A DNA stretch of 57,737 nt from Paraprevotella xylaniphila YIT 11841 (GTDB lineage: Bacteria; Bacteroidota; Bacteroidia; Bacteroidales; Bacteroidaceae): contig NZ_GL883891.1 of NCBI RefSeq assembly GCF_000205165.1, positions 1-57,737 of the forward strand, given 5' to 3'. Of this stretch, positions 1-57,737 are shown piece after piece. The stretch's first letter is position 1, and each line of letters starts with the position of its first letter. Both the position numbers and the translations under genes were made by a program. The notes beneath the pieces are model-generated. The model did no database searches. It worked only from the letters and a program-made list of their open reading frames with translations, and was not told the DNA's origin.

Positions 1-30
1 GGCTACGGCTATTTTCATATCCTTTTTCAT
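1..30 (-). CDS. ugd: 5' end of probable UDP-glucose 6-dehydrogenase (partial)
   Basis: Ten codons are visible before the window ends, reading MKKDMKIAVA on the minus strand. The string MKIAVA is how many Bacteroidales UDP-glucose/UDP-ManNAc dehydrogenases begin, where it leads into the first beta strand of the NAD-binding Rossmann fold (usually followed by GTGYVG, which would lie outside). The true start may be the second Met (base 18). These enzymes make UDP-glucuronate or a related uronic sugar for capsule or exopolysaccharide, which fits the upxY-type gene upstream on the same strand. Identification rests on ten residues plus context and could be wrong; another Rossmann-fold enzyme is the main alternative. 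Confidence 0.4.
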   Translation of the reverse strand, partial: MKKDMKIAVA

Positions 31-51
31 TTGATGAGTATAGATTTATTA

Positions 52-79
52 CCTTACTTTGCGAACGAGCAAAGTAAGG
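52..79. promoter_or_regulatory. perfect hairpin ahead of the ugd-like start
   Basis: An 11-bp perfect inverted repeat (CCTTACTTTGC / GCAAAGTAAGG) with a 6-base loop lies 22 bases upstream of the partial gene. The minus strand also holds TTACTTTG, one base off the Bacteroidales -7 consensus. It could be a leader hairpin or an operator; there is no T-tract, so it is not an obvious terminator. Confidence 0.4.
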
Positions 80-440
80 CTACAATGTTTCACTTATTCT
101 TTGGATTCCGGACAAACATGCCTCTTTCTTCCTCTACAAGGAGTTTTGTCGGGAAAAGGGTTCGCATCCTTCATACTTTTTGTATATCAGCATATTAAGG
201 TGAATTCTGTCATAAAAAATCCTTCACAATCCTTTCACTTTTGAAGCTTACGAAAATGTTACTATAATCTATCATTCAATAGGTTAAGGTGAAATCTTTT
301 GCTCCCCATTCGGAAAGCACGTGTCATCGGCGGTTTATCCAATCACCCAATCTTTCAGCGTATGCCGTTCCATGTCAAAGTTGATTCCGATTTTCACCAC
401 GGACAGGCCGCACAAGGCGAAACGTTCGGATGTGCAATAG

Positions 441-448
441 CAAAGGTA
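441..448 (-). promoter_or_regulatory. candidate promoter -7 box between upxY and ugd
   Basis: TACCTTTG on the minus strand matches TAnnTTTG exactly and lies 46 bp past the end of the antiterminator gene. It could give the downstream ugd-like gene its own transcript, about 410 bases upstream of the coding start. The rest of the 31-493 gap holds the hairpin at 52-79 and no convincing gene. Confidence 0.35.
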
Positions 449-493
449 CAAAAATGAAGTGTGGCGTAAAAACATTATTGCGGAAATCTTCGC

Positions 494-1033
494 TTACAGA
501 AGCTGTATGAATTCCGGTTCTACCTCCACGGCGGCTGCCAACAACATAGGCAGTTCCACTAACAGGCGTTTCACGGTAGTGCCACGTACTGTGACGAGGC
601 TGCCTTCGTAGCCGTGGAGCGGACCGCCGATGATGCGTATTCTGCGGTTGCGCATGGCCGGGGTGATTTCTTCGGGACGGTAGTATTTGGAAGAGATGGA
701 GGAGGACACGGCACGGATGAAACAGTCCATGTCGGCTTCGCGTACGGTCATGGGTTCCTTGAAGCCACCATGCACGTAACGGTATTGCAATCTGAGGCCG
801 GGTGCCATGAACGGGTCGAGCACGTCGTGTGTGCTGTGGGCGAAAAGCAAGTCACGCATGTAGGGCACATCTTTCCATTCTTGTTTTCCACCCTGCGTCA
901 CAACTTTTCTGACTAACGGTGTGAAACATTTTATTCCTTTTCCCGTCAATTTATCAAAAGCCGATAGCTTGGAGTTGGGACGGCTTAGGTCGCGCAAGAC
1001 ATACCATTGAGGCGTTTCGTCCATCTTTCTCAA
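494..1033 (-). CDS. UpxY-family transcription antiterminator (NusG-like)
   Basis: A 179-residue protein with the layout of NusG/RfaH specialised paralogues: an N-terminal NGN domain starting at the WYVLRDLSRPN segment (about residues 10-110), then a KOW-type C-terminal domain around residues 130-175 (IRIIGGPLHGYEGSLVTVRGTTVKR split by a conserved GxxxGxxG turn). In Bacteroides, UpxY proteins are the first genes of capsular polysaccharide operons and let RNA polymerase read through a terminator in their own operon's leader. Here it is first after an invertible promoter and a ugd-like gene follows on the same strand, which supports that role. No UpxZ partner is visible in the 460 bp downstream. 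Start could be residue 4 (base 1024). Confidence 0.85.
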   Translation of the reverse strand: MRKMDETPQWYVLRDLSRPNSKLSAFDKLTGKGIKCFTPLVRKVVTQGGKQEWKDVPYMRDLLFAHSTHDVLDPFMAPGLRLQYRYVHGGFKEPMTVREADMDCFIRAVSSSISSKYYRPEEITPAMRNRRIRIIGGPLHGYEGSLVTVRGTTVKRLLVELPMLLAAAVEVEPEFIQLL

Positions 1034-1052
1034 AGGGGTACTTTTATTACTC

Positions 1053-1087
1053 CAACTTGTCTTTGCATTTTCTTGTTAGACAAGTTG
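1053..1087 (-). promoter_or_regulatory. leader hairpin of the upxY-type transcript
   Basis: CAACTTGTC pairs with GACAAGTTG across a 17-base loop, 20 bases before the coding start and downstream of the invertible promoter. UpxY-type antiterminators act on the untranslated leader of their own operon, so this hairpin is a candidate part of that recognition region. No function is shown by sequence alone. Confidence 0.35.
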
Positions 1088-1199
1088 TTATGTGGATGTT
1101 TCCAAAATATATGGGATTTTGAATCGCAATCCATTACGTTTTTCAACCGTATGTTTGTCATTCCGTTTTCCCTCGGCACTTGCATGCTGTTCATGTGGT

Positions 1200-1222
1200 C
1201 TATCTCTTCACAAGAGATGAAC
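1200..1222. repeat. left arm of invertible promoter IR
   Basis: This 23-bp arm is a perfect inverted copy of 1408-1430. The arm is itself a near palindrome: ATCTCTT, a 3-base centre (cac, centre at 1210), then AAGAGAT. The same core with a different centre occurs at 57509-57530 and 57716-57737. Confidence 0.85.
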
Positions 1223-1229
1223 CACGTCG

Positions 1230-1256
1230 CAAAGATATACAAAAAAAGTCAATAAA
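1230..1256 (-). promoter_or_regulatory. invertible promoter, ON orientation toward upxY
   Basis: TATCTTTG (1237-1230, minus strand) is an exact TAnnTTTG -7 box. TTTA sits about 19 bases upstream in the -33 region, a weak match. The box lies 20 bp inside the centre of the left arm and reads leftward into the antiterminator gene 200 bp away, so the sequenced orientation is the one expected to express the polysaccharide locus. Inversion of 1223-1407 would point it away. Confidence 0.75.
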
Positions 1257-1407
1257 GTGCTAAGTAACAACGAAAAAAAATGCATTTGTTTTCCGTTCAT
1301 TGTTTTGCAAAATCGTGTTTGCTCAACGAAAAACAAATAAAGGCTGATTCTGATAAACCAACTAATCAAATGGAATACAGCATCTTACGCATCAAAAGCT
1401 CTAATTA

Positions 1408-1430
1408 GTTCATCTCTTGTGAAGAGATAG
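1408..1430. repeat. right arm of invertible promoter IR
   Basis: Exact reverse complement of 1200-1222, with its core centre (gtg) at 1420. The two core centres are 210 bp apart and enclose 185 bp of A+T-rich sequence with no gene. Confidence 0.85.
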
Positions 1431-1472
1431 GCCCATTCCCCCAATCTTTTTTTCATCCCCTTACACAGGGAG

Positions 1473-1803
1473 TTTCCAAAAACATGTTTCATCTTTCAGG
1501 ATTCACCGTAACTATTTGGTATAAAGCGTATTGGCAGGCTGAACGATAAAAAGGCCATCTTTCAGCCTCTTGTCATGTAGAAGAACGGAAATCAATCTGC
1601 GCCAAACGAAAAATCATTCGGCTGAGAATGATTTTTCGTTTGGCGCAGAAAAAAAGTGTGTCATGACGAGATCGGTTTCCACCTCTCTGCAAGGCACGGC
1701 TGAAATATGGGCTGAAAGATAGCCGGATGAAAGTTCAGCTTATAAGTGATTTGTTATAAGTGTGTTATAATGTAACCTGAAAGATGAAACATGTTTTTGG
1801 AAA
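1473..1803. repeat. element bounded by a 28-bp perfect inverted repeat
   Basis: Bases 1473-1500 and 1776-1803 are exact reverse complements (28 bp). The similarity runs on imperfectly outward on both sides (TACACAGGGAG against TACAGAGAGAA), giving termini of roughly 40-45 bp. The 275-bp interior has no gene but contains the hairpin at 1597-1648 and the short direct repeat TTATAAGTG near 1740-1765. It could be a small non-autonomous transposable element (MITE) or a second invertible segment. No clear target-site duplication was found and neither arm has a TAnnTTTG box just inside it. Confidence 0.6.
1597..1648. terminator. 22-bp perfect hairpin downstream of the leftward GH43 gene
   Basis: The arms 1597-1618 and 1627-1648 are perfectly complementary with an 8-base loop. 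The outermost bases read CTGCGCCAAACGAAAAATC. It lies 190 bp beyond the stop of the GH43 gene at 1838, so it can act as a terminator for it. It is also built from the 22-nt repeat module seen at three other sites in the window. Confidence 0.5.
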
Positions 1804-1837
1804 TTCTCTCTGTAGAGGCTTTTACGGAAAAATATCT

Positions 1838-3502
1838 TTATCTTGAAGGATTGTCCGATGTGGCGTATAAGCCTATGCAGGCACCGATAAAACCGCCGGA
1901 ACGGTTCGTACTCAGGTTGACGGCATCCACGCCTCGGGCCATCAGCATCCAATGGCTGCCGGTGGAGTAGTAGAAATCATAATAACGGCCTTTGCCACAG
2001 ATTTTCAGTTTGACGGGAGCGGCGGTTTCTTTTTCGTCCAAGAACACTGTGCTTATGCGTACCGTTTCCTTTTCCGACCGGGTCAGCGTGAGGGCAGGTT
2101 TGCCGCCTACCAACGTCTTTCCGAACACGAAATTGTATTCCTCGTTTTGCAACAGGGTGAAACCGGCCAATTCCTTGGCAGAACGGGGTGTGAATGTCAC
2201 CTCCGTTTCGGCAGTGAACGTGTGGTGCTGCTGCCGTGCGAATAGGGCTGAGGGGGATTCCTTTTGCGAAATATTCACTGGTTTGGCATGGAGGGCCAAT
2301 CCCTTTCCGTCGAGGGTGTAAAAGTCCGACGGGTTGCGCAAGAACATCCAACGGATGTCCAACGTGTCCGAGGCGAAGCGGTCGCAATATCCGAAGTTTC
2401 CCGTCAGGTGGTTTTCCTTGGGTTGCAACCCTTCCTTTTCGTTGACCGTGGGGATGGCCTTGTCCTTTTCCAAGATGGTCGGCCATCCGTTCTCCCAACT
2501 TACCGGCAAGAGGTAAGTGTCCCGCCCCGTATTGTAGAAGTCTTCCTCATACGGGCGGCAAGCCAGGAACACGGCATACCAGTCACCGTCCGGCGTGGAC
2601 ACGAGGTCGGCGTGTCCGGCACTGGTCACGATGTCCGGCCGCTGTGGGTCCAATCCCGTGCGTTGTGTCAGGATGGGGTTGCCATCGGTGAACTCTTCCC
2701 AAGGGCCTTCCGGTTTCTTCGAACGGAAGATGACTTCGGAGTGCCATGCGCCCGTACCTCCTTCGGCGCACATCAGGTAATAATATTTGCCGATGCGGTA
2801 CAAGTGTGGGCCCTCTATCCAGATAGGATTCTCCTGCACATGGCTGCCCGAACGTACGATTTCGATTGGGTCGCCCACCACGCTGTCGCCTTCCACGTCG
2901 AAATAGTGGAGCATGATGCTGCGTTCGCCTTCGTATACATGTCCGCCTACCGGTTCGTCGTTATTTACGATATATCCGCGTCCGTCCTTGTCGAAAAAGA
3001 AAGAGGGGTCGATGCCTCCCACTTTGGGCAGGTAAATGGGTTCGCTCCACCCTTTGGCCGGGTCTTTCGTCTTTACGAAGAAATTTCCGGCTCCCACGTT
3101 GGTCGTGATCATGTAGAAGGTCTTGTTCTTTTCGTTGTAAGTGATGGCCGGCGCGAAGATGCCTCCCGACACGTTTTGGCGGTCAAGCGGGAGCTGCGAC
3201 TTGCGGTCGAGCACATGTCCCAGTTGTGTCCAGTTCACGAGGTCCTTGCTCGTGAAGATGGGCACGCCGGGGAAAAACGAGAAAGAAGAGTTGACCAAAT
3301 AATAGGTGTCCCCCTTGCGGCAGATGGAAGGGTCGGGATAGAACCCGGCCAGAATCGGATTGAAGTACTGGTTGTGCGGATTGATTTCCTTGTTGAAACG
3401 GCTGTCGTCCCCATTGTATGAGAAATAGTTGAAATGTGCCGTTTGTGCTGTGGCAACCATATTGGCCATCATCAGGATAGAGAGAGATAATACATGTTTC
3501 AT
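1838..3502 (-). CDS. GH43 family beta-xylosidase / alpha-L-arabinofuranosidase
   Basis: A 554-residue exported enzyme. The signal peptide ends near residue 20 (MVATAQ, no lipobox Cys), so it is probably periplasmic. The five-bladed GH43 propeller spans about residues 48-350. The catalytic trio is visible: Asp57 in FYPDPS (base), Asp165 in GGIDPSFFF (pKa modulator), Glu230 in WIEGPHLY (acid). A C-terminal concanavalin-like module (about 370-550) follows, as in beta-xylosidases of this family, and it usually completes the active site. It should release terminal xylose or arabinose from oligosaccharides. It is divergent from the other GH43 gene at 3838; both belong to the utilisation locus. The C-terminus ends close to the usual position. 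Confidence 0.88.
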   Translation of the reverse strand: MKHVLSLSILMMANMVATAQTAHFNYFSYNGDDSRFNKEINPHNQYFNPILAGFYPDPSICRKGDTYYLVNSSFSFFPGVPIFTSKDLVNWTQLGHVLDRKSQLPLDRQNVSGGIFAPAITYNEKNKTFYMITTNVGAGNFFVKTKDPAKGWSEPIYLPKVGGIDPSFFFDKDGRGYIVNNDEPVGGHVYEGERSIMLHYFDVEGDSVVGDPIEIVRSGSHVQENPIWIEGPHLYRIGKYYYLMCAEGGTGAWHSEVIFRSKKPEGPWEEFTDGNPILTQRTGLDPQRPDIVTSAGHADLVSTPDGDWYAVFLACRPYEEDFYNTGRDTYLLPVSWENGWPTILEKDKAIPTVNEKEGLQPKENHLTGNFGYCDRFASDTLDIRWMFLRNPSDFYTLDGKGLALHAKPVNISQKESPSALFARQQHHTFTAETEVTFTPRSAKELAGFTLLQNEEYNFVFGKTLVGGKPALTLTRSEKETVRISTVFLDEKETAAPVKLKICGKGRYYDFYYSTGSHWMLMARGVDAVNLSTNRSGGFIGACIGLYATSDNPSR

Positions 3503-3595
3503 TGTTTATACTATATACTTTTTTATTTGTTGACTTCAAGTGTTTGCGTTTTTCCCCTCTTCAATACCTATGTGGGGTAATTTCGGCAAATGTTG

Positions 3596-3603
3596 CAAAT
3601 ATA
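3596..3603 (-). promoter_or_regulatory. -7 box of the leftward GH43 gene
   Basis: TATATTTG on the minus strand is an exact TAnnTTTG match, about 94 bases ahead of the start codon. The 3503-3837 gap holds this and the divergent promoter at 3796; no gene was seen in it. Confidence 0.5.
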
Positions 3604-3795
3604 GGAAAGACATCGTTTCGTGTTTTTATTTGATGTCGCAGATGTTTTATGTCATGTATCAATGCGGTGTGCTTTCGTTTTTTTACCGGTGTGCTTCCTT
3701 TATTTTAAATGGTTGGAAGTATCCGTTTGTGGTAGGATTGGACATGGAGCAAATCTTCTGTTACATAGAAAGAAAAGCGTTGCCGGAATAATGAT

Positions 3796-3803
3796 TAAGT
3801 TTG
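3796..3803 (+). promoter_or_regulatory. -7 box of the rightward GH43 gene
   Basis: TAAGTTTG matches TAnnTTTG and lies 35 bases before the start codon. TTG occurs 16 bases upstream (3780), a poor -33 match, as expected for a promoter that needs an activator. Confidence 0.45.
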
Positions 3804-3837
3804 CCATCGTTCATTTATATGTTTAAAACCAAAGAGA

Positions 3838-5367
3838 ATGAAAAAGAATCTTTTTGCATGGGCTGTCGCCTACATGTTGGCTGCCGGAGAGGCCGGGGCG
3901 CAGAATCCTATCATACAGACACGTTACACGGCCGACCCGGCAGCTTGCGTTTATGGGGATACCCTCTATCTTTATACCAGTGTGGACAACGAGGAGGGGG
4001 AAGGCTACCAGAAAACCATTTGGCAACTGTACACAACCACGGACATGGTGAACTGGACCGACTGCGGCACGGTGGCGTCGTTGGCTGATTTCAGTTGGGC
4101 CGGTGACAACGGGGCGTGGGCGCCCCATGTGGTTCCGCGTGACGGGAAATGGTACATGTATGCCCCGATCCACATGCGGGGTATCGGTGTGTTGGTGGGG
4201 CAGTCTCCTTGCGGGCCTTGGCGGGATCCGTTGCAACGCGCCCTTATCAACCATGACATACGCGACATCGACCCGACCGTTTTTATTGATGACGACGGGC
4301 AGGCTTACTTGTATTGGGGAAATAACGGGCTGTGGTATGTGAAGCTGACCCGGAGCATGGTAGACTACAATGGCGAAATCATGGAAATTCCTTTGACGGA
4401 AGAGACGGTGGGCGGATATGAAGAGAAATACAAGGACGAGAACGGTGAGGAGCAAACCCGTCTGGTGGGCGTTGACAAGTATGAGGAAGGGCCTTGGGCG
4501 TATAAACGTGGAGAAAAATACTATCTGGTTTATGCCGCAGGCGGGATTCCCGAACATTTGTCTTATTCAATGAGCGATTCGCCTACTGGCCCATGGAAAT
4601 ATCAAGGACGCATCATGGACTCTCCCGACGGGAGTTTTACGACCCACCCATCCGTGGTGGATTTCAAGGGACGTAGCTACATTTTCTATCATAATGGCAA
4701 ACTTAAGGGAGGAAGCGGTTTCCGGCGTTCGGTCTGCGTGGAGCAATTCGAGTATAATGCGGATGGTACGATTCCCCATATCCCGATGACCAAGAAAGGG
4801 GTATCTGAGCCGGTGGCCCATGTGTCGCCCTACGCCCGGCAGGAGGCCGAGATGATAGCTTTGTCGGTAGGGGTACGTACGGCACAGGATGAAAGCCGGG
4901 GTGTCTATTTGGATTCGCTCGACATGGGGGATTATGTGAAGGTGAAAGCCGTGGATTTCGGCGAGGAAGGGGCGCGGAGCGTACGGCTGTGCGTACGGCA
5001 GCGGGAGAATGACGGGTTCATACAGGTGTGTATCGATAGCCAGTCGAATGTGGTGGCCACGGTAGACGTGTCCGGTGTGCAGGATTGGGTGGAACTGGCC
5101 GCTGACCTGAACGAGGTGGTCACTGGGGTGCACGACATATATTTCCGTTTCCGTGCCACGGATACTGAGAAGCGGAATGAACTCATGCAATTCGACTATT
5201 GGTACTTTTTGCCACAGACGGTGTCGGGTGTGGAATCCCGTGAAGCCGTAACCGGTAGCCGGGACGGGGTGTCCGGACCGTACGACTTGTCCGGGCGGCG
5301 TATTGCGCAGCCGGGAAGAGGCATATATATAAAAGGTGGAAAAAAATACGTGGGACAGCCTTTTTGA
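3838..5367 (+). CDS. GH43 arabinofuranosidase/xylosidase with CBM6-like domain
   Basis: A 509-residue exported enzyme with a signal peptide (about residues 1-22, cleavage near GAQN). GH43 propeller at about 24-320 with Asp33 (YTADPA), Asp145 (DIDPTVFIDDDG) and Glu217 (YEEGPW) as the catalytic trio. A jelly-roll module of CBM6 type follows (about 335-465, EAEMIALSVGVRT...GVYLDSLDMGDYVK region), typical of arabinoxylan arabinofuranohydrolases. The last 35 residues hold the short tail YDLSGRR...GIYIKGGKK, shared in form with two other exported proteins of this locus, so it may be attached to or displayed at the surface. Substrate is inferred; xylan with arabinose side chains is the best guess. 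Confidence 0.87.
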   Translation: MKKNLFAWAVAYMLAAGEAGAQNPIIQTRYTADPAACVYGDTLYLYTSVDNEEGEGYQKTIWQLYTTTDMVNWTDCGTVASLADFSWAGDNGAWAPHVVPRDGKWYMYAPIHMRGIGVLVGQSPCGPWRDPLQRALINHDIRDIDPTVFIDDDGQAYLYWGNNGLWYVKLTRSMVDYNGEIMEIPLTEETVGGYEEKYKDENGEEQTRLVGVDKYEEGPWAYKRGEKYYLVYAAGGIPEHLSYSMSDSPTGPWKYQGRIMDSPDGSFTTHPSVVDFKGRSYIFYHNGKLKGGSGFRRSVCVEQFEYNADGTIPHIPMTKKGVSEPVAHVSPYARQEAEMIALSVGVRTAQDESRGVYLDSLDMGDYVKVKAVDFGEEGARSVRLCVRQRENDGFIQVCIDSQSNVVATVDVSGVQDWVELAADLNEVVTGVHDIYFRFRATDTEKRNELMQFDYWYFLPQTVSGVESREAVTGSRDGVSGPYDLSGRRIAQPGRGIYIKGGKKYVGQPF

Positions 5368-5422
5368 TTCATGCCGCAAACAACGTGCGACATAAAATAA
5401 AGTGCTAATGGCTATTTCAGCC

Positions 5423-5430
5423 TACCTTTA
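5423..5430 (+). promoter_or_regulatory. candidate -7 box of the sus-like operon
   Basis: TACCTTTA is one base off TAnnTTTG and lies 36 bases before the first operon gene. No good -33 box is seen, which fits a promoter controlled by the hybrid regulator at 26146. Confidence 0.35.
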
Positions 5431-5465
5431 CGCTTGGAAATAGAATTTAACCAATAAAAACAAAA

Positions 5466-8015
5466 ATGAAAAATAGTCTTTGTCATCGATTTAAAGTAAA
5501 GACCTTTGCGGCGGCTGCCTTGTTGGCGGCGTTTGGAATGCAATCGTGTCAGGACGAAAACCTGGTCGGGCAACCCACGTGGCTGAATAATTCCATTTAT
5601 GGCTGGTTGCAGGAACAAGGTAATTATGAATACACGCTTCGTCTCATCAACGATTTGAACATGGCAAGCGTTTTGAACCAAACAGGAAGCAAGACCTTGT
5701 TTGCTGCTGACGATGCGGCTTTTGAAGCTTTTTTCAAAGAGAACGGTTGGAACGTGAAGAACTATGGGCAGTTGTCCGTGGCCCAGAAAAAGATGTTGCT
5801 CAACAGTTCCATGGTGAACAATGCTTACCTGATAGAGCTGCTGTCGAACGTCCCGGGCAATCCTCCGCAAGAGGGGATGTGCATGCGCCGCGAGGTGGCG
5901 TTGAGCGTCTACGATTCCGTGGCACGGATCATGCCGGAGGACATGCCCCAAACCAAATATTGGAATAAGGTGCGCGGACGTAAAGACGGGGTTCTCCTGA
6001 TGCGGGACAACAGCAGTGCGCCCATGATACACTTGTTGCCAAGGTTCATGAAGACCAACAACATCACGGATGGCGACTTGGCCAAGTTGACGAATGGCAA
6101 ATCCTTGTCTGCGGCAGAGTCGTGGGTGAACGGCATAAAGGTGTTGGCTCCCACGGACATCACGTGCAAGAACGGCTACGTGCAAAAGGTGGAGGAAGTA
6201 ATCACGCCGGCAGACAACATGGCGGAAATCATCCATAAGCATCCCGTCATGAGCGAGTGGGCCAAACTGTTGGATTTGTACAGTGCCCCTATTTATGACG
6301 CTGCTGCCACACGGGAATACAACCGGCTGTATAATACGTCGGATTCTGTCTATGTGTTGCGTTATTTCGCGAAGCAAGCCAATGGCGGGTCGAATTTGCA
6401 GGATCCCGATAACATACAGAACCAAGTGCCCGGTTATTTGGAATTCGACCCGGAGTGGAACCAGTATATGTACACTAACACCTATAACAAGACGCTGAAC
6501 TATGATTGCGGTGCCATGTTGGTGCCGACCAATGCGGCTTTGGAAAAGTGGTGGGACGGAGAAGGCAAGGCGCTCCAGGATGTGTATGACTCTTTGGTCA
6601 ACGTGGACATCAATGTGTTGAACAAATTAATCAATGTCAACATGATTACTTCATTCGTCGACCATGTGCCGTCCAAGTTCGAGAGTATCACCAACGATGC
6701 CAAAGTGAGCATGGGAGTAAAGGAAGAGGATGTGGACAGTTGTTTTATGGGGTGTAACGGGGTGGTTTACCTGACGAATAAGGTCTTTGCCCCGGCTGCC
6801 TATCGTTCCGTTTCTTTTCCGGCCTTGGTGCGTCGCAACACCACCATGGGCGTGGTGTACTGGGCCATCGAGCAATTAGGGTTGGATGCCTACCTGAATT
6901 CAATGGATACGCGTTACAGCCTGATACTTCCTACGAATGAAGCTTTTTTGAAGTATGTGGATCCCTGCACCTATGGCAAAGGGACATCTACGCTTTATGA
7001 GTTCTTTTGGGATACTGACAGGCAGAACGTGGGAGCTTACAAATACCAGTATGATATGGCCACGGGGACGATTTTGGATCCCGATAATAAAGAAACCGTT
7101 TATGCCAACAGTTCTTCCGGCAAGGACAATGACGCGGTCATGAACCGCCTGAGCGACATCATGGAAAATGTAATTGTCGTGGGTGACATTGAGGACGGGC
7201 ATACTTATTACAAGACGAAAGGCGGAGGGACTATCAAGGTAGAAGGGCACGGAACTGATATCAAAATCAGCGGCGGCTTGCAGATTGAGCAAAATGCTCC
7301 TCTCAGTGTTTCTACGATTTATGACCAGACGGAAAACGGTAACGGAAAAGCCTACGTGATTGATGATGAGATCTTGATGACAAGCCGTAAGTCTGTTTAC
7401 CAGACATTGACAGAACATGAGGAGTATTCCCGCTTCCTGGAACTGTTGAGCGGCGGCGACCCGGATTCGACGGATTATAACTTGCTGACATCCCAAATAG
7501 ATGACAAGTATTCCTGTGTAGACCAGAACATACGCCTGTTCGAGACATACAATTACACGGTCTATGTGCCGACCAACAAGGCCATAGAGGAATTGCACGA
7601 GAAAGGTGTCCTTCCGTATTGGGAAGACTTTGATAATGCGACCGACCCCGATGCCCGTTACAGGATTAAAAACAGGATTGTGAATTTCTTGCGTTACCAT
7701 ATACAGGATAATTCCGTGTACATTGGTGACGGGAGCGAAAGCGGGGTCAAATATGAAACGGCCAAGCTGAATCCGGCCAACCGGCGTTTTTACAGTGTGA
7801 CAGTGGACAAGGAGGGCAATGACGGCATGACGGTGACCGACAACCTTGGACGGACACGGCGCGTGGTGACCACCGAAGGGCTTTACAACAACATGTGCCG
7901 TGAATATGCTTTCGATACGGGGAAGAACACCATATACACCTCGTCATACGCCGTGGTGCATTTGATTGACGGGGCATTGATGTATGACGAAGAGCAAATG
8001 GAGAAATATGAATAA
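5466..8015 (+). CDS. multi-FAS1 (fasciclin) surface lipoprotein
   Basis: An 849-residue lipoprotein: Lys-rich start, hydrophobic stretch, then the lipobox Cys at residue 28 (GMQSC) followed by QDEN. Up to four FAS1-like domains can be seen from the repeated pattern of a hydrophobic 'LF/ILxPTNxAF' strand followed by a helix and an 'xxHI' segment: about 50-240, 340-430, 440-590 and 640-848. First gene of a seven-gene operon, 21 bp before the susC-like gene. In this position Bacteroidales loci usually have, after SusD, surface glycan-binding proteins, so I infer a glycan- or protein-binding role at the cell surface. The FAS1 family is known for adhesion; no enzymatic motif is seen. Confidence 0.8.
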   Translation: MKNSLCHRFKVKTFAAAALLAAFGMQSCQDENLVGQPTWLNNSIYGWLQEQGNYEYTLRLINDLNMASVLNQTGSKTLFAADDAAFEAFFKENGWNVKNYGQLSVAQKKMLLNSSMVNNAYLIELLSNVPGNPPQEGMCMRREVALSVYDSVARIMPEDMPQTKYWNKVRGRKDGVLLMRDNSSAPMIHLLPRFMKTNNITDGDLAKLTNGKSLSAAESWVNGIKVLAPTDITCKNGYVQKVEEVITPADNMAEIIHKHPVMSEWAKLLDLYSAPIYDAAATREYNRLYNTSDSVYVLRYFAKQANGGSNLQDPDNIQNQVPGYLEFDPEWNQYMYTNTYNKTLNYDCGAMLVPTNAALEKWWDGEGKALQDVYDSLVNVDINVLNKLINVNMITSFVDHVPSKFESITNDAKVSMGVKEEDVDSCFMGCNGVVYLTNKVFAPAAYRSVSFPALVRRNTTMGVVYWAIEQLGLDAYLNSMDTRYSLILPTNEAFLKYVDPCTYGKGTSTLYEFFWDTDRQNVGAYKYQYDMATGTILDPDNKETVYANSSSGKDNDAVMNRLSDIMENVIVVGDIEDGHTYYKTKGGGTIKVEGHGTDIKISGGLQIEQNAPLSVSTIYDQTENGNGKAYVIDDEILMTSRKSVYQTLTEHEEYSRFLELLSGGDPDSTDYNLLTSQIDDKYSCVDQNIRLFETYNYTVYVPTNKAIEELHEKGVLPYWEDFDNATDPDARYRIKNRIVNFLRYHIQDNSVYIGDGSESGVKYETAKLNPANRRFYSVTVDKEGNDGMTVTDNLGRTRRVVTTEGLYNNMCREYAFDTGKNTIYTSSYAVVHLIDGALMYDEEQMEKYE

Positions 8016-8036
8016 CAGGTAATGTCGAATTGATAA

Positions 8037-11000
8037 ATGAACATTATGAATAATAGAATATTGATGACCGTCCTATGGCTCGGGCTTATGGTCGGTTCGG
8101 TTCATGCCCAGATAACGTCCGTGAGCGGTACGGTACGGGATGAGATGGAAACATTGATAGGGGCGACGGTGTGTGAGGTGGATGCCACGGGGCGTAACAT
8201 CAACGCTACGATTACGGATTTCAACGGCCATTTTGCCATGAAGGTGAAGAGCACGAAGAATAAGCTGAAAGTCAGTTTTATGGGATATAAGACGCAAACG
8301 CTCCCCATAAACCGTACGGTGTACAACATTACGTTGGAATCTGCACAACGTGTAATGAAAGAGGTGTCTGTCGTATCCAAGAAACGTTTGAACAGCGGGG
8401 GGCTTGCTATTCCGGAAAGGGAAGTCAGCTTTGCTACCCAAACCATATCCACAAAAGAATTCGAGGGGTTGGGCATTACGACTGTCGATGAAGCTTTGCA
8501 AGGACGTATCGCCGGGCTTGACATCATTTCCAATTCCGGTAATTTGGGAAGCGGGACCACGATGCGTTTGCGCGGAACGTCCTCCATCAGTACGCTGACC
8601 AACCAAAACCCCCTTATTGTCGTGAACGGTAACACGTGGAACGTGGACATGAGCACGTTCGACATCAACAGTGCCAACGATGAAACCTTTGCCCAGTTGT
8701 TGAACGTCAATCCCGAAGACATAGAGGAAATCAGTGTGTTGAAGGATGCTGCTGCCACGGCTATTTACGGCTCGCAAGGTGCCAACGGGGTCATCGAAAT
8801 CAAGACCAAACGCGGTAAAAGGGGAGCACCTGCCGTAAGTTATTCCTTGCGTCTTACGGGGACTTACCAACCGGAAGGCTATAAGATGCTGACGGGCGAT
8901 GAGTACACGATGTTGCTGAAAGAAAGTTATTTCAATCCGGAGCAAAGCTCTACGGCTTCCAACATCCCGGAATTGAACTACGACCCTACCTTTTCGGAGT
9001 ATGAACAGTACAATAATAATACCGATTGGCAGGATGAAGTGACCCAATGGGGATTGAGGCAGAACCATTACGTTTCTGTAACCGGAGGAGGCGAGAAGGC
9101 TACTTTCCGGATATCGGGAGGGTATGACCATGAGACTGGTTCCGTCATCCAACAGAAATTGGACCGCCTGTCCACTCGTCTGGCTTTGGACTATTACGTG
9201 AGCGACCGTATCAAGATTTCGACGAACTTTGCCATGACTTACACGGACAACCAGAAGAATTACGATGACTTGTTGGCCATTGCTTATAAAAAGATGCCCA
9301 ACATGTCCGTTTACGAGCAAGATCCCCGCACGGGACTTTCCACCGGAAGATATTATGAGATGCTCCAGTCTGCCTCTTCCGTATTCAACGGGAATCAGAA
9401 AGACCTGGTAAATCCTGTGGCCAGTGCGCACTTGGCAAAGTTCGGTGACAAGACTTACGACATTACCCCGGAACTGGAAATCCAATACAACCTGTTGGGA
9501 ACCACAGAAGATGAATGGCAGCTAAGATGGAACGGACGGGTGAACATGAATGTTTTCAATGAGTATATCGACAAGTTCTATCCGCAAGAACTGAAAACCA
9601 TCAGTTGGAACGGGGATGTCAACATGGGATATACCGGAAGCTCGAAGAATGTGGCCATTGATACCAAACAGACGTTGACGCTCATTCCGGCTTTCAAGAA
9701 TAAAGACCATTCCATGATGGCCATGGCGCGCTTCAACCTCATATCCGGCAACAACAACCAACAGTACACGGAATCTCGCGGGCTTCCTTCCGGAGGAATA
9801 GAAAGTCCTGACGCGGGCGGCATGATTAAGGGTATGTCTACCAGTTATAAACAATGGCGTTCCATTTACTACACGTTTTCCATGCACTATTCGTACAAGA
9901 GCCGTTATTCGTTGGATTTCTCCGTGCGAGCCGACGGAAGTACGAAATTCGGTCCGGATCAACGTTGGGGTGTTTTCCCTGCCGTTTCCGCACGTTGGAA
10001 CATCATTGACGAATCTTGGATGGAGTGGAGCCGTAAATGGCTGTCCATGCTTTCCATACGTCCCAGTTGGGGCAGGGTGGGCAACCAACCTACGGAGGAT
10101 TATCTTTATGAAAGCAAGTTCGGCACCGGTTCGGCTTATATCGACATGAATGCCATGAACCAGTCGAACATGCGTCTTACGGATCTTCGTTGGGAGACCA
10201 AATCCACGTATGATGTGGGTATGGATTTGGGATTTTTGGACGACCGTTTGAAACTGACTTTGGAATGGTATCATTCGACCACGAACGACATGTTGATGAG
10301 GGATGTCTCCATACCTTCGAGTACGGGATTCTCCAAATTGGCTTATAGGAATGTTGGTAAAATGCGGAATTTGGGTTGGGAATTCAATATAACGACGAAC
10401 AGGATTATCAAGGCCGGTAAGTTTTCTGCCGATTTCAATGTGGCATTCGGAAACAACAAGAATGAGATTCTTGAAATGGACGCTACCGTGCTGAATATGT
10501 TGAACACCAAGTTTACACAAGAAAACCGTAACGTGTTGCAGCGCGTGCAATTGAACAATCCTTTCGGGGCAATTTACGGTTTCCGTTATAAAGGTGTATA
10601 TCAATATCATTATGAGACTTTTGCGGACATGGGGGTGGCCGAACAAGAACAGTTCCTGGCAGACGGAAAGACGGCTCCGGTCGTTTTGAATGCCAACGGG
10701 GAAATCATCCGCGACAGCAAAGGGGAACCCAAACGGGTGAAATACTGTTTCTCGAATGCTGAAAACGAATCGAAGGATTATGATTTCAAGGGCGGTGATG
10801 CCATTTACGAAGACATCAACCATGACGGGAACATCAATGAATTGGATATCGTCTACCTCGGCTCTTCATTACCCAAGCTCACGGGAGGATTCGGCTTTAC
10901 GTTGAATTACGACCGTTGGAGGCTGAATGCCCAGTTCAATTACCGTGTAGGCAATAAGATTCTGAACCTGGCCCGTCTGGATGCCGAATCCATGATTACG

Positions 11001-11381
11001 AACAACAACCAAAGCCAGGCCGTGAATTACCGTTGGCGCAAGGAGGGCGATGTGACTCCGATTCCGCGAGCCATGTACGGGACATTGAGCAACGGTGCCG
11101 TATCCAATTACAACACGTTGGTCAGCGACAGGTTTGTGGAAGACGGTTCGTTCCTGCGGCTCAATTATTTGCAACTGTCTTATTCGTTCAGTAGCAAGGT
11201 GGCAAGGGCGTTGCGGCTTAAAGGCTTGCGCTGTTACGTGAGCGCGAACAACCTGTTCGTATTGACGAAATACAAGGGTGTGGATCCTGAAATCAATTAT
11301 GGAAGTTACGGTGTGGCACAAGACAGTGGGCAGACACCGCGTGCGAAGTCGTTTACCTTGGGCGTTACCGTCGATTTCTAA
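8037..11381 (+). CDS. SusC-like TonB-dependent outer-membrane transporter
   Basis: A 1114-residue protein with a signal peptide (ends near VHAQ, residue 25), a carboxypeptidase-regulatory-like domain (about 28-110), a TonB plug (about 125-260: LQGRIAGLDII, RGTSSI, VLKDAAATAIYGSQGANGVI) and a long beta barrel to the C-terminal TLGVTVDF, ending in Phe as barrel proteins do. It imports oligosaccharides using TonB energy, in complex with the SusD-like lipoprotein encoded 24 bp downstream. The canonical SusC plug signature and typical length give high confidence. The FAS1 lipoprotein gene directly upstream is an unusual neighbour. Confidence 0.95.
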   Translation: MNIMNNRILMTVLWLGLMVGSVHAQITSVSGTVRDEMETLIGATVCEVDATGRNINATITDFNGHFAMKVKSTKNKLKVSFMGYKTQTLPINRTVYNITLESAQRVMKEVSVVSKKRLNSGGLAIPEREVSFATQTISTKEFEGLGITTVDEALQGRIAGLDIISNSGNLGSGTTMRLRGTSSISTLTNQNPLIVVNGNTWNVDMSTFDINSANDETFAQLLNVNPEDIEEISVLKDAAATAIYGSQGANGVIEIKTKRGKRGAPAVSYSLRLTGTYQPEGYKMLTGDEYTMLLKESYFNPEQSSTASNIPELNYDPTFSEYEQYNNNTDWQDEVTQWGLRQNHYVSVTGGGEKATFRISGGYDHETGSVIQQKLDRLSTRLALDYYVSDRIKISTNFAMTYTDNQKNYDDLLAIAYKKMPNMSVYEQDPRTGLSTGRYYEMLQSASSVFNGNQKDLVNPVASAHLAKFGDKTYDITPELEIQYNLLGTTEDEWQLRWNGRVNMNVFNEYIDKFYPQELKTISWNGDVNMGYTGSSKNVAIDTKQTLTLIPAFKNKDHSMMAMARFNLISGNNNQQYTESRGLPSGGIESPDAGGMIKGMSTSYKQWRSIYYTFSMHYSYKSRYSLDFSVRADGSTKFGPDQRWGVFPAVSARWNIIDESWMEWSRKWLSMLSIRPSWGRVGNQPTEDYLYESKFGTGSAYIDMNAMNQSNMRLTDLRWETKSTYDVGMDLGFLDDRLKLTLEWYHSTTNDMLMRDVSIPSSTGFSKLAYRNVGKMRNLGWEFNITTNRIIKAGKFSADFNVAFGNNKNEILEMDATVLNMLNTKFTQENRNVLQRVQLNNPFGAIYGFRYKGVYQYHYETFADMGVAEQEQFLADGKTAPVVLNANGEIIRDSKGEPKRVKYCFSNAENESKDYDFKGGDAIYEDINHDGNINELDIVYLGSSLPKLTGGFGFTLNYDRWRLNAQFNYRVGNKILNLARLDAESMITNNNQSQAVNYRWRKEGDVTPIPRAMYGTLSNGAVSNYNTLVSDRFVEDGSFLRLNYLQLSYSFSSKVARALRLKGLRCYVSANNLFVLTKYKGVDPEINYGSYGVAQDSGQTPRAKSFTLGVTVDF

Positions 11382-11405
11382 ATAATAATCAAAAGCGAAG
11401 AAAAA

Positions 11406-13115
11406 ATGAAATCATATTCAATCTTAATGTCGGCAGCGTTAGCCGCATGTTCATTTACCGGTTGTGGGGATTTTTTGGACATCAAGCCTTTGAATGATAT
11501 CGTGCTGGAGAATTTCTGGGACGAGAAAAGCGATGTGGACAATATGATAAGCGGCTGTTACTCTACGATGCAAAGTGGCGACTTCGTGTACCGTCTTATG
11601 GTTTGGGGCGAAGTGCGTTCGGACAATATCATGGCGGGCAACAACGTGAATACGAATGTCGATTTGTCCAATATCTTTGAGGAAAACTTGCGGGCGAACA
11701 ATTCCTACACGAAATGGGAGAAGTTTTATAGCGTAATCAACAGTTGTAACTTGATTATAAAATATGCTCCCCAGGTGGCAGAAAAGTCCCCGGATTATAC
11801 CCCGAGTGCCTTGAAGGCCACGGTAGCGGAAGCTTCGGCGTTGCGTGACTTGTGCTATTTCTACCTGATTCGCGCTTTCAGGGATGTTCCCTATACGACG
11901 GAAGCATACGTGGACGACAACCAACAGTTGGCTTTGCCGGCCAGCAAGTTCGACGATATTCTGGACGCGTTGATAAAAGACCTCGAGTCGGTTCAAAATG
12001 ACGCAGTGAAGGTCTATCCGGAAACAAGTCCTTTATACCAGACAGGAAGAATCACGCAGGATGCCATCCACGCCATGCTTTGTGAGATGTATTTATGGAA
12101 GCAGGATTATGAAAAGTGCATTTGGTATGCCGATACGGTCATCAATGCCAAGTTGCAAGAGTATAATGAAAAGTACCGGGAGTATGGCGGCCTTGTGACC
12201 GGTGTGGTAGACAAATTGGTGGAAGGGTATCCTTTGATTAGTGATGCGAACAGTACCAATACCATGTATGGCAGTGCTTATACCCAATTGTTTGTGGACG
12301 GCAACAGCAGTGAGAGCATTTTCGAATTGACTTACATGGACAATGACAATATGCTTTCCAACGAGGCGGTGAGCCATGGTTATGGCAATGAAGAAACCTT
12401 TCCCGGCTTTTTCCGTCCTGCCGATTTCATCGCAACGGATATTCCGGACCGTTCTTACCAGATTTATAATAACATGTATGATACACGTTATTATGAAAGC
12501 TTACAGCGTTCCACTTCTACGGATTTCAAGATTAACAAGTATGTTACAAACAGTGCCACGATTGACTTGTCTGCTTCCACGTCCGATGAATTGTCCGTGT
12601 CCTACGGTACGGCTTATAGGGCGAGTTATTGTTCGGCCAACTGGATCGTTTACCGCCTGACGGACATCATGCTGATGAAAGCCGAAGCGTTGGTACAACT
12701 TGCCGTAGACAGGGAAAACGGGAAAGACCCGAAGCTTTCCGAGGCTTTCAAGTTGGTCAATGCAGTAAACCTTCGTTCCAATTGCGACAAGAACAAGGTG
12801 GCAGTTCTGGACAGCACATTATATACGACGAAAAGTACGATGAATAACCTCGTGATGGCCGAACGCCAACGGGAACTCATGTTCGAGGGGAAAAGGTGGT
12901 TCGACTTGGTGCGTCGTGCACGTCGTGAGGGCAATACGGACTATTTGGTGGAACAGGTGAAGCGCAAGTATACGACGAACGGCTCTGCCGTGCAAAGTAA
13001 ACTTTCGAGGATGGAGGCCATTTATTGGCCTTATAACGAGGACGAACTGAAAGTCAATCTATATTTAGAACAGAATCCTGCTTTTGCAAGCGGGGAAAGT
13101 AGTTCGTACGAATAA
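11406..13115 (+). CDS. SusD-like glycan-binding lipoprotein
   Basis: A 569-residue lipoprotein with the lipobox Cys at residue 20 (SFTGC) followed by GDFLDIKP, a hallmark SusD start. The SusD/RagB fold is alpha-helical with TPR-like helices (EASALRDLCYFYLIRAFRDVPY at about 140-165, split here by family-typical Arg and Tyr residues) and a C-terminal region with the conserved RQRELMFEGKRWFDLVRRAR helix. It caps the SusC partner encoded just upstream and binds the glycan outside the cell. Second gene of the first SusC/D pair; the next gene starts 22 bp later. Confidence 0.95.
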   Translation: MKSYSILMSAALAACSFTGCGDFLDIKPLNDIVLENFWDEKSDVDNMISGCYSTMQSGDFVYRLMVWGEVRSDNIMAGNNVNTNVDLSNIFEENLRANNSYTKWEKFYSVINSCNLIIKYAPQVAEKSPDYTPSALKATVAEASALRDLCYFYLIRAFRDVPYTTEAYVDDNQQLALPASKFDDILDALIKDLESVQNDAVKVYPETSPLYQTGRITQDAIHAMLCEMYLWKQDYEKCIWYADTVINAKLQEYNEKYREYGGLVTGVVDKLVEGYPLISDANSTNTMYGSAYTQLFVDGNSSESIFELTYMDNDNMLSNEAVSHGYGNEETFPGFFRPADFIATDIPDRSYQIYNNMYDTRYYESLQRSTSTDFKINKYVTNSATIDLSASTSDELSVSYGTAYRASYCSANWIVYRLTDIMLMKAEALVQLAVDRENGKDPKLSEAFKLVNAVNLRSNCDKNKVAVLDSTLYTTKSTMNNLVMAERQRELMFEGKRWFDLVRRARREGNTDYLVEQVKRKYTTNGSAVQSKLSRMEAIYWPYNEDELKVNLYLEQNPAFASGESSSYE

Positions 13116-13136
13116 AGACAGTATAAACACAAAAAA

Positions 13137-15164
13137 ATGATGATTATGAAAAGGTCAGTATTTAAATATTGGGGAGGCTTGGCTGCCTTGTTGGCCCTGT
13201 TCGGTTTCATAGGATGTTCCGATGAACCGGATGAGATGAATTACTATACCTTTAAAGGGCAGATGATGAGCGACTACCTGCTAAAGACCGAACAGTTCAG
13301 CGATTTTGCCACATTGGTCAACCGTGCCGGGATGATGGACATGCTTTCTTCCTACGGTTCTTATACGTGTTTCGCTCCGACCAATGCAGCCTTGCAAGAT
13401 TACATCAAAGGAAAAGGGTTGAGGTCGCTCGACGATTTGACGGACGCGGATTGCGATACGATTGTCCGTACGCATTTGGTGGAAAACATGTATTCCACTT
13501 CTGAGATGAACGACGGGGTGTTGCCGACGACCAACATGAACCGCCGTTATTTAGAGATAGGGCATGGCAATGATGAAAACGGGAACGCCGTGGTTATGGT
13601 CAACAAGACTGCCCATGTCATTTTCGAACTTCAAGACGACTCGGTAGAGAACGGAATCATGCAACCCGTAACGGAAGTGTTGGAAAACTCCAACCGGATG
13701 TTGCCGAAGGTGTTGGAGCAAAACGATAAGATTACGACGTTCTATGCAGCTTTGAAGGCCACGGGATTATTAGATTCCCTCAACGCCTATCGTGACGATT
13801 CGTGGAATCCGGATTTGTATGAACGTTATTACTACACTTCCCATATTAACCAAGAGACGGCTACCGTTCCTGATGAGAAACGTTACGGGTTTACGTTGTT
13901 CATCGTTCCGGACTCGGTATTGTCGAGGAAATACGGAATCGTGCCCGGTGACATCAAGGGGCTTTACGATAAGGCGTGTGAGATATATGATGCGGTTTAT
14001 CCGGAAGATAAAAATGCCGAATACCATAGCTTTGAGCGGTTGGAACACCGCAAAAACCCGTTGAACCGTTTTATGGCTTACCATATCCTCGACCGTGACG
14101 TGAAAGGGTGGAATTACCTGACTCCATTGAACGACATCGGCATAGAGACCACTTTGATGAATCCGGAAGACTGGTATGAGACGATGCAGCCCCGTACGAT
14201 GATGAAGGTGGAGAAGCTTACGGTATGGAAATATACGAACATGTCGGGCGACCAACGTTTGGAAATCTACCTGAACCGGCGTTATGACGACAATTACAGC
14301 ATCCACGGTTCCATGGTCAGCCGCACGATAGAACCGGAATATGAGCAAGAGGGACTGAACGGGCGGTATTTCTATGTCAACGACATCGTGGCCTTTAGTA
14401 CCGACACCCGTGACATCGTGCAAAACTGCCGTATCCGGATGGATTTCTCTACGATTTTTCCAGAGTTGATGACGAATGATATCCGGCAGAACGGCGACCC
14501 GAGATACAACGATCCTCCTTTTGACGAGACAGCCAAGTACGGGCGTAATTACTATTTCCCCAACGGGTATTTGAAGAATGTGAAGAGTGCGGGATATTTT
14601 ATTTACCGCCGTCCGCGTTTAGGGTATTACTGCTATGAGGGAGACGAAATGAACTTGTTCGGTGACTATGATTTCACGTTTAAGACACCACCAGTCCCGT
14701 TCGAGGGTGATTGGCAAGTACGTTTGGGGTTCACTTGCGAGCCGACGCGTGGCATTGGCCAAATCTATTTCGACGATGTGCCGCAAGGCATACCTTTGGA
14801 TATGACCAAAAACCTTGCCGACCCTACCATTTTGGGTACGGCGTTCCGCAGCGATTACACATCTGCCATGTCTTCTTCCGAAAAACAGGAAGAACGGAAA
14901 GCGTTGAAAAACAAAGGGTATTACCGAGGTGCTGCCGGAGGGTATCATTTATTGGGAGACCGTCATGACATATTCGCAAATTGTGCGGATACTTATCGCA
15001 TTGTGCTTTGTACGGTGCATATCAATCCTGACAAGGACCATTTCTTGCGTATCCGCAACGTTTCGGACAACGGCAGCACGGAGTTCATGCTCGATTATCT
15101 GGAACTGGTGCCCAAGAGCGTATATGGCGTGACGGATGACGGAGAGCAAGAGGATGATTTGTAA
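13137..15164 (+). CDS. FAS1-domain lipoprotein with C-terminal beta module
   Basis: A 675-residue lipoprotein; the Cys of the lipobox is in FIGCSDEPDE at about residue 28. Two FAS1-like domains: about 42-190 (TYTCFAPTNAALQDYI) and about 205-430 (TLFIVPDSVLSRKYG...MAYHILDRDVKGW). The remainder (about 480-670) is rich in beta strands with a late pattern (RLGFTCEP, IYFDDVPQG, RIRNVSDNGS, LDYLELVP) that looks like a jelly-roll carbohydrate-binding module. It sits between the first SusD and the next FAS1 gene in the same operon. A surface glycan-binding role is inferred from position and fold type. Start may be the third Met (base 13146). Confidence 0.75.
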   Translation: MMIMKRSVFKYWGGLAALLALFGFIGCSDEPDEMNYYTFKGQMMSDYLLKTEQFSDFATLVNRAGMMDMLSSYGSYTCFAPTNAALQDYIKGKGLRSLDDLTDADCDTIVRTHLVENMYSTSEMNDGVLPTTNMNRRYLEIGHGNDENGNAVVMVNKTAHVIFELQDDSVENGIMQPVTEVLENSNRMLPKVLEQNDKITTFYAALKATGLLDSLNAYRDDSWNPDLYERYYYTSHINQETATVPDEKRYGFTLFIVPDSVLSRKYGIVPGDIKGLYDKACEIYDAVYPEDKNAEYHSFERLEHRKNPLNRFMAYHILDRDVKGWNYLTPLNDIGIETTLMNPEDWYETMQPRTMMKVEKLTVWKYTNMSGDQRLEIYLNRRYDDNYSIHGSMVSRTIEPEYEQEGLNGRYFYVNDIVAFSTDTRDIVQNCRIRMDFSTIFPELMTNDIRQNGDPRYNDPPFDETAKYGRNYYFPNGYLKNVKSAGYFIYRRPRLGYYCYEGDEMNLFGDYDFTFKTPPVPFEGDWQVRLGFTCEPTRGIGQIYFDDVPQGIPLDMTKNLADPTILGTAFRSDYTSAMSSSEKQEERKALKNKGYYRGAAGGYHLLGDRHDIFANCADTYRIVLCTVHINPDKDHFLRIRNVSDNGSTEFMLDYLELVPKSVYGVTDDGEQEDDL

Positions 15165-15183
15165 GATGAATAAACGACGAATT

Positions 15184-16830
15184 ATGAAAAAGACAATTAT
15201 AAAATATGCTTGGGCGGCATTGCTGCCGTTCGTGGCTTCGTGCAGTGACGAATGGGATGAACATTACGGACAGGGTAACCCTATGGCCAGTGAAGAGTCC
15301 TTGTGGCAGGCGTTACAAGAACGCCCAGAGCTGTCCAATTTTGCACGTTTGGTGGAAAATGTGGGATATGAATATTATTTCGGCGGTGACCGGATGTTTA
15401 CCCTTTTCGCTCCCACTAACGACTATCTCACGGAGGCAGCTGTGGACAGCCTGACAGAGGTTTACAATACCCAAAAGAACAACCGGATAAAGAATAACGA
15501 CAACACTGTCATTAAACAATTCTTGCAAAACCACATGGCGATGTATAATTATGCTGCCATCCCGTCAGGAGATTCAGTGCAGATGATGATGTTGAACGGC
15601 AAATACAGTTATTTGGCGGATGGCACAGTGAATGGGGTGAAGTGCCTGACTTCCAACGAACTTTATCGCAATGGTGTGTTGTTTACCGTAGATGGCCGGC
15701 TCCCATATTTTGCCAACGTGTCCGAATACTTCAGCACGGATGCCGAGTTGGACAGTATCGCGTCTTTCTTCAGCCGGTATAACGTGTATGAGTTCGACCC
15801 CTCCCGTAGCGTCCCGGGGGAGATTGTAGACGGGAAGACGGTCTATCTGGATTCCGTGATGAACCTGAAGAACGTCATGTTCGACGAATTGGGATACATC
15901 AACCGTGAAGACAGTGCCTATTGGATGGTAGTGCCTACGGACCGGCAATGGAAGAGCCTTTATGAGGAATACAAGGCTTATTTCAACTACGACAATACTA
16001 CCGCAAAGCGTGACTCCATGGAAAACTTGATGACGCACAAGGCTATCATACAAGGTACGATATTCAATATGAACATCCAACCTTCGCTGAACGATTCTGT
16101 CGTATCGACCAACTGGAATGAGGCCAATTACAGATACTATAAATGCTTGCGTCCTTTCGACCAAGGCGGGGTCTTCGCTGAGGCCCGTGATGTCACGTGC
16201 AGCAACGGGAAGGTATTCATAGCGGACAATTGGGCGATAGACAAACGTACGACATTTTTTCAGGAAATAAAGATTGAAGCGGAGAATGCTTATTACCGGG
16301 ACAGTGTGGCCAAATGTAAGGAACCGGTCACTACTTGTGTAGTTCCGGCAGGAAATCCGTTGTACGGACAAGTGTCAGGCAATGCTTTTGTGCAGGTGGA
16401 ACCGCGCAATACCGCTGTGACGCCGTTGATACGATATACGATACCCAATGTGCTGTCTAACATCGGTTATGACATTTATGCCGTTTTTGCCCCCGCGATA
16501 GCTGCCGACACGTTGGCTACGGACACGCTGCCGCTGAAAGTCAAGTTTTCGTTGAAATACAACGACCAGGATGGCAGGCAAGTGAACGATATCAAAATGA
16601 AAAATCCGATTAGCGGTACCTATTCGTATGAGACGGTTCCCAATGTCGTGGATACCGTCCTGGTTGCCAGCGATTACAAAATTCCTACATGCAGTTACGG
16701 GCTGAGCGAACCTCAAGTCCGCTTCACAGTGGAAAGTGACCGTTCGACTTCCAAATACACGCGTGTCCTGCGTTTGGACTGTATCGTGTTCAAACCGCAC
16801 GAAGATGAAAACAACGATTCTAATGAATAA
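15184..16830 (+). CDS. FAS1-domain lipoprotein
   Basis: The start at 15184 (MKKTIIKYAWAALL) is chosen because it gives a proper lipoprotein signal with Cys at residue 20 (FVASC, then SDEWDEHY). An in-frame Met at 15136 would overlap the previous gene and add a charged tail. The protein has 548 residues. Two FAS1-like parts: about 40-190 (MFTLFAPTNDYLTE...FLQNHMAMYN) and about 195-370 (WMVVPTDRQWKSLYEEY). The C-terminal 170 residues form a separate beta-rich module (EIKIEAENAYYRDS through RVLRLDCIVFKP). Ends 9 bp before the second SusC gene, so translation is probably coupled. Role as for the other FAS1 proteins: surface binding, inferred. Confidence 0.75.
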   Translation: MKKTIIKYAWAALLPFVASCSDEWDEHYGQGNPMASEESLWQALQERPELSNFARLVENVGYEYYFGGDRMFTLFAPTNDYLTEAAVDSLTEVYNTQKNNRIKNNDNTVIKQFLQNHMAMYNYAAIPSGDSVQMMMLNGKYSYLADGTVNGVKCLTSNELYRNGVLFTVDGRLPYFANVSEYFSTDAELDSIASFFSRYNVYEFDPSRSVPGEIVDGKTVYLDSVMNLKNVMFDELGYINREDSAYWMVVPTDRQWKSLYEEYKAYFNYDNTTAKRDSMENLMTHKAIIQGTIFNMNIQPSLNDSVVSTNWNEANYRYYKCLRPFDQGGVFAEARDVTCSNGKVFIADNWAIDKRTTFFQEIKIEAENAYYRDSVAKCKEPVTTCVVPAGNPLYGQVSGNAFVQVEPRNTAVTPLIRYTIPNVLSNIGYDIYAVFAPAIAADTLATDTLPLKVKFSLKYNDQDGRQVNDIKMKNPISGTYSYETVPNVVDTVLVASDYKIPTCSYGLSEPQVRFTVESDRSTSKYTRVLRLDCIVFKPHEDENNDSNE

Positions 16831-16839
16831 CATAAGACC

Positions 16840-19800
16840 ATGATGGACATGAAGTATAAAGTATATTGCGTTTCGGCCATGATGTTGTGTTGCATGGCCT
16901 CGGAAGCACAGGAAAAAGACACTGTCGGGGTTGGTGACAGTGTGAAGAATGAAAGTGTCAGCCGTGTACGGAAAAAGGTAAAGACACGTACCATACGGGG
17001 AAAAGTGTTGAGCGGTACGGATAAGAAGCCCAAAGGCGGAGCCATGGTCCGCACACACGGCATGGACGGCTACAGTACGTTGACGGAAGAAGACGGGACT
17101 TTTAAGCTCGAACTCCCCGTTTTTGCGTCCTCCATCGATGTCTCTTCTCCGGACGACCATTTGGTGGAAGTGGGACTGCGTTCCACGGAAGAGCAGCCGC
17201 TCATCTTTTTGTACCCTCAGAGCGTGGTACCGTTGTACGGCAAGAAAACCGATATCCTGAACATGCGTGTGGCTGACGGGGCTAACTATTCCCCGGCCCT
17301 GTCGGTGGAAGAAGACATACAGCGTGAGTTGGGGGCGAGCGTGCGCACGGTGATGCGCAACGGCACGCCCGGTATCGGGGGCGTGATGATGATGAGCGGC
17401 CTGAATTCCATCAATGCTAATGCACAGCCGCTTATCGTGATAGACGGAGTGCCTTTGGACCAACAATATGGTAGGGAAATGCTTCACGACGGGTTCTACA
17501 ATAACATCTTGACCAACATCAATCCGGCAGACATCGACCACGTGACGGTGTTGCGTAATGGGACGGCCCTTTACGGGGCCAAAGGTGCCAACGGGGTCAT
17601 CCTTATAGATACCCGGCGGAGTAAAAGCATGGCTACCCGTATTACCGCCACATTGTCGGCTGGTGTCACTTTGGAACCCCGTTATTATGACATGATGAAT
17701 GCGTCCCAATACCGGACGTATGCCAGCGAGCTGCTCAAGACCACCAACACGGCCATTCGCGATTTTAATTTTTTGGATGATTCCCCGAACAATTATTATG
17801 CGGAGAAATATAACAAGAACACCGATTGGAAAGACAAGGTCTACCGCACGGCTTTCTTGCAGAATTACGGCATCAATGTGGAAGGCGGAGATGAAGTGGC
17901 ACAATACAACCTGTCATTGGGGTATACGGGAGCACAATCCACATTGGAACAGAATGACATGGACCGGCTGAACATCCGGTTCAATTCCGATATTGCGTTA
18001 GGTAATAAGCTAGACGTACGCTTCGATGCGGCATTTACCAACATCACCCGTGATTTGCGTGACGATGCCGCGCCCTCGAGTTATGAGGAAGGGACGCCCA
18101 CGTCGCCGTCTTTCCTGGCGTATGCCAAGGCTCCGATGTTGAGCCCTTATACGTTTTCCAGAGGGGAAATCTATGAGAACCATTTGGACGTGACGGATGA
18201 AACTTATTTGGACGAGGCGTTGGCCGGATATAGCAATTATAACTGGAAGTTAGGTAACCCGTTGGCTATCCTTGAATATGGCGAGGCGCAGAACAAAAAC
18301 CATTTCGAGAACTCCATGCTGAGCCTTTCCATCAAGCCTAAATTCAAGTTTAACGACCATCTTTCGCTCAGCGAGCATTTCAGCTATGTGCTGACGAACA
18401 CGAACGAGAAGTATTATATCCCCTTGAACGGTGTACCCGACTACTATGTGTCGAGTCTCGGGGCTTTCAGGCAGAACGAGGCACGTTCGTTGTTCTCCAA
18501 GCAGAATGCCATCATGAGCGACACCCGTCTGGAGTGGAACCAACGGTATGCCGCGCATGCCATTGCCTTGCGCGGAGGCTTCCGCATGCAATGGGACAGC
18601 TACCAGTTGAATACCCAAGTGGGTTACAATACGGGAAACGACAAGACTCCGTTCATCTCTTCTTCTTTGCAGGATGCTGCAACCGGGGGGGCGAAGGACC
18701 AATGGAACTCTTTGGCCTACTATGCCCAGGCCGATTATGACTTTAAGGGCCGTTATTACTTGCAGGCCACGGTGGCAGCCGAAAGTTCTTCCCGTTTCGG
18801 ACGCGACACGGACCAGGGAGTGAAGATGTGCGGGGTGAAGTGGGGGATCTTCCCGGGTTTCCAAGCTTCTTGGGTTGTCACCAACGAGCCTTGGATGGCC
18901 GGATCAGGTTTCCTCAACTACCTTCGCCTATCGGCCGGAGTGGACGTGAGCGGCAATGACGATTTGCCTTACTACGACACACGTTCGTATTTTGCCAGTT
19001 CGGACTATATGGGACAGGCTTCCGGGTTGGCGATTGCCGGTATCGGAAACGAGAAGATCCAGTGGGAGCGGACTCGCCGGGTCAATGTCGGTGTGGATGC
19101 CAACCTGTTGGATAATAGGTTGGGCGTGCGTTTCAATTATTTCCGCAGTGCCACAGACCATTTGCTGATGTGGCAGGAGATGTCCTTCCTGAGCGGCCTG
19201 GATAAGACTTGGGGCAACGGTGGCAAGTTGGAGAACCGTGGTTTCGACGTGGAAGCCACGGGAGTGGTATGGGCTTCACCGTCATGGCAATGGCAGGTCG
19301 GTGCCAGTGTGGGGCATTACAAGAACGAGGTCACCGCTTTGCCAGACGGCCAACAGTATATGGATACGGAAATACTCGGGGCCACGGTACGTACGGAGAT
19401 AGGCCGCCCGGCCAATCTGTTCTATGGCTATAAGACAAAGGGCGTGTTTGCCACGAGCGCGGAAGCCCAGGCCGCAGGCTTGTACGTCCGTGATGCCAAC
19501 GGGGTGGACCGGACGGCTTTCGAGGCAGGTGACGTGCACTTTGTGGACTTGGACGGTGACCATTTCGTCACGGAGGCCGACCGCACGGTGATAGGCGACC
19601 CCAATCCGGACATTTACGGTAACATCTTCACTACCGTGCAATACCGGCGTTTTCGTTTGGACGTGCGTTTCAACTATTCTCTAGGGAACGACATCTATAA
19701 CTATATGCGCCAACAGCTCGAGTCAGGAAGCCGTTTCATGAACCAGACCACGGCGTTGGCACGGCGTTGGCAGGTGGAGGGGCAGCAGACAGACATACCC

Positions 19801-20094
19801 CGGCTCTCTTTCCAGGGTCCGATGGGCAATAGCCGTTTCAGCGACCGTTGGATTGAAGACGGGAGTTATTTGCGGCTGAAGACCGTGACGTTGAGTTATG
19901 ACCTGCCTATCTCTTCCACGTTCTTGCAGGGATTGCAGTTCTGGGTACAGGCCAACAACGTGTTTACCTTGAGCCGTTATTTGGGGGCTGACCCCGAGGG
20001 TGCGGCTTTGTCTGCTGTCCTGGGGCAGGGCATAGATGCCGGAAGCGTGCCTCAGAGCCGCAATTTCATGGTGGGTATCAAAATCAGTCTCTAA
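16840..20094 (+). CDS. second SusC-like TonB-dependent transporter, divergent N-terminus
   Basis: A 1084-residue protein. The signal peptide ends near SEAQ (residue 24). A charged linker of about 30 residues precedes the regulatory-like domain (about 52-130, IRGKVLSG...GTFKLELP), which lacks the usual GATV and SFMGY motifs. Plug: about 140-265 (LIVIDGVPLDQQYG, NINPADIDHVTVLRNGTALYGAKGANGVILIDTR). The barrel runs to ARNFMVGIKISL-like strands. It pairs with the SusD gene that follows at 20108. The divergence from the first SusC suggests different oligosaccharide preference or arose by an old duplication. Confidence 0.92.
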   Translation: MMDMKYKVYCVSAMMLCCMASEAQEKDTVGVGDSVKNESVSRVRKKVKTRTIRGKVLSGTDKKPKGGAMVRTHGMDGYSTLTEEDGTFKLELPVFASSIDVSSPDDHLVEVGLRSTEEQPLIFLYPQSVVPLYGKKTDILNMRVADGANYSPALSVEEDIQRELGASVRTVMRNGTPGIGGVMMMSGLNSINANAQPLIVIDGVPLDQQYGREMLHDGFYNNILTNINPADIDHVTVLRNGTALYGAKGANGVILIDTRRSKSMATRITATLSAGVTLEPRYYDMMNASQYRTYASELLKTTNTAIRDFNFLDDSPNNYYAEKYNKNTDWKDKVYRTAFLQNYGINVEGGDEVAQYNLSLGYTGAQSTLEQNDMDRLNIRFNSDIALGNKLDVRFDAAFTNITRDLRDDAAPSSYEEGTPTSPSFLAYAKAPMLSPYTFSRGEIYENHLDVTDETYLDEALAGYSNYNWKLGNPLAILEYGEAQNKNHFENSMLSLSIKPKFKFNDHLSLSEHFSYVLTNTNEKYYIPLNGVPDYYVSSLGAFRQNEARSLFSKQNAIMSDTRLEWNQRYAAHAIALRGGFRMQWDSYQLNTQVGYNTGNDKTPFISSSLQDAATGGAKDQWNSLAYYAQADYDFKGRYYLQATVAAESSSRFGRDTDQGVKMCGVKWGIFPGFQASWVVTNEPWMAGSGFLNYLRLSAGVDVSGNDDLPYYDTRSYFASSDYMGQASGLAIAGIGNEKIQWERTRRVNVGVDANLLDNRLGVRFNYFRSATDHLLMWQEMSFLSGLDKTWGNGGKLENRGFDVEATGVVWASPSWQWQVGASVGHYKNEVTALPDGQQYMDTEILGATVRTEIGRPANLFYGYKTKGVFATSAEAQAAGLYVRDANGVDRTAFEAGDVHFVDLDGDHFVTEADRTVIGDPNPDIYGNIFTTVQYRRFRLDVRFNYSLGNDIYNYMRQQLESGSRFMNQTTALARRWQVEGQQTDIPRLSFQGPMGNSRFSDRWIEDGSYLRLKTVTLSYDLPISSTFLQGLQFWVQANNVFTLSRYLGADPEGAALSAVLGQGIDAGSVPQSRNFMVGIKISL

Positions 20095-20107
20095 TCTTAA
20101 AAGTATC

Positions 20108-21880
20108 ATGACGATGAAAACAAATATATACAGGTTAATGGGTTGCGGCGTGATGGCCGCAGCCGTATCGTCCGTTTCCCTTACGGGATGCCAGGACTTC
20201 TTTGAGCAGGATTCAGACCGCATTATCTTTGCCGACGGCGGCCACCTGAACAACCCGACGGATACGGTGTATTCCATGGTGGGAATCTTGCAGAAGATGC
20301 AGGCCCTTGCCGACCGTTCGGTCTTGTTGGGCGAGGTGCGTGGCGACTTGGTGGATGTCAACGAATACACTTCGGCGGACCTTCGCGATATCGCCTTGTT
20401 CGAGTTGGACGACAGTGCCAACGTGTACAACCAACCCCGCGACTATTACGCGGTCATCAATAACTGCAACTATTACATCGCACGTGCCGACACGGCCTTG
20501 AAAGACAACCGGAACGAAAAAGTCTTCATGCGTGAATACGCCGCAGCCAAGACCTTCCGTGCATGGACTTATTTGCAGTTGGTGTTGGCTTACGGCAAAG
20601 TGCCTTTCGTTACCGAACCCATCTTGCTGTCGGGCGATTTGGAGCGCGACTATCCGAAATTGGAAGTGAAGGACATCTGCGAATGGCTGATTTCCGACCT
20701 TGTCCCGGTGGCCGACGAGGACATCCCTTTGTTCAACGGGTTGAGCGTGGACAGCCGTTTGGCATACGTCCCGACCAAAATCATGTTGGGCGACTTGTGT
20801 TTGTGGGCTGGACGTTACCGTGAAGCCGCACAATGGTATTACCGTTATATCTCGATGCGCAACGGTGAGCAGTCTGCATACGCTTTGGGCACGAATGGTT
20901 CGTCTTGGAACCGGGATGAAAAGGATTATAAAAGTTGGAGCGACAGTTATAGTGGCATGCTTACGTCTGAAGGGTATGCCGCAGATGCGGAACTCATTTC
21001 GCTGATTGCTTGTCCAACGGGTATGGCGGAATTGAACTATAGCCAGTTGAGGAATATCTTCAATTCCACGAATGAGAATGCCTATCGGCCTGAACTGTCG
21101 CCCTCTGGGGCTTTGACCGATTTGTCGGAGTCGCAGGTTTATTGCAACTACTCCACGGCCAACGAGGTGACCTATGCTCCGGAGGAACTTCCGGACGGTC
21201 GTGGCGACCTGCGGTTGCCAAGCATCGTGCAGGAAGGTTCGGTAAACTATGACAATGCTTGGCGGCCCTCACAGACCGTTTTAAAATATTCATCGGCCAA
21301 CGTGCGCATTTATCGCCGTGCCATGGTATACCTGAGGATGGCCGAAGCCTTGAACCGTGCCGGTTATCCTCGTTTCGCATACGAGATTTTGGCTGATGGC
21401 GTGAATGATTCCATCGTGCGTGCCCGTATACTCCCTTATTGTCCCACGTTGGAAGACAGCGCTTTCGTGCAAGGTTTCAGTTTTCCCGAAAACCGCTATG
21501 TCGTAAGATGCTTGGACACCAAAGCTACGGACATCAATACCATGGGACTGCACTCGCGCGGTTCCGGTTGGACGGAGTTCAACGAGCATTACGCCTTCCC
21601 CGTGGCGCCCGAGGGGGTGGCCGACACGCTCCAGTACCAGATGGAAAAGGTAGAGGACATGTTGGTGGACGAAGGGGCTTTGGAATTGGCCTTCGAAGGG
21701 CAACGTTTCTACGACCTGATGCGGGTGGCCCTGCGGCGCAATGATCCCGCTTATCTGGCAGAAAAGATATATGCCCGCCGGGGAGAAGACCGGAGAGGGG
21801 AGATGCGTTCGCTCATCAAAGCGCAACTGGCCGACAAGCATTCATGGTATTTGAGTTGGAGGGGACAAATCGGATACTAA
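20108..21880 (+). CDS. second SusD-like lipoprotein
   Basis: Start placed at 20108 (MTMKTNIYRLMGCG), which gives a lipoprotein signal with Cys near residue 28 (SLTGCQDFFEQ); the open frame begins earlier at 20036 but that part lies inside the upstream susC gene. The protein has 590 residues with SusD family helices (AAAKTFRAWTYLQLVLAYGKVPF split as two segments around residues 140-165) and the C-terminal GALELAFEGQRFYDLMRVA helix. Last gene of the operon; a strong terminator follows at 21905-21933. It should cap the second SusC. Confidence 0.93.
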   Translation: MTMKTNIYRLMGCGVMAAAVSSVSLTGCQDFFEQDSDRIIFADGGHLNNPTDTVYSMVGILQKMQALADRSVLLGEVRGDLVDVNEYTSADLRDIALFELDDSANVYNQPRDYYAVINNCNYYIARADTALKDNRNEKVFMREYAAAKTFRAWTYLQLVLAYGKVPFVTEPILLSGDLERDYPKLEVKDICEWLISDLVPVADEDIPLFNGLSVDSRLAYVPTKIMLGDLCLWAGRYREAAQWYYRYISMRNGEQSAYALGTNGSSWNRDEKDYKSWSDSYSGMLTSEGYAADAELISLIACPTGMAELNYSQLRNIFNSTNENAYRPELSPSGALTDLSESQVYCNYSTANEVTYAPEELPDGRGDLRLPSIVQEGSVNYDNAWRPSQTVLKYSSANVRIYRRAMVYLRMAEALNRAGYPRFAYEILADGVNDSIVRARILPYCPTLEDSAFVQGFSFPENRYVVRCLDTKATDINTMGLHSRGSGWTEFNEHYAFPVAPEGVADTLQYQMEKVEDMLVDEGALELAFEGQRFYDLMRVALRRNDPAYLAEKIYARRGEDRRGEMRSLIKAQLADKHSWYLSWRGQIGY

Positions 21881-21904
21881 GATTGTCAAAGAGTAACCTG
21901 CAAG

Positions 21905-21941
21905 GCGGAAAAGGACTGTGTTGCCTTTTCCGCTTCGTTTT
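21905..21941 (+). terminator. rho-independent terminator of the sus-like operon
   Basis: GCGGAAAAGG pairs perfectly with CCTTTTCCGC across a 9-base loop, 25 bp after the last stop codon, followed by the T-rich TTCGTTTTTG. Confidence 0.85.
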
Positions 21942-22018
21942 TGCCTTTAATGCGATTTTGTTTTGATTTTTCTTTCCGAAAAGTACTCTCGGGCAGCTCA
22001 TTCAAGAGGTTGTGTCTC

Positions 22019-22092
22019 CAATCTCAGGAGAACGGAAAATCAATCTCCTGAGATTGATTTTTCAATCGGCTGCAAGTGATTTTTCAGTCTGC
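22019..22092. repeat. 22-nt periodic repeat modules and a 13-bp inverted repeat
   Basis: On the minus strand two units starting TGAAAAATC lie exactly 22 bases apart (22086 and 22064), and a third truncated unit follows at 22042. The first reads TGAAAAATCACTTGCAGCC, close to the modules at 34147-34212. A perfect 13-bp inverted repeat (22019-22031 / 22044-22056, CAATCTCAGGAGA) overlaps them. The site is between two convergent genes. From 22093 to 22299 nothing recognisable was seen. Confidence 0.6.
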
Positions 22093-22299
22093 GGAGAAAA
22101 ATACTATATCTCTATCGCCTTTATAATTTGCTGATATGAAGTTGATTGTGTGTGTGCTTGTGATGGAGGTGTTTTGTTTCCAATGTTTCAGGTGGATTCT
22201 CTTTTGATGTACATGTTTTTGATATGGGATATCTTTATGTCGTATGTTGTTTTCATTGGCTCACAAAAGTGGGATAGGGGATGCAAGCAAACGAAAAAA

Positions 22300-22324
22300 G
22301 GAGCAGAACGTCATGTTCTGCTCC
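22300..22324 (-). terminator. terminator of the large leftward gene
   Basis: GGAGCAGAAC and GTTCTGCTCC form a perfect 10-bp stem with a 5-base loop. On the minus strand it is followed by TTTTTTCG. It lies 30 bp beyond the stop codon of the gene at 22355. Confidence 0.88.
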
Positions 22325-22354
22325 TCCTGTCATTTATAAGAGTTCATCGTTGGG

Positions 22355-25300
22355 TCATTTCACGATGGTTTTCTTTGTCGCGGTCGTACCGTCTTCCATC
22401 GTCTGGCGCAGGATGTTCACGCCCTTCTGCAAGCGCGGTAACTTGATGCCGTCCACGCTGTAGATTTCTTCTGACTTCACTTTGCCCGTGGCGAGGGTTT
22501 CGTCGATAGATTCTCCGTTGTCGAGCGACACGCAGGTCAGGCGCACGTTGTCGAACTTACACCAACCGCAGTTGTTCCAACCTTCTGGAGCGACCGTCCT
22601 CTTGTAGGTGTATTCCCAGTGTCCGTCGGTGCGTACGCCCAATTTCAAAGGTTCGTTGGCAGCGAGGTGCACTACGACTTCAAGGGTGTTAAGCGGACCT
22701 TTGTCCCCCATGTCGCCATTGTTCTTGCAATCTACTTCATCATATCCGCCGAACGTGCGTTCCACTTCGTAGGGATGCCCTTCCTCAAGCAAGTCGAGGT
22801 CGTATTCATCTTCCCAACCGTAATACATGGCTGCGTTGTTCACAAACAGGCGCTGTCCGGCCAGGCGGTAGTCGTCATTGTCGTTAGGTACGACCATGTC
22901 TACTGTTACTTTGTAGTAACCGGCAGGCAGGCCTTCTACGGTCTGGTACATATATACGTCGGGGAAGTCGCCGGACTGGAGGCAGAATCCATATTCTCCG
23001 TCCGTGCAATCCACATTCTTGTCGGGGCTTGTGAAATTGTTCAGCCCGGCAGCGTTCATGTCCTCAGCCTTCGTGCAGACGATGCTGTCTATCATGAAAG
23101 TCCAACCGAATGGCGCATTGTATACGGAGTTCACGCCTTCGCCCAATCCATATTGGTCTTCAAAGCTCGGGTTGACAAGGACATGCGTGAGGTCGTCGTT
23201 TGCCTTGATGCCCTTCTCTATTTTGGCGTTCCGGGCCAGTTCGAGGTATCGGGCGGCGATTTCGTCGATTTTCTCAGGGGTGAGTTCGTCGGATTCGTTC
23301 TGGTATCCGGCACTGTACGTGTCATAGAGGGCTTGAAGCTGTTGCCCTGATTCCGTGGCGGCTACACCTTCGTAGGCCAAGTCCTTGGCGGCCACTTCGT
23401 TGGCGTGTGCAAGGAGTTTGAACGATTCGATGCTTTCGTCTACGTTGCCGATAGCTTCGGTCAGAGTGGCGATTACGTCAATGCATTCGTCGAAGTCGGC
23501 TTCGGGGTCGTTTACGAGTTCTGTGCCACGGTTGTACGCCTCTGTCATTTGCTTTTTGATGGCTCCGTTCATCTTCTCGCCCAAATAAGGTTCTACCTTT
23601 TCCAACCATTGTTCGAGCAATGCGATGACTTTTTCCAAGTCCTTGCCCACGTAAGTCAGCGTGAAGTTGTCATAGCATCCCCACCTCGCGAATTGGTCAC
23701 CATAATTTCGTATGCCGAATGTCAGTTTACCGTCGATGACAAAAGCTTGTACGGTGTTCTTGAAATAGCCCTTGTCGAAGTATTGCCGGGCACCGCTTTC
23801 GGTATTCGGCATCATGACACCGGATTTCGTTCCCTGACGGATATCCCAGGACGCAGTGAATTCATCACCAGTGAAGGCATCTTGGAACGAATGTTTTATT
23901 TTGTGTTCGCCGTCATTCAGGAAGATGTATGAAGACACGGTGCTAATCAGGCTGTCTCCTTTGCCGATGGACCATAAGGAGTCCATTTTCTCGAAGTTCC
24001 AATCCGCACGTTGGAAAGCTTGCACGCTCAATTCGTATACACCGTTCGGCATGCCCAACAGCGTTTGGTTGATTTCACCCGTCTGCCCGTCTCCTATGGT
24101 AAGCAAGTCGTTGCTGAGGCCGAGTTTTTCGGCATCGAAGTCGGTGATAGTCCATCCGTTCACGCCGTCCGTAAACGATGGGTTGGTGATGAATTCCGTC
24201 ACGTTGGTTCCTTCACCGATGAGCGAGTGTTGGGCTGATTGGGTCAGTAAGTCCATTTTGGAGATAATCTCTCCCAACTCCTCTGTGGTGTAAGGATATT
24301 CAATCAGTATGGTTTCGATGTCGATTTCGGCCATGTAGTCACTCAAGGCCATGATGTCGTCATTCACTTCACCTTCCAAGGTGTTCAATATGCTGTCGGC
24401 TACTTCGTAGGTACGTTGCAACGTGCCGTATGCCATACCGTTTTCTTCGGCTGCTTTGATGGCTTCGTTCAATTCTTCGGCCTTGTTGGTCATGTCTGCC
24501 ACGTTGCCACCGTTGGCGATATAATTTTCAGCTTCGGCTATTACTTTGTCCAAACGGTCCCGATAGGTCTGGTTCATGCCGTTATTTACGGCTTTGGCCT
24601 TATCTACAATGACCTGTAGCTCGTCCTTGATGGCATCTTTGCCATAATAGGAAAGTTTGAGGTTGCCTAACACGAACCAGTTGGCAGTGGAGTTCTGCAT
24701 TTCCACGCCGGTTTCCAGCTTTCCGTCTGTGACGAAGAATGTGATGGAGGTCGATGCGGATCCCCAACGGCTTCCGGAGGAGAGGTTTACAGAACTGGTG
24801 CCCAAAGAAGTAATGGCATACAGGGTATTGCCGGTCACGGAATAGTCTTCGGGGTCTTTCCCGTCGGATTCGGGATTAGACGGATTCTGGTCTATGCAGA
24901 TGTAATCCACCTTCAATTCATACTTGCCGTTCGGCACATCAACCAGGCTTTGGTAAATCTTGGCATCCGTGAAGCCGGTATCGTCAAAGGCCCAACGCCC
25001 CAAGTTTGTGTTAGTGTTGTTCAAATTGTCGGCACCGTAGGTGAATGAATTTGCCGGTTCCTGTGTCCAACCCGGAATATCGCTGCTGCCGACTTCGAAG
25101 TTATCCTCGAATTTGTAGTTTTCAAGCAGGTCAGACAAGTCCACGGGCTTGTCGTAAGTGGCATGTTCGATTTCGTATTCGCGGATTTTGGTTTTCAGGT
25201 CTGTGGTGGCAGCTTCCAAATCTTCATTGGTGCTAGCAGCGTTATTATAGACATTCAGGGCTGACGTGATGTCAAGGCCATAATCCTGTGCCTTGGCCAT

Positions 25301-25873
25301 GGCATCGCTGAGGGACTTTAGGTTGTAGAAATGAAGGTACTCCGTTTCGCCGACGAATTTCCATGCTAGCCCGTACGTGTCTTCGTACGCGTCGATTAAG
25401 GGATAAATGACATCAGTCCCGTCGTTTTTCCATCCCATCCACATGTCGGGGAAATAATCTTCGCCGTAGTTCTCGTCCGCTTTGTCTGGCCGGATGTAGT
25501 AAGTACCATCACCTTGTGGCTCGATGTTCCAATTCAGATGGGTACGGCCTGCTTCCCCTCCTGCTTTGGAAGTCTGGTTGTCCTCATAGTAGATGTAGGT
25601 GTAGGTTACTCCTTCATCAGCTGTTGTACCTAACAGATAGGTGTTGTTTGTACTGGAGGTGATGTACAAAGGCAACCCTGCATCCGTGACAACGGTTGTT
25701 TGGGTAGAGTTGGCATTAAGGAAACCGTTGGCCTTGACATTGTAGGCATACTGTGTTTCCCCTGTTTTCAGCTCTTGGCCGGTTATGGTCGGCGGAGTCC
25801 ATGACGCGGCTGCCGCACCTATCGGGCTGAGCAGCGTAGCAAACAGCAACGTAACGTAATGCTTGTTTTTCAT
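22355..25873 (-). CDS. large secreted modular protein, probable glycan-binding/adhesin
   Basis: Start placed at 25873 (MKNKHYVTLLFATLL), which gives a clean signal peptide ending near AAAASW; upstream in-frame codons add a non-signal tail. The product has 1172 residues and no lipobox. At least three jelly-roll-like modules recur, each opening with a motif like NPSFxxGxxGWT (about residues 250-420, 545-720, 915-1100). They alternate with helical, charged segments resembling FIVAR-type bundles (about 190-245, 425-530, 740-900). The end has a short tail (YSVDGIKLP...KGVNILR) resembling the tails of two enzymes nearby. No catalytic motif is recognisable. It is convergent with the sus operon and has its own promoter. 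A role in binding the polymer or its source particle is inferred. Confidence 0.65.
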   Translation of the reverse strand: MKNKHYVTLLFATLLSPIGAAAASWTPPTITGQELKTGETQYAYNVKANGFLNANSTQTTVVTDAGLPLYITSSTNNTYLLGTTADEGVTYTYIYYEDNQTSKAGGEAGRTHLNWNIEPQGDGTYYIRPDKADENYGEDYFPDMWMGWKNDGTDVIYPLIDAYEDTYGLAWKFVGETEYLHFYNLKSLSDAMAKAQDYGLDITSALNVYNNAASTNEDLEAATTDLKTKIREYEIEHATYDKPVDLSDLLENYKFEDNFEVGSSDIPGWTQEPANSFTYGADNLNNTNTNLGRWAFDDTGFTDAKIYQSLVDVPNGKYELKVDYICIDQNPSNPESDGKDPEDYSVTGNTLYAITSLGTSSVNLSSGSRWGSASTSITFFVTDGKLETGVEMQNSTANWFVLGNLKLSYYGKDAIKDELQVIVDKAKAVNNGMNQTYRDRLDKVIAEAENYIANGGNVADMTNKAEELNEAIKAAEENGMAYGTLQRTYEVADSILNTLEGEVNDDIMALSDYMAEIDIETILIEYPYTTEELGEIISKMDLLTQSAQHSLIGEGTNVTEFITNPSFTDGVNGWTITDFDAEKLGLSNDLLTIGDGQTGEINQTLLGMPNGVYELSVQAFQRADWNFEKMDSLWSIGKGDSLISTVSSYIFLNDGEHKIKHSFQDAFTGDEFTASWDIRQGTKSGVMMPNTESGARQYFDKGYFKNTVQAFVIDGKLTFGIRNYGDQFARWGCYDNFTLTYVGKDLEKVIALLEQWLEKVEPYLGEKMNGAIKKQMTEAYNRGTELVNDPEADFDECIDVIATLTEAIGNVDESIESFKLLAHANEVAAKDLAYEGVAATESGQQLQALYDTYSAGYQNESDELTPEKIDEIAARYLELARNAKIEKGIKANDDLTHVLVNPSFEDQYGLGEGVNSVYNAPFGWTFMIDSIVCTKAEDMNAAGLNNFTSPDKNVDCTDGEYGFCLQSGDFPDVYMYQTVEGLPAGYYKVTVDMVVPNDNDDYRLAGQRLFVNNAAMYYGWEDEYDLDLLEEGHPYEVERTFGGYDEVDCKNNGDMGDKGPLNTLEVVVHLAANEPLKLGVRTDGHWEYTYKRTVAPEGWNNCGWCKFDNVRLTCVSLDNGESIDETLATGKVKSEEIYSVDGIKLPRLQKGVNILRQTMEDGTTATKKTIVK

Positions 25874-25941
25874 GTCGTTGAATAATTTAATATGTGAAAC
25901 AATAAAAACTATGCCGTGATTGATTCTCAATCCGGACAAGG

Positions 25942-25949
25942 CAAAAGTA
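25942..25949 (-). promoter_or_regulatory. -7 box of the large secreted protein gene
   Basis: TACTTTTG on the minus strand matches TAnnTTTG exactly and lies 69 bases upstream of the chosen start; TTTTG occurs 17 bases further up. This position supports the start at 25873, because the longer open frame to 26008 would begin upstream of the promoter. The rest of the 25874-26145 gap shows only a weak candidate (TAATTTCG near 26110) for the rightward regulator gene. Confidence 0.5.
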
Positions 25950-26145
25950 TAAGTTTTGAATGCAAAAGCCTTCAATTTATGTCGCATGAATTTTGCTTGA
26001 TGTCGCAAGGTTTGTCATAGAGGAGACAGATGCCGTTTTTTCTATCTTACTATATAATACAAAATACAATTGTATTTCCAATAAGACGAGTAGTGTTTTA
26101 GAAAGTTTTATGTAATTTCGTACCGATTTTAAATATCATGAACAC

Positions 26146-29100
26146 ATGCGAGCAAGAAAAACATGGCACGTTTCGTTTGCCTTCTACTTTATTTTGTTGT
26201 GCTACATGGTTGTCGCTTCCGAGATAAAGGGACAAGAAGGGCGTTTGTTTACTTCTGATACACAGTTGTCAAGTAGTTTGGTGAACCAAGTATACCAAGA
26301 TAAGAATGGTTTTATTTGGATAGCTACCCGGAATGGCTTTGACCGTTACGACGGCTCCCAGTTTCAAACCTTTCATAAGACGCGGAAGCCGGGTTCGATG
26401 CTTTCCGAGCATGTAACCTGCGTGTTGGAAGACGCAGCCGGACATTTGTTGGTTGGTATGGACAAAGGGTTACAGGCTTACGATGAGGACACCGGACGGT
26501 TTCGGACTATACCTTTTATAAATAAGGAAGACACCTTAAAGGCATGCCATGTCATGTCTATATTACAAGTACGCAATGGGGATGTATGGGTAAGCACTTC
26601 GGGATTCGGCATGTATGTGATTCCATCGGGTAAGGATGAGGCGCATTACACTTTGATGTTTGAAGGAGACAATAATGTGGAGGATATGGTGGAAGCGTCC
26701 GATGGCTCCGTTTGGTTGGCCGTGACGAATTACGGGATCTACTGCCGGAAAGATGGAAAAGTCAGCCGTTATCTTTGCGAGAAGGCATCTGTCTTGGGGC
26801 GTTGTTGCTTGGCTTTCGACAGTGAAGGACATCTTTTCATGGGATCGGCTTCCGAAGGATTATTTGTTTTCGACAATTCATCTGACGCTTTCTCGCCCGT
26901 AGCCGGAACAGGCCATTTGAATGTCTCTGTCCTTTGTCCGTTGTCGGACGGGAGGGTTATGTTGGGTACGGACGGAGAAGGGGCTATGGTTTATCGGTTT
27001 GGAGAACGTTCGCCGCAACCCTGTGATTACTTTCACGCACAAGTGGATTTGGAACACGCCAAGATAAGCAGTATATTGGAAGACCGCGACGGTAACATTT
27101 GGTTGGGGCTATTTCAGAAAGGGGTTTTCATGCAACCACATCAGGATAGCGGCTTCAGCTATGTGGGCTATAAGTCCGGGCGATATGATATCATAGGCTC
27201 AGCCTGTGTGATGTCCGTTTATGCTGGAAAGGATTGTACGTTATGGGTCGGTACGGATAACGATGGCCTTTACGCTTTGGACATGAAATCATATGCGGTT
27301 AGCCATTATTCCTCTGACACCGGAGGTCTGCCCGCCACAATCACCAGTATCGTGGAAGATAAGGATGGCAAGTTGTGGTTAGGCTCTTATTGGGGGGGAG
27401 CCGGATGGTTAGATAGACAAACGGGACAATTCAACCGTCTTCCGTTTACTTGTAGGGGAATGGCCGTGCATGTGTTCCGCCTGTTGGCTGATGCGGAAGA
27501 TAATTTATGGATTGCCACTTTAGGTGACGGGCTGAAGAAATATAATTTGAAGACACATGAACTGACAGAGTACAAAGTACAGCCGGAGGCGTTTGAGCCG
27601 AAAGGCAATTCTTTGACGAACATGTGGGTCAACGATTTGTGCCTGTCTGAAGACGGACGGCGGCTTTATATTTGCATGAGCAGTGGGTTGGCTTGCTTGG
27701 ACTTGAAGCATGATGACTTTGTTTCCACGTTCGGACGTAATTGTATCCTGACGGAGCAGCCTGTGCATACGGTAGTTGAGGATTCGAAAGGCCAACTATG
27801 GGTGGGCACGCATGACGGGATTTTTGTATTGGACAGCCATGGGCGCATGAAACGGCACTACACTACCGATGACGGCTTGCCGGACAATTATATAGCTTCC
27901 ATGCGGTTCGATATCCAAAATAATATATGGATAAGTACCTTCCATGGTTTGTCCATGTTGGATTTGAAGCGGGGTAGTTTTACCAATTATTATGCGAGTC
28001 ACGGATTACAAGGAAATGAGTTTAGCGAACGGGCATCCTGCGGATGGGACAGCCTGATGGTTTTCGGTGGAAACTGCGGACTGACATTCTTCTCGCCCGA
28101 AACCGTGTGCCGTGCCGGTAAGCGTCCTTGCCTGCAGATAGTAGAAATGCGCATAGGAGATGAGGAAGTGAAGACAGATACAAAATCGGGATTCTTCAAG
28201 GTGACGAGTCGCCCCGTAATGGAATCCAACTTGTTTGAAGTGTGCCATGAGGACAATACTTTTTCCATACGTTTTTCAACGATGTCGTATAACATGCCGG
28301 ATGGAGTGCAATATTTGTATTCCATAGACAACGAACCTTACGTGGCTATGGTTGGTTCGTCAGGTATACTGACTTTGAACCATTTGCCATCCGGGACTTA
28401 TAAAATCCGAGTAAAGGCAATCGTTAATGGCCTGGAGTCTGATGTCAAAGCTTTTACCGTAATTGTCCGTTCTCCGTGGTACGCTAGCTTGCCGGCGTTT
28501 ATCCTTTACTTTTTAATAGTGATTTTCCTTGTCATGAGATTCATTCACGGTCGTCGTTTACGGGAACAGGCTCGCTTGCGTTTGCAAGAACATATACATG
28601 CAGAGCAGTTGAACGAAATGAAGTTGCAATTCTTTATGAACCTCAATCATGAAATTCGTACTCCTATGACTCTGATTGTAGGGCCTTTGCAACATCTTAT
28701 TAATACAGACTTCGATGAAATAAGGCAAAGGTCTTACCGTATGATGAACCGCAATGCAGAACGTATCTTAGCTCTTGTCAATCAAATTTTGGATTTGCGT
28801 AAAATAGATAAAGGACAGATGATGATGAAGATGCAACCTGTGAATCTGGTAGATTTTACACGAGATGTTTATGAACTCTTCGACAGTAAAGCACGCGAAA
28901 AAGAAATCCACTTTCATTTTGAATACGATGCAGATAACATAGAAGTATGGTTGGATAAAAAGAACTTTGATAAGGTAATCATGAATCTTTTGTCCAACGC
29001 ATTTAAATTCACGCCTTCCAAAGGGAATATCGGTATCCGGTTGAAGCAAGGTGGACGTGAGGTGTCGATGGAAGTTTGGGACGATGGCTTGACGATAGAA

Positions 29101-30189
29101 CCCGACAAGATGGATAAGGTTTTCCAACGCTTCTATCAGGCTGACAATACGGCCAATTACAATATTCCAGGAAGCGGGATAGGGTTGAACCTCACGAAGC
29201 AACTTGTCACTCTGCATCATGGTGAGATTTCGGTGTACAACAATGCGGACGGGAAAGGATGTACGTTTAAAGTCGCATTGCCTGTCGGCAGTGCCCATCT
29301 CAAACCCGAAGAGCTTTTGCAGACGCCCATAGAAGAAACGACGGAAGAATCAATTCTGAAAATAGAAGAAGCTTCTGCCGTAACCGAAGGAAATAAGGAG
29401 GAGAACAAAAACAAGCATCGCAAACGTATTGTTATCGCGGAAGATGATGATGAAATACGAAGTTATCTGGTGGAGGAGCTGAGAAAACATTATTACGTCG
29501 TGCCTTGTCACAATGGGAAGGAAGCATTGAGTGAAGTTTTACGGACTCCTCCGAGTTTGGTCTTGAGCGATGTGATGATGCCGGAAATGGATGGTTATAC
29601 GCTTTGTGCCAAAATAAAGACCAACATTAATGTGAATTTTATACCAGTGGTATTGCTTACGGCCAAATCCCATGAAAAAGACAAAATAGAGGGATTGAGT
29701 ACCGGTGCTGATTCTTATATTGAAAAGCCTTTTAATATCAAGGTGTTGGAATATACCATACGTAACTTGATAGCTTCGTATGATATTCTTCGTAACAAAG
29801 TAGAGGGTAAAGAAATGCCGGAAGAAAACATAGATGTGGTCGTATCCAAATCAGCCGATGACAAGCTCTTGGAGCGCGTATTGCAGATTATCAATGGGAA
29901 TATCAGTAATCCTTACCTGAGTGTGGAACTTATTGCGCGGGAGGTGGGCATCAGCCGTGCGCACTTGCACCGTAAAATGAAAGAATTGACCAATCAAGGG
30001 CCACGAGACCTTGTGCGTAACATACGCCTTAAGAAAGCTGCAGGCCTATTGGCTTCGGGGCATCGTAATATTACTGAAGTTATGTATGCCTGTGGGTTTG
30101 AGAACGCCGCATCTTTCTCCATCAAATTCAAAGCTTTGTATGGGATGTCTCCTATGGTTTACATGAAGGAACATTTAGCTAAGAAATGA
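26146..30189 (+). CDS. hybrid two-component system regulator (HTCS)
   Basis: A 1347-residue one-protein signalling system. Signal/anchor at the N-terminus (to about residue 28), then a periplasmic two-bladed propeller array of reg_prop repeats (about 35-640, many 'DxxGxxWxG' units), a Y_Y_Y domain (about 690-775) and one membrane segment (about 780-802). Inside the cell come HisKA with the phospho-His in NLNHEIRTP (about 835), an HATPase (N box LLSNAFKFTP, G box GSGIGLNL), a receiver with Asp in LSDVMMPEMDG (about 1142), and an AraC-type HTH at the C-terminus (GISRAHLHRK and VMYACGFENAASFS). Such proteins bind an oligosaccharide in the periplasm and activate their own utilisation locus, here most likely the genes from 1838 to 33988. 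Confidence 0.96.
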   Translation: MRARKTWHVSFAFYFILLCYMVVASEIKGQEGRLFTSDTQLSSSLVNQVYQDKNGFIWIATRNGFDRYDGSQFQTFHKTRKPGSMLSEHVTCVLEDAAGHLLVGMDKGLQAYDEDTGRFRTIPFINKEDTLKACHVMSILQVRNGDVWVSTSGFGMYVIPSGKDEAHYTLMFEGDNNVEDMVEASDGSVWLAVTNYGIYCRKDGKVSRYLCEKASVLGRCCLAFDSEGHLFMGSASEGLFVFDNSSDAFSPVAGTGHLNVSVLCPLSDGRVMLGTDGEGAMVYRFGERSPQPCDYFHAQVDLEHAKISSILEDRDGNIWLGLFQKGVFMQPHQDSGFSYVGYKSGRYDIIGSACVMSVYAGKDCTLWVGTDNDGLYALDMKSYAVSHYSSDTGGLPATITSIVEDKDGKLWLGSYWGGAGWLDRQTGQFNRLPFTCRGMAVHVFRLLADAEDNLWIATLGDGLKKYNLKTHELTEYKVQPEAFEPKGNSLTNMWVNDLCLSEDGRRLYICMSSGLACLDLKHDDFVSTFGRNCILTEQPVHTVVEDSKGQLWVGTHDGIFVLDSHGRMKRHYTTDDGLPDNYIASMRFDIQNNIWISTFHGLSMLDLKRGSFTNYYASHGLQGNEFSERASCGWDSLMVFGGNCGLTFFSPETVCRAGKRPCLQIVEMRIGDEEVKTDTKSGFFKVTSRPVMESNLFEVCHEDNTFSIRFSTMSYNMPDGVQYLYSIDNEPYVAMVGSSGILTLNHLPSGTYKIRVKAIVNGLESDVKAFTVIVRSPWYASLPAFILYFLIVIFLVMRFIHGRRLREQARLRLQEHIHAEQLNEMKLQFFMNLNHEIRTPMTLIVGPLQHLINTDFDEIRQRSYRMMNRNAERILALVNQILDLRKIDKGQMMMKMQPVNLVDFTRDVYELFDSKAREKEIHFHFEYDADNIEVWLDKKNFDKVIMNLLSNAFKFTPSKGNIGIRLKQGGREVSMEVWDDGLTIEPDKMDKVFQRFYQADNTANYNIPGSGIGLNLTKQLVTLHHGEISVYNNADGKGCTFKVALPVGSAHLKPEELLQTPIEETTEESILKIEEASAVTEGNKEENKNKHRKRIVIAEDDDEIRSYLVEELRKHYYVVPCHNGKEALSEVLRTPPSLVLSDVMMPEMDGYTLCAKIKTNINVNFIPVVLLTAKSHEKDKIEGLSTGADSYIEKPFNIKVLEYTIRNLIASYDILRNKVEGKEMPEENIDVVVSKSADDKLLERVLQIINGNISNPYLSVELIAREVGISRAHLHRKMKELTNQGPRDLVRNIRLKKAAGLLASGHRNITEVMYACGFENAASFSIKFKALYGMSPMVYMKEHLAKK

Positions 30190-30229
30190 GGAAATAGTCC
30201 TTTTTTTATATATTTTGATACATGGCGTA

Positions 30230-30273
30230 AAATATCGGTAACACAGCCGTATGGTTGTGTCACCGATATTTTT
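30230..30273 (+). terminator. terminator after the HTCS gene
   Basis: AAATATCGGT and ACACA pair with TGTGT and ACCGATATTT (one mismatch) around a 10-base loop, followed by TTTTTC, 40 bp past the stop codon. CATCTTTG just after (30274-30281) is one base off a -7 box and may start the next gene. Confidence 0.75.
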
Positions 30274-30367
30274 CATCTTTGCAAAAGAGCACAATAGATT
30301 TTTTGTAAATGTGTAAATTGAAAAAGGAATGTGATTTAGAAATGAAAATCCTTAAATTAGATTAGTT

Positions 30368-33300
30368 ATGCGAAGAATGAAAAACTTTATGTTTTCCGGA
30401 CTGCTGTTGGCGGCAGTTTCGGTGAGCGCAGAAGTTCCTCCGTCCATTCATGTAGACGGGAAGAATTTGACAGACACCCATGGCAACAAAGTGGTGTTGC
30501 ACGGCGTGATGGATACGCCAAGCCCTTATTTTAATAATTACCGTTGGGGGAATGCTGCCAACGATGCTACCAAAAAAGACTGCATCGAGTATTTCGACAA
30601 GCTCTTCACGGCTATTACGGATTCCACGCAGGGAGCCTATTGCAATGTGTTCCGGCTTCATTTGGATCCTTGTTGGACGAATGATCCTAACCTTCCCGTT
30701 ACGGGAGAAGAAACCGGCGAGGCCAATATCTCGCAATTCAGTGAGAAACGGCTTCGCACGTATCTGTCCACGCTCTATTGGAAAATCATAGAAAAGGCAT
30801 TGGACCATGGGCTTTATGTAGTCGTGCGTCCTCCCGGCGTATGCCCCGGTGGCATCAAAGTAGACGGGTACTATCAGGACTACCTGCTGAAGGTGTGGGA
30901 CATCGTTTCGAGCAATACCAACATCAAGAAACATAGCGGGCAGGTGTCCATTGAATTGGCCAACGAACCGGTGAACATTTACGATGCCGACAGTTTGGAA
31001 AGCGCACGCGCCCCGTATGATTTCTTCCAACCCATCGTGGACAAGATACGTGCCAACGGTTTCGACGGTATCATTTGGGTGCCCGGGACGGGATGGCAGA
31101 GCAATTACACTTGTTATAAGAGCAATCCCATCGAAGGCTATAATATAGGCTACGCTGTGCATGCCTACGTGGGATGGTATAATAACAGCGACGAGAATGC
31201 CAATGGGGAAACGTTCATCCAAGAGTTCGGAAAGGCGGTGCCGGTAGTAAATACGAACCCCGTCATTATCACCGAAGTCGATTGGAGTCCGGAGAAAGAA
31301 GGAGAAGGGCACTATGACGAGCACGGTAACTGGGTTCCAGCCAACTGGGGAACATGGGCCACTGGGTCTACTTCCAAATGGGGCAACGCTTATAAGGCCG
31401 TACTCGACCATTACGGGAACGTCAGCATGACACTTTCCGGAACGGCGTGCTACATCGACATCGATAAATATCTGGCAGATGGTACGGTGGCCCCGGCCTT
31501 TGAAGGTAACCCCGAAGCTTGCGGAAAGGCCACTTTCGACTGGTACGCCGATTATGCCAAGGTGGATTTCGCGCGTCCGGACTTTACAAACGTGTCTACC
31601 AACCAGACTACGGACGGCAAGAAGTTCATCAATCCCGTATTGGCTTCGGATTTCCCGGATCCGGACGTGGCACGCTTGGGCGACACCTATTATATGGTAT
31701 CGACCACCATGCATCTCTTCCCCGGTGCCACGATTCTGAAATCATATGATTTGGTCAATTGGGAGTATTGCGCACAACCGTTGGAACAGCTTTCCACCGC
31801 AGACAAGTACAGCCTTATCGGCGGAAAGGACTCATACGCCCAAGGGATGTGGGCCGCAGCACTGACAGCCCACGAAGGCAAGCTTTATTTGCTTATCAAT
31901 GGCAATGACGCAGGAGGTTACATGCTTTCTACCGACGACCCGGAAGGAGCATGGCAAATGCAGAAATTGGAACGGAGTTATTATGACCCGGGGTTGCTTT
32001 TTGAAGGTGATAAGGTGTATGTGGCCTGCGGCATCGGTAACATCGACATCTGTGAATTGGACAAGAATCTGAAATTCAAGAAGTCGACCACAGTGCTGAG
32101 GGACAAGCCCGGATTGGAAGGCAGCCACCTTTATAAAATAGGGGATTATTATTACATCTATGCCACGTATGGCGGATGGCCGTCTGGGCAAGCCATATTC
32201 CGCTCCAAGGACATCACCGGACCGTATGAGGAGAAGATGCTCATAGAGAAGACCATCAACGGGCAGCCCAATACCGTACATCAAGGAGCGTTGGTAGAGA
32301 CACCGACTGGAGAATGGTGGACGATGCTGATGGAGGACAAAGGTGCCATCGGGCGCTTGCCGAGCCTGCATCCTGTGGCATGGGCCGACGGTTGGCCTAC
32401 GGTGGCCAAGGACGGGGTTCCCCAACTGGCTTATACCAAGCCAGATGTCGGGACGACTTATCAGGAAAAGATACTCCCTACCAATGACAATTTCCGGCAA
32501 TATTCCCTTGGCATGCAGTGGCAGTGGAACCATAATCCCGACGATGGCAAGTGGAGCCTGTTCGAGCGTCCGGGATTCCTTCGCCTGTACACCGCGTCGG
32601 TGACCGACGACCTGATGCAGGCACGCAATACCCTGACGCAACGCATCTTCGCCTTCCACAACACGAAAAGCCCATATGGGTTGGATACGTCGCGTCCTTC
32701 CATTGGTACGGTCGCGCTGAACTTAAAGCACATGCAAGAAGGTGACATGGCCGGTCTGACCATACAACAAGACCCGTACGCTTATATCGCAGTCCACGTG
32801 AAAGACGGCAAGAAACAACTCATCTGGGGACAGGATACGTTGAGAACGGTAGACGGTTTCGAGCCGGCTGCGGTCACGGAAACCTCCGTGTCCATCGACA
32901 CAGTGGTTTATCTGCGCGCGCAATTCGATTGCGGCACCGGCAAGGCACGGTTCTTCTATAGCACAGATAACAAGGAGTATGTGCAGTTGGGCAGTGAGAC
33001 GACATTCCGATTTAACCTTTCCGTATTCGTCGGTGCCCGTTTCGGCATATTCAATTATGCCACGCAAGCGTTGGGCGGTTATGTGGACGTAGACTGGTTT
33101 ACCACGGAAGAGCAGTTTGAGGAAAATACTTATTTCGACCCGGATTTTGAGGGCTATAGTGAAGATATGCTCACCATGCAGTCACTTTCCGTAAGGCCGG
33201 AAATGGAAGTAATGATTGGCCAAAGCGAGGTATTAGAGTTGATGGCTACCTTTAAGGACGGTCATACAGAAAATGTGGCGGCCAAAGCCAAGTATGAGGT

Positions 33301-33988
33301 TTCCGACCCGGAAGTGCTGTCGCTTTCGAGCGGTATGGTCGTGGGGAAGAAAGATGGACGGGTAGCGGTGAAAGCCACTTACACAGACCCGATGGGGAAT
33401 ACGCTGACGGCTTCGTTTACGGCCTCTTCCACGTTCTTCCCTTGGGCGGATGAATATATCAATAAGACGCTTTTCGGAGAGGGTACATACTTGGAGCAGA
33501 CTCATGCCTTCTTTCCTGGTGTGAACGGACAAATGGGTTGGGTATACGAGAATGGTGCTGATATGAGCGGTTATAAGTATTTGGTATTCAAGTTGGACAA
33601 AGTACAGAAAGTCAATGCAGCCATTAACATTTATCCGCAGAACAGCATTTGGGGAAACTGTTATAGCAAACCTATCGGGGATGCCACGATGGTGGTCATA
33701 CCGCTTCAGGAGATAGAATATACCAGTGGGGATGCCATCGGTGAACCCGTCAACACGGCCAATATCATGATTGTGGCTTTGTATGCGGGAAACGGTGGAG
33801 TCATAGATGTGTCTGATGCTTATCTGACCAACAATGACGATTATTCCCCCGAGGGCGTTTCAGTTGGTTCCATCCATATAAGGCCGACGGAAACGGATGG
33901 TCCGGTTTATAACCTGCAAGGCATGCGTGTGGACCGGATGACGAAAGGTGTATATATCCAAAACGGCAAGAAGATATTGGTGAAGTGA
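30368..33988 (+). CDS. GH5-GH43 fusion glycanase with Ig-like and C-terminal modules
   Basis: A 1206-residue exported protein joining two catalytic domains. The signal peptide ends near VSAE (residue 21). GH5 clan-A barrel: about 25-400, with Glu200 (ELANEP, acid/base) and Glu303 (IITEVDW, nucleophile). GH43 propeller: about 420-735 with Asp431 (FPDPDV), Asp540 (YYDPGLL) and Glu584 (LEGSHLY). Then a concanavalin-like GH43 C-terminal module (about 745-925), an Ig-like BIG2 domain (about 935-1015), a beta module (about 1020-1165), and the tail YNLQGMRV...KGVYIQNGKK. An endo-acting GH5 plus an exo-acting or debranching GH43 in one chain suggests attack on a substituted backbone. It is followed by its own terminator. 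GH5 subfamily and true substrate are unknown. Confidence 0.88.
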   Translation: MRRMKNFMFSGLLLAAVSVSAEVPPSIHVDGKNLTDTHGNKVVLHGVMDTPSPYFNNYRWGNAANDATKKDCIEYFDKLFTAITDSTQGAYCNVFRLHLDPCWTNDPNLPVTGEETGEANISQFSEKRLRTYLSTLYWKIIEKALDHGLYVVVRPPGVCPGGIKVDGYYQDYLLKVWDIVSSNTNIKKHSGQVSIELANEPVNIYDADSLESARAPYDFFQPIVDKIRANGFDGIIWVPGTGWQSNYTCYKSNPIEGYNIGYAVHAYVGWYNNSDENANGETFIQEFGKAVPVVNTNPVIITEVDWSPEKEGEGHYDEHGNWVPANWGTWATGSTSKWGNAYKAVLDHYGNVSMTLSGTACYIDIDKYLADGTVAPAFEGNPEACGKATFDWYADYAKVDFARPDFTNVSTNQTTDGKKFINPVLASDFPDPDVARLGDTYYMVSTTMHLFPGATILKSYDLVNWEYCAQPLEQLSTADKYSLIGGKDSYAQGMWAAALTAHEGKLYLLINGNDAGGYMLSTDDPEGAWQMQKLERSYYDPGLLFEGDKVYVACGIGNIDICELDKNLKFKKSTTVLRDKPGLEGSHLYKIGDYYYIYATYGGWPSGQAIFRSKDITGPYEEKMLIEKTINGQPNTVHQGALVETPTGEWWTMLMEDKGAIGRLPSLHPVAWADGWPTVAKDGVPQLAYTKPDVGTTYQEKILPTNDNFRQYSLGMQWQWNHNPDDGKWSLFERPGFLRLYTASVTDDLMQARNTLTQRIFAFHNTKSPYGLDTSRPSIGTVALNLKHMQEGDMAGLTIQQDPYAYIAVHVKDGKKQLIWGQDTLRTVDGFEPAAVTETSVSIDTVVYLRAQFDCGTGKARFFYSTDNKEYVQLGSETTFRFNLSVFVGARFGIFNYATQALGGYVDVDWFTTEEQFEENTYFDPDFEGYSEDMLTMQSLSVRPEMEVMIGQSEVLELMATFKDGHTENVAAKAKYEVSDPEVLSLSSGMVVGKKDGRVAVKATYTDPMGNTLTASFTASSTFFPWADEYINKTLFGEGTYLEQTHAFFPGVNGQMGWVYENGADMSGYKYLVFKLDKVQKVNAAINIYPQNSIWGNCYSKPIGDATMVVIPLQEIEYTSGDAIGEPVNTANIMIVALYAGNGGVIDVSDAYLTNNDDYSPEGVSVGSIHIRPTETDGPVYNLQGMRVDRMTKGVYIQNGKKILVK

Positions 33989-34008
33989 TTGTTCCTGTCC
34001 AAGCGGGC

Positions 34009-34041
34009 AAAGGACGGCTTTCCTCGTGGAGGCCGTCCTTT
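34009..34041 (+). terminator. terminator of the GH5-GH43 gene
   Basis: AAAGGACGGC pairs with GCCGTCCTTT across a 13-base loop, 20 bp after the stop codon, ending in TTTTG. Confidence 0.85.
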
Positions 34042-34126
34042 TGATTGCATGAACGAAATAAAGTGTAAATATATATTAATCTTATAACAGCCTATCAATG
34101 AATCGGTTGTTAATATTTAGACTACG

Positions 34127-34212
34127 TGAAATCGTTTGGCGCAGATTGAAAAATCGTTTGCAGCCAGATGAAAAATCATTTGGCGTAGAATGAAAATCCG
34201 TTTGGCGCAGTA
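34127..34212. repeat. four tandem 22-nt repeat modules
   Basis: Contiguous units begin at 34127 (20 nt), 34147, 34169 and 34191 (22 nt each). The pattern is TGAAAAATCgTTTGGCGCAG followed by a variable two bases. A fifth partial unit (TGGAAAAACG) follows. There are no spacers between units. The same module occurs at about 1590, 22043-22086 and 57464-57494. Confidence 0.7.
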
Positions 34213-34232
34213 TGGAAAAACGAATATAAAAG

Positions 34233-34264
34233 GAATAAGGCGAACCCGCAGGTTCGCCTTATTC
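34233..34264 (-). terminator. terminator of the bS16 gene
   Basis: A perfect 14-bp stem (GAATAAGGCGAACC / GGTTCGCCTTATTC) with the tetraloop CGCA, 37 bp downstream of the stop codon on the minus strand, followed there by TTTTATATTCG. Confidence 0.85.
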
Positions 34265-34300
34265 GTTGTTTGTTTGAAAGAAGTATTTAATAGAAGTTGT

Positions 34301-34849
34301 TTATGCTTCGGCAGGAGTTTCTGTGGTTCCTTCTGCGGGAGCATCAGCAGGAGCTTGTGCAGCTTCAGCTTCAGCCTTTGCGGCAGCCTCGGCAGCTTTC
34401 TTCTCTGCTACTTTCTTAGCGATCTCTTCATTGACTTTCTTCTCGGCTTGCAGGCGTGCTTCAGCGGCAGCCTTCTTTTCAGCGGCTTTCTTGGCCTCGA
34501 AAGCTTCTAAGCCCTTCTGCTTGTCGTTTTTCCAAGCTTCGAATTTTGCTTGTGCGGCAGCTTCATCAAAAGCACCCTTCTTCACACCGCCACGGAGGTG
34601 TTTCATCATGTATACACCTTCTTTTGACAGGATGTTGCGAACCGTGTCGGTAGGCTGTGCACCTACTTCCACCCAATAAAGAGCGCGATCGAATTTCAAA
34701 TCTACAGTGGCGGGATTGGTGTTCGGGTTGTACGTACCAATCTTTTCTGTAAACTTACCATCACGTGGTGCTCTTACGTCTGCAATAACGATGCTGTAGA
34801 AGGCGTAGCCCTTACGTCCGTTACGCTGCAATCTAATTTTTGTTGCCAT
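34301..34849 (-). CDS. rpsP: 30S ribosomal protein bS16, extended
   Basis: Residues 1-80 are a clear bS16 ([52 protein letters not shown]). bS16 is a primary assembly protein of the small subunit body, binding 16S rRNA. This protein has 182 residues, about twice the classical length: residues 85-182 are a Lys/Ala/Glu-rich helical tail ending in an Ala-Pro-Thr-rich segment. Long tails of this kind are common on Bacteroidales bS16. Its single-gene unit has a strong promoter (34909-34939) and terminator. Unlike in proteobacteria, rimM, trmD and rplS are not adjacent. Confidence 0.97.
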
Positions 34850-34908
34850 AATTAATGTTTTGTTTTTAATATAGGTTTGAAATATGCCGTTAACTCGTAA
34901 CGGCGGCG

Positions 34909-34939
34909 CAAAGTTACACTTTTTCTCCGACTTGCCAAA
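34909..34939 (-). promoter_or_regulatory. rpsP promoter
   Basis: TAACTTTG (34916-34909) and TTTG (34939-34936) are spaced 23 bases start to start, exactly the Bacteroidales -33/-7 layout and the best promoter in the window. The leader contains a short hairpin, CCGTTA / TAACGG (about 34887-34904). Confidence 0.75.
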
Positions 34940-34978
34940 GGTTACCCCTTGTTTTTTAGGCGTTTTTTCTCTTCTCCG

Positions 34979-36958
34979 TTATTTCTTGATGCGCATGCTC
35001 GCCTTTATCATATATATAATAAGGAGAACATACATCAGCAGGGAGAGCCATTCGCTGGCCGGATTGGCCCACCAAGCGGAATAGTCGAACGAGATTCCTC
35101 CGAAACGCAGGGCTGCGCTGACTACGCCCATCAAGGCTCCTCCGGCAATGAATCCGGAAGCGATGAGCGTGCCTTTCTCGCCCCGTTCCTTGTTGGTTTG
35201 CTCTTTGTTGCTCCGTGTGGTGACATACCAGTTGATGAGGCCGCCGACCAACAACGGCAAGTTCAGTTCGAGCGGAATGAACATGCCCAAAGCGAAGGCA
35301 AGGGCCGAAACATTGAAAAGTGTGAGCAGGATGGCGATAGCCGCACCGATGCCGTAAAGCAGCCAGGGGGCACCCGCACCGCTCATCAGCGGTTCGATGA
35401 CGGCAGCCATGGCATTGGCTTGAGGTGCGGCAAGTTGTCCGCTTGTGAATCCGTAAGTGTCGTTCAATATCATGATGACTCCGGCCACTGTGGCGGCAGA
35501 CACAAGGGTACCTAAGAACTTGAACGTCTCTTGTTTCTTGGGTGTGCTACCCAACCAGTAGCCTATTTTCAAGTCGGTGATAAAGCTTCCGGCCGTAGAG
35601 AGCGCGGTGCAGACCACGCCGCCCATAATCAGTGCAGCCACCATGCCTGCCGGGCCTTTCAGGCCGACGCCCACCATGATGACAGAAGCCAGGATGAGGG
35701 TCATCAGCGTCATGCCGGACACGGGGTTGCTGCCGACAATCGCAATGGCGTTGGCCGCGACCGTAGTGAAGAGGAAGGCAATGACGGCTACGAGAATCAC
35801 ACCGGTGAGCGTGAAGAGCAGGTTGCCTTCCATGACCCCGAAATAGAAAAATAAAAGGATGGCTATCAAAGTCAGGAGGGAGCCGATGGCTATGATTTTC
35901 ATAGGCAAATCCTTTTGTGTCCGGGGAACGGCCGTGTCGCTCTTCCCCTTGCCCTTCATTTCTTGTGCAGCCAGACCCACAGCCCCCATGATGATTTTGC
36001 GGCTTTTGAAAATGCCGATGATACCGGCCATGGCGATACCGCCGATACCGATGCTTTTGGCATATTGGAAGATTTGTTCGGCACTGGCTTGGGAGGCTGT
36101 GACGGAAGAACTGCCGGCACTCACGACGAGGTCGGGGAACAACCATGAAATGGCCGGAACGATGACCCACCATACGGCCACGGAACCGCAACAAATGATG
36201 AGGGCGTATTTCAAGCCCACGATGTATCCCATGCCTAGCACGGCCGCCCCCGTATTGATTTTAAAAACGAGTTTGGTCTTGTCCGCCAACACTTGCCCCC
36301 ATTCCAGACAACGTGACGTGACGCTCTCGTTCCACCAACCTACGGTGGCGATGATGAAATCGTAAATGCCGCCTACGACTCCGGCCACGAGGAGCGGTAA
36401 AGCCTGGTTGCCACCTTTTTCCCCGGAAACCAATACCTGCGTGGAGGCCGTGGCTTCGGGAAAAGGATATTTGCCGTGCATGTCTTTCACGAAATACTTG
36501 CGGAAAGGGATGAGGAAAAGGATGCCCAAGACTCCTCCCAACACGGAGGCGACGAACACTTCCATGAAGTTCACCGTCATTTCCGGATATTTGTCTTGCA
36601 GGATATAGAGGGCGGGCAAGGTGAATATGGCTCCGGCCACAATCATGCCGGAACATGCCCCGATGCTCTGGATGATGACGTTCTCTCCCAACGCCCCTTT
36701 CCGGTGGGTGGCTCCCGTCACGCCTATCGCGATAATCGTGATGGGGATGGCCGCTTCGAACACTTGTCCTACTTTCAGTCCTAAATAGGCTGATGCCGCC
36801 GAAAAGATTACGGCCATGAGCATGCCCCACAATACCGACCATACCGTCACTTCCTTATACGTGTGGTCTGGTGACATCAGAGGTGCGTACTGTTCGCCTT
36901 TTTTGAGTTCCCGGAAGGCGTTTTCCGGCATTCCCGTCTGTTGCTTTGCGTTTTCCAT
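34979..36958 (-). CDS. OPT family oligopeptide transporter
   Basis: A 659-residue integral membrane protein with about 14-16 hydrophobic segments. Motifs of the OPT superfamily are visible: SAYLGLKVGQVFEAAIPI near residue 60-78, GENVIIQSIG at about 93-102, and the later NPVSGMT and GAPWLLYGIGAA segments. It takes up short peptides (or, in some members, metal complexes) by proton coupling at the inner membrane. The gene has its own -7 box (36995-37002) and lies 129 bp upstream of rpsP on the same strand. It is unrelated to the sugar locus. Confidence 0.93.
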   Translation of the reverse strand: MENAKQQTGMPENAFRELKKGEQYAPLMSPDHTYKEVTVWSVLWGMLMAVIFSAASAYLGLKVGQVFEAAIPITIIAIGVTGATHRKGALGENVIIQSIGACSGMIVAGAIFTLPALYILQDKYPEMTVNFMEVFVASVLGGVLGILFLIPFRKYFVKDMHGKYPFPEATASTQVLVSGEKGGNQALPLLVAGVVGGIYDFIIATVGWWNESVTSRCLEWGQVLADKTKLVFKINTGAAVLGMGYIVGLKYALIICCGSVAVWWVIVPAISWLFPDLVVSAGSSSVTASQASAEQIFQYAKSIGIGGIAMAGIIGIFKSRKIIMGAVGLAAQEMKGKGKSDTAVPRTQKDLPMKIIAIGSLLTLIAILLFFYFGVMEGNLLFTLTGVILVAVIAFLFTTVAANAIAIVGSNPVSGMTLMTLILASVIMVGVGLKGPAGMVAALIMGGVVCTALSTAGSFITDLKIGYWLGSTPKKQETFKFLGTLVSAATVAGVIMILNDTYGFTSGQLAAPQANAMAAVIEPLMSGAGAPWLLYGIGAAIAILLTLFNVSALAFALGMFIPLELNLPLLVGGLINWYVTTRSNKEQTNKERGEKGTLIASGFIAGGALMGVVSAALRFGGISFDYSAWWANPASEWLSLLMYVLLIIYMIKASMRIKK

Positions 36959-36994
36959 TCAATCGTTGTTTTTATGAAATTTTATAATTGGAAG

Positions 36995-37002
36995 CAAAGA
37001 TA
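36995..37002 (-). promoter_or_regulatory. -7 box of the OPT transporter gene
   Basis: TATCTTTG on the minus strand is an exact TAnnTTTG match 37 bases ahead of the start codon. Confidence 0.5.
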
Positions 37003-37087
37003 TATATTTCATGGCAGAATGCACTTTCTTCTTTTGTAGAAATTCTTTAAATAGTTTAATTTATAATGTGAATCCCTCGCTATTCAC

Positions 37088-37095
37088 TAATTTTG
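37088..37095 (+). promoter_or_regulatory. -7 box of the DUF5686 gene
   Basis: TAATTTTG matches TAnnTTTG and lies 24 bases before the chosen ATG at 37119. It lies inside the longer open frame that begins at 37011, which argues against that earlier start. Confidence 0.5.
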
Positions 37096-37118
37096 CAATT
37101 CAATTTAAAAGAAATCGC

Positions 37119-39689
37119 ATGCTGCTGAAGCTTTATCATAGATACGTATCGTTGTTTTTAGTCTTGATGTGCTTTGTCCCGCATTCCTTGAATGCACAGG
37201 TTCGGGGACGGGTGACGGATGCCGACACGGGAGAACCTATCCCGGCGGTCAATGTGTACTACGGAAAACAAAAGACCGTGGGAACCACAACCAATGACAA
37301 AGGCAGGTATACATTGCAAGCACCGGATAAAGGGGACACCCTTGTGTTTTCTTATGTCGGCTACCAGACGTATAAGATATATATAAAGGCCGGAGAGAAA
37401 AAAACACTGAATGTCAAGCTTCAGGGGTTGGACAGGGAGTTGTCGGAATTATTGGTGAAACCGAAAAAAAGACGGTATAGCCGAAAAGACAATCCGGCGG
37501 TGGAGTTAATGCGGAAAGTGATAGCGGCCAAAGAAAAAAGTGATTTGAAACAGAACGACTATTACCGTTATGACAAGTATCAGCGTATCACATTCGGCTT
37601 CAACAATATCACGCAACATTTCATCGACAGCAGCTTTTTGCGCAAATTCCCCTTGTTGGTCAAACAGGTGGAATACTGTCCGCAGACCCAAACCAACATA
37701 CTTCCCCTGACCTATAACGAGACTTCGTCGGAACATATATACAGGAAACAGCCGGAGGCGGAACGGAATTTTATCCGGGGAACAAATTCGGAGGGGGTGA
37801 ACGAGCTGTTCGCTACGGGGGACATCGTGAACGTAGTCCTTCAGCGTTTCTTCGCCGACGTGAACATTTATGATAATTCGATCAATCTTTTGGAACGTTA
37901 CTTCACCAGTCCCTTATCTTCTACCAATGCCATATCTTTCTATCAGTATTACATCATGGATACTCTGGACGTGGAAGGAGACAAGTGTATCGAATTGAGC
38001 TTCATTCCCCAAAATCCGCAGGACTTCGGTTTCTCGGGACGGTTATGGGTTTTGGACGACGGGACTTATCAGGTGAAACGTTGTCTGGTCAACCTGCCGC
38101 TCCGTTCAAGTGTGAACTTTATCAGCAATTTAGTGATAGAACAGGATTTCTCCACGCTCCCGAACGGCCAACGGGTATTGGTGAAGGACAATATGATTGC
38201 AGAACTGGGCGCATTGAAGAAATACCATAATATGATGGTCAAACGTACCACGGCTTATACAGGGTTCGACTTTGCCCCCATTTCCAGTGAGAGGTTCGAC
38301 CAACGCGAACAGCCAAGGGAAGGTACACCGGTCATCAAAGACGAAAACTTCTGGGCACAGCACCGGACGGACACACTGACCCGTTCGGAAGCCGGCATGT
38401 CCACCATGGTACAGGATATGACCCGAAAAAAAGGCTTCGGTTGGATTATCTGGATTGTACGTGCCTTCGTGGAAAACTACGTGGAGACTTCGCCTCCGGG
38501 AAAAAAGAATTATGTGGATTTCGGACCAGTCAACACGGTCGTCTCGTCCAATTTCATAGACAAGGTGCGTTTCCGGGCCAGTGCGCAGACCACGGCCAAT
38601 CTGAGTCCTCATCTCTTCCTGAAGGGATATGCTGCATACGGCGTACGGGACAAGAAATGGAAATATGAGGGAGAAGTGGAATATTCGTTCTTAAAAAAAC
38701 AATATTCGCCGGAAGAGTTCCCGCGAAACTCGATAGCTGTCTCTACCCGTTATGACGTAATGGCTCCCTCCGATGCCATGTTACCTACGGACAAAGATAA
38801 CGTGTTCACGTCGCTCAAGACGCAGACTATTGACCAAATGTCTTATTTCCGCCAATACAACATACGTTACGTGTATGAGTTCGACAATCATTTCGGGATT
38901 ACGGCACAGTTGCGCCATATCACTCAAAACCCGACAGGCACGCTGTTCTATCGTACGGTAAGCGGGCAAACGGTGCCGGAACTGACGCAAAGCGAGGCGA
39001 CGCTGAGTTTGCGTTACGCGCCGGGCGAAAAGGTGGTGGTCACGAAACAGAGGCGTCATCCGGTCAACCATAATTATCCTATTTACACGTTGATGCATAC
39101 GACCGGGTTCAAAGATGTTTTGGGAGGGGACTATGCTTCCAACTACACGGAACTGTCGGTGACAAAGCGTTTTTGGCTGAACTCATGCGGGCGCATTGAT
39201 ATTTACGGCCGTGCGGGAGCGCAATGGAACAGGGTGCCGTTCCCGTTGTTGATTACGCCTGCGGCGAATAATTCGTATATCATACAGCGTGGCATGTTCA
39301 ATATGATCAACAACATGGAGTTCATGAACGACCGTTTCGTTTCGTTGGACGTGCAATGGGATTTGAGCGGCAAGCTGTTCAACCGGATTCCCTTGCTCAA
39401 GCATCTGAAATGGCGTGAGGTGATAGGTTTCAAGACGCTTTACGGCACGTTGACGGACAAGAACAATCCGTTTAAACAAGGGAACCAAAGCGATTTGTTC
39501 GAGTTCCCGTCACGAAACGGACAACCGACCAGTTTCGTAATGGGGGATACTCCCTACATGGAACTGAATGTGGGCATTCACAATATCTTCAAGATACTTC
39601 GTGTAGACTACGTGCGCCGGTTGAATTATCTGAACGCACCCAATGCCAAGAAGAACGGCGTGAGATTTGTATTGCAGTTTGACTTTTAA
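37119..39689 (+). CDS. DUF5686 family outer-membrane protein with carboxypeptidase-like N-terminal domain
   Basis: Start chosen at 37119 (MLLKLYHRYVSLFLVLM), which gives a signal peptide ending at LNAQ and fits the promoter. The protein has 856 residues. A CarboxypepD_reg-like beta sandwich (about 27-105, GRVTDADTGEPIPAVNVYYG and SYVGYQTYKIYI as separate strands) is followed by the DUF5686 region, whose many amphipathic strands and final Phe (RFVLQFDF) indicate a beta barrel. Found widely and singly in Bacteroidota; function unknown, perhaps outer-membrane maintenance or transport. It lies 12 bp before rarA and is probably cotranscribed. Confidence 0.82.
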   Translation: MLLKLYHRYVSLFLVLMCFVPHSLNAQVRGRVTDADTGEPIPAVNVYYGKQKTVGTTTNDKGRYTLQAPDKGDTLVFSYVGYQTYKIYIKAGEKKTLNVKLQGLDRELSELLVKPKKRRYSRKDNPAVELMRKVIAAKEKSDLKQNDYYRYDKYQRITFGFNNITQHFIDSSFLRKFPLLVKQVEYCPQTQTNILPLTYNETSSEHIYRKQPEAERNFIRGTNSEGVNELFATGDIVNVVLQRFFADVNIYDNSINLLERYFTSPLSSTNAISFYQYYIMDTLDVEGDKCIELSFIPQNPQDFGFSGRLWVLDDGTYQVKRCLVNLPLRSSVNFISNLVIEQDFSTLPNGQRVLVKDNMIAELGALKKYHNMMVKRTTAYTGFDFAPISSERFDQREQPREGTPVIKDENFWAQHRTDTLTRSEAGMSTMVQDMTRKKGFGWIIWIVRAFVENYVETSPPGKKNYVDFGPVNTVVSSNFIDKVRFRASAQTTANLSPHLFLKGYAAYGVRDKKWKYEGEVEYSFLKKQYSPEEFPRNSIAVSTRYDVMAPSDAMLPTDKDNVFTSLKTQTIDQMSYFRQYNIRYVYEFDNHFGITAQLRHITQNPTGTLFYRTVSGQTVPELTQSEATLSLRYAPGEKVVVTKQRRHPVNHNYPIYTLMHTTGFKDVLGGDYASNYTELSVTKRFWLNSCGRIDIYGRAGAQWNRVPFPLLITPAANNSYIIQRGMFNMINNMEFMNDRFVSLDVQWDLSGKLFNRIPLLKHLKWREVIGFKTLYGTLTDKNNPFKQGNQSDLFEFPSRNGQPTSFVMGDTPYMELNVGIHNIFKILRVDYVRRLNYLNAPNAKKNGVRFVLQFDF

Positions 39690-39701
39690 GGAGGATTTGA
39701 C

Positions 39702-40973
39702 ATGGCAGCACCTTTGGCAGAAAGATTACGTCCGCAAACGTTGGACGATTACATCGGGCAAAAACATCTGGTCGGTCCGGATGCCGTTTTACGTAAGATG
39801 ATAGATTCCGGACGGATTTCCTCATTTATTTTGTGGGGACCTCCGGGTGTGGGCAAAACGACCTTGGCGCAAATCATTGCCCATAAGCTCGAAACGCCGT
39901 TTTACACGCTGAGCGCGGTAACAAGCGGTGTGAAGGATGTCCGGGAAGTGATAGAAAAGGCACGGAACAATCGTTTTTTCACCCAGGCTAGTCCGATTCT
40001 TTTCATTGATGAAATCCATCGTTTTAGTAAATCCCAACAGGATTCCCTTCTGGGAGCTGTGGAGCAGGGGACAGTCACGTTGATTGGGGCCACGACGGAA
40101 AATCCGTCTTTCGAGGTCATACGCCCGCTTTTGTCCCGTTGCCAGTTATATGTCTTGAAAAGCCTTACGAAAGATGACCTGATGGAGTTGCTGCACAAGG
40201 CGGTGGAAAGAGATATCATACTGAAAACGAAACATATCGAATTTCGCGAAACGGATGCCATGCTCCGGTATAGCGGAGGAGACGCCCGCAAGCTGCTGAA
40301 TATCCTTGAACTGGTGGTAGAGGCTGACGGAACGGACCAAGTGGTTATCACGGATGCTGTCGTAGCCGAAAGGCTTCAGCAAAACCCATTGGCATACGAT
40401 AAGGGGGGAGAATTGCACTATGACATCATATCGGCTTTCATCAAAAGTATTCGGGGAAGCGACCCTGATGCCGCTCTGTATTGGTTGGCACGAATGATAG
40501 AAGGTGGGGAAGACCCCTCGTTTATCGCGCGGCGACTGGTCATTTCCGCTAGTGAAGACATAGGTTTGGCCAATCCGAATGCACTGCTTTTAGCCAATGC
40601 CGCTTTTGAAGCAGTCATGAAGATAGGATGGCCGGAAGGGCGTATCCCTTTGGCCGAGGCTACGGTCTATCTGGCAACCAGTCCGAAAAGCAACTCGGCT
40701 TATAAGGGTATCAATGATGCCTTGCAGCTCGTACGGCAAACCGGGAATTTGCCGGTGCCGTTGCACTTGCGCAATGCGCCTACCCGGCTTATGGAAGAGT
40801 TGGGATATGGTAAAGACTATAAGTATGCGCATGACTATCAGGGGCATTTCGTGGAACAGCAATTTTTACCCGACGACATTCGTGACAAAAGGATTTGGCA
40901 TGCCCAAGGGAATGCGGCGGAAACCAAATTGCAGGAACGGATGCTGCATTTATGGAAAGACCGCTATAAATGA
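39702..40973 (+). CDS. rarA: replication-associated recombination protein RarA (MgsA) AAA+ ATPase
   Basis: A 423-residue AAA+ protein of normal length. Walker A at residues 46-53 (GPPGVGKT), Walker B near 98-103 (LFIDEIHR), sensor 1 GATTENPS near 130, and the clamp-loader-like C-terminal helices with ISAFIKSIRGSDPDAALYW split over residues 247-266. RarA acts at stalled or collapsed replication forks with SSB and the RecA pathway. Its start is 12 bp after the DUF5686 gene, so it shares that transcript. The gene ends well before the promoter of the next gene. Confidence 0.97.
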   Translation: MAAPLAERLRPQTLDDYIGQKHLVGPDAVLRKMIDSGRISSFILWGPPGVGKTTLAQIIAHKLETPFYTLSAVTSGVKDVREVIEKARNNRFFTQASPILFIDEIHRFSKSQQDSLLGAVEQGTVTLIGATTENPSFEVIRPLLSRCQLYVLKSLTKDDLMELLHKAVERDIILKTKHIEFRETDAMLRYSGGDARKLLNILELVVEADGTDQVVITDAVVAERLQQNPLAYDKGGELHYDIISAFIKSIRGSDPDAALYWLARMIEGGEDPSFIARRLVISASEDIGLANPNALLLANAAFEAVMKIGWPEGRIPLAEATVYLATSPKSNSAYKGINDALQLVRQTGNLPVPLHLRNAPTRLMEELGYGKDYKYAHDYQGHFVEQQFLPDDIRDKRIWHAQGNAAETKLQERMLHLWKDRYK

Positions 40974-41025
40974 TTTTTTGATGGAAGAATATCCTGCACA
41001 AATGCCGGTTTTGCATTAATTTTGC

Positions 41026-41033
41026 TAACTTTG
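41026..41033 (+). promoter_or_regulatory. -7 box of the fhs gene
   Basis: TAACTTTG matches TAnnTTTG 46 bases before the start codon; a second match (TAATTTTG) overlaps just upstream at 41017-41024. Confidence 0.5.
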
Positions 41034-41078
41034 TCTTTTCATTCTTAAATTGTTAAATAGAAAACGCTACAAATACAG

Positions 41079-42746
41079 ATGAAAAGCGATATAGAAATTG
41101 CCCGCGAGTGCCGATTGAAGCCGATTGAAGACATTGCCCGCCAAGTACAGGTTCCTGTGGATGAATTGGAACATTATGGGAAATACATTGCCAAAGTACC
41201 GGAATCGCTGATTGACGAGAAAAAAGTAGAAAACAGTAATTTGATTTTGGTTACGGCCATTACTCCCACGAAGGCCGGTATAGGCAAGACTACCGTTTCG
41301 GTCGGTTTGGCTTTAGGACTTAGCTACATTGGGAAAAAGAACATCGTGGCTTTGAGGGAACCTTCTCTCGGCCCGTGTTTCGGTTTGAAAGGCGGTGCGG
41401 CAGGAGGTGGTTACGCCCAGATATTGCCGATGGACAAAATCAACTTGCATTTCACCGGGGATTTCCATGCCGTTACTTCGGCCCATAATATGATTGCCGC
41501 TTTGTTGGACAACTATATCTATCAGCATCGGGATGAAGGCTTTGCCATGAAAGAAATTTTATGGAAACGCGTGTTGGACATTAACGACCGGAACTTGCGT
41601 TATGTCGTAACCGGACTGGGAGCCAAGACGAACGGGGTCACGATGGAAAGCGGTTTCGATATTACTCCGGCATCCGAAATCATGGCGATTCTTTGCTTGT
41701 CGAAAGACGAACATGACCTGCGCCGCAGAATCGAGAACATATTATTGGGTACTACAATCGAGGGAAAACCGTTCCGTGTAAAAGACATGGGAGTGGCCGG
41801 AGCAATATGCGTGCTTTTAAAAGACGCCTTACATCCCAATTTGGTGCAAACCACGGAAAACACACCGGCTATCGTGCACGGAGGCCCTTTTGCCAACATC
41901 GCACACGGATGCAACTCCATATTGGCCACCAAACTGGCTATGACGTACGCAGATTATGTGGTGACGGAGGCCGGTTTCGGGGCTGATTTGGGAGCGGAAA
42001 AGTTTTTCAACATCAAATGCCGGAAATCTGGGCTAAATCCCAAGCTCACCATAATAGTCGCTACAACCCAAGGTCTGAAAATGCACGGCGGGGTAGCGTT
42101 GGAAGATATTAAAAAGCCTCATTCGGAAGGGTTGAAGAAAGGATTTGAGAATCTGGACAAGCATATCAGGAACATGCAGGCCTTCGGGCAGACCGTAGTG
42201 GTTTGTTTCAACCGTTATGCGACGGATGTGGATTCGGAAATAGACTTATGCCGCAAGCATTGTGAGGATATGGGAGTAGGCTTTGCCGTGAATAATGCTT
42301 TCTCGGAAGGTGGAAAGGGAGCTGTGGAGTTGGCCGAGCTTGTGGTTGAAACTATTGCCTGTCACCCATCCCGTCCGGTCGTGTTCTCCTATGCCGACTG
42401 TGATAATATCGAGACTAAAGCGGAAAATGTAGTTCGTCAAGTGTATGGAGCCGACGGGGTCGTTTTCTCGGCCGCAGCCCGTAAAATGTTGGAAAGAGTA
42501 CGTCAGTTAGGTATAGAAAATTATCCAGTTTGCATAGCCAAGACGCAATATTCATTTTCCGCAGATGCCCATGCATACGGAGTGCCGCACGGATTTAAAG
42601 TGCAAATACGGGATATTGTAGTCAATTGCGGAGCCGAAATGATCGTACTGATAGCCGGAGATATATTGAGAATGCCCGGATTGCCGAAATCTCCCCAGGC
42701 GGAACGCATTGATTTAATCGACGGAAGAATAGAAGGGCTTTCTTGA
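41079..42746 (+). CDS. fhs: formate--tetrahydrofolate ligase
   Basis: A 555-residue enzyme of the usual length that joins formate and tetrahydrofolate with ATP to give 10-formyl-THF for purine and initiator-tRNA synthesis. The P-loop is at about 63-72 ([10 protein letters not shown]), and the family signature [20 protein letters not shown] begins near 93. Substrate-site segments FTGDFHA, NDRNLRY and [13 protein letters not shown] are all present and no key residue is missing. It has its own promoter; the gene for a large sensor protein begins 40 bp downstream on the same strand. Confidence 0.98.
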
Positions 42747-42786
42747 CATATTTAGGTGAACACCACGGGCCTGGTTTATAGGGTAT

Positions 42787-45700
42787 ATGAGAAAGCCTAC
42801 GTTTGGTATAACAGGAAGAAAGAATCTTTCGGCTATATGCGTGTCTGTCATATTAGGATTATGTATAGGAGCCGGATGTCATTGGTATGCCTCTTCCCGT
42901 CCGGACATGACAAGAGTAGGGAAAGTAGATTCCCTGAATACTAAAGCTTGTTTGGTGCGCTACGTCCATCCGGACAGTGCGTTACTGTTTGCCCGGAAGG
43001 CAGCCCGTATGGCACGGAATTACGCAGACGGACGAAGTGAGGCCTTAAACCATCAAATGTTCATTTGCTTTTTGCGAATGGACTTTGGTGGGTGTATGGA
43101 GCTATACAATCGGATTCAGCAGTCCACCAGTAACCAGATAGAATTGTTGGTGAGCGAAGTGAATATGATGATAATATGCCAACGGGCTGCACAAAACCGT
43201 TTGTTCTTCGATTATTATAACCGTGCGCTTGAAAGAATCCAACGCATCAGGGAAGAGTATGATGAAGTGAAAGGCCGTAATAAAGAACGGTTGGACTACG
43301 CCATGACAGAATTCAGTTTGACCACGGCTACCAACTACATCAATCTGATGCAAGAGCAAAAGGCTGAGAAGGAACTTTCGGCAATTGATACGGATGGCTA
43401 TATACGTCGGAATAAGGCTTTACTTATTTACTTTTATTACCTGAACGGTTTGATTTACCAAAATCGTTTGGATCTGGGAAAAGAGCGTGTAGTGGATGCT
43501 TTCGATTATTTTTATCTGGCTTACTCATATTCCGAACGTATGGGTAACATTTATTTTTCCTCCATGTTGGAACAAGTCTTATCGGAGATGTTTGCCCAAC
43601 CGAAAAACTATGATATCATCAAGACCTACCGTAAAGTAGAATTGGATTATTTGTACAATTCGTTAGTTACGGAGGAACTTGGAGAGGGTGGATTCCCGGT
43701 ATCCCTGCGCCTTTCTACGGCATTAGCCCAAAAGGCATTGTCCAATGCCGGACAATGTGGAAATCTGTTGCTTAAGATTAACGGATTCCGCGTGTTGGGA
43801 AATACCATGTTTGCCAAGGGTGAATATTATAGGGCTTTGAATTGCTTCGAGACGGCTTTGTCCTATTTGAATCTTCATCACCAAATTTATTATCCGGAAG
43901 ACAAAGAACGATTGTTGACGTCTTTTGAAAGCCGAAAAGACTCGGCAGTAGACATGTTATGGTCGAAAGACAATGAAATACAAACCGTTCCGGGCTATTT
44001 GACCTACATCCGGGAACGTTTAAGTGCGACCTACAGTGCGTTGGGGGACAGACAGAAATCAGATTACAACCGAAATCTGTATTTGGACTTGATGGATTTT
44101 ACTCGTCAAGACAAATCTATAGAAAGTCGCGTAGACATGATAGCGCATGACAACAAGATATTGAATGCCCTTTTGGGGATTATTATTCTGCTGTCTCTCG
44201 TTTTTGGCTTTTTCCTCTTTTTATATGCACGCAAATGGAAACTGCGGAATGCGAAACAGTATTCTTTATTGAAAGATATGTCCGCATGGTTCATGGAGGT
44301 GGCTTTCACCAAATCTGAAGAAAGTCTGGAAGAAGCATTCAATGTCTATCCTTGGATAAAAAAGGAAAAGCGAATCCTACATGAAATCCTCCGTCCCTAT
44401 ATCAAATGGACGGAAAAGAACCGTATCTTGTCCGACCAAATGGACAAGGAACGGATGCAGTTTCGTGAAGAATATCTGCAAAACGAAAGACAAATAGCCA
44501 TCGACAAAAGGAAAAACATATCCAAACGGGCAAAAGTTTCTTTGGTACACTCCATCATGCCTTTCATCGACCGTATTTTGTATGTGGTACGCAGGATGGA
44601 AAGTAAAAATCAATATGACCAGAGAGCTTTAACCTATCTAAGTGAACTTGCAGACGAAATCAACAGCTATAATGACGTACTCACCGAATGGATTCGTATG
44701 AACCGGGGCGAGTTGGAACTGGCAATAGAAAGTTTCCCACTACAGGACTTATTCAAGTTACTGGATAGAGGCCAGTATAATTTCAAACGGAAGGGTGTTG
44801 GCTTTTTTGTGGAACCAACGGAAGCATGGGTAAAAGCAGACCGTGCCCTTACCTTTTTCATGCTCAACACTCTGACAGACAATGCACGTAAATTCACACC
44901 TTCGGGAGGGCAAGTCACAGTATGCGCAACAGAATTGGCAGACGCTGTGGATATTAAGGTCTCAGATACAGGATGTGGACTTACGGAGTCTGAAATAGCA
45001 CTGATTCTATCTTCAAAAATCTATGATGCCCAACAGATTGGTGTCAATTCTTCGACTGTACGTCCTGAAAAAGGAAGCGGTTTCGGCTTGTTGAATTGCA
45101 AAGGTATTATCGAAAAGTACAAGAAGTCGGGAGACATTTTCAAGGTATGCCGTTTCCATATTGAAAGCGAGGAAAATAAAGGCAGTTGCTTTTCTTTTCG
45201 CTTACCTAAAGGAATAAGGCGAAAGGGCATGATGGTGCTGGCGTTTATTTTTTATTTACTCACTTGCGGTCAGTATATGTATGCTGTTCGGCCCGACATT
45301 GGCAATGTTCCTCCTCACGAGGAGGCAGACATGAATTACGGAGAGCTTAAATGGGCAGTATTTTATGCCGATTCGGTCTATTTTGCCAATGTTCATGGCG
45401 ATTACGACCGCAGTATGCAGTATGCCGATTCCACCTTTAAATATATCAACCGTTATTATGAAGACATCTTGCCGGAAGAATGCGTAAGCCGACAACTGAC
45501 TGCTACGGGAAACGGTATGGAAGAACTTGAATGGTTATCTTTAGGAGTGAAGGCCGATTACTTTCTGATTATGGGATTTCGAAATGAAATGGCCATTGCG
45601 ACATTGGCGTTACATGATTGGGAAAAATATGAGTTCAACAACAGGCAGTTCACACATTTATATAAACTGTTGACCAAAGACGATTCTTTGGAGGAGTTTT

Positions 45701-47037
45701 ACATCCGGCAGCGTGACACACAGAAAAACTTGTCGGTCAGTCTGGTTTTATTGGTCTTCATGCTCTTTATTTTTTCCGTCCTGATATACATTGTTTATTT
45801 TCGTCGGCGAATTCTGTTCCGTTTCAGCGTGATGCAGGTTCTTGAAACCAATCATGCCATGCTGAATGTCATTGAAATGTGTACACGTCCGGGACGTACG
45901 GACGATTTGGTATCTCAACTCCTGTCAGTCGTGTTGTCCAAGCTTAAAGAATTACATGAAATAAATAGCGTACGGTTGTTGCTATATCGGGGAAAAGGGG
46001 AAAAAGTCGGAACGTTTTTACAAGGGGAGGAAGACTATGGAGTATTGGCAGATTCTCTGCTTAGTCAGGCTTATGAAACGGAAAATGTCGTTTTTGATGA
46101 AATATCCAACACACAGATTTACCCCTTGCTTCTTCGCCTGAAGGAGAATGAACGTCTCTGCATCGGGTCTGTAGCAGTCAACTATGGGACTTACCGGATG
46201 CAAAAAGAAGATTTCATTTTTGAGAATTATATCGTAAACTATCTGGCTATTTTACTGTATGAAGCGGTCATACAGCGGGGGCAAGACCTGGAAAATGTGG
46301 AAACTGCAGAGAACGAGAAACAACGTTCTTTGTACGAAAGAACACGTATCAAAGTACAGAATCAGATTCTGGATAACTGCCTTTCCACCATTAAACACGA
46401 ATCGATGTATTATCCCAGTCGCATGAAACAAATCATATGGAAACTGGAAGAACATGAGGAACATCATGATTTGAAGACGTCCATTCACTCATTAAGGGAG
46501 CTTGCCGAATATTACAAAGAAATATATACTCTGCTGTGCGCACAGGCTGATCGGCAGATTGACTCCGAATACTTTAAATGCGAGAAACTTTCTCCGCACA
46601 TCATCGGAAAAGAGTGGATGAAGGCAATGGAAGCTTGGAGGAAGAGAAAGGCTTATGGCCTTCACCTGTCTTTTGTCGATGATTTGCAGGAAAATATTTT
46701 TATGAACGTGGATGCTACATTGGTGCGCTTCATGTTAGATACCTTGACGAAGGAATGGGCAAACCGGTTGGCTGAACGGGAGAAAGAAGGGAGTTTGACG
46801 CTTCGTGTATCGGAAGACGATGATTTTGTCCGTTTTACGTTGCTGTCTTCAGTTCGGATTTATGAAGCGGAAGAAGCCATAAGGATATTCCAACCGGATG
46901 TCAAGCATTATCCCTACCTGTTGTGCAAGGAAATCGTTCGAGAACATGATAAACTAAATAATTTTTGCGGTTGCCGTATCAATATCGAGACAGATTCCGG
47001 ATGCAGTATATGGTTTACCGTACCTAAATATAGATGA
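42787..47037 (+). CDS. very large membrane sensor with two kinase-like modules (DUF5112/DUF5113 type)
   Basis: A 1416-residue protein with four membrane segments (about 13-32, 457-478, 813-834, 981-1004). Segment 1: a periplasmic helical, TPR-like region (about 35-450). Segment 2: cytoplasmic, with LVHSIMPFIDR near 600 in the place of an H-box and an ATPase with N box NTLTDNARKFTP (about 693) and G box GSGFGLLN (about 762). Segment 3: a short periplasmic part (about 835-980). Segment 4: a GAF-like region, then STIKHESMYY (about 1200) and a C-terminal ATPase-like part lacking clear N and G boxes. It looks like an active kinase fused to a degenerate second one. The response regulator gene begins 1 bp later, so the pair is surely a two-component system. 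Signal unknown. Confidence 0.8.
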   Translation: MRKPTFGITGRKNLSAICVSVILGLCIGAGCHWYASSRPDMTRVGKVDSLNTKACLVRYVHPDSALLFARKAARMARNYADGRSEALNHQMFICFLRMDFGGCMELYNRIQQSTSNQIELLVSEVNMMIICQRAAQNRLFFDYYNRALERIQRIREEYDEVKGRNKERLDYAMTEFSLTTATNYINLMQEQKAEKELSAIDTDGYIRRNKALLIYFYYLNGLIYQNRLDLGKERVVDAFDYFYLAYSYSERMGNIYFSSMLEQVLSEMFAQPKNYDIIKTYRKVELDYLYNSLVTEELGEGGFPVSLRLSTALAQKALSNAGQCGNLLLKINGFRVLGNTMFAKGEYYRALNCFETALSYLNLHHQIYYPEDKERLLTSFESRKDSAVDMLWSKDNEIQTVPGYLTYIRERLSATYSALGDRQKSDYNRNLYLDLMDFTRQDKSIESRVDMIAHDNKILNALLGIIILLSLVFGFFLFLYARKWKLRNAKQYSLLKDMSAWFMEVAFTKSEESLEEAFNVYPWIKKEKRILHEILRPYIKWTEKNRILSDQMDKERMQFREEYLQNERQIAIDKRKNISKRAKVSLVHSIMPFIDRILYVVRRMESKNQYDQRALTYLSELADEINSYNDVLTEWIRMNRGELELAIESFPLQDLFKLLDRGQYNFKRKGVGFFVEPTEAWVKADRALTFFMLNTLTDNARKFTPSGGQVTVCATELADAVDIKVSDTGCGLTESEIALILSSKIYDAQQIGVNSSTVRPEKGSGFGLLNCKGIIEKYKKSGDIFKVCRFHIESEENKGSCFSFRLPKGIRRKGMMVLAFIFYLLTCGQYMYAVRPDIGNVPPHEEADMNYGELKWAVFYADSVYFANVHGDYDRSMQYADSTFKYINRYYEDILPEECVSRQLTATGNGMEELEWLSLGVKADYFLIMGFRNEMAIATLALHDWEKYEFNNRQFTHLYKLLTKDDSLEEFYIRQRDTQKNLSVSLVLLVFMLFIFSVLIYIVYFRRRILFRFSVMQVLETNHAMLNVIEMCTRPGRTDDLVSQLLSVVLSKLKELHEINSVRLLLYRGKGEKVGTFLQGEEDYGVLADSLLSQAYETENVVFDEISNTQIYPLLLRLKENERLCIGSVAVNYGTYRMQKEDFIFENYIVNYLAILLYEAVIQRGQDLENVETAENEKQRSLYERTRIKVQNQILDNCLSTIKHESMYYPSRMKQIIWKLEEHEEHHDLKTSIHSLRELAEYYKEIYTLLCAQADRQIDSEYFKCEKLSPHIIGKEWMKAMEAWRKRKAYGLHLSFVDDLQENIFMNVDATLVRFMLDTLTKEWANRLAEREKEGSLTLRVSEDDDFVRFTLLSSVRIYEAEEAIRIFQPDVKHYPYLLCKEIVREHDKLNNFCGCRINIETDSGCSIWFTVPKYR

Positions 47038-47038
47038 A

Positions 47039-47767
47039 ATGGGAATGGATTCTTTTAAAATCATTATTGTTGAAGACGTTAAACTGGAGTTAAAGGGAAC
47101 AGAAGAAATCATTCGTACGGAACTCCCGGAAGCCAAAATCATCGGAACAGCAATGAATGAAAGCGAATTTTGGTGCTTGATTAAGAAAGGAGTACCGGAT
47201 TTGCTGTTATTAGACTTGGGACTGGGCGGCTCCACGACTATCGGAGTGGACATTTGCAGGCAAGTCCGGTTGGCCTATCCGGAATTACGTATCCTGATTT
47301 TCACGGGAGAAATACTGAACGAACGGCTGTGGGCCGACGTATTGAAAGCCGGAGCAAACGGCATTATCCTGAAAACAGGTGAACTGCTCACGCGTAACGA
47401 TGTGCGACAAGTAATGGATGGCCGCAATTTTGTTTTCAACGAACCAATTCTGGAAAAGATTGTCAGCCGCTTTATGAAATCTGTGGAATCGGAACGTTTA
47501 CATAAAGATGCACTCATCCATTATGAAATCGATGAATATGACGAACGTTTCCTTCGCCATCTGGCATTAGGTTATACAAAAGAAATGATAACCAACTTAC
47601 GCGGAATGCCTTTCGGCGTGAAGAGTTTGGAAAAAAGACAAAACGATTTGATTTCACGCCTATTCGATACTGGCGAAAGAGGGGGTATCAATGCCACCCG
47701 TTTGGTTGTGAAAGCATTACAATTACATATCATAGACTTAGAACATTTGGAGCCGGATGAGGAATAG
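47039..47767 (+). CDS. response regulator, receiver plus C-terminal DNA-binding-like domain
   Basis: A 242-residue protein; the start may be the third codon. The receiver domain is at about residues 5-120 with the acidic pair Glu12/Asp13, phospho-acceptor Asp59 (LLLLDLGLGG), Thr89 and Lys112 in the expected places. Residues 150-235 form a helical domain (HLALGYTKEMITNLRGM, KSLEKRQNDLISRLFD) that resembles a LuxR/NarL-type helix-turn-helix. It directly follows the large sensor gene and overlaps the next gene by 11 bp. It should carry the sensor's output to DNA; no target sites can be named. Confidence 0.88.
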   Translation: MGMDSFKIIIVEDVKLELKGTEEIIRTELPEAKIIGTAMNESEFWCLIKKGVPDLLLLDLGLGGSTTIGVDICRQVRLAYPELRILIFTGEILNERLWADVLKAGANGIILKTGELLTRNDVRQVMDGRNFVFNEPILEKIVSRFMKSVESERLHKDALIHYEIDEYDERFLRHLALGYTKEMITNLRGMPFGVKSLEKRQNDLISRLFDTGERGGINATRLVVKALQLHIIDLEHLEPDEE

Positions 47768-48398
47768 GTTCATGATACATCGGAAAGGACACAGTGTGGC
47801 TTCCGCACTGTTGTTCATTTTGCTGATTGCCCATCTGCTTCTGCCTCCATTGGCATGGTTGGGAAGTGCCGCAGGGTTTCCTTTGGGCAACCTGTTTTCT
47901 AGCGAGGGAGTACGGTGGTATTATCTTCATATTCAAGATTGTTACCGTTCTCCGTTCATGGCCGTAGTCTTTCCTGTGGTTTTGGTGCTTGGAGCGATAG
48001 AGCGTTCCGGCTTGTTTGGAATCATTAAGGATTCTATCAGCAAAGGCGTGCCGTTTCTCACTTACCGGCAACGTAAGGCTTGCCTTATGGCCGGTACATT
48101 CTTATTATTGTATCTGGCCGGAATGCTGCTTCTGTTGCTCGGTCCGCATGCCATATTGCTCAGTGTGACGGGGCATCTCTATCCGTCTCCTTTTGTTTCC
48201 GGTATTTTGCAAACCATGTCTTTAGGTTTTGTCCTGACTTCGTTGTTATACGCTGTCCTAAGCTTTCATTTGCGAGGTTGGGAGGAATGCCTGTCTGTAC
48301 TGTATTGGGGGATCCAACGTTATGATGTATGGATTCTCATTTCCATGTTGGCCGTGCAGCTTTACAATGCTTTATGCTATGTATGGAACGGTGCTTAA
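47757..48398 (+). CDS. short AbgT-like membrane protein
   Basis: A 213-residue membrane protein with about five to six hydrophobic segments. The stretch NLFSSEGVRWYYLHI...VLVLGAIERSGLFG resembles the first part of AbgT-family transporters (where it reads like LLSxEGLRWxxxN...VAMLGxGVAExSGL). AbgT proteins are about 500 residues, so this is at most the N-terminal part. The remaining residues do not show AbgT's later segments. It overlaps the response regulator gene by 11 bp (start may be 47772), so it belongs to the sensor operon. Whether it transports anything or serves as a signalling partner is not known. Confidence 0.6.
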   Translation: MRNRFMIHRKGHSVASALLFILLIAHLLLPPLAWLGSAAGFPLGNLFSSEGVRWYYLHIQDCYRSPFMAVVFPVVLVLGAIERSGLFGIIKDSISKGVPFLTYRQRKACLMAGTFLLLYLAGMLLLLLGPHAILLSVTGHLYPSPFVSGILQTMSLGFVLTSLLYAVLSFHLRGWEECLSVLYWGIQRYDVWILISMLAVQLYNALCYVWNGA

Positions 48399-48443
48399 AA
48401 TGGATGGAATGGATAGTTTTCAAGGCTCAAAGAAGCGTTATTC

Positions 48444-48474
48444 TTGGGCATTCAGGTGAAAATATCTACTTTTG
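48444..48474 (+). promoter_or_regulatory. promoter of the UvrD/PcrA gene
   Basis: TACTTTTG (48467-48474) matches TAnnTTTG and TTG at 48444 is 23 bases upstream; the start codon is 20 bases further on. Confidence 0.6.
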
Positions 48475-48494
48475 TGTAAGTATTAGAAAAAAGC

Positions 48495-50954
48495 ATGATA
48501 AAAGATTTTTTGGAAAAGATAGAGGAAGAACTCAACGAAGAACAGCGCCGGGCCGTTTGTTACGACAAAGGTCCTTCATTAGTAATAGCAGGTGCCGGTT
48601 CGGGCAAGACACGCGTGTTGACCTACAAGATAGCTTATTTGTTGGAACAAGGATATAAACCATGGAATATCCTGGCATTGACGTTCACCAATAAGGCTGC
48701 AAGGGAAATGAAGGAACGTATTGCCCGGTTGGTAGGCCATGAGCTTGCAGCCGGATTATGGATGGGAACGTTCCACTCCGTCTTTTCCCGTATCTTACGG
48801 AAGGAAGCCGATGAAATCGGGTTTTCTTCCCATTTTACCATCTACGACCAAGCCGATTCGCGAAATCTGATAAAGACCGTTATACGTGAAATGGGGCTTG
48901 ATGACAAGACCTATAAACCGGCAACCATAGCAGCCCATATTTCCAATGCCAAAAACCGTTTAATATTGCCGGAAGCCTATTTGTCTGACAATGCTGTGCG
49001 AATGGCAGACCAGGCGGCCAAAATTCCGATGACGGGAGAAATCTACCTTCGCTACATGTCCCGTCTCCGACAAGCCGACGTAATGGACTTCGATGATTTG
49101 TTGCTCTATACTTATATTTTGCTAAAAGAGCATCCTGAGGTTTGCGGGAGATATGCAGACAAATTCGATTTCGTTTTGGTGGATGAGTATCAGGACACGA
49201 ATTATGCCCAACACTGTATCGTATGGGAGTTGACTCAGAAGAAACAACAAGTGTGCGTGGTGGGCGACGATGCGCAAAGCATTTATAGTTTTCGTGGAGC
49301 AAATATTGATAACATTCTTAATTTCACGCAGAAATATAACAATGCGAAGTTGTTTAAGTTGGAGCAGAACTACCGTTCTACAAAGACTATCGTTTCGGCT
49401 GCCAACAGTTTGATAAGCCATAACGACCGACAGATACCAAAAGACGTTTTCAGCGACAAGGAGAAAGGTTCGCCCCTTCATGTGTATTCCGCTTACAGTG
49501 ATATAGAGGAGGCTGAAATCGTGGTAAACCAAATCGCAGCATTGCGGAGAAAAGAAAAAATGGAATATGATGGTTTTGCCATTCTTTACCGTACCAACGC
49601 GCAGAGCCGTACTTTTGAAGAGGCTTTGCGCAAACGGGGTATGCCTTATCGGATTTACGGAGGACTTTCGTTTTACCAACGAAAGGAAATAAAAGATGTG
49701 ATAGCCTATTGCCGTTTGGCCGTAAATCCCCATGACGAGGAGGCTTTCAAACGGGTCATCAATTATCCGGCACGAGGGATTGGCCAGACCACGGTGGATA
49801 AGATTGTATCCGTAGCTTCCACAGACGGGGTCAGCTTGTGGGAAGTGGTGTCTCGTCCCGAGGAGCATTCCTTACCCGTAAATAAGGGCACGATGGGTAA
49901 ATTGAAATCATTCACGGATATTATCTCCGGTTTCATCGAGGAAACAGAGCAGATGGATGCCGTCTTCCTCACACAGGAAATCATCCGTGAGAGCGGTATA
50001 ATGAGAGAGATTTTTCAAGATATGAGTCCGGAAGGAATGAGCCGTCAGGAAAATGTGCAGGAACTGTTGAATGGCGTACAGGAATTCGTCTCCAGACGTT
50101 TAGAGGAAGGGCAAAGTACCGGACTCAGCGATTTTCTACAGGAAGTATCATTATTGAGCGATTTGGACGAAGACGAAAGTGACGAACAACACAAAGTGAC
50201 ATTGATGACGATTCACTCGGCCAAAGGGTTGGAGTTCCCTGTGGTATTTATCGTTGGAATGGAAGAAAATCTATTCCCAAGTCCGATGGCGGGAAACAGC
50301 CAACGTGCATTGGAAGAAGAACGTCGTCTTTTTTATGTGGCTATTACCCGTGCCGAACGTTATTGTTATCTAAGTTTTGCCCGCAGCCGTTATCGTTTCG
50401 GTAAAACGGAATTCAGTAACCCGAGTCGTTTTCTGCATGACATAGACCCACGATATGTGGAAATGGATGCTCAAGACGGGTTTTCGTTCGGACAGACAAG
50501 GAGAAGGAAATTTGCGAGTGAGCGAGCGCAGACCGAACTCCGATCGAGTCTGCCGAGCGTGAGCAAATTATGCAAGTATGAAGACGAAGATGATTACGGT
50601 ACATCTTATCGGGAACGGCATCACCGCGCTTACGGAGAAGGTGTCGGGGCAAGTTCTCCTATAGTAGCAAAAGTTTCCGGTTTGAAACCTTTGGGAAGCG
50701 TAAACCGACAAGCTCTTATGCGAGATGCAAAATGCGGCGGCGCAGGGCTTACCGTTGTTCCGTCGCCATCCGCATCAGCTAAGGATAACAGTGAGCTACG
50801 GGCAGGCATGCGGATTGAACACGAACGTTTCGGTTTGGGGGTGGTAAAAGCTGTTGAAGGCAGCGGAGAAAACACCAAAGCTACCGTGGAGTTTCAAAAT
50901 ACGGGCACCAAGCAATTACTGTTGAGATTTGCTCGTTTTAAAGTGGTGGAGTAG
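48495..50954 (+). CDS. UvrD/PcrA-type ATP-dependent DNA helicase with in-frame palindromic insertion
   Basis: An 819-residue superfamily 1A helicase. Motif I GAGSGKTR is near residue 33-40, motif Ia TFTNKAAREMKER near 62, motif II VDEYQDTNY near 230, motif III GDDAQSIYSFRGA near 255, motif IV QNYRSTK near 290, motif V TIHSAKGLEFPVVF near 573, motif VI VAITRAER near 615. It unwinds DNA in excision and mismatch repair and removes RecA filaments. The C-terminal Tudor-like part (RFGLGVVKAVEG) is present. Residues about 671-692, between core and tail, are encoded by a palindromic dispersed repeat (50508-50569) and are probably an extra loop. The frame stays open. Confidence 0.96.
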   Translation: MIKDFLEKIEEELNEEQRRAVCYDKGPSLVIAGAGSGKTRVLTYKIAYLLEQGYKPWNILALTFTNKAAREMKERIARLVGHELAAGLWMGTFHSVFSRILRKEADEIGFSSHFTIYDQADSRNLIKTVIREMGLDDKTYKPATIAAHISNAKNRLILPEAYLSDNAVRMADQAAKIPMTGEIYLRYMSRLRQADVMDFDDLLLYTYILLKEHPEVCGRYADKFDFVLVDEYQDTNYAQHCIVWELTQKKQQVCVVGDDAQSIYSFRGANIDNILNFTQKYNNAKLFKLEQNYRSTKTIVSAANSLISHNDRQIPKDVFSDKEKGSPLHVYSAYSDIEEAEIVVNQIAALRRKEKMEYDGFAILYRTNAQSRTFEEALRKRGMPYRIYGGLSFYQRKEIKDVIAYCRLAVNPHDEEAFKRVINYPARGIGQTTVDKIVSVASTDGVSLWEVVSRPEEHSLPVNKGTMGKLKSFTDIISGFIEETEQMDAVFLTQEIIRESGIMREIFQDMSPEGMSRQENVQELLNGVQEFVSRRLEEGQSTGLSDFLQEVSLLSDLDEDESDEQHKVTLMTIHSAKGLEFPVVFIVGMEENLFPSPMAGNSQRALEEERRLFYVAITRAERYCYLSFARSRYRFGKTEFSNPSRFLHDIDPRYVEMDAQDGFSFGQTRRRKFASERAQTELRSSLPSVSKLCKYEDEDDYGTSYRERHHRAYGEGVGASSPIVAKVSGLKPLGSVNRQALMRDAKCGGAGLTVVPSPSASAKDNSELRAGMRIEHERFGLGVVKAVEGSGENTKATVEFQNTGTKQLLLRFARFKVVE
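50508..50569. repeat. palindromic dispersed repeat inside the helicase gene
   Basis: AATTTGC near 50509 and GCAAATT at 50563-50569 bound an imperfect hairpin whose arms contain GAGCGCAGAC and GTCTGCCGAGCG. The same pair (GAGCGCAG then ACTGCCGAGC about 30 bases later) occurs in the repeat at 57314-57425. It is translated in frame as a Ser/Arg/Leu-rich loop. Confidence 0.65.
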
Positions 50955-51045
50955 TGCTTTCCGTAAATCGGGTATTTTTGTCTGTAAATCGGGTATGGGG
51001 AGTCTGAGTGGGATGCCGTAACTTTACCCTCAAAAAAGACAAGAC

Positions 51046-51864
51046 ATGATCACAAAAGTATTTGCATTTTTAGTATGCAGTATCTTAACCACAAATGTTA
51101 TGGCACAAAAGAAAATCGTACAGACAGCCGGGCGTGACCAGCTTGGTGAGTTCGCTCCTGAATTTGCACGTCTTAATGACGATGTGCTCTTTGGGGAGGT
51201 GTGGAGTAGAAATGACTTATTGAGTTTGCGTGACCGTAGTTTGGTTACGATTACTTCGTTAGTCAGTCAGGGTATGACAGATTCTTCGCTCACTTATCAT
51301 TTGCAAACGGCAAAAGCAAATGGAATTACTCGTACTGAAATATCCGAGATTATCACCCATATTGCATTTTATGCCGGATGGCCGAAAGCATGGGCGGCTT
51401 TCCGTCAGGCTAAAGATGTGTGGGCAGAAGATGAAACGGCTGTCGATGCACGGGCGGCATTTCAGAAAGAGATGATTTTTCCTATCGGAGAGCCTAATAC
51501 GGCGTATGCACCGTATTTCACGGGACGCAGTTACATCGCCCGTATTTCAGATTCACAGATTCCCTTTTCTAATGTCACTTTTGAACCCCGGTGCCGCAAT
51601 AACTGGCATATCCATAGGGCTACAAAAGGAGGAGGACAGATGCTCGTGGGGGTCGCCGGACGAGGATGGTATCAAGAAGAAGGCAAATCTGCTCAGGAGA
51701 TACTTCCGGGCACGGTCATCCACATTCCGGCTAATGTGAAACATTGGCATGGTGCTGCAGCCGACAGTTGGTTTGCTCACCTTGCTTTCGAAATACTTGG
51801 CGAAAATACATCGAATGAGTGGCTTGAGCCGGTAACAGACAAGGAATACAATCAATTGAGATAA
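51046..51864 (+). CDS. exported carboxymuconolactone decarboxylase-like / cupin fusion
   Basis: A 272-residue protein. The signal peptide ends near VMAQ (residue 20). Residues about 30-135 are a CMD/AhpD-like helical domain (LLSLRDRSLVTITSLVSQG and HIAFYAGWPKAWAAF); the paired CxxC catalytic cysteines of AhpD are absent, so it is not a peroxidase reductase of that type. Residues about 155-255 are a cupin barrel with metal-ligand motifs NNWHIHRA and IHIPANVKHWHGA. The combination occurs in several bacterial families with poorly known roles. A weak -7 box (TAACTTTA, about 51018) is upstream; a shared terminator follows. Confidence 0.85.
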   Translation: MITKVFAFLVCSILTTNVMAQKKIVQTAGRDQLGEFAPEFARLNDDVLFGEVWSRNDLLSLRDRSLVTITSLVSQGMTDSSLTYHLQTAKANGITRTEISEIITHIAFYAGWPKAWAAFRQAKDVWAEDETAVDARAAFQKEMIFPIGEPNTAYAPYFTGRSYIARISDSQIPFSNVTFEPRCRNNWHIHRATKGGGQMLVGVAGRGWYQEEGKSAQEILPGTVIHIPANVKHWHGAAADSWFAHLAFEILGENTSNEWLEPVTDKEYNQLR

Positions 51865-51870
51865 AACAAA

Positions 51871-51903
51871 AACACTCCGTAAACCTGAAGCTTACGGGGT
51901 GTT
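51871..51903. terminator. bidirectional terminator
   Basis: AACACTCCGTAA and TTACGGGGTGTT pair (one G-T) around a 9-base loop, with A-tracts on the left and TTCTCC on the right. It lies between two convergent genes and can end both transcripts. Confidence 0.8.
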
Positions 51904-51935
51904 CTCCTATTTGTGCCGGTGAGCGGGGAAGCAAG

Positions 51936-52280
51936 TTACTTGGTATCCGTATAACCGTCTGATTTCAGCAGTTCCACTATACGCTGCTTCCATTCCCCTT
52001 GGATGATGATTTCACCGTCCTTCACGGCACCGCCTACGCCGCACTTCGTCTTCAGCATCCGCCCCAGTTCTTTCAAGTCGGCCTCTGCACCGACGAAGCC
52101 TTTCACCACGGTGACCACTTTTCCACCGCGATTCTTGCGTTCGATACCCACTCTCAGTTTCTGTCGGTTTTTGGGAGGCGTGTCAGCTTCCTCTTCCTCG
52201 CTGCTATCGAATGCGAAATCAGGGTTGGTGGAATACACCATCCCCAATCTCGATTTCCAGTCGTTGTCCTTTGCCGGCAT
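51936..52280 (-). CDS. SUI1/YciH family translation factor
   Basis: A 114-residue protein: an acidic N-terminal tail (SSEEEEADTPP) followed by the SUI1 fold (about 40-110) with the family segments VTVVKGFVG, LKELGRMLKTKCGVGGAVKDG and IIIQG spread over residues 55-92. YciH-type proteins are related to eukaryotic eIF1 and can test start-codon fidelity. Last gene of a leftward operon; it starts 3 bp after the ettA stop codon. Pairing with another translation factor is suggestive. Confidence 0.9.
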   Translation of the reverse strand: MPAKDNDWKSRLGMVYSTNPDFAFDSSEEEEADTPPKNRQKLRVGIERKNRGGKVVTVVKGFVGAEADLKELGRMLKTKCGVGGAVKDGEIIIQGEWKQRIVELLKSDGYTDTK

Positions 52281-52283
52281 GTT

Positions 52284-53981
52284 TTAATCCTCCATCAGTT
52301 TCCGGTAACGGATGCGTTTCGGCTCTTCCAGTCCGAGACGTTTCATCTTGTTGCTTTCGTATTCCGAGTAACTGCCCTCGAAGAAAAACACATTGCCGTC
52401 GCCTTCGAAAGCAAGAATGTGCGTACAGATACGGTCGAGGAACCAACGGTCGTGGCTGATGACCACGGCGCAACCGGCAAATTCCTCCAGACCTTCCTCT
52501 AAAGCCCGTAGCGTATTCACGTCGATGTCGTTCGTCGGCTCATCGAGTAGCAATACGTTGCCCTCTTCTTTCAGCGCCATGGCCAAATGCAAACGGTTAC
52601 GCTCACCTCCGGAAAGTACGCCGCATTTCTTTTCTTGGTCTGCTCCGGAGAAATTGAACCGGCTCAGGTAGGCACGGACATTGATGTCGCGGTTTCCCAT
52701 ACGTATCAGTTCGTTACCGCCGCTCATGACTTCATACACGCTCTTTTCCGGAGAAATATCCTTGTGCGTCTGGTCTACGTAAGCTAATTTGACGGTTTCA
52801 CCGACTTCGAACGTACCGCCATCCGCATGTTCCAACCCCATAATCAAACGGAAAAGCGTAGTCTTACCCGCACCGTTGGGGCCGATGACCCCCACGATAC
52901 CGTTGGGCGGAAGCATGAAATTCAGGTCGTTGAATAATACTTTGTCGCCAAAAGCTTTCTGCACGTGCTGTGCTTCGATAACCTTGTTACCCAAGCGCGG
53001 ACCGTTCGGAATGAAGATTTCCAACTTTTCCTCTTTCTCTTTCTGGTCCTCGTTAAGCAATTTGTCGTATGAGTTCAGGCGGGCCTTACCCTTGGCCTGC
53101 CGTGCCTTCGGTGCCATACGCACCCATTCCAATTCGCGTTCCAGAGTCTTCCGACGTTTGCTGGCTGTCTTTTCCTCTTGTTCCATGCGTTTGGTTTTCT
53201 GTTCCAACCAAGAGGAATAGTTGCCCTTCCAAGGAATACCTTCACTGCGGTCAAGCTCCAGAATCCATCCGGCCACGTCATCCAAGAAATAACGGTCGTG
53301 CGTCACGGCAATAACCGTGCCTTCGTACTGGTTCAAATGCTGCTCCAACCAGTCGATGCTTTCAGCATCCAAATGGTTGGTCGGTTCGTCGAGCAGCAAT
53401 ACGTCCGGCTTCTGCAGCAAGAGGCGGCAAAGTGCCACGCGTCGACGTTCTCCTCCCGAAAGGTTTTCCACCGGTTGGTCGGCAGGCGGACAGCGCAAGG
53501 CATCCATGGCACGTTCCAGTTTGCTGTCTAAGTTCCAGGCATCCGTGGCGTCGATGATGTCCTGCAGTTCCCCCTGGCGGGCAAACAAGGCATTCATCTT
53601 ATCTTCATCCTCATAATATTCCGGAAGACCGAATTTCTGGTTGATTTCTTCATATTCCGTCAGGGCATCCACGATAGGCTGTACACCCTCCATGACCACT
53701 TCCTTCACGGTTTTGGATGGATCCAACTGCGGTTCCTGAGGCAGATACCCCACGCTGTACCCCGGCGAGAATACCACTTCGCCTTGGAAATCCTTGTCCA
53801 GTCCTGCGATAATTTTCATCAAGGTGGATTTTCCGGAACCGTTTAAACCGATGATGCCGATTTTAGCCCCATAGAAGAAACTCAGGTAGATGTTCTTCAA
53901 TACTTGTTTGTTGGTCTGGCGGATGGTCTTACTCACGCCGACCATGGAGAAAATGATTTTCTTGTCGTCTACTGTTGCCAT
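52284..53981 (-). CDS. ettA: energy-dependent translational throttle protein EttA (ABC-F)
   Basis: A 565-residue ABC-F protein with two nucleotide-binding domains and no membrane segments. Walker A: GLNGSGKST (about 42-50) and GPNGAGKTT (about 357). Signatures LSGGERRRV and LSGGERNRL; Walker B LLLDEPTNHLD and LLLDEPTNDID. The inter-domain linker is the charged helical hairpin around residues 245-315. The N-terminus KIIFSMVGVSK and C-terminus KRIRYRKLMED are as in EttA, which binds the ribosomal E site and gates the first peptide bond by ADP/ATP ratio. It lies 23 bp after menA in the operon. Confidence 0.93.
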   Translation of the reverse strand: MATVDDKKIIFSMVGVSKTIRQTNKQVLKNIYLSFFYGAKIGIIGLNGSGKSTLMKIIAGLDKDFQGEVVFSPGYSVGYLPQEPQLDPSKTVKEVVMEGVQPIVDALTEYEEINQKFGLPEYYEDEDKMNALFARQGELQDIIDATDAWNLDSKLERAMDALRCPPADQPVENLSGGERRRVALCRLLLQKPDVLLLDEPTNHLDAESIDWLEQHLNQYEGTVIAVTHDRYFLDDVAGWILELDRSEGIPWKGNYSSWLEQKTKRMEQEEKTASKRRKTLERELEWVRMAPKARQAKGKARLNSYDKLLNEDQKEKEEKLEIFIPNGPRLGNKVIEAQHVQKAFGDKVLFNDLNFMLPPNGIVGVIGPNGAGKTTLFRLIMGLEHADGGTFEVGETVKLAYVDQTHKDISPEKSVYEVMSGGNELIRMGNRDINVRAYLSRFNFSGADQEKKCGVLSGGERNRLHLAMALKEEGNVLLLDEPTNDIDVNTLRALEEGLEEFAGCAVVISHDRWFLDRICTHILAFEGDGNVFFFEGSYSEYESNKMKRLGLEEPKRIRYRKLMED

Positions 53982-54004
53982 AAGTTGTTTTTGTTTTTAT
54001 GGAG

Positions 54005-54895
54005 TTAAATGAATAATCCGATGGAAAGCAATGCCCCGAACAGGAAGATGTTGCGTGCCGTTTCGCCTAACACCCCGTTCAGTTCCCGGCCTCGCTTAAG
54101 CCCCGTCATACGTCTCCAAGTGACGGTATGCGGTATGAGATAACACACCGGAAGGAGGGCTGCCACAGGTTTCCCTGCTAACCACATCGTCTGGCAAAGC
54201 CCCACAGCCGCAATGCCGAGCCAAAGATAAAGATTTTCTGAGGCTTTTTCGCCTATTCGTACGACTAAAGTGATTTTTCCGCCAACTTTGTCGTTGTCGC
54301 GGTCACGATAGTTGTTCACCACGAGCAAACAGTCTATCGCCAGACCGCAGGCCAAAGACAACGTCCATACCTCGGGCACGACCGTACCGCTCTGCAGATA
54401 GTACGTGGCACCTACCGGGATGAGACCGAAAAACACCAGTACGAGCAGGTCGCCCAACCCGAGGCGGGCCATACAGGTGGTATAAAGAAAACAGAACACC
54501 ACGCAGCACACACCGACGAGCACCATCGTCCATCCGCCGTACCACACCAACGGCAAGCCGGTGAGGCAGGAGAGGAGCGTGGTGCAAATGATTCCCCGGC
54601 GCATGGCAGGCAATGTAATCCAACCTTCGGCACAGGCGCGTTTCGGACCAAGACGCTTCTCGTCGTCCAACCCTTTCTGGAAATCGTAATAATCATTGAT
54701 GAAATTGGCATCGATTTGCATGAGGAATGCAAAAAGGAAGCACAATAAGGCCGGAACCGGACGGAAGAATCCGTCGTTCCAAGCAGCCGAAACCCCAATC
54801 ATGACCGGCACGGCCGCTCCCGTCAAGGTCTTGGGACGTGCGGCCAACATCCATGCATGCGGTGAGTTCGTAGAGATATGAGACATATTTGCCAT
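54005..54895 (-). CDS. menA: 1,4-dihydroxy-2-naphthoate polyprenyltransferase
   Basis: A 296-residue UbiA-family membrane enzyme with about nine hydrophobic segments. The two Asp-rich Mg-diphosphate motifs are NDYYDFQKGLDDEKR (about residues 67-81) and NYRDRDNDKVGGK (about 194-206). AARPKTL near residue 17 is typical of MenA. It attaches the polyprenyl chain to dihydroxynaphthoate in menaquinone synthesis at the inner membrane; menaquinone is the quinone of anaerobic Bacteroidales. It starts 13 bp after ygiQ and is cotranscribed with ettA. Men genes otherwise are absent here. Confidence 0.95.
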   Translation of the reverse strand: MANMSHISTNSPHAWMLAARPKTLTGAAVPVMIGVSAAWNDGFFRPVPALLCFLFAFLMQIDANFINDYYDFQKGLDDEKRLGPKRACAEGWITLPAMRRGIICTTLLSCLTGLPLVWYGGWTMVLVGVCCVVFCFLYTTCMARLGLGDLLVLVFFGLIPVGATYYLQSGTVVPEVWTLSLACGLAIDCLLVVNNYRDRDNDKVGGKITLVVRIGEKASENLYLWLGIAAVGLCQTMWLAGKPVAALLPVCYLIPHTVTWRRMTGLKRGRELNGVLGETARNIFLFGALLSIGLFI

Positions 54896-54908
54896 GGGTT
54901 AAGAATCA

Positions 54909-56945
54909 CTATGATTTTTCTCTTCGGGGATTTCTCCTTTTGGGAACCGTTCGATGGTTGCTGTGGCCGGACCGGCCTTCGGACCGTCGTCTGCCCTCCA
55001 AGTCATAACATGCATTTTCTTTTTTGTTCCATTCCACCGGACGTGTACGGTCGAAAAGCTTGTCAGCCAAGTCCTTTCTTCCGATGCGACGCAGTTCCGC
55101 TTTTATTTTTGGCTGTTCTTCCGGCTTGTACCAGAAGAAGAACATCCGTTGTGCCAGTTTCTCGCGAGGCGATTTCGCGCTATATACCGGTTCGAACGTA
55201 TAAGGATGGTAGCCTGTGGCCCAAGCCTCAGTGCTCACGGTCATGGGAGTGGGCGTAAAGTCTTGCACCTGTTCCAGTTGGAAGTCCATCCTTTTCGTCA
55301 GCACGGCCAACTCCGCCATGTCTTCTTCCGTGCAACCCGGATGGCTGCTGATGAAGTAAGGGATGATTTGTTGGCGCAGCCCGGCTTCCCGGTTAATTCG
55401 ATCGAATATGTTCTTAAACTCCCCAAATAGCCGGAAAGAGGGTTTACGCATCAGCTCAAGCACACGCTCCGACGTGTGTTCCGGAGCAACCTTCAGCCGG
55501 CCGCTTACATGACGCGTAATCAGTTCACGGGTGTATTCGGCATTCACTTGGTTGATACGTGCGTCTTTTGCATCATGTAAAAGCAAGTCGTAACGCACCC
55601 CGCTGCCGATATAGCTCCGCTTAATGCCCGGCAAAGCGTCTACGGCATGGTAAATGTCCAACAAAGCCGTGTGGTCGGTATTCAGGTTCGGGCATATTTC
55701 CGGATGGATGCACGACGGGCGCTTGCACCTCTCGCACGCCTTCAGGTTTTTCCCCTTCATGCCGTACATGTTGGCCGAAGGGCCGCCCAAATCTGAAAGG
55801 TTGCCTTTGAAATCGGGCATCTCCGTGATTTGCCTTACTTCTTTGAGGATGCTTTCCTTGCTGCGGTTGACGATGAACTTGCCTTGATGGGCAGAAATCG
55901 TGCAGAACGCACATCCTCCGAAACATCCCCGGTGCAGGTTCACCGAAAACTTGATCATCTCGTACGCCGGGATGCGCTTTCCCTTGTATTTGGGATGGGG
56001 CAGGCGGGTGTAGGGCAAATCGAACGAATGGTCTATTTCATCCTGCGTCATCGGCGGATAGGGTGGATTGACCACTACATACCGTCTGCCGGTGGGTTGG
56101 ATGATGCGCTGCGCGTGGTATTTGTTGCTTTCTTCCTCAATATGCCGGAAATTTTCGGCCTGCGCCTTCATGTCTTTCAGACAGGTCTCGTGGGCGTGTA
56201 GGATGAGGTCGTTGGGAACGATTCCGCCGGGAATATCCTCCTTATTATATATAGATACCGTTTGGGGAATGCAATGCCCATGCGTAATCACGTCGCGGAA
56301 AGTCTTCATGCCGACGCGGGCCGTACCGTCCTCCGCGTAATCCAGATGGGCATTTCCGTCTTCTATGGCCATCTGCAGATGGTTTGAAATTTCCACCACC
56401 GCCTTTTCTCCCATACCATATATAATCATGTCGGCTCCGCTGTCGCATAAGATGGACGGGCGGAACCGTTCCTGCCAATAATCATAATGCGTCAGGCGGC
56501 GTAGAGAGGCTTCTATCCCCCCCAGTATGACCGGCACATCGGGATAAAGCTGTTTCAGGATCTGGCTATACACTATCGTGGGGTATTCCGGACGAAGGTC
56601 GTGCCGCCCGTCCGGCGAATATGCGTCCTCGCTCCGCAGGCGGCGGTTGGCCGTGTATTTGTTCACCATCGAATCCATGCAACCTGGAGCCACACCGAAC
56701 CACAGGCGCGGCCGTCCCAGTTTCTTGAAATCGCGGAAATCACCGTGCCAGTCCGGTTGGGGAACAATCGCCACCCGGTAGCCTTCGGCCTCCAAAATGC
56801 GCCCGATGACAGCTGCACCGAACGATGGATGATCCACGTAAGCGTCTCCGGAAAACAAGATAACGTCCACATCATCCCATCCCCGCAACTCCATTTCTTT
56901 TTTGGTCGTGGGGAGCCAGTCAGTCAAACGGAAATCTTTCATCAA
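54909..56945 (-). CDS. ygiQ: YgiQ family radical SAM protein
   Basis: A 678-residue protein. An N-terminal cobalamin-binding-like domain (FSGDAYVDHPSFGAAVIGRILE, split across residues 31-52) precedes the radical SAM barrel. The cluster motif CFGGCAFC (about 338-345) fits CxxxCxxC and ISAHQGKFI follows it. The C-terminal DUF3362-type tail is basic. Family function is unsettled (UPF0313). The start at MMKDFRLTDWLPTTKKEM is the family's usual N-terminus. It is 15 bp after the small first gene of this operon. Confidence 0.93.
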   Translation of the reverse strand: MMKDFRLTDWLPTTKKEMELRGWDDVDVILFSGDAYVDHPSFGAAVIGRILEAEGYRVAIVPQPDWHGDFRDFKKLGRPRLWFGVAPGCMDSMVNKYTANRRLRSEDAYSPDGRHDLRPEYPTIVYSQILKQLYPDVPVILGGIEASLRRLTHYDYWQERFRPSILCDSGADMIIYGMGEKAVVEISNHLQMAIEDGNAHLDYAEDGTARVGMKTFRDVITHGHCIPQTVSIYNKEDIPGGIVPNDLILHAHETCLKDMKAQAENFRHIEEESNKYHAQRIIQPTGRRYVVVNPPYPPMTQDEIDHSFDLPYTRLPHPKYKGKRIPAYEMIKFSVNLHRGCFGGCAFCTISAHQGKFIVNRSKESILKEVRQITEMPDFKGNLSDLGGPSANMYGMKGKNLKACERCKRPSCIHPEICPNLNTDHTALLDIYHAVDALPGIKRSYIGSGVRYDLLLHDAKDARINQVNAEYTRELITRHVSGRLKVAPEHTSERVLELMRKPSFRLFGEFKNIFDRINREAGLRQQIIPYFISSHPGCTEEDMAELAVLTKRMDFQLEQVQDFTPTPMTVSTEAWATGYHPYTFEPVYSAKSPREKLAQRMFFFWYKPEEQPKIKAELRRIGRKDLADKLFDRTRPVEWNKKENACYDLEGRRRSEGRSGHSNHRTVPKRRNPRREKS

Positions 56946-56959
56946 GGTCTCCTTTTCCT

Positions 56960-57286
56960 TTATTCTTCCAATATGTTTGCTTGTTCTATCTCTTGATGCG
57001 TTTTCAACCAGTTTACGTATAATTTGACTAACTGGTTCAATCCGAACGCCTTCATGTTGTCATGGAAAAGCACGCCTTGGCACAAATCGACAAGGTCTGC
57101 CTTGTCCGGTTCAGCCTCTATCAGGGCACGGACGTTCAGGCGCAGTTTCTCCAACACCATCTCGTCAATGATGCCGCTACTGTCCACCAACTGTTGGAAA
57201 AGCCCGTATCTTTCAATCGTTTTGAGATTCTCGTCGGTGACGAACATCTGACGTGAACCTTTGGCATTGGTCTGTATCTCGTACAT
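56960..57286 (-). CDS. small conserved protein of unknown function
   Basis: A 108-residue, acidic, mostly helical protein (IERYGLFQQLVDSSGIIDEM, VLEKLRLNVRALIE, DLCQGVLFHDNMKAF). No signal peptide, membrane segment or catalytic motif is seen. It is the first gene of the leftward operon, 20 bases from a -7 box, followed by ygiQ. I do not recognise the family with certainty and assign no function. Confidence 0.75.
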   Translation of the reverse strand: MYEIQTNAKGSRQMFVTDENLKTIERYGLFQQLVDSSGIIDEMVLEKLRLNVRALIEAEPDKADLVDLCQGVLFHDNMKAFGLNQLVKLYVNWLKTHQEIEQANILEE

Positions 57287-57313
57287 ATTCTTCTATTTTT
57301 AGACATTACGGTA

Positions 57314-57321
57314 CAAAGATA
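57314..57321 (-). promoter_or_regulatory. -7 box of the five-gene ygiQ-menA-ettA operon
   Basis: TATCTTTG on the minus strand is 28 bases upstream of the start codon at 57286 and is the end of the repeat copy 57314-57338. The upstream copy at 57401-57408 could be a second start point. Confidence 0.5.
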
Positions 57322-57425
57322 GTGAAAGGCGAGCGCAGTTCCAAGCCAAAAGCTTGCTTTTGAACGAAAGACTGCCGAGCCGCATCCTATCTTCGTGAAA
57401 CAAAGGTAGTGAAAGGCGAGCGCAG
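57314..57425. repeat. dispersed repeat with two 25-bp direct copies carrying -7 boxes
   Basis: 57314-57338 and 57401-57425 are 24/25 identical direct copies (starting CAAAGATAGTGAAAGG and CAAAGGTAGTGAAAGG) 87 bp apart. Each gives an exact TAnnTTTG box on the minus strand (TATCTTTG 57321-57314; TACCTTTG 57408-57401). Between them ACTGCCGAGCCGC...CTATCTT is an imperfect inverted copy. The first box is placed to drive the five-gene operon. Confidence 0.65.
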
Positions 57426-57463
57426 AGGCAAATGAAAATGTTTTTTTCTGATTGGGCTTAGAT

Positions 57464-57494
57464 TGATTTTCGCATCTCCTTAGTGTGATTTTCG
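57464..57494. repeat. 22-nt periodic module pair
   Basis: TGATTTTCG occurs at 57464 and again at 57486, exactly 22 bases apart. These are reverse-orientation copies of the GAAAATC modules seen at 34127-34212, more diverged. Confidence 0.45.
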
Positions 57495-57508
57495 GGCAAG
57501 GGACGGTT

Positions 57509-57530
57509 GCTCTCTTAGGAAGAGATAAAC
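57509..57530. repeat. left arm of second invertible promoter IR
   Basis: 22-bp arm, exact reverse complement of 57716-57737; core TCTCTT-agg-AAGAGA with centre at 57518. Confidence 0.85.
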
Positions 57531-57681
57531 CGGAAGCGGAACAAGGCAGTTAGTAAATGAGTTATGGCATTCGAGTGTTCGCGTTTGAAAACGTTTCTGA
57601 AGAATTTGTATTACGGAAACACAGCCCCATGATACCTAAAAAACTCATCTGGAATGAGAAAAATATTTTAAAAACAGCGCG

Positions 57682-57708
57682 TTGAATGAAATATTTTTTA
57701 TACTTTTG
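57682..57708 (+). promoter_or_regulatory. second invertible promoter, firing out of the right edge
   Basis: TACTTTTG at 57701-57708 is an exact -7 box with TTG 19 bases upstream (57682). It ends 20 bp before the centre of the right arm, the same distance as in the first element. It points rightward, presumably into another surface-structure locus beyond the window. Confidence 0.75.
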
Positions 57709-57715
57709 CCGAACA

Positions 57716-57737
57716 GTTTATCTCTTCCTAAGAGAGC
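57716..57737. repeat. right arm of second invertible promoter IR
   Basis: Exact reverse complement of 57509-57530, core centre at 57728. The window ends on its last visible base, so the arm may be longer. Confidence 0.85.

Follow-up and report, generated by a model that had tools for sequence, protein, structure and literature searches.

An invertible promoter in Paraprevotella xylaniphila, one of twelve probably served by a single tyrosine recombinase acting in trans, and the stepped lengths of its relatives

Near each end of the window, by which we mean the whole stretch of 57,737 nucleotides analysed here from contig C87 of Paraprevotella xylaniphila YIT 11841, lies a short segment bounded by inverted repeats. 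The contig carries no match to the Resolvase or Phage_integrase families, in keeping with the statement in a preliminary description that the window holds no recombinase gene. The locus raises two questions: which enzyme might act on these segments, and what determines their length. The right-hand segment, which is our focus, is bounded by arms at 57509-57530 and 57716-57737, each of 22 nt and 100% complementary, so that together they form a perfect inverted repeat. Within the arms are cores of the form TCTCTT-N3-AAGAGA, at 57511-57525 with the central trinucleotide AGG and at 57721-57735 with CCT, and between the cores are the 195 bp of the putatively invertible interior (57526-57720, plus strand). 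Inside the segment there is a single outward -7 box of a Bacteroides-type promoter, TACTTTTG at 57701-57708 on the plus strand; the Bacteroides consensus is given as TAnnTTTG in PMC4747536. It reads towards a upxY gene just outside the window (C87:57894-58448, plus strand), which encodes a UpxY-family antiterminator (123.7 bits, with 100 as the cut-off), and the switch is predicted to be ON. The end of the window at 57737 is set by a scaffold gap of 10 N (C87:57738-57747), immediately 3' of the right arm, and after the gap the 22-nt arm is written again. We considered whether the copy at C87:57753 is a real third arm and rejected this, since an assembly join is the most likely explanation, as at two similar places on contigs C23 and C32. 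Upstream of the switch there is also a 48-nt direct repeat (57313-57360 and 57400-57447, 77% identical, 87 bp apart).

The left-edge switch has arms of 26 nt (1197-1222 and 1408-1433) that are 96% complementary, with cores at 1203-1217 (centre CAC) and 1413-1427 (centre GTG). Its -7 box, TATCTTTG, lies at 1237-1230 on the minus strand and faces a UpxY-family transcription antiterminator gene at 494-1024, also on the minus strand (NF033644, 119.4 bits, cut-off 100); this switch too is predicted to be ON. In both switches promoter position and upxY orientation agree, each promoter being directed outward at its antiterminator gene. Measurement bore out the geometry of the preliminary description in every respect: the core centres are exactly 210 bp apart in each case (1210/1420 and 57518/57728), each -7 box ends 20 bp from a core centre, and the interiors are unrelated, with nothing in common beyond 7-mers. 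Core pairs of this type were found in 0 of 100 dinucleotide shuffles of the window. Just past the left-edge switch, two perfectly complementary 24-nt arms flank a loop of 6 nt (1596-1649), the whole being nested in a 51-nt inverted repeat of 84% identity (1462-1512/1764-1814).

A search of the whole genome (3.79 Mb in 87 contigs) returned 26 exact TCTCTT-N3-AAGAGA cores, compared with 1 for the reversed pattern, and these make up 12 inverted pairs when one partner with a single mismatch is admitted (C75:37067) and three arms doubled at 10-N joins are counted once. The genome-wide set that had been predicted from the two window switches thus exists. The idea of a fixed 210-bp spacing did not survive, because the distances are 154, 174, 175 (four times), 177, 184, 186, 210 (twice) and 211 bp. 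Widening the pattern to TCTC-N7-GAGA at the same distances added one place, C63:150301-150500, which has the centre CTAATAT and lies beside a recombinase gene (L044). An outward TAnnTTTG box starts 20-23 bp from the core in 8 of the 12 switches; in three others the nearest such box is at 41-45 bp, and at the switch on C15 there is no exact box. As segments that carry promoters between inverted repeats, these elements have the layout of invertons. The candidate target genes near them include upxY twice, a hybrid two-component regulator (C32), leucine-rich-repeat proteins (C75, C79), glycosyltransferases (C33) and a DUF3575 protein (C15), and the remaining neighbours belong to no clear family. 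We note that the 10-N join at the focal switch has counterparts at C23:62067-62076 and C32:68371-68380, all three placed exactly at arms, with the arm written twice. Assembly breaks with doubled arms of this kind may flag sites that are actively inverting. A tandem extra arm without intervening N, unlike these joins, occurs in Bacteroides stercorirosoris (L243) and P. faecalis (L245), 35 or 22 bp away.

Do these segments invert? Comparison with Paraprevotella clara YIT 11840 sheds light on this question. Ten of the switches have a collinear counterpart in that species and in eight of these the interiors can be aligned. Five are in the same orientation, and three, on C23, on C79 and at the focal locus, are opposite to both of their flanks, so that 3 of 8 comparable segments are found in both orientations between the two species. 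At the focal locus the interiors are 82% identical over 196 columns (L214 in P. clara), and direct reading of the sequences places the promoter towards upxY in P. xylaniphila and away from it in P. clara. Since the focal interior is inverted between collinear flanks, we conclude from this alignment that the segment probably flips. The cores could in principle be static protein-binding sites or hairpins that never recombine, and it is true that every core is itself nearly palindromic. This reading has virtually no likelihood in our estimation, as it is contradicted by the three orthologous segments just described. A mixture of orientations in the sequenced population would produce runs of N at arms, and indeed all 3 N-runs in 252 kb (the window plus the stretches L016-L045, partly overlapping and partly picked around switches) are located there, which argues indirectly in the same direction. 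Recombination between cores of the TCTC-N7-GAGA type would turn a promoter towards or away from the adjoining surface gene, which at both edges of the window is a capsule-type upxY.

The composition of the cores is informative about how pairs may be kept together. We scanned public genomes for the inverted pair at distances of 151-211 bp and obtained at least 117 stretches. In all 106 listed stretches labelled Bacteroidales the central trinucleotide is reverse-complementary between the two arms. In the other 11 listed stretches the centres are unmatched in 7, as those of chance pairs should be, and matched in 4, of which one, labelled Lachnospiraceae, holds a gene resembling the tyrosine recombinase P0002 that is discussed below; for this reason a binning error is likely. 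That stretch (L064, JAFQOE010000165.1) is a 4.4-kb contig with a Bacteroidales-type recombinase and a switch cassette, and it represents either a misbinned contig or horizontal transfer. Nine stretches came from viral contigs, with matched centres in 6 and unmatched centres in 3. The trinucleotide is not frozen in evolution: it differs between P. xylaniphila and P. clara in 3 of 10 orthologous switches, namely the left-edge switch of the window (1203-1427; L215 in P. clara), C32:68179 (L212) and C79:11157 (L205). In each of these the arms still match within each species, so both arms have changed. Such a change would fit an overlap that needs homology for strand exchange. Other members of the P0002 family lie beside switches with the centres CTAATAT, CTATGGT, TATTGTA, TCCGCAA, TGTTTAA, TTACTTA and TGCGCAA, and on these grounds we infer that TCTC and GAGA are the constant parts of the site and that its centre comprises seven bases. 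These seven bases would be the strand-exchange overlap, with the cleavage positions presumably set by it, and the middle three would have to match between the arms and might serve as an address for each switch. The addresses are not unique, ACT being common to C15 and C23 and AGG to C87 and C33. The overlap of lambda integrase is 7 bp, which by analogy would agree with a seven-base centre.

Outside the core, the half-site extension AAGAGA[TG][ACG][AG]A[CT] is present in 82 of 101 half-sites in P. xylaniphila and P. clara compared with 31 of 400 elsewhere; this pattern was picked after viewing the data, and orthologues do not count as independent sites. A common extension is what one common recombinase might be expected to require. 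In the pooled pairs described below, we saw no conserved motif inside the segments apart from some 12 bases of each half-site.

The preliminary description had proposed that the switches form one regulon of a trans-acting invertase. With twelve pairs and no recombinase gene beside either window switch, this is likely to be right, and it may be asked what kind of enzyme is involved. In Bacteroides fragilis the serine recombinase Mpi is the master enzyme of seven capsule promoters (PMC4747536), and the P. xylaniphila genome has a single Resolvase match, the serine recombinase P0001 on contig C66, which might by the same logic be the master here. P0001 is present in only 1 of 18 genomes of the genus (E 1e-5; it is absent from the other 17), in contrast to the cores, which occur in 13 of 18, so that the notion is already contradicted for the genus; a serine recombinase common to the site-bearing genomes was not found. 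Further, the odd-length centre would suit a tyrosine enzyme better than P0001, and the gene adjoins a relaxase-like gene in what resembles a mobile-element setting. We have therefore rejected P0001 as the enzyme and regard a serine master as very improbable. The locus itself (C66:68385-71810, L026) has P0001 between relaxase-like and methylase-like genes, the neighbours being named from sequence, as on a mobile element.

The best candidate is instead a tyrosine recombinase, P0002, encoded at C8:18642-19844. The protein has the Pfam domains Arm-DNA-bind_5, Phage_int_SAM_5 and Phage_integrase, and K276, R349, H350, H372 and Y381, which we take to be its catalytic residues, are invariant in 43 of 43 aligned rows, so that the core of a tyrosine recombinase is intact. 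The predicted model of P0002 (mean pLDDT 85.3, pTM 0.52, poor around residues 373-385) finds its best solved folds in lambda integrase and Xer (1z1b, 4a8e), although these are long matches of low TM, with 15-17% identity and a TM to the query of 0.27-0.34 over the whole model. The likeness to lambda integrase and Xer would concern the modelled fold alone, the biological role being different.

Association with the sites is evident at several levels. Of the 117 listed stretches from the public scan, 27 contain a gene of the P0002/L044 type. By a rough estimate, based on the three homologues that 3.8 Mb yielded at E 1e-60, a homologue would be expected in about 0.6% of stretches of 8 kb. In all 22 of these genes that are full-length the switch follows the stop codon, within 60 bp of it in 17. 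This arrangement resembles that of the invertons in the hCom2 study, in which a tyrosine-type invertase adjoins the inverton in an orientation that keeps it from being driven by the switch, and in which UpxY is an enriched target (PMC11892184). In a tree of 60 rows, P0002 belongs to a clade of 10 Paraprevotella genes with support of 100/100; the tree leaves out G000:C82, G001:C1, G007:C3, G007:C81:7668, G013:C6 and rows shorter than 280 aa. Up to 900 bp downstream of these 10 genes we found no repeat pair of the TCTC-N7-GAGA type, the DNA searched at L167, L168 and L170 being only 603, 48 and 650 bp. One of the ten (L172) has an unrelated 18-nt repeat downstream.

Within the genus, the tree clade of P0002 alone separates core-rich from core-poor genomes. 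Eight of the ten carriers have 7-28 cores, the exceptions being G003 and G004, with 0 and 1 (these assemblies are 70% and 78% complete), and every one of the 8 genomes with at least 7 cores carries the clade. Core counts in the eight non-carriers are 0, 0, 0, 0, 1, 4, 5 and 6. A one-sided rank test comparing the carriers with these eight gave p 0.0035, with kinship not corrected. With a line at 49% identity, drawn after seeing the data, Fisher's test gave 3.4e-6, or 6.7e-5 when P. xylaniphila itself was left out. The mere presence of a P0002 homologue proved too coarse a predictor, since at E 1e-40 it holds for 16 of the 18 genomes of the genus. Apart from the two exceptions, then, the enzyme gene and distant sites occur together, as in a trans regulon. 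The flanks of P0002 align with those of the 9 other carriers upstream in 7, downstream in 6 and on at least one side in all 9, from which we conclude that the gene is a resident locus. At the level of the order, the inverted pair was found in 4 of 198 genomes, all 4 among the 17 that have a homologue at E 1e-60; the other 13 of these 17 lack the exact pair. In a small genome of another family (G041), the 4.8 kb surrounding its one P0002 homologue (C4:121686-122885) contain no core, and its seven pairs are spread over seven other contigs (C8, C10, C15, C18, C23, C26 and C27). Judging from this distribution of sites, G041 is likely to harbour a second trans regulon.

Taken together, these observations point to P0002 as the enzyme that would act in trans on all twelve switches. 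There are, however, 19 Phage_integrase matches in the genome, and one or more other tyrosine recombinases, L044 on C63, L191 on C85, an interrupted gene on C20 or XerC/XerD, could flip the sites alone or jointly. The C20 gene (C20:131403-131843) resembles an intact gene on C52 and contains an in-frame TGA. That an enzyme encoded elsewhere can take over is suggested by a switch in P. vulgatus, which inverts despite a broken adjacent recombinase, its authors supposing that another acts (PMC13114119), and L191, like P0002, lacks a local switch. We nevertheless consider such a substitution unlikely. In trees and scans the switches of the TTNNNAA type go with P0002-like genes; L044 has its own switch with the different centre CTAATAT; and L191 groups with genes of a separate branch of the family, which have repeats of another type, with GAAGCGG. 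This grouping in the tree is the only reason for which L191 was set aside.

How does the proposed P0002 regulon compare with known systems? Promoter inversion in Bacteroidales, upxY genes as its targets and the serine master enzyme Mpi are all in print (PMC4747536, PMC3090145, PMC10939037, PMC13114119). Among the closest by description is BF2766/Tsr19 of B. fragilis, a tyrosine recombinase that inverts one local and one distant promoter, IVp-I and IVp-II (PMC4747536); it shares with the present system the type of enzyme, the promoters of surface genes and the TAnnTTTG boxes. It differs as described there in having two targets and a switch beside the enzyme, whereas P0002 would have 12 candidate targets, all of them away from its own gene. 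Mpi/FinA, like P0002 as proposed, is a master enzyme that works in trans, and its seven capsule promoters precede up(a-h)Y genes (PMC4747536, PMC3090145); unlike it, the present system would not depend on a serine enzyme, that of this genome having been excluded. The hCom2 study tied groups of inverton motifs to groups of invertases by proximity, within 5 kb, and in contrast to the trans set described here the portions of it available to us mention no orphan master enzyme (PMC11892184). The bare TCTCTT-N3-AAGAGA motif may already be catalogued, for example in the motif supplements of that study. Resistance genes under invertible promoters have been described with P. xylaniphila among the hosts, and a literature search for Paraprevotella with invertible promoters found this report only (PMC8748976). 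Invertible promoters with tyrosine invertases are thus already known; the new elements are the size of the proposed trans regulon, the matching of the centres and the steps in length to which we now turn.

The preliminary description had suggested that a spacing of 210 bp, being 20 turns of 10.5 bp, may be fixed by synapsis. We pooled 137 pairs, 12 from P. xylaniphila, 14 from P. clara and 111 among the listed matches of the scan. Pairs that have unmatched centres or contain N were dropped, and clustering on common 11-mers, with one pair kept per cluster, left 115. In 92 of these 115 a distance of 20-24 bp separates the core from the start of the -7 box. The spacings show modes near 152, 164, 175, 186, 198 and 209 bp, and both window switches are at 210 bp because they share a length mode and not because of any special status of this value. 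The best period for the 115 pairs is 11.35 bp (R 0.55), with a bootstrap 95% interval of 11.05-11.65 that excludes 10.5, for which R is 0.44; the agreement of 210 bp with 20 turns of 10.5 bp is therefore a coincidence. None of 3000 smeared sets matched the observed strength of periodicity at any of four bandwidths. Taken species by species, R is 0.79 at 11.3 bp for P. xylaniphila (p 1.5e-4) and 0.78 for P. clara; in the latter a 10.5-bp period scores almost as well (0.75).

Lengths outside the scan range are scarce. Among 62 genomes selected because they contain sites, spacings of 213-273 bp gave matches in 5, comprising one assembly join, two with a tandem arm and two simple matched pairs (216 and 271 bp), and spacings of 90-150 bp gave one pair, of 142 bp. 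One matched pair at 309 bp was found in G005 among the matches listed for the genus search. The predicted steps of 141.0, 152.3 ... 208.8, 220.1 bp accommodate the pairs at 142 and 309 bp and do not accommodate those at 216 and 271 bp. A broad spread of spacings had been named beforehand as grounds for abandoning the original proposal, and a range of 154-211 bp literally constitutes one, yet the spread is stepped. What is lost is the single value of 210 bp, and what is supported is a constraint of helix phase.

The segments, mostly of about 150-211 bp, would on our account be held to steps of about 11.3 bp, as one would expect if synapsis has to bring the two occupied sites together over a loop that is short and torsionally stiff. 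The best period of 11.35 bp falls between two helical repeats that PMC1762422 gives from fits to looping by lac repressor in live E. coli, 11.08 bp per turn for the wild type of Becker et al. and 11.60 for the data of Muller et al.; the reference list of that paper includes work on helical repeat and assembly of the Hin invertasome (Haykinson and Johnson 1993). Common descent, or growth through small duplications, might produce steps without any role for helix phase, and this we take to be a minority possibility of some weight, a little less remote than a different tyrosine enzyme. The dominant 175-bp mode could be ancestral, and a near-exact tandem duplication of 9-13 bp is present in 12 of 125 segments, a count made without a shuffled control. 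Against descent, the pairs had been reduced by shared 11-mers, and when the 170-180 bp mode is removed the remaining 66 pairs still have a best period of 11.15 bp, a strength reached by none of 3000 smeared sets; the periodicity of P. xylaniphila on its own argues in the same way. Synapsis across a stiff loop thus appears the better candidate for the cause of the steps. In PMC11892184 the word "spacing" is absent from the main text, and a search of the literature on inverton length periodicity and on inverton and recombinase motifs returned no title or abstract opening that reports length steps.

As a whole, these results lead us to think it probable that the focal segment is one of twelve invertible promoters, that the set is served by one resident trans-acting tyrosine recombinase, most likely P0002, and that its lengths follow steps of about 11.3 bp. 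A more general proposition, which we find only slightly easier to accept than to doubt, has two parts. Across Bacteroidales, the lengths of TCTCTT-N3-AAGAGA switches would be stepped by the helix turn in vivo (about 11.3 bp) and confined to a narrow range, thereby recording the helical repeat and a torsionally strict synapse; and in Paraprevotella a recombinase would have lost its local switch and become the master of a dispersed surface regulon, in which the seven-base centre is an address that separates each pair from most others. For the organism, a gut commensal, the analysis puts forward a candidate master invertase, open to experiment, that would control a dozen switches of capsule and surface genes. 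The site code, TCTC-N7-GAGA with matched centres, could tie switches that lack a recombinase to their enzyme. Finally, it is suggested that helix phase sets the length of a switch, and if this is true the natural lengths of invertons would reveal the twist of DNA in organisms in which it has not been measured.
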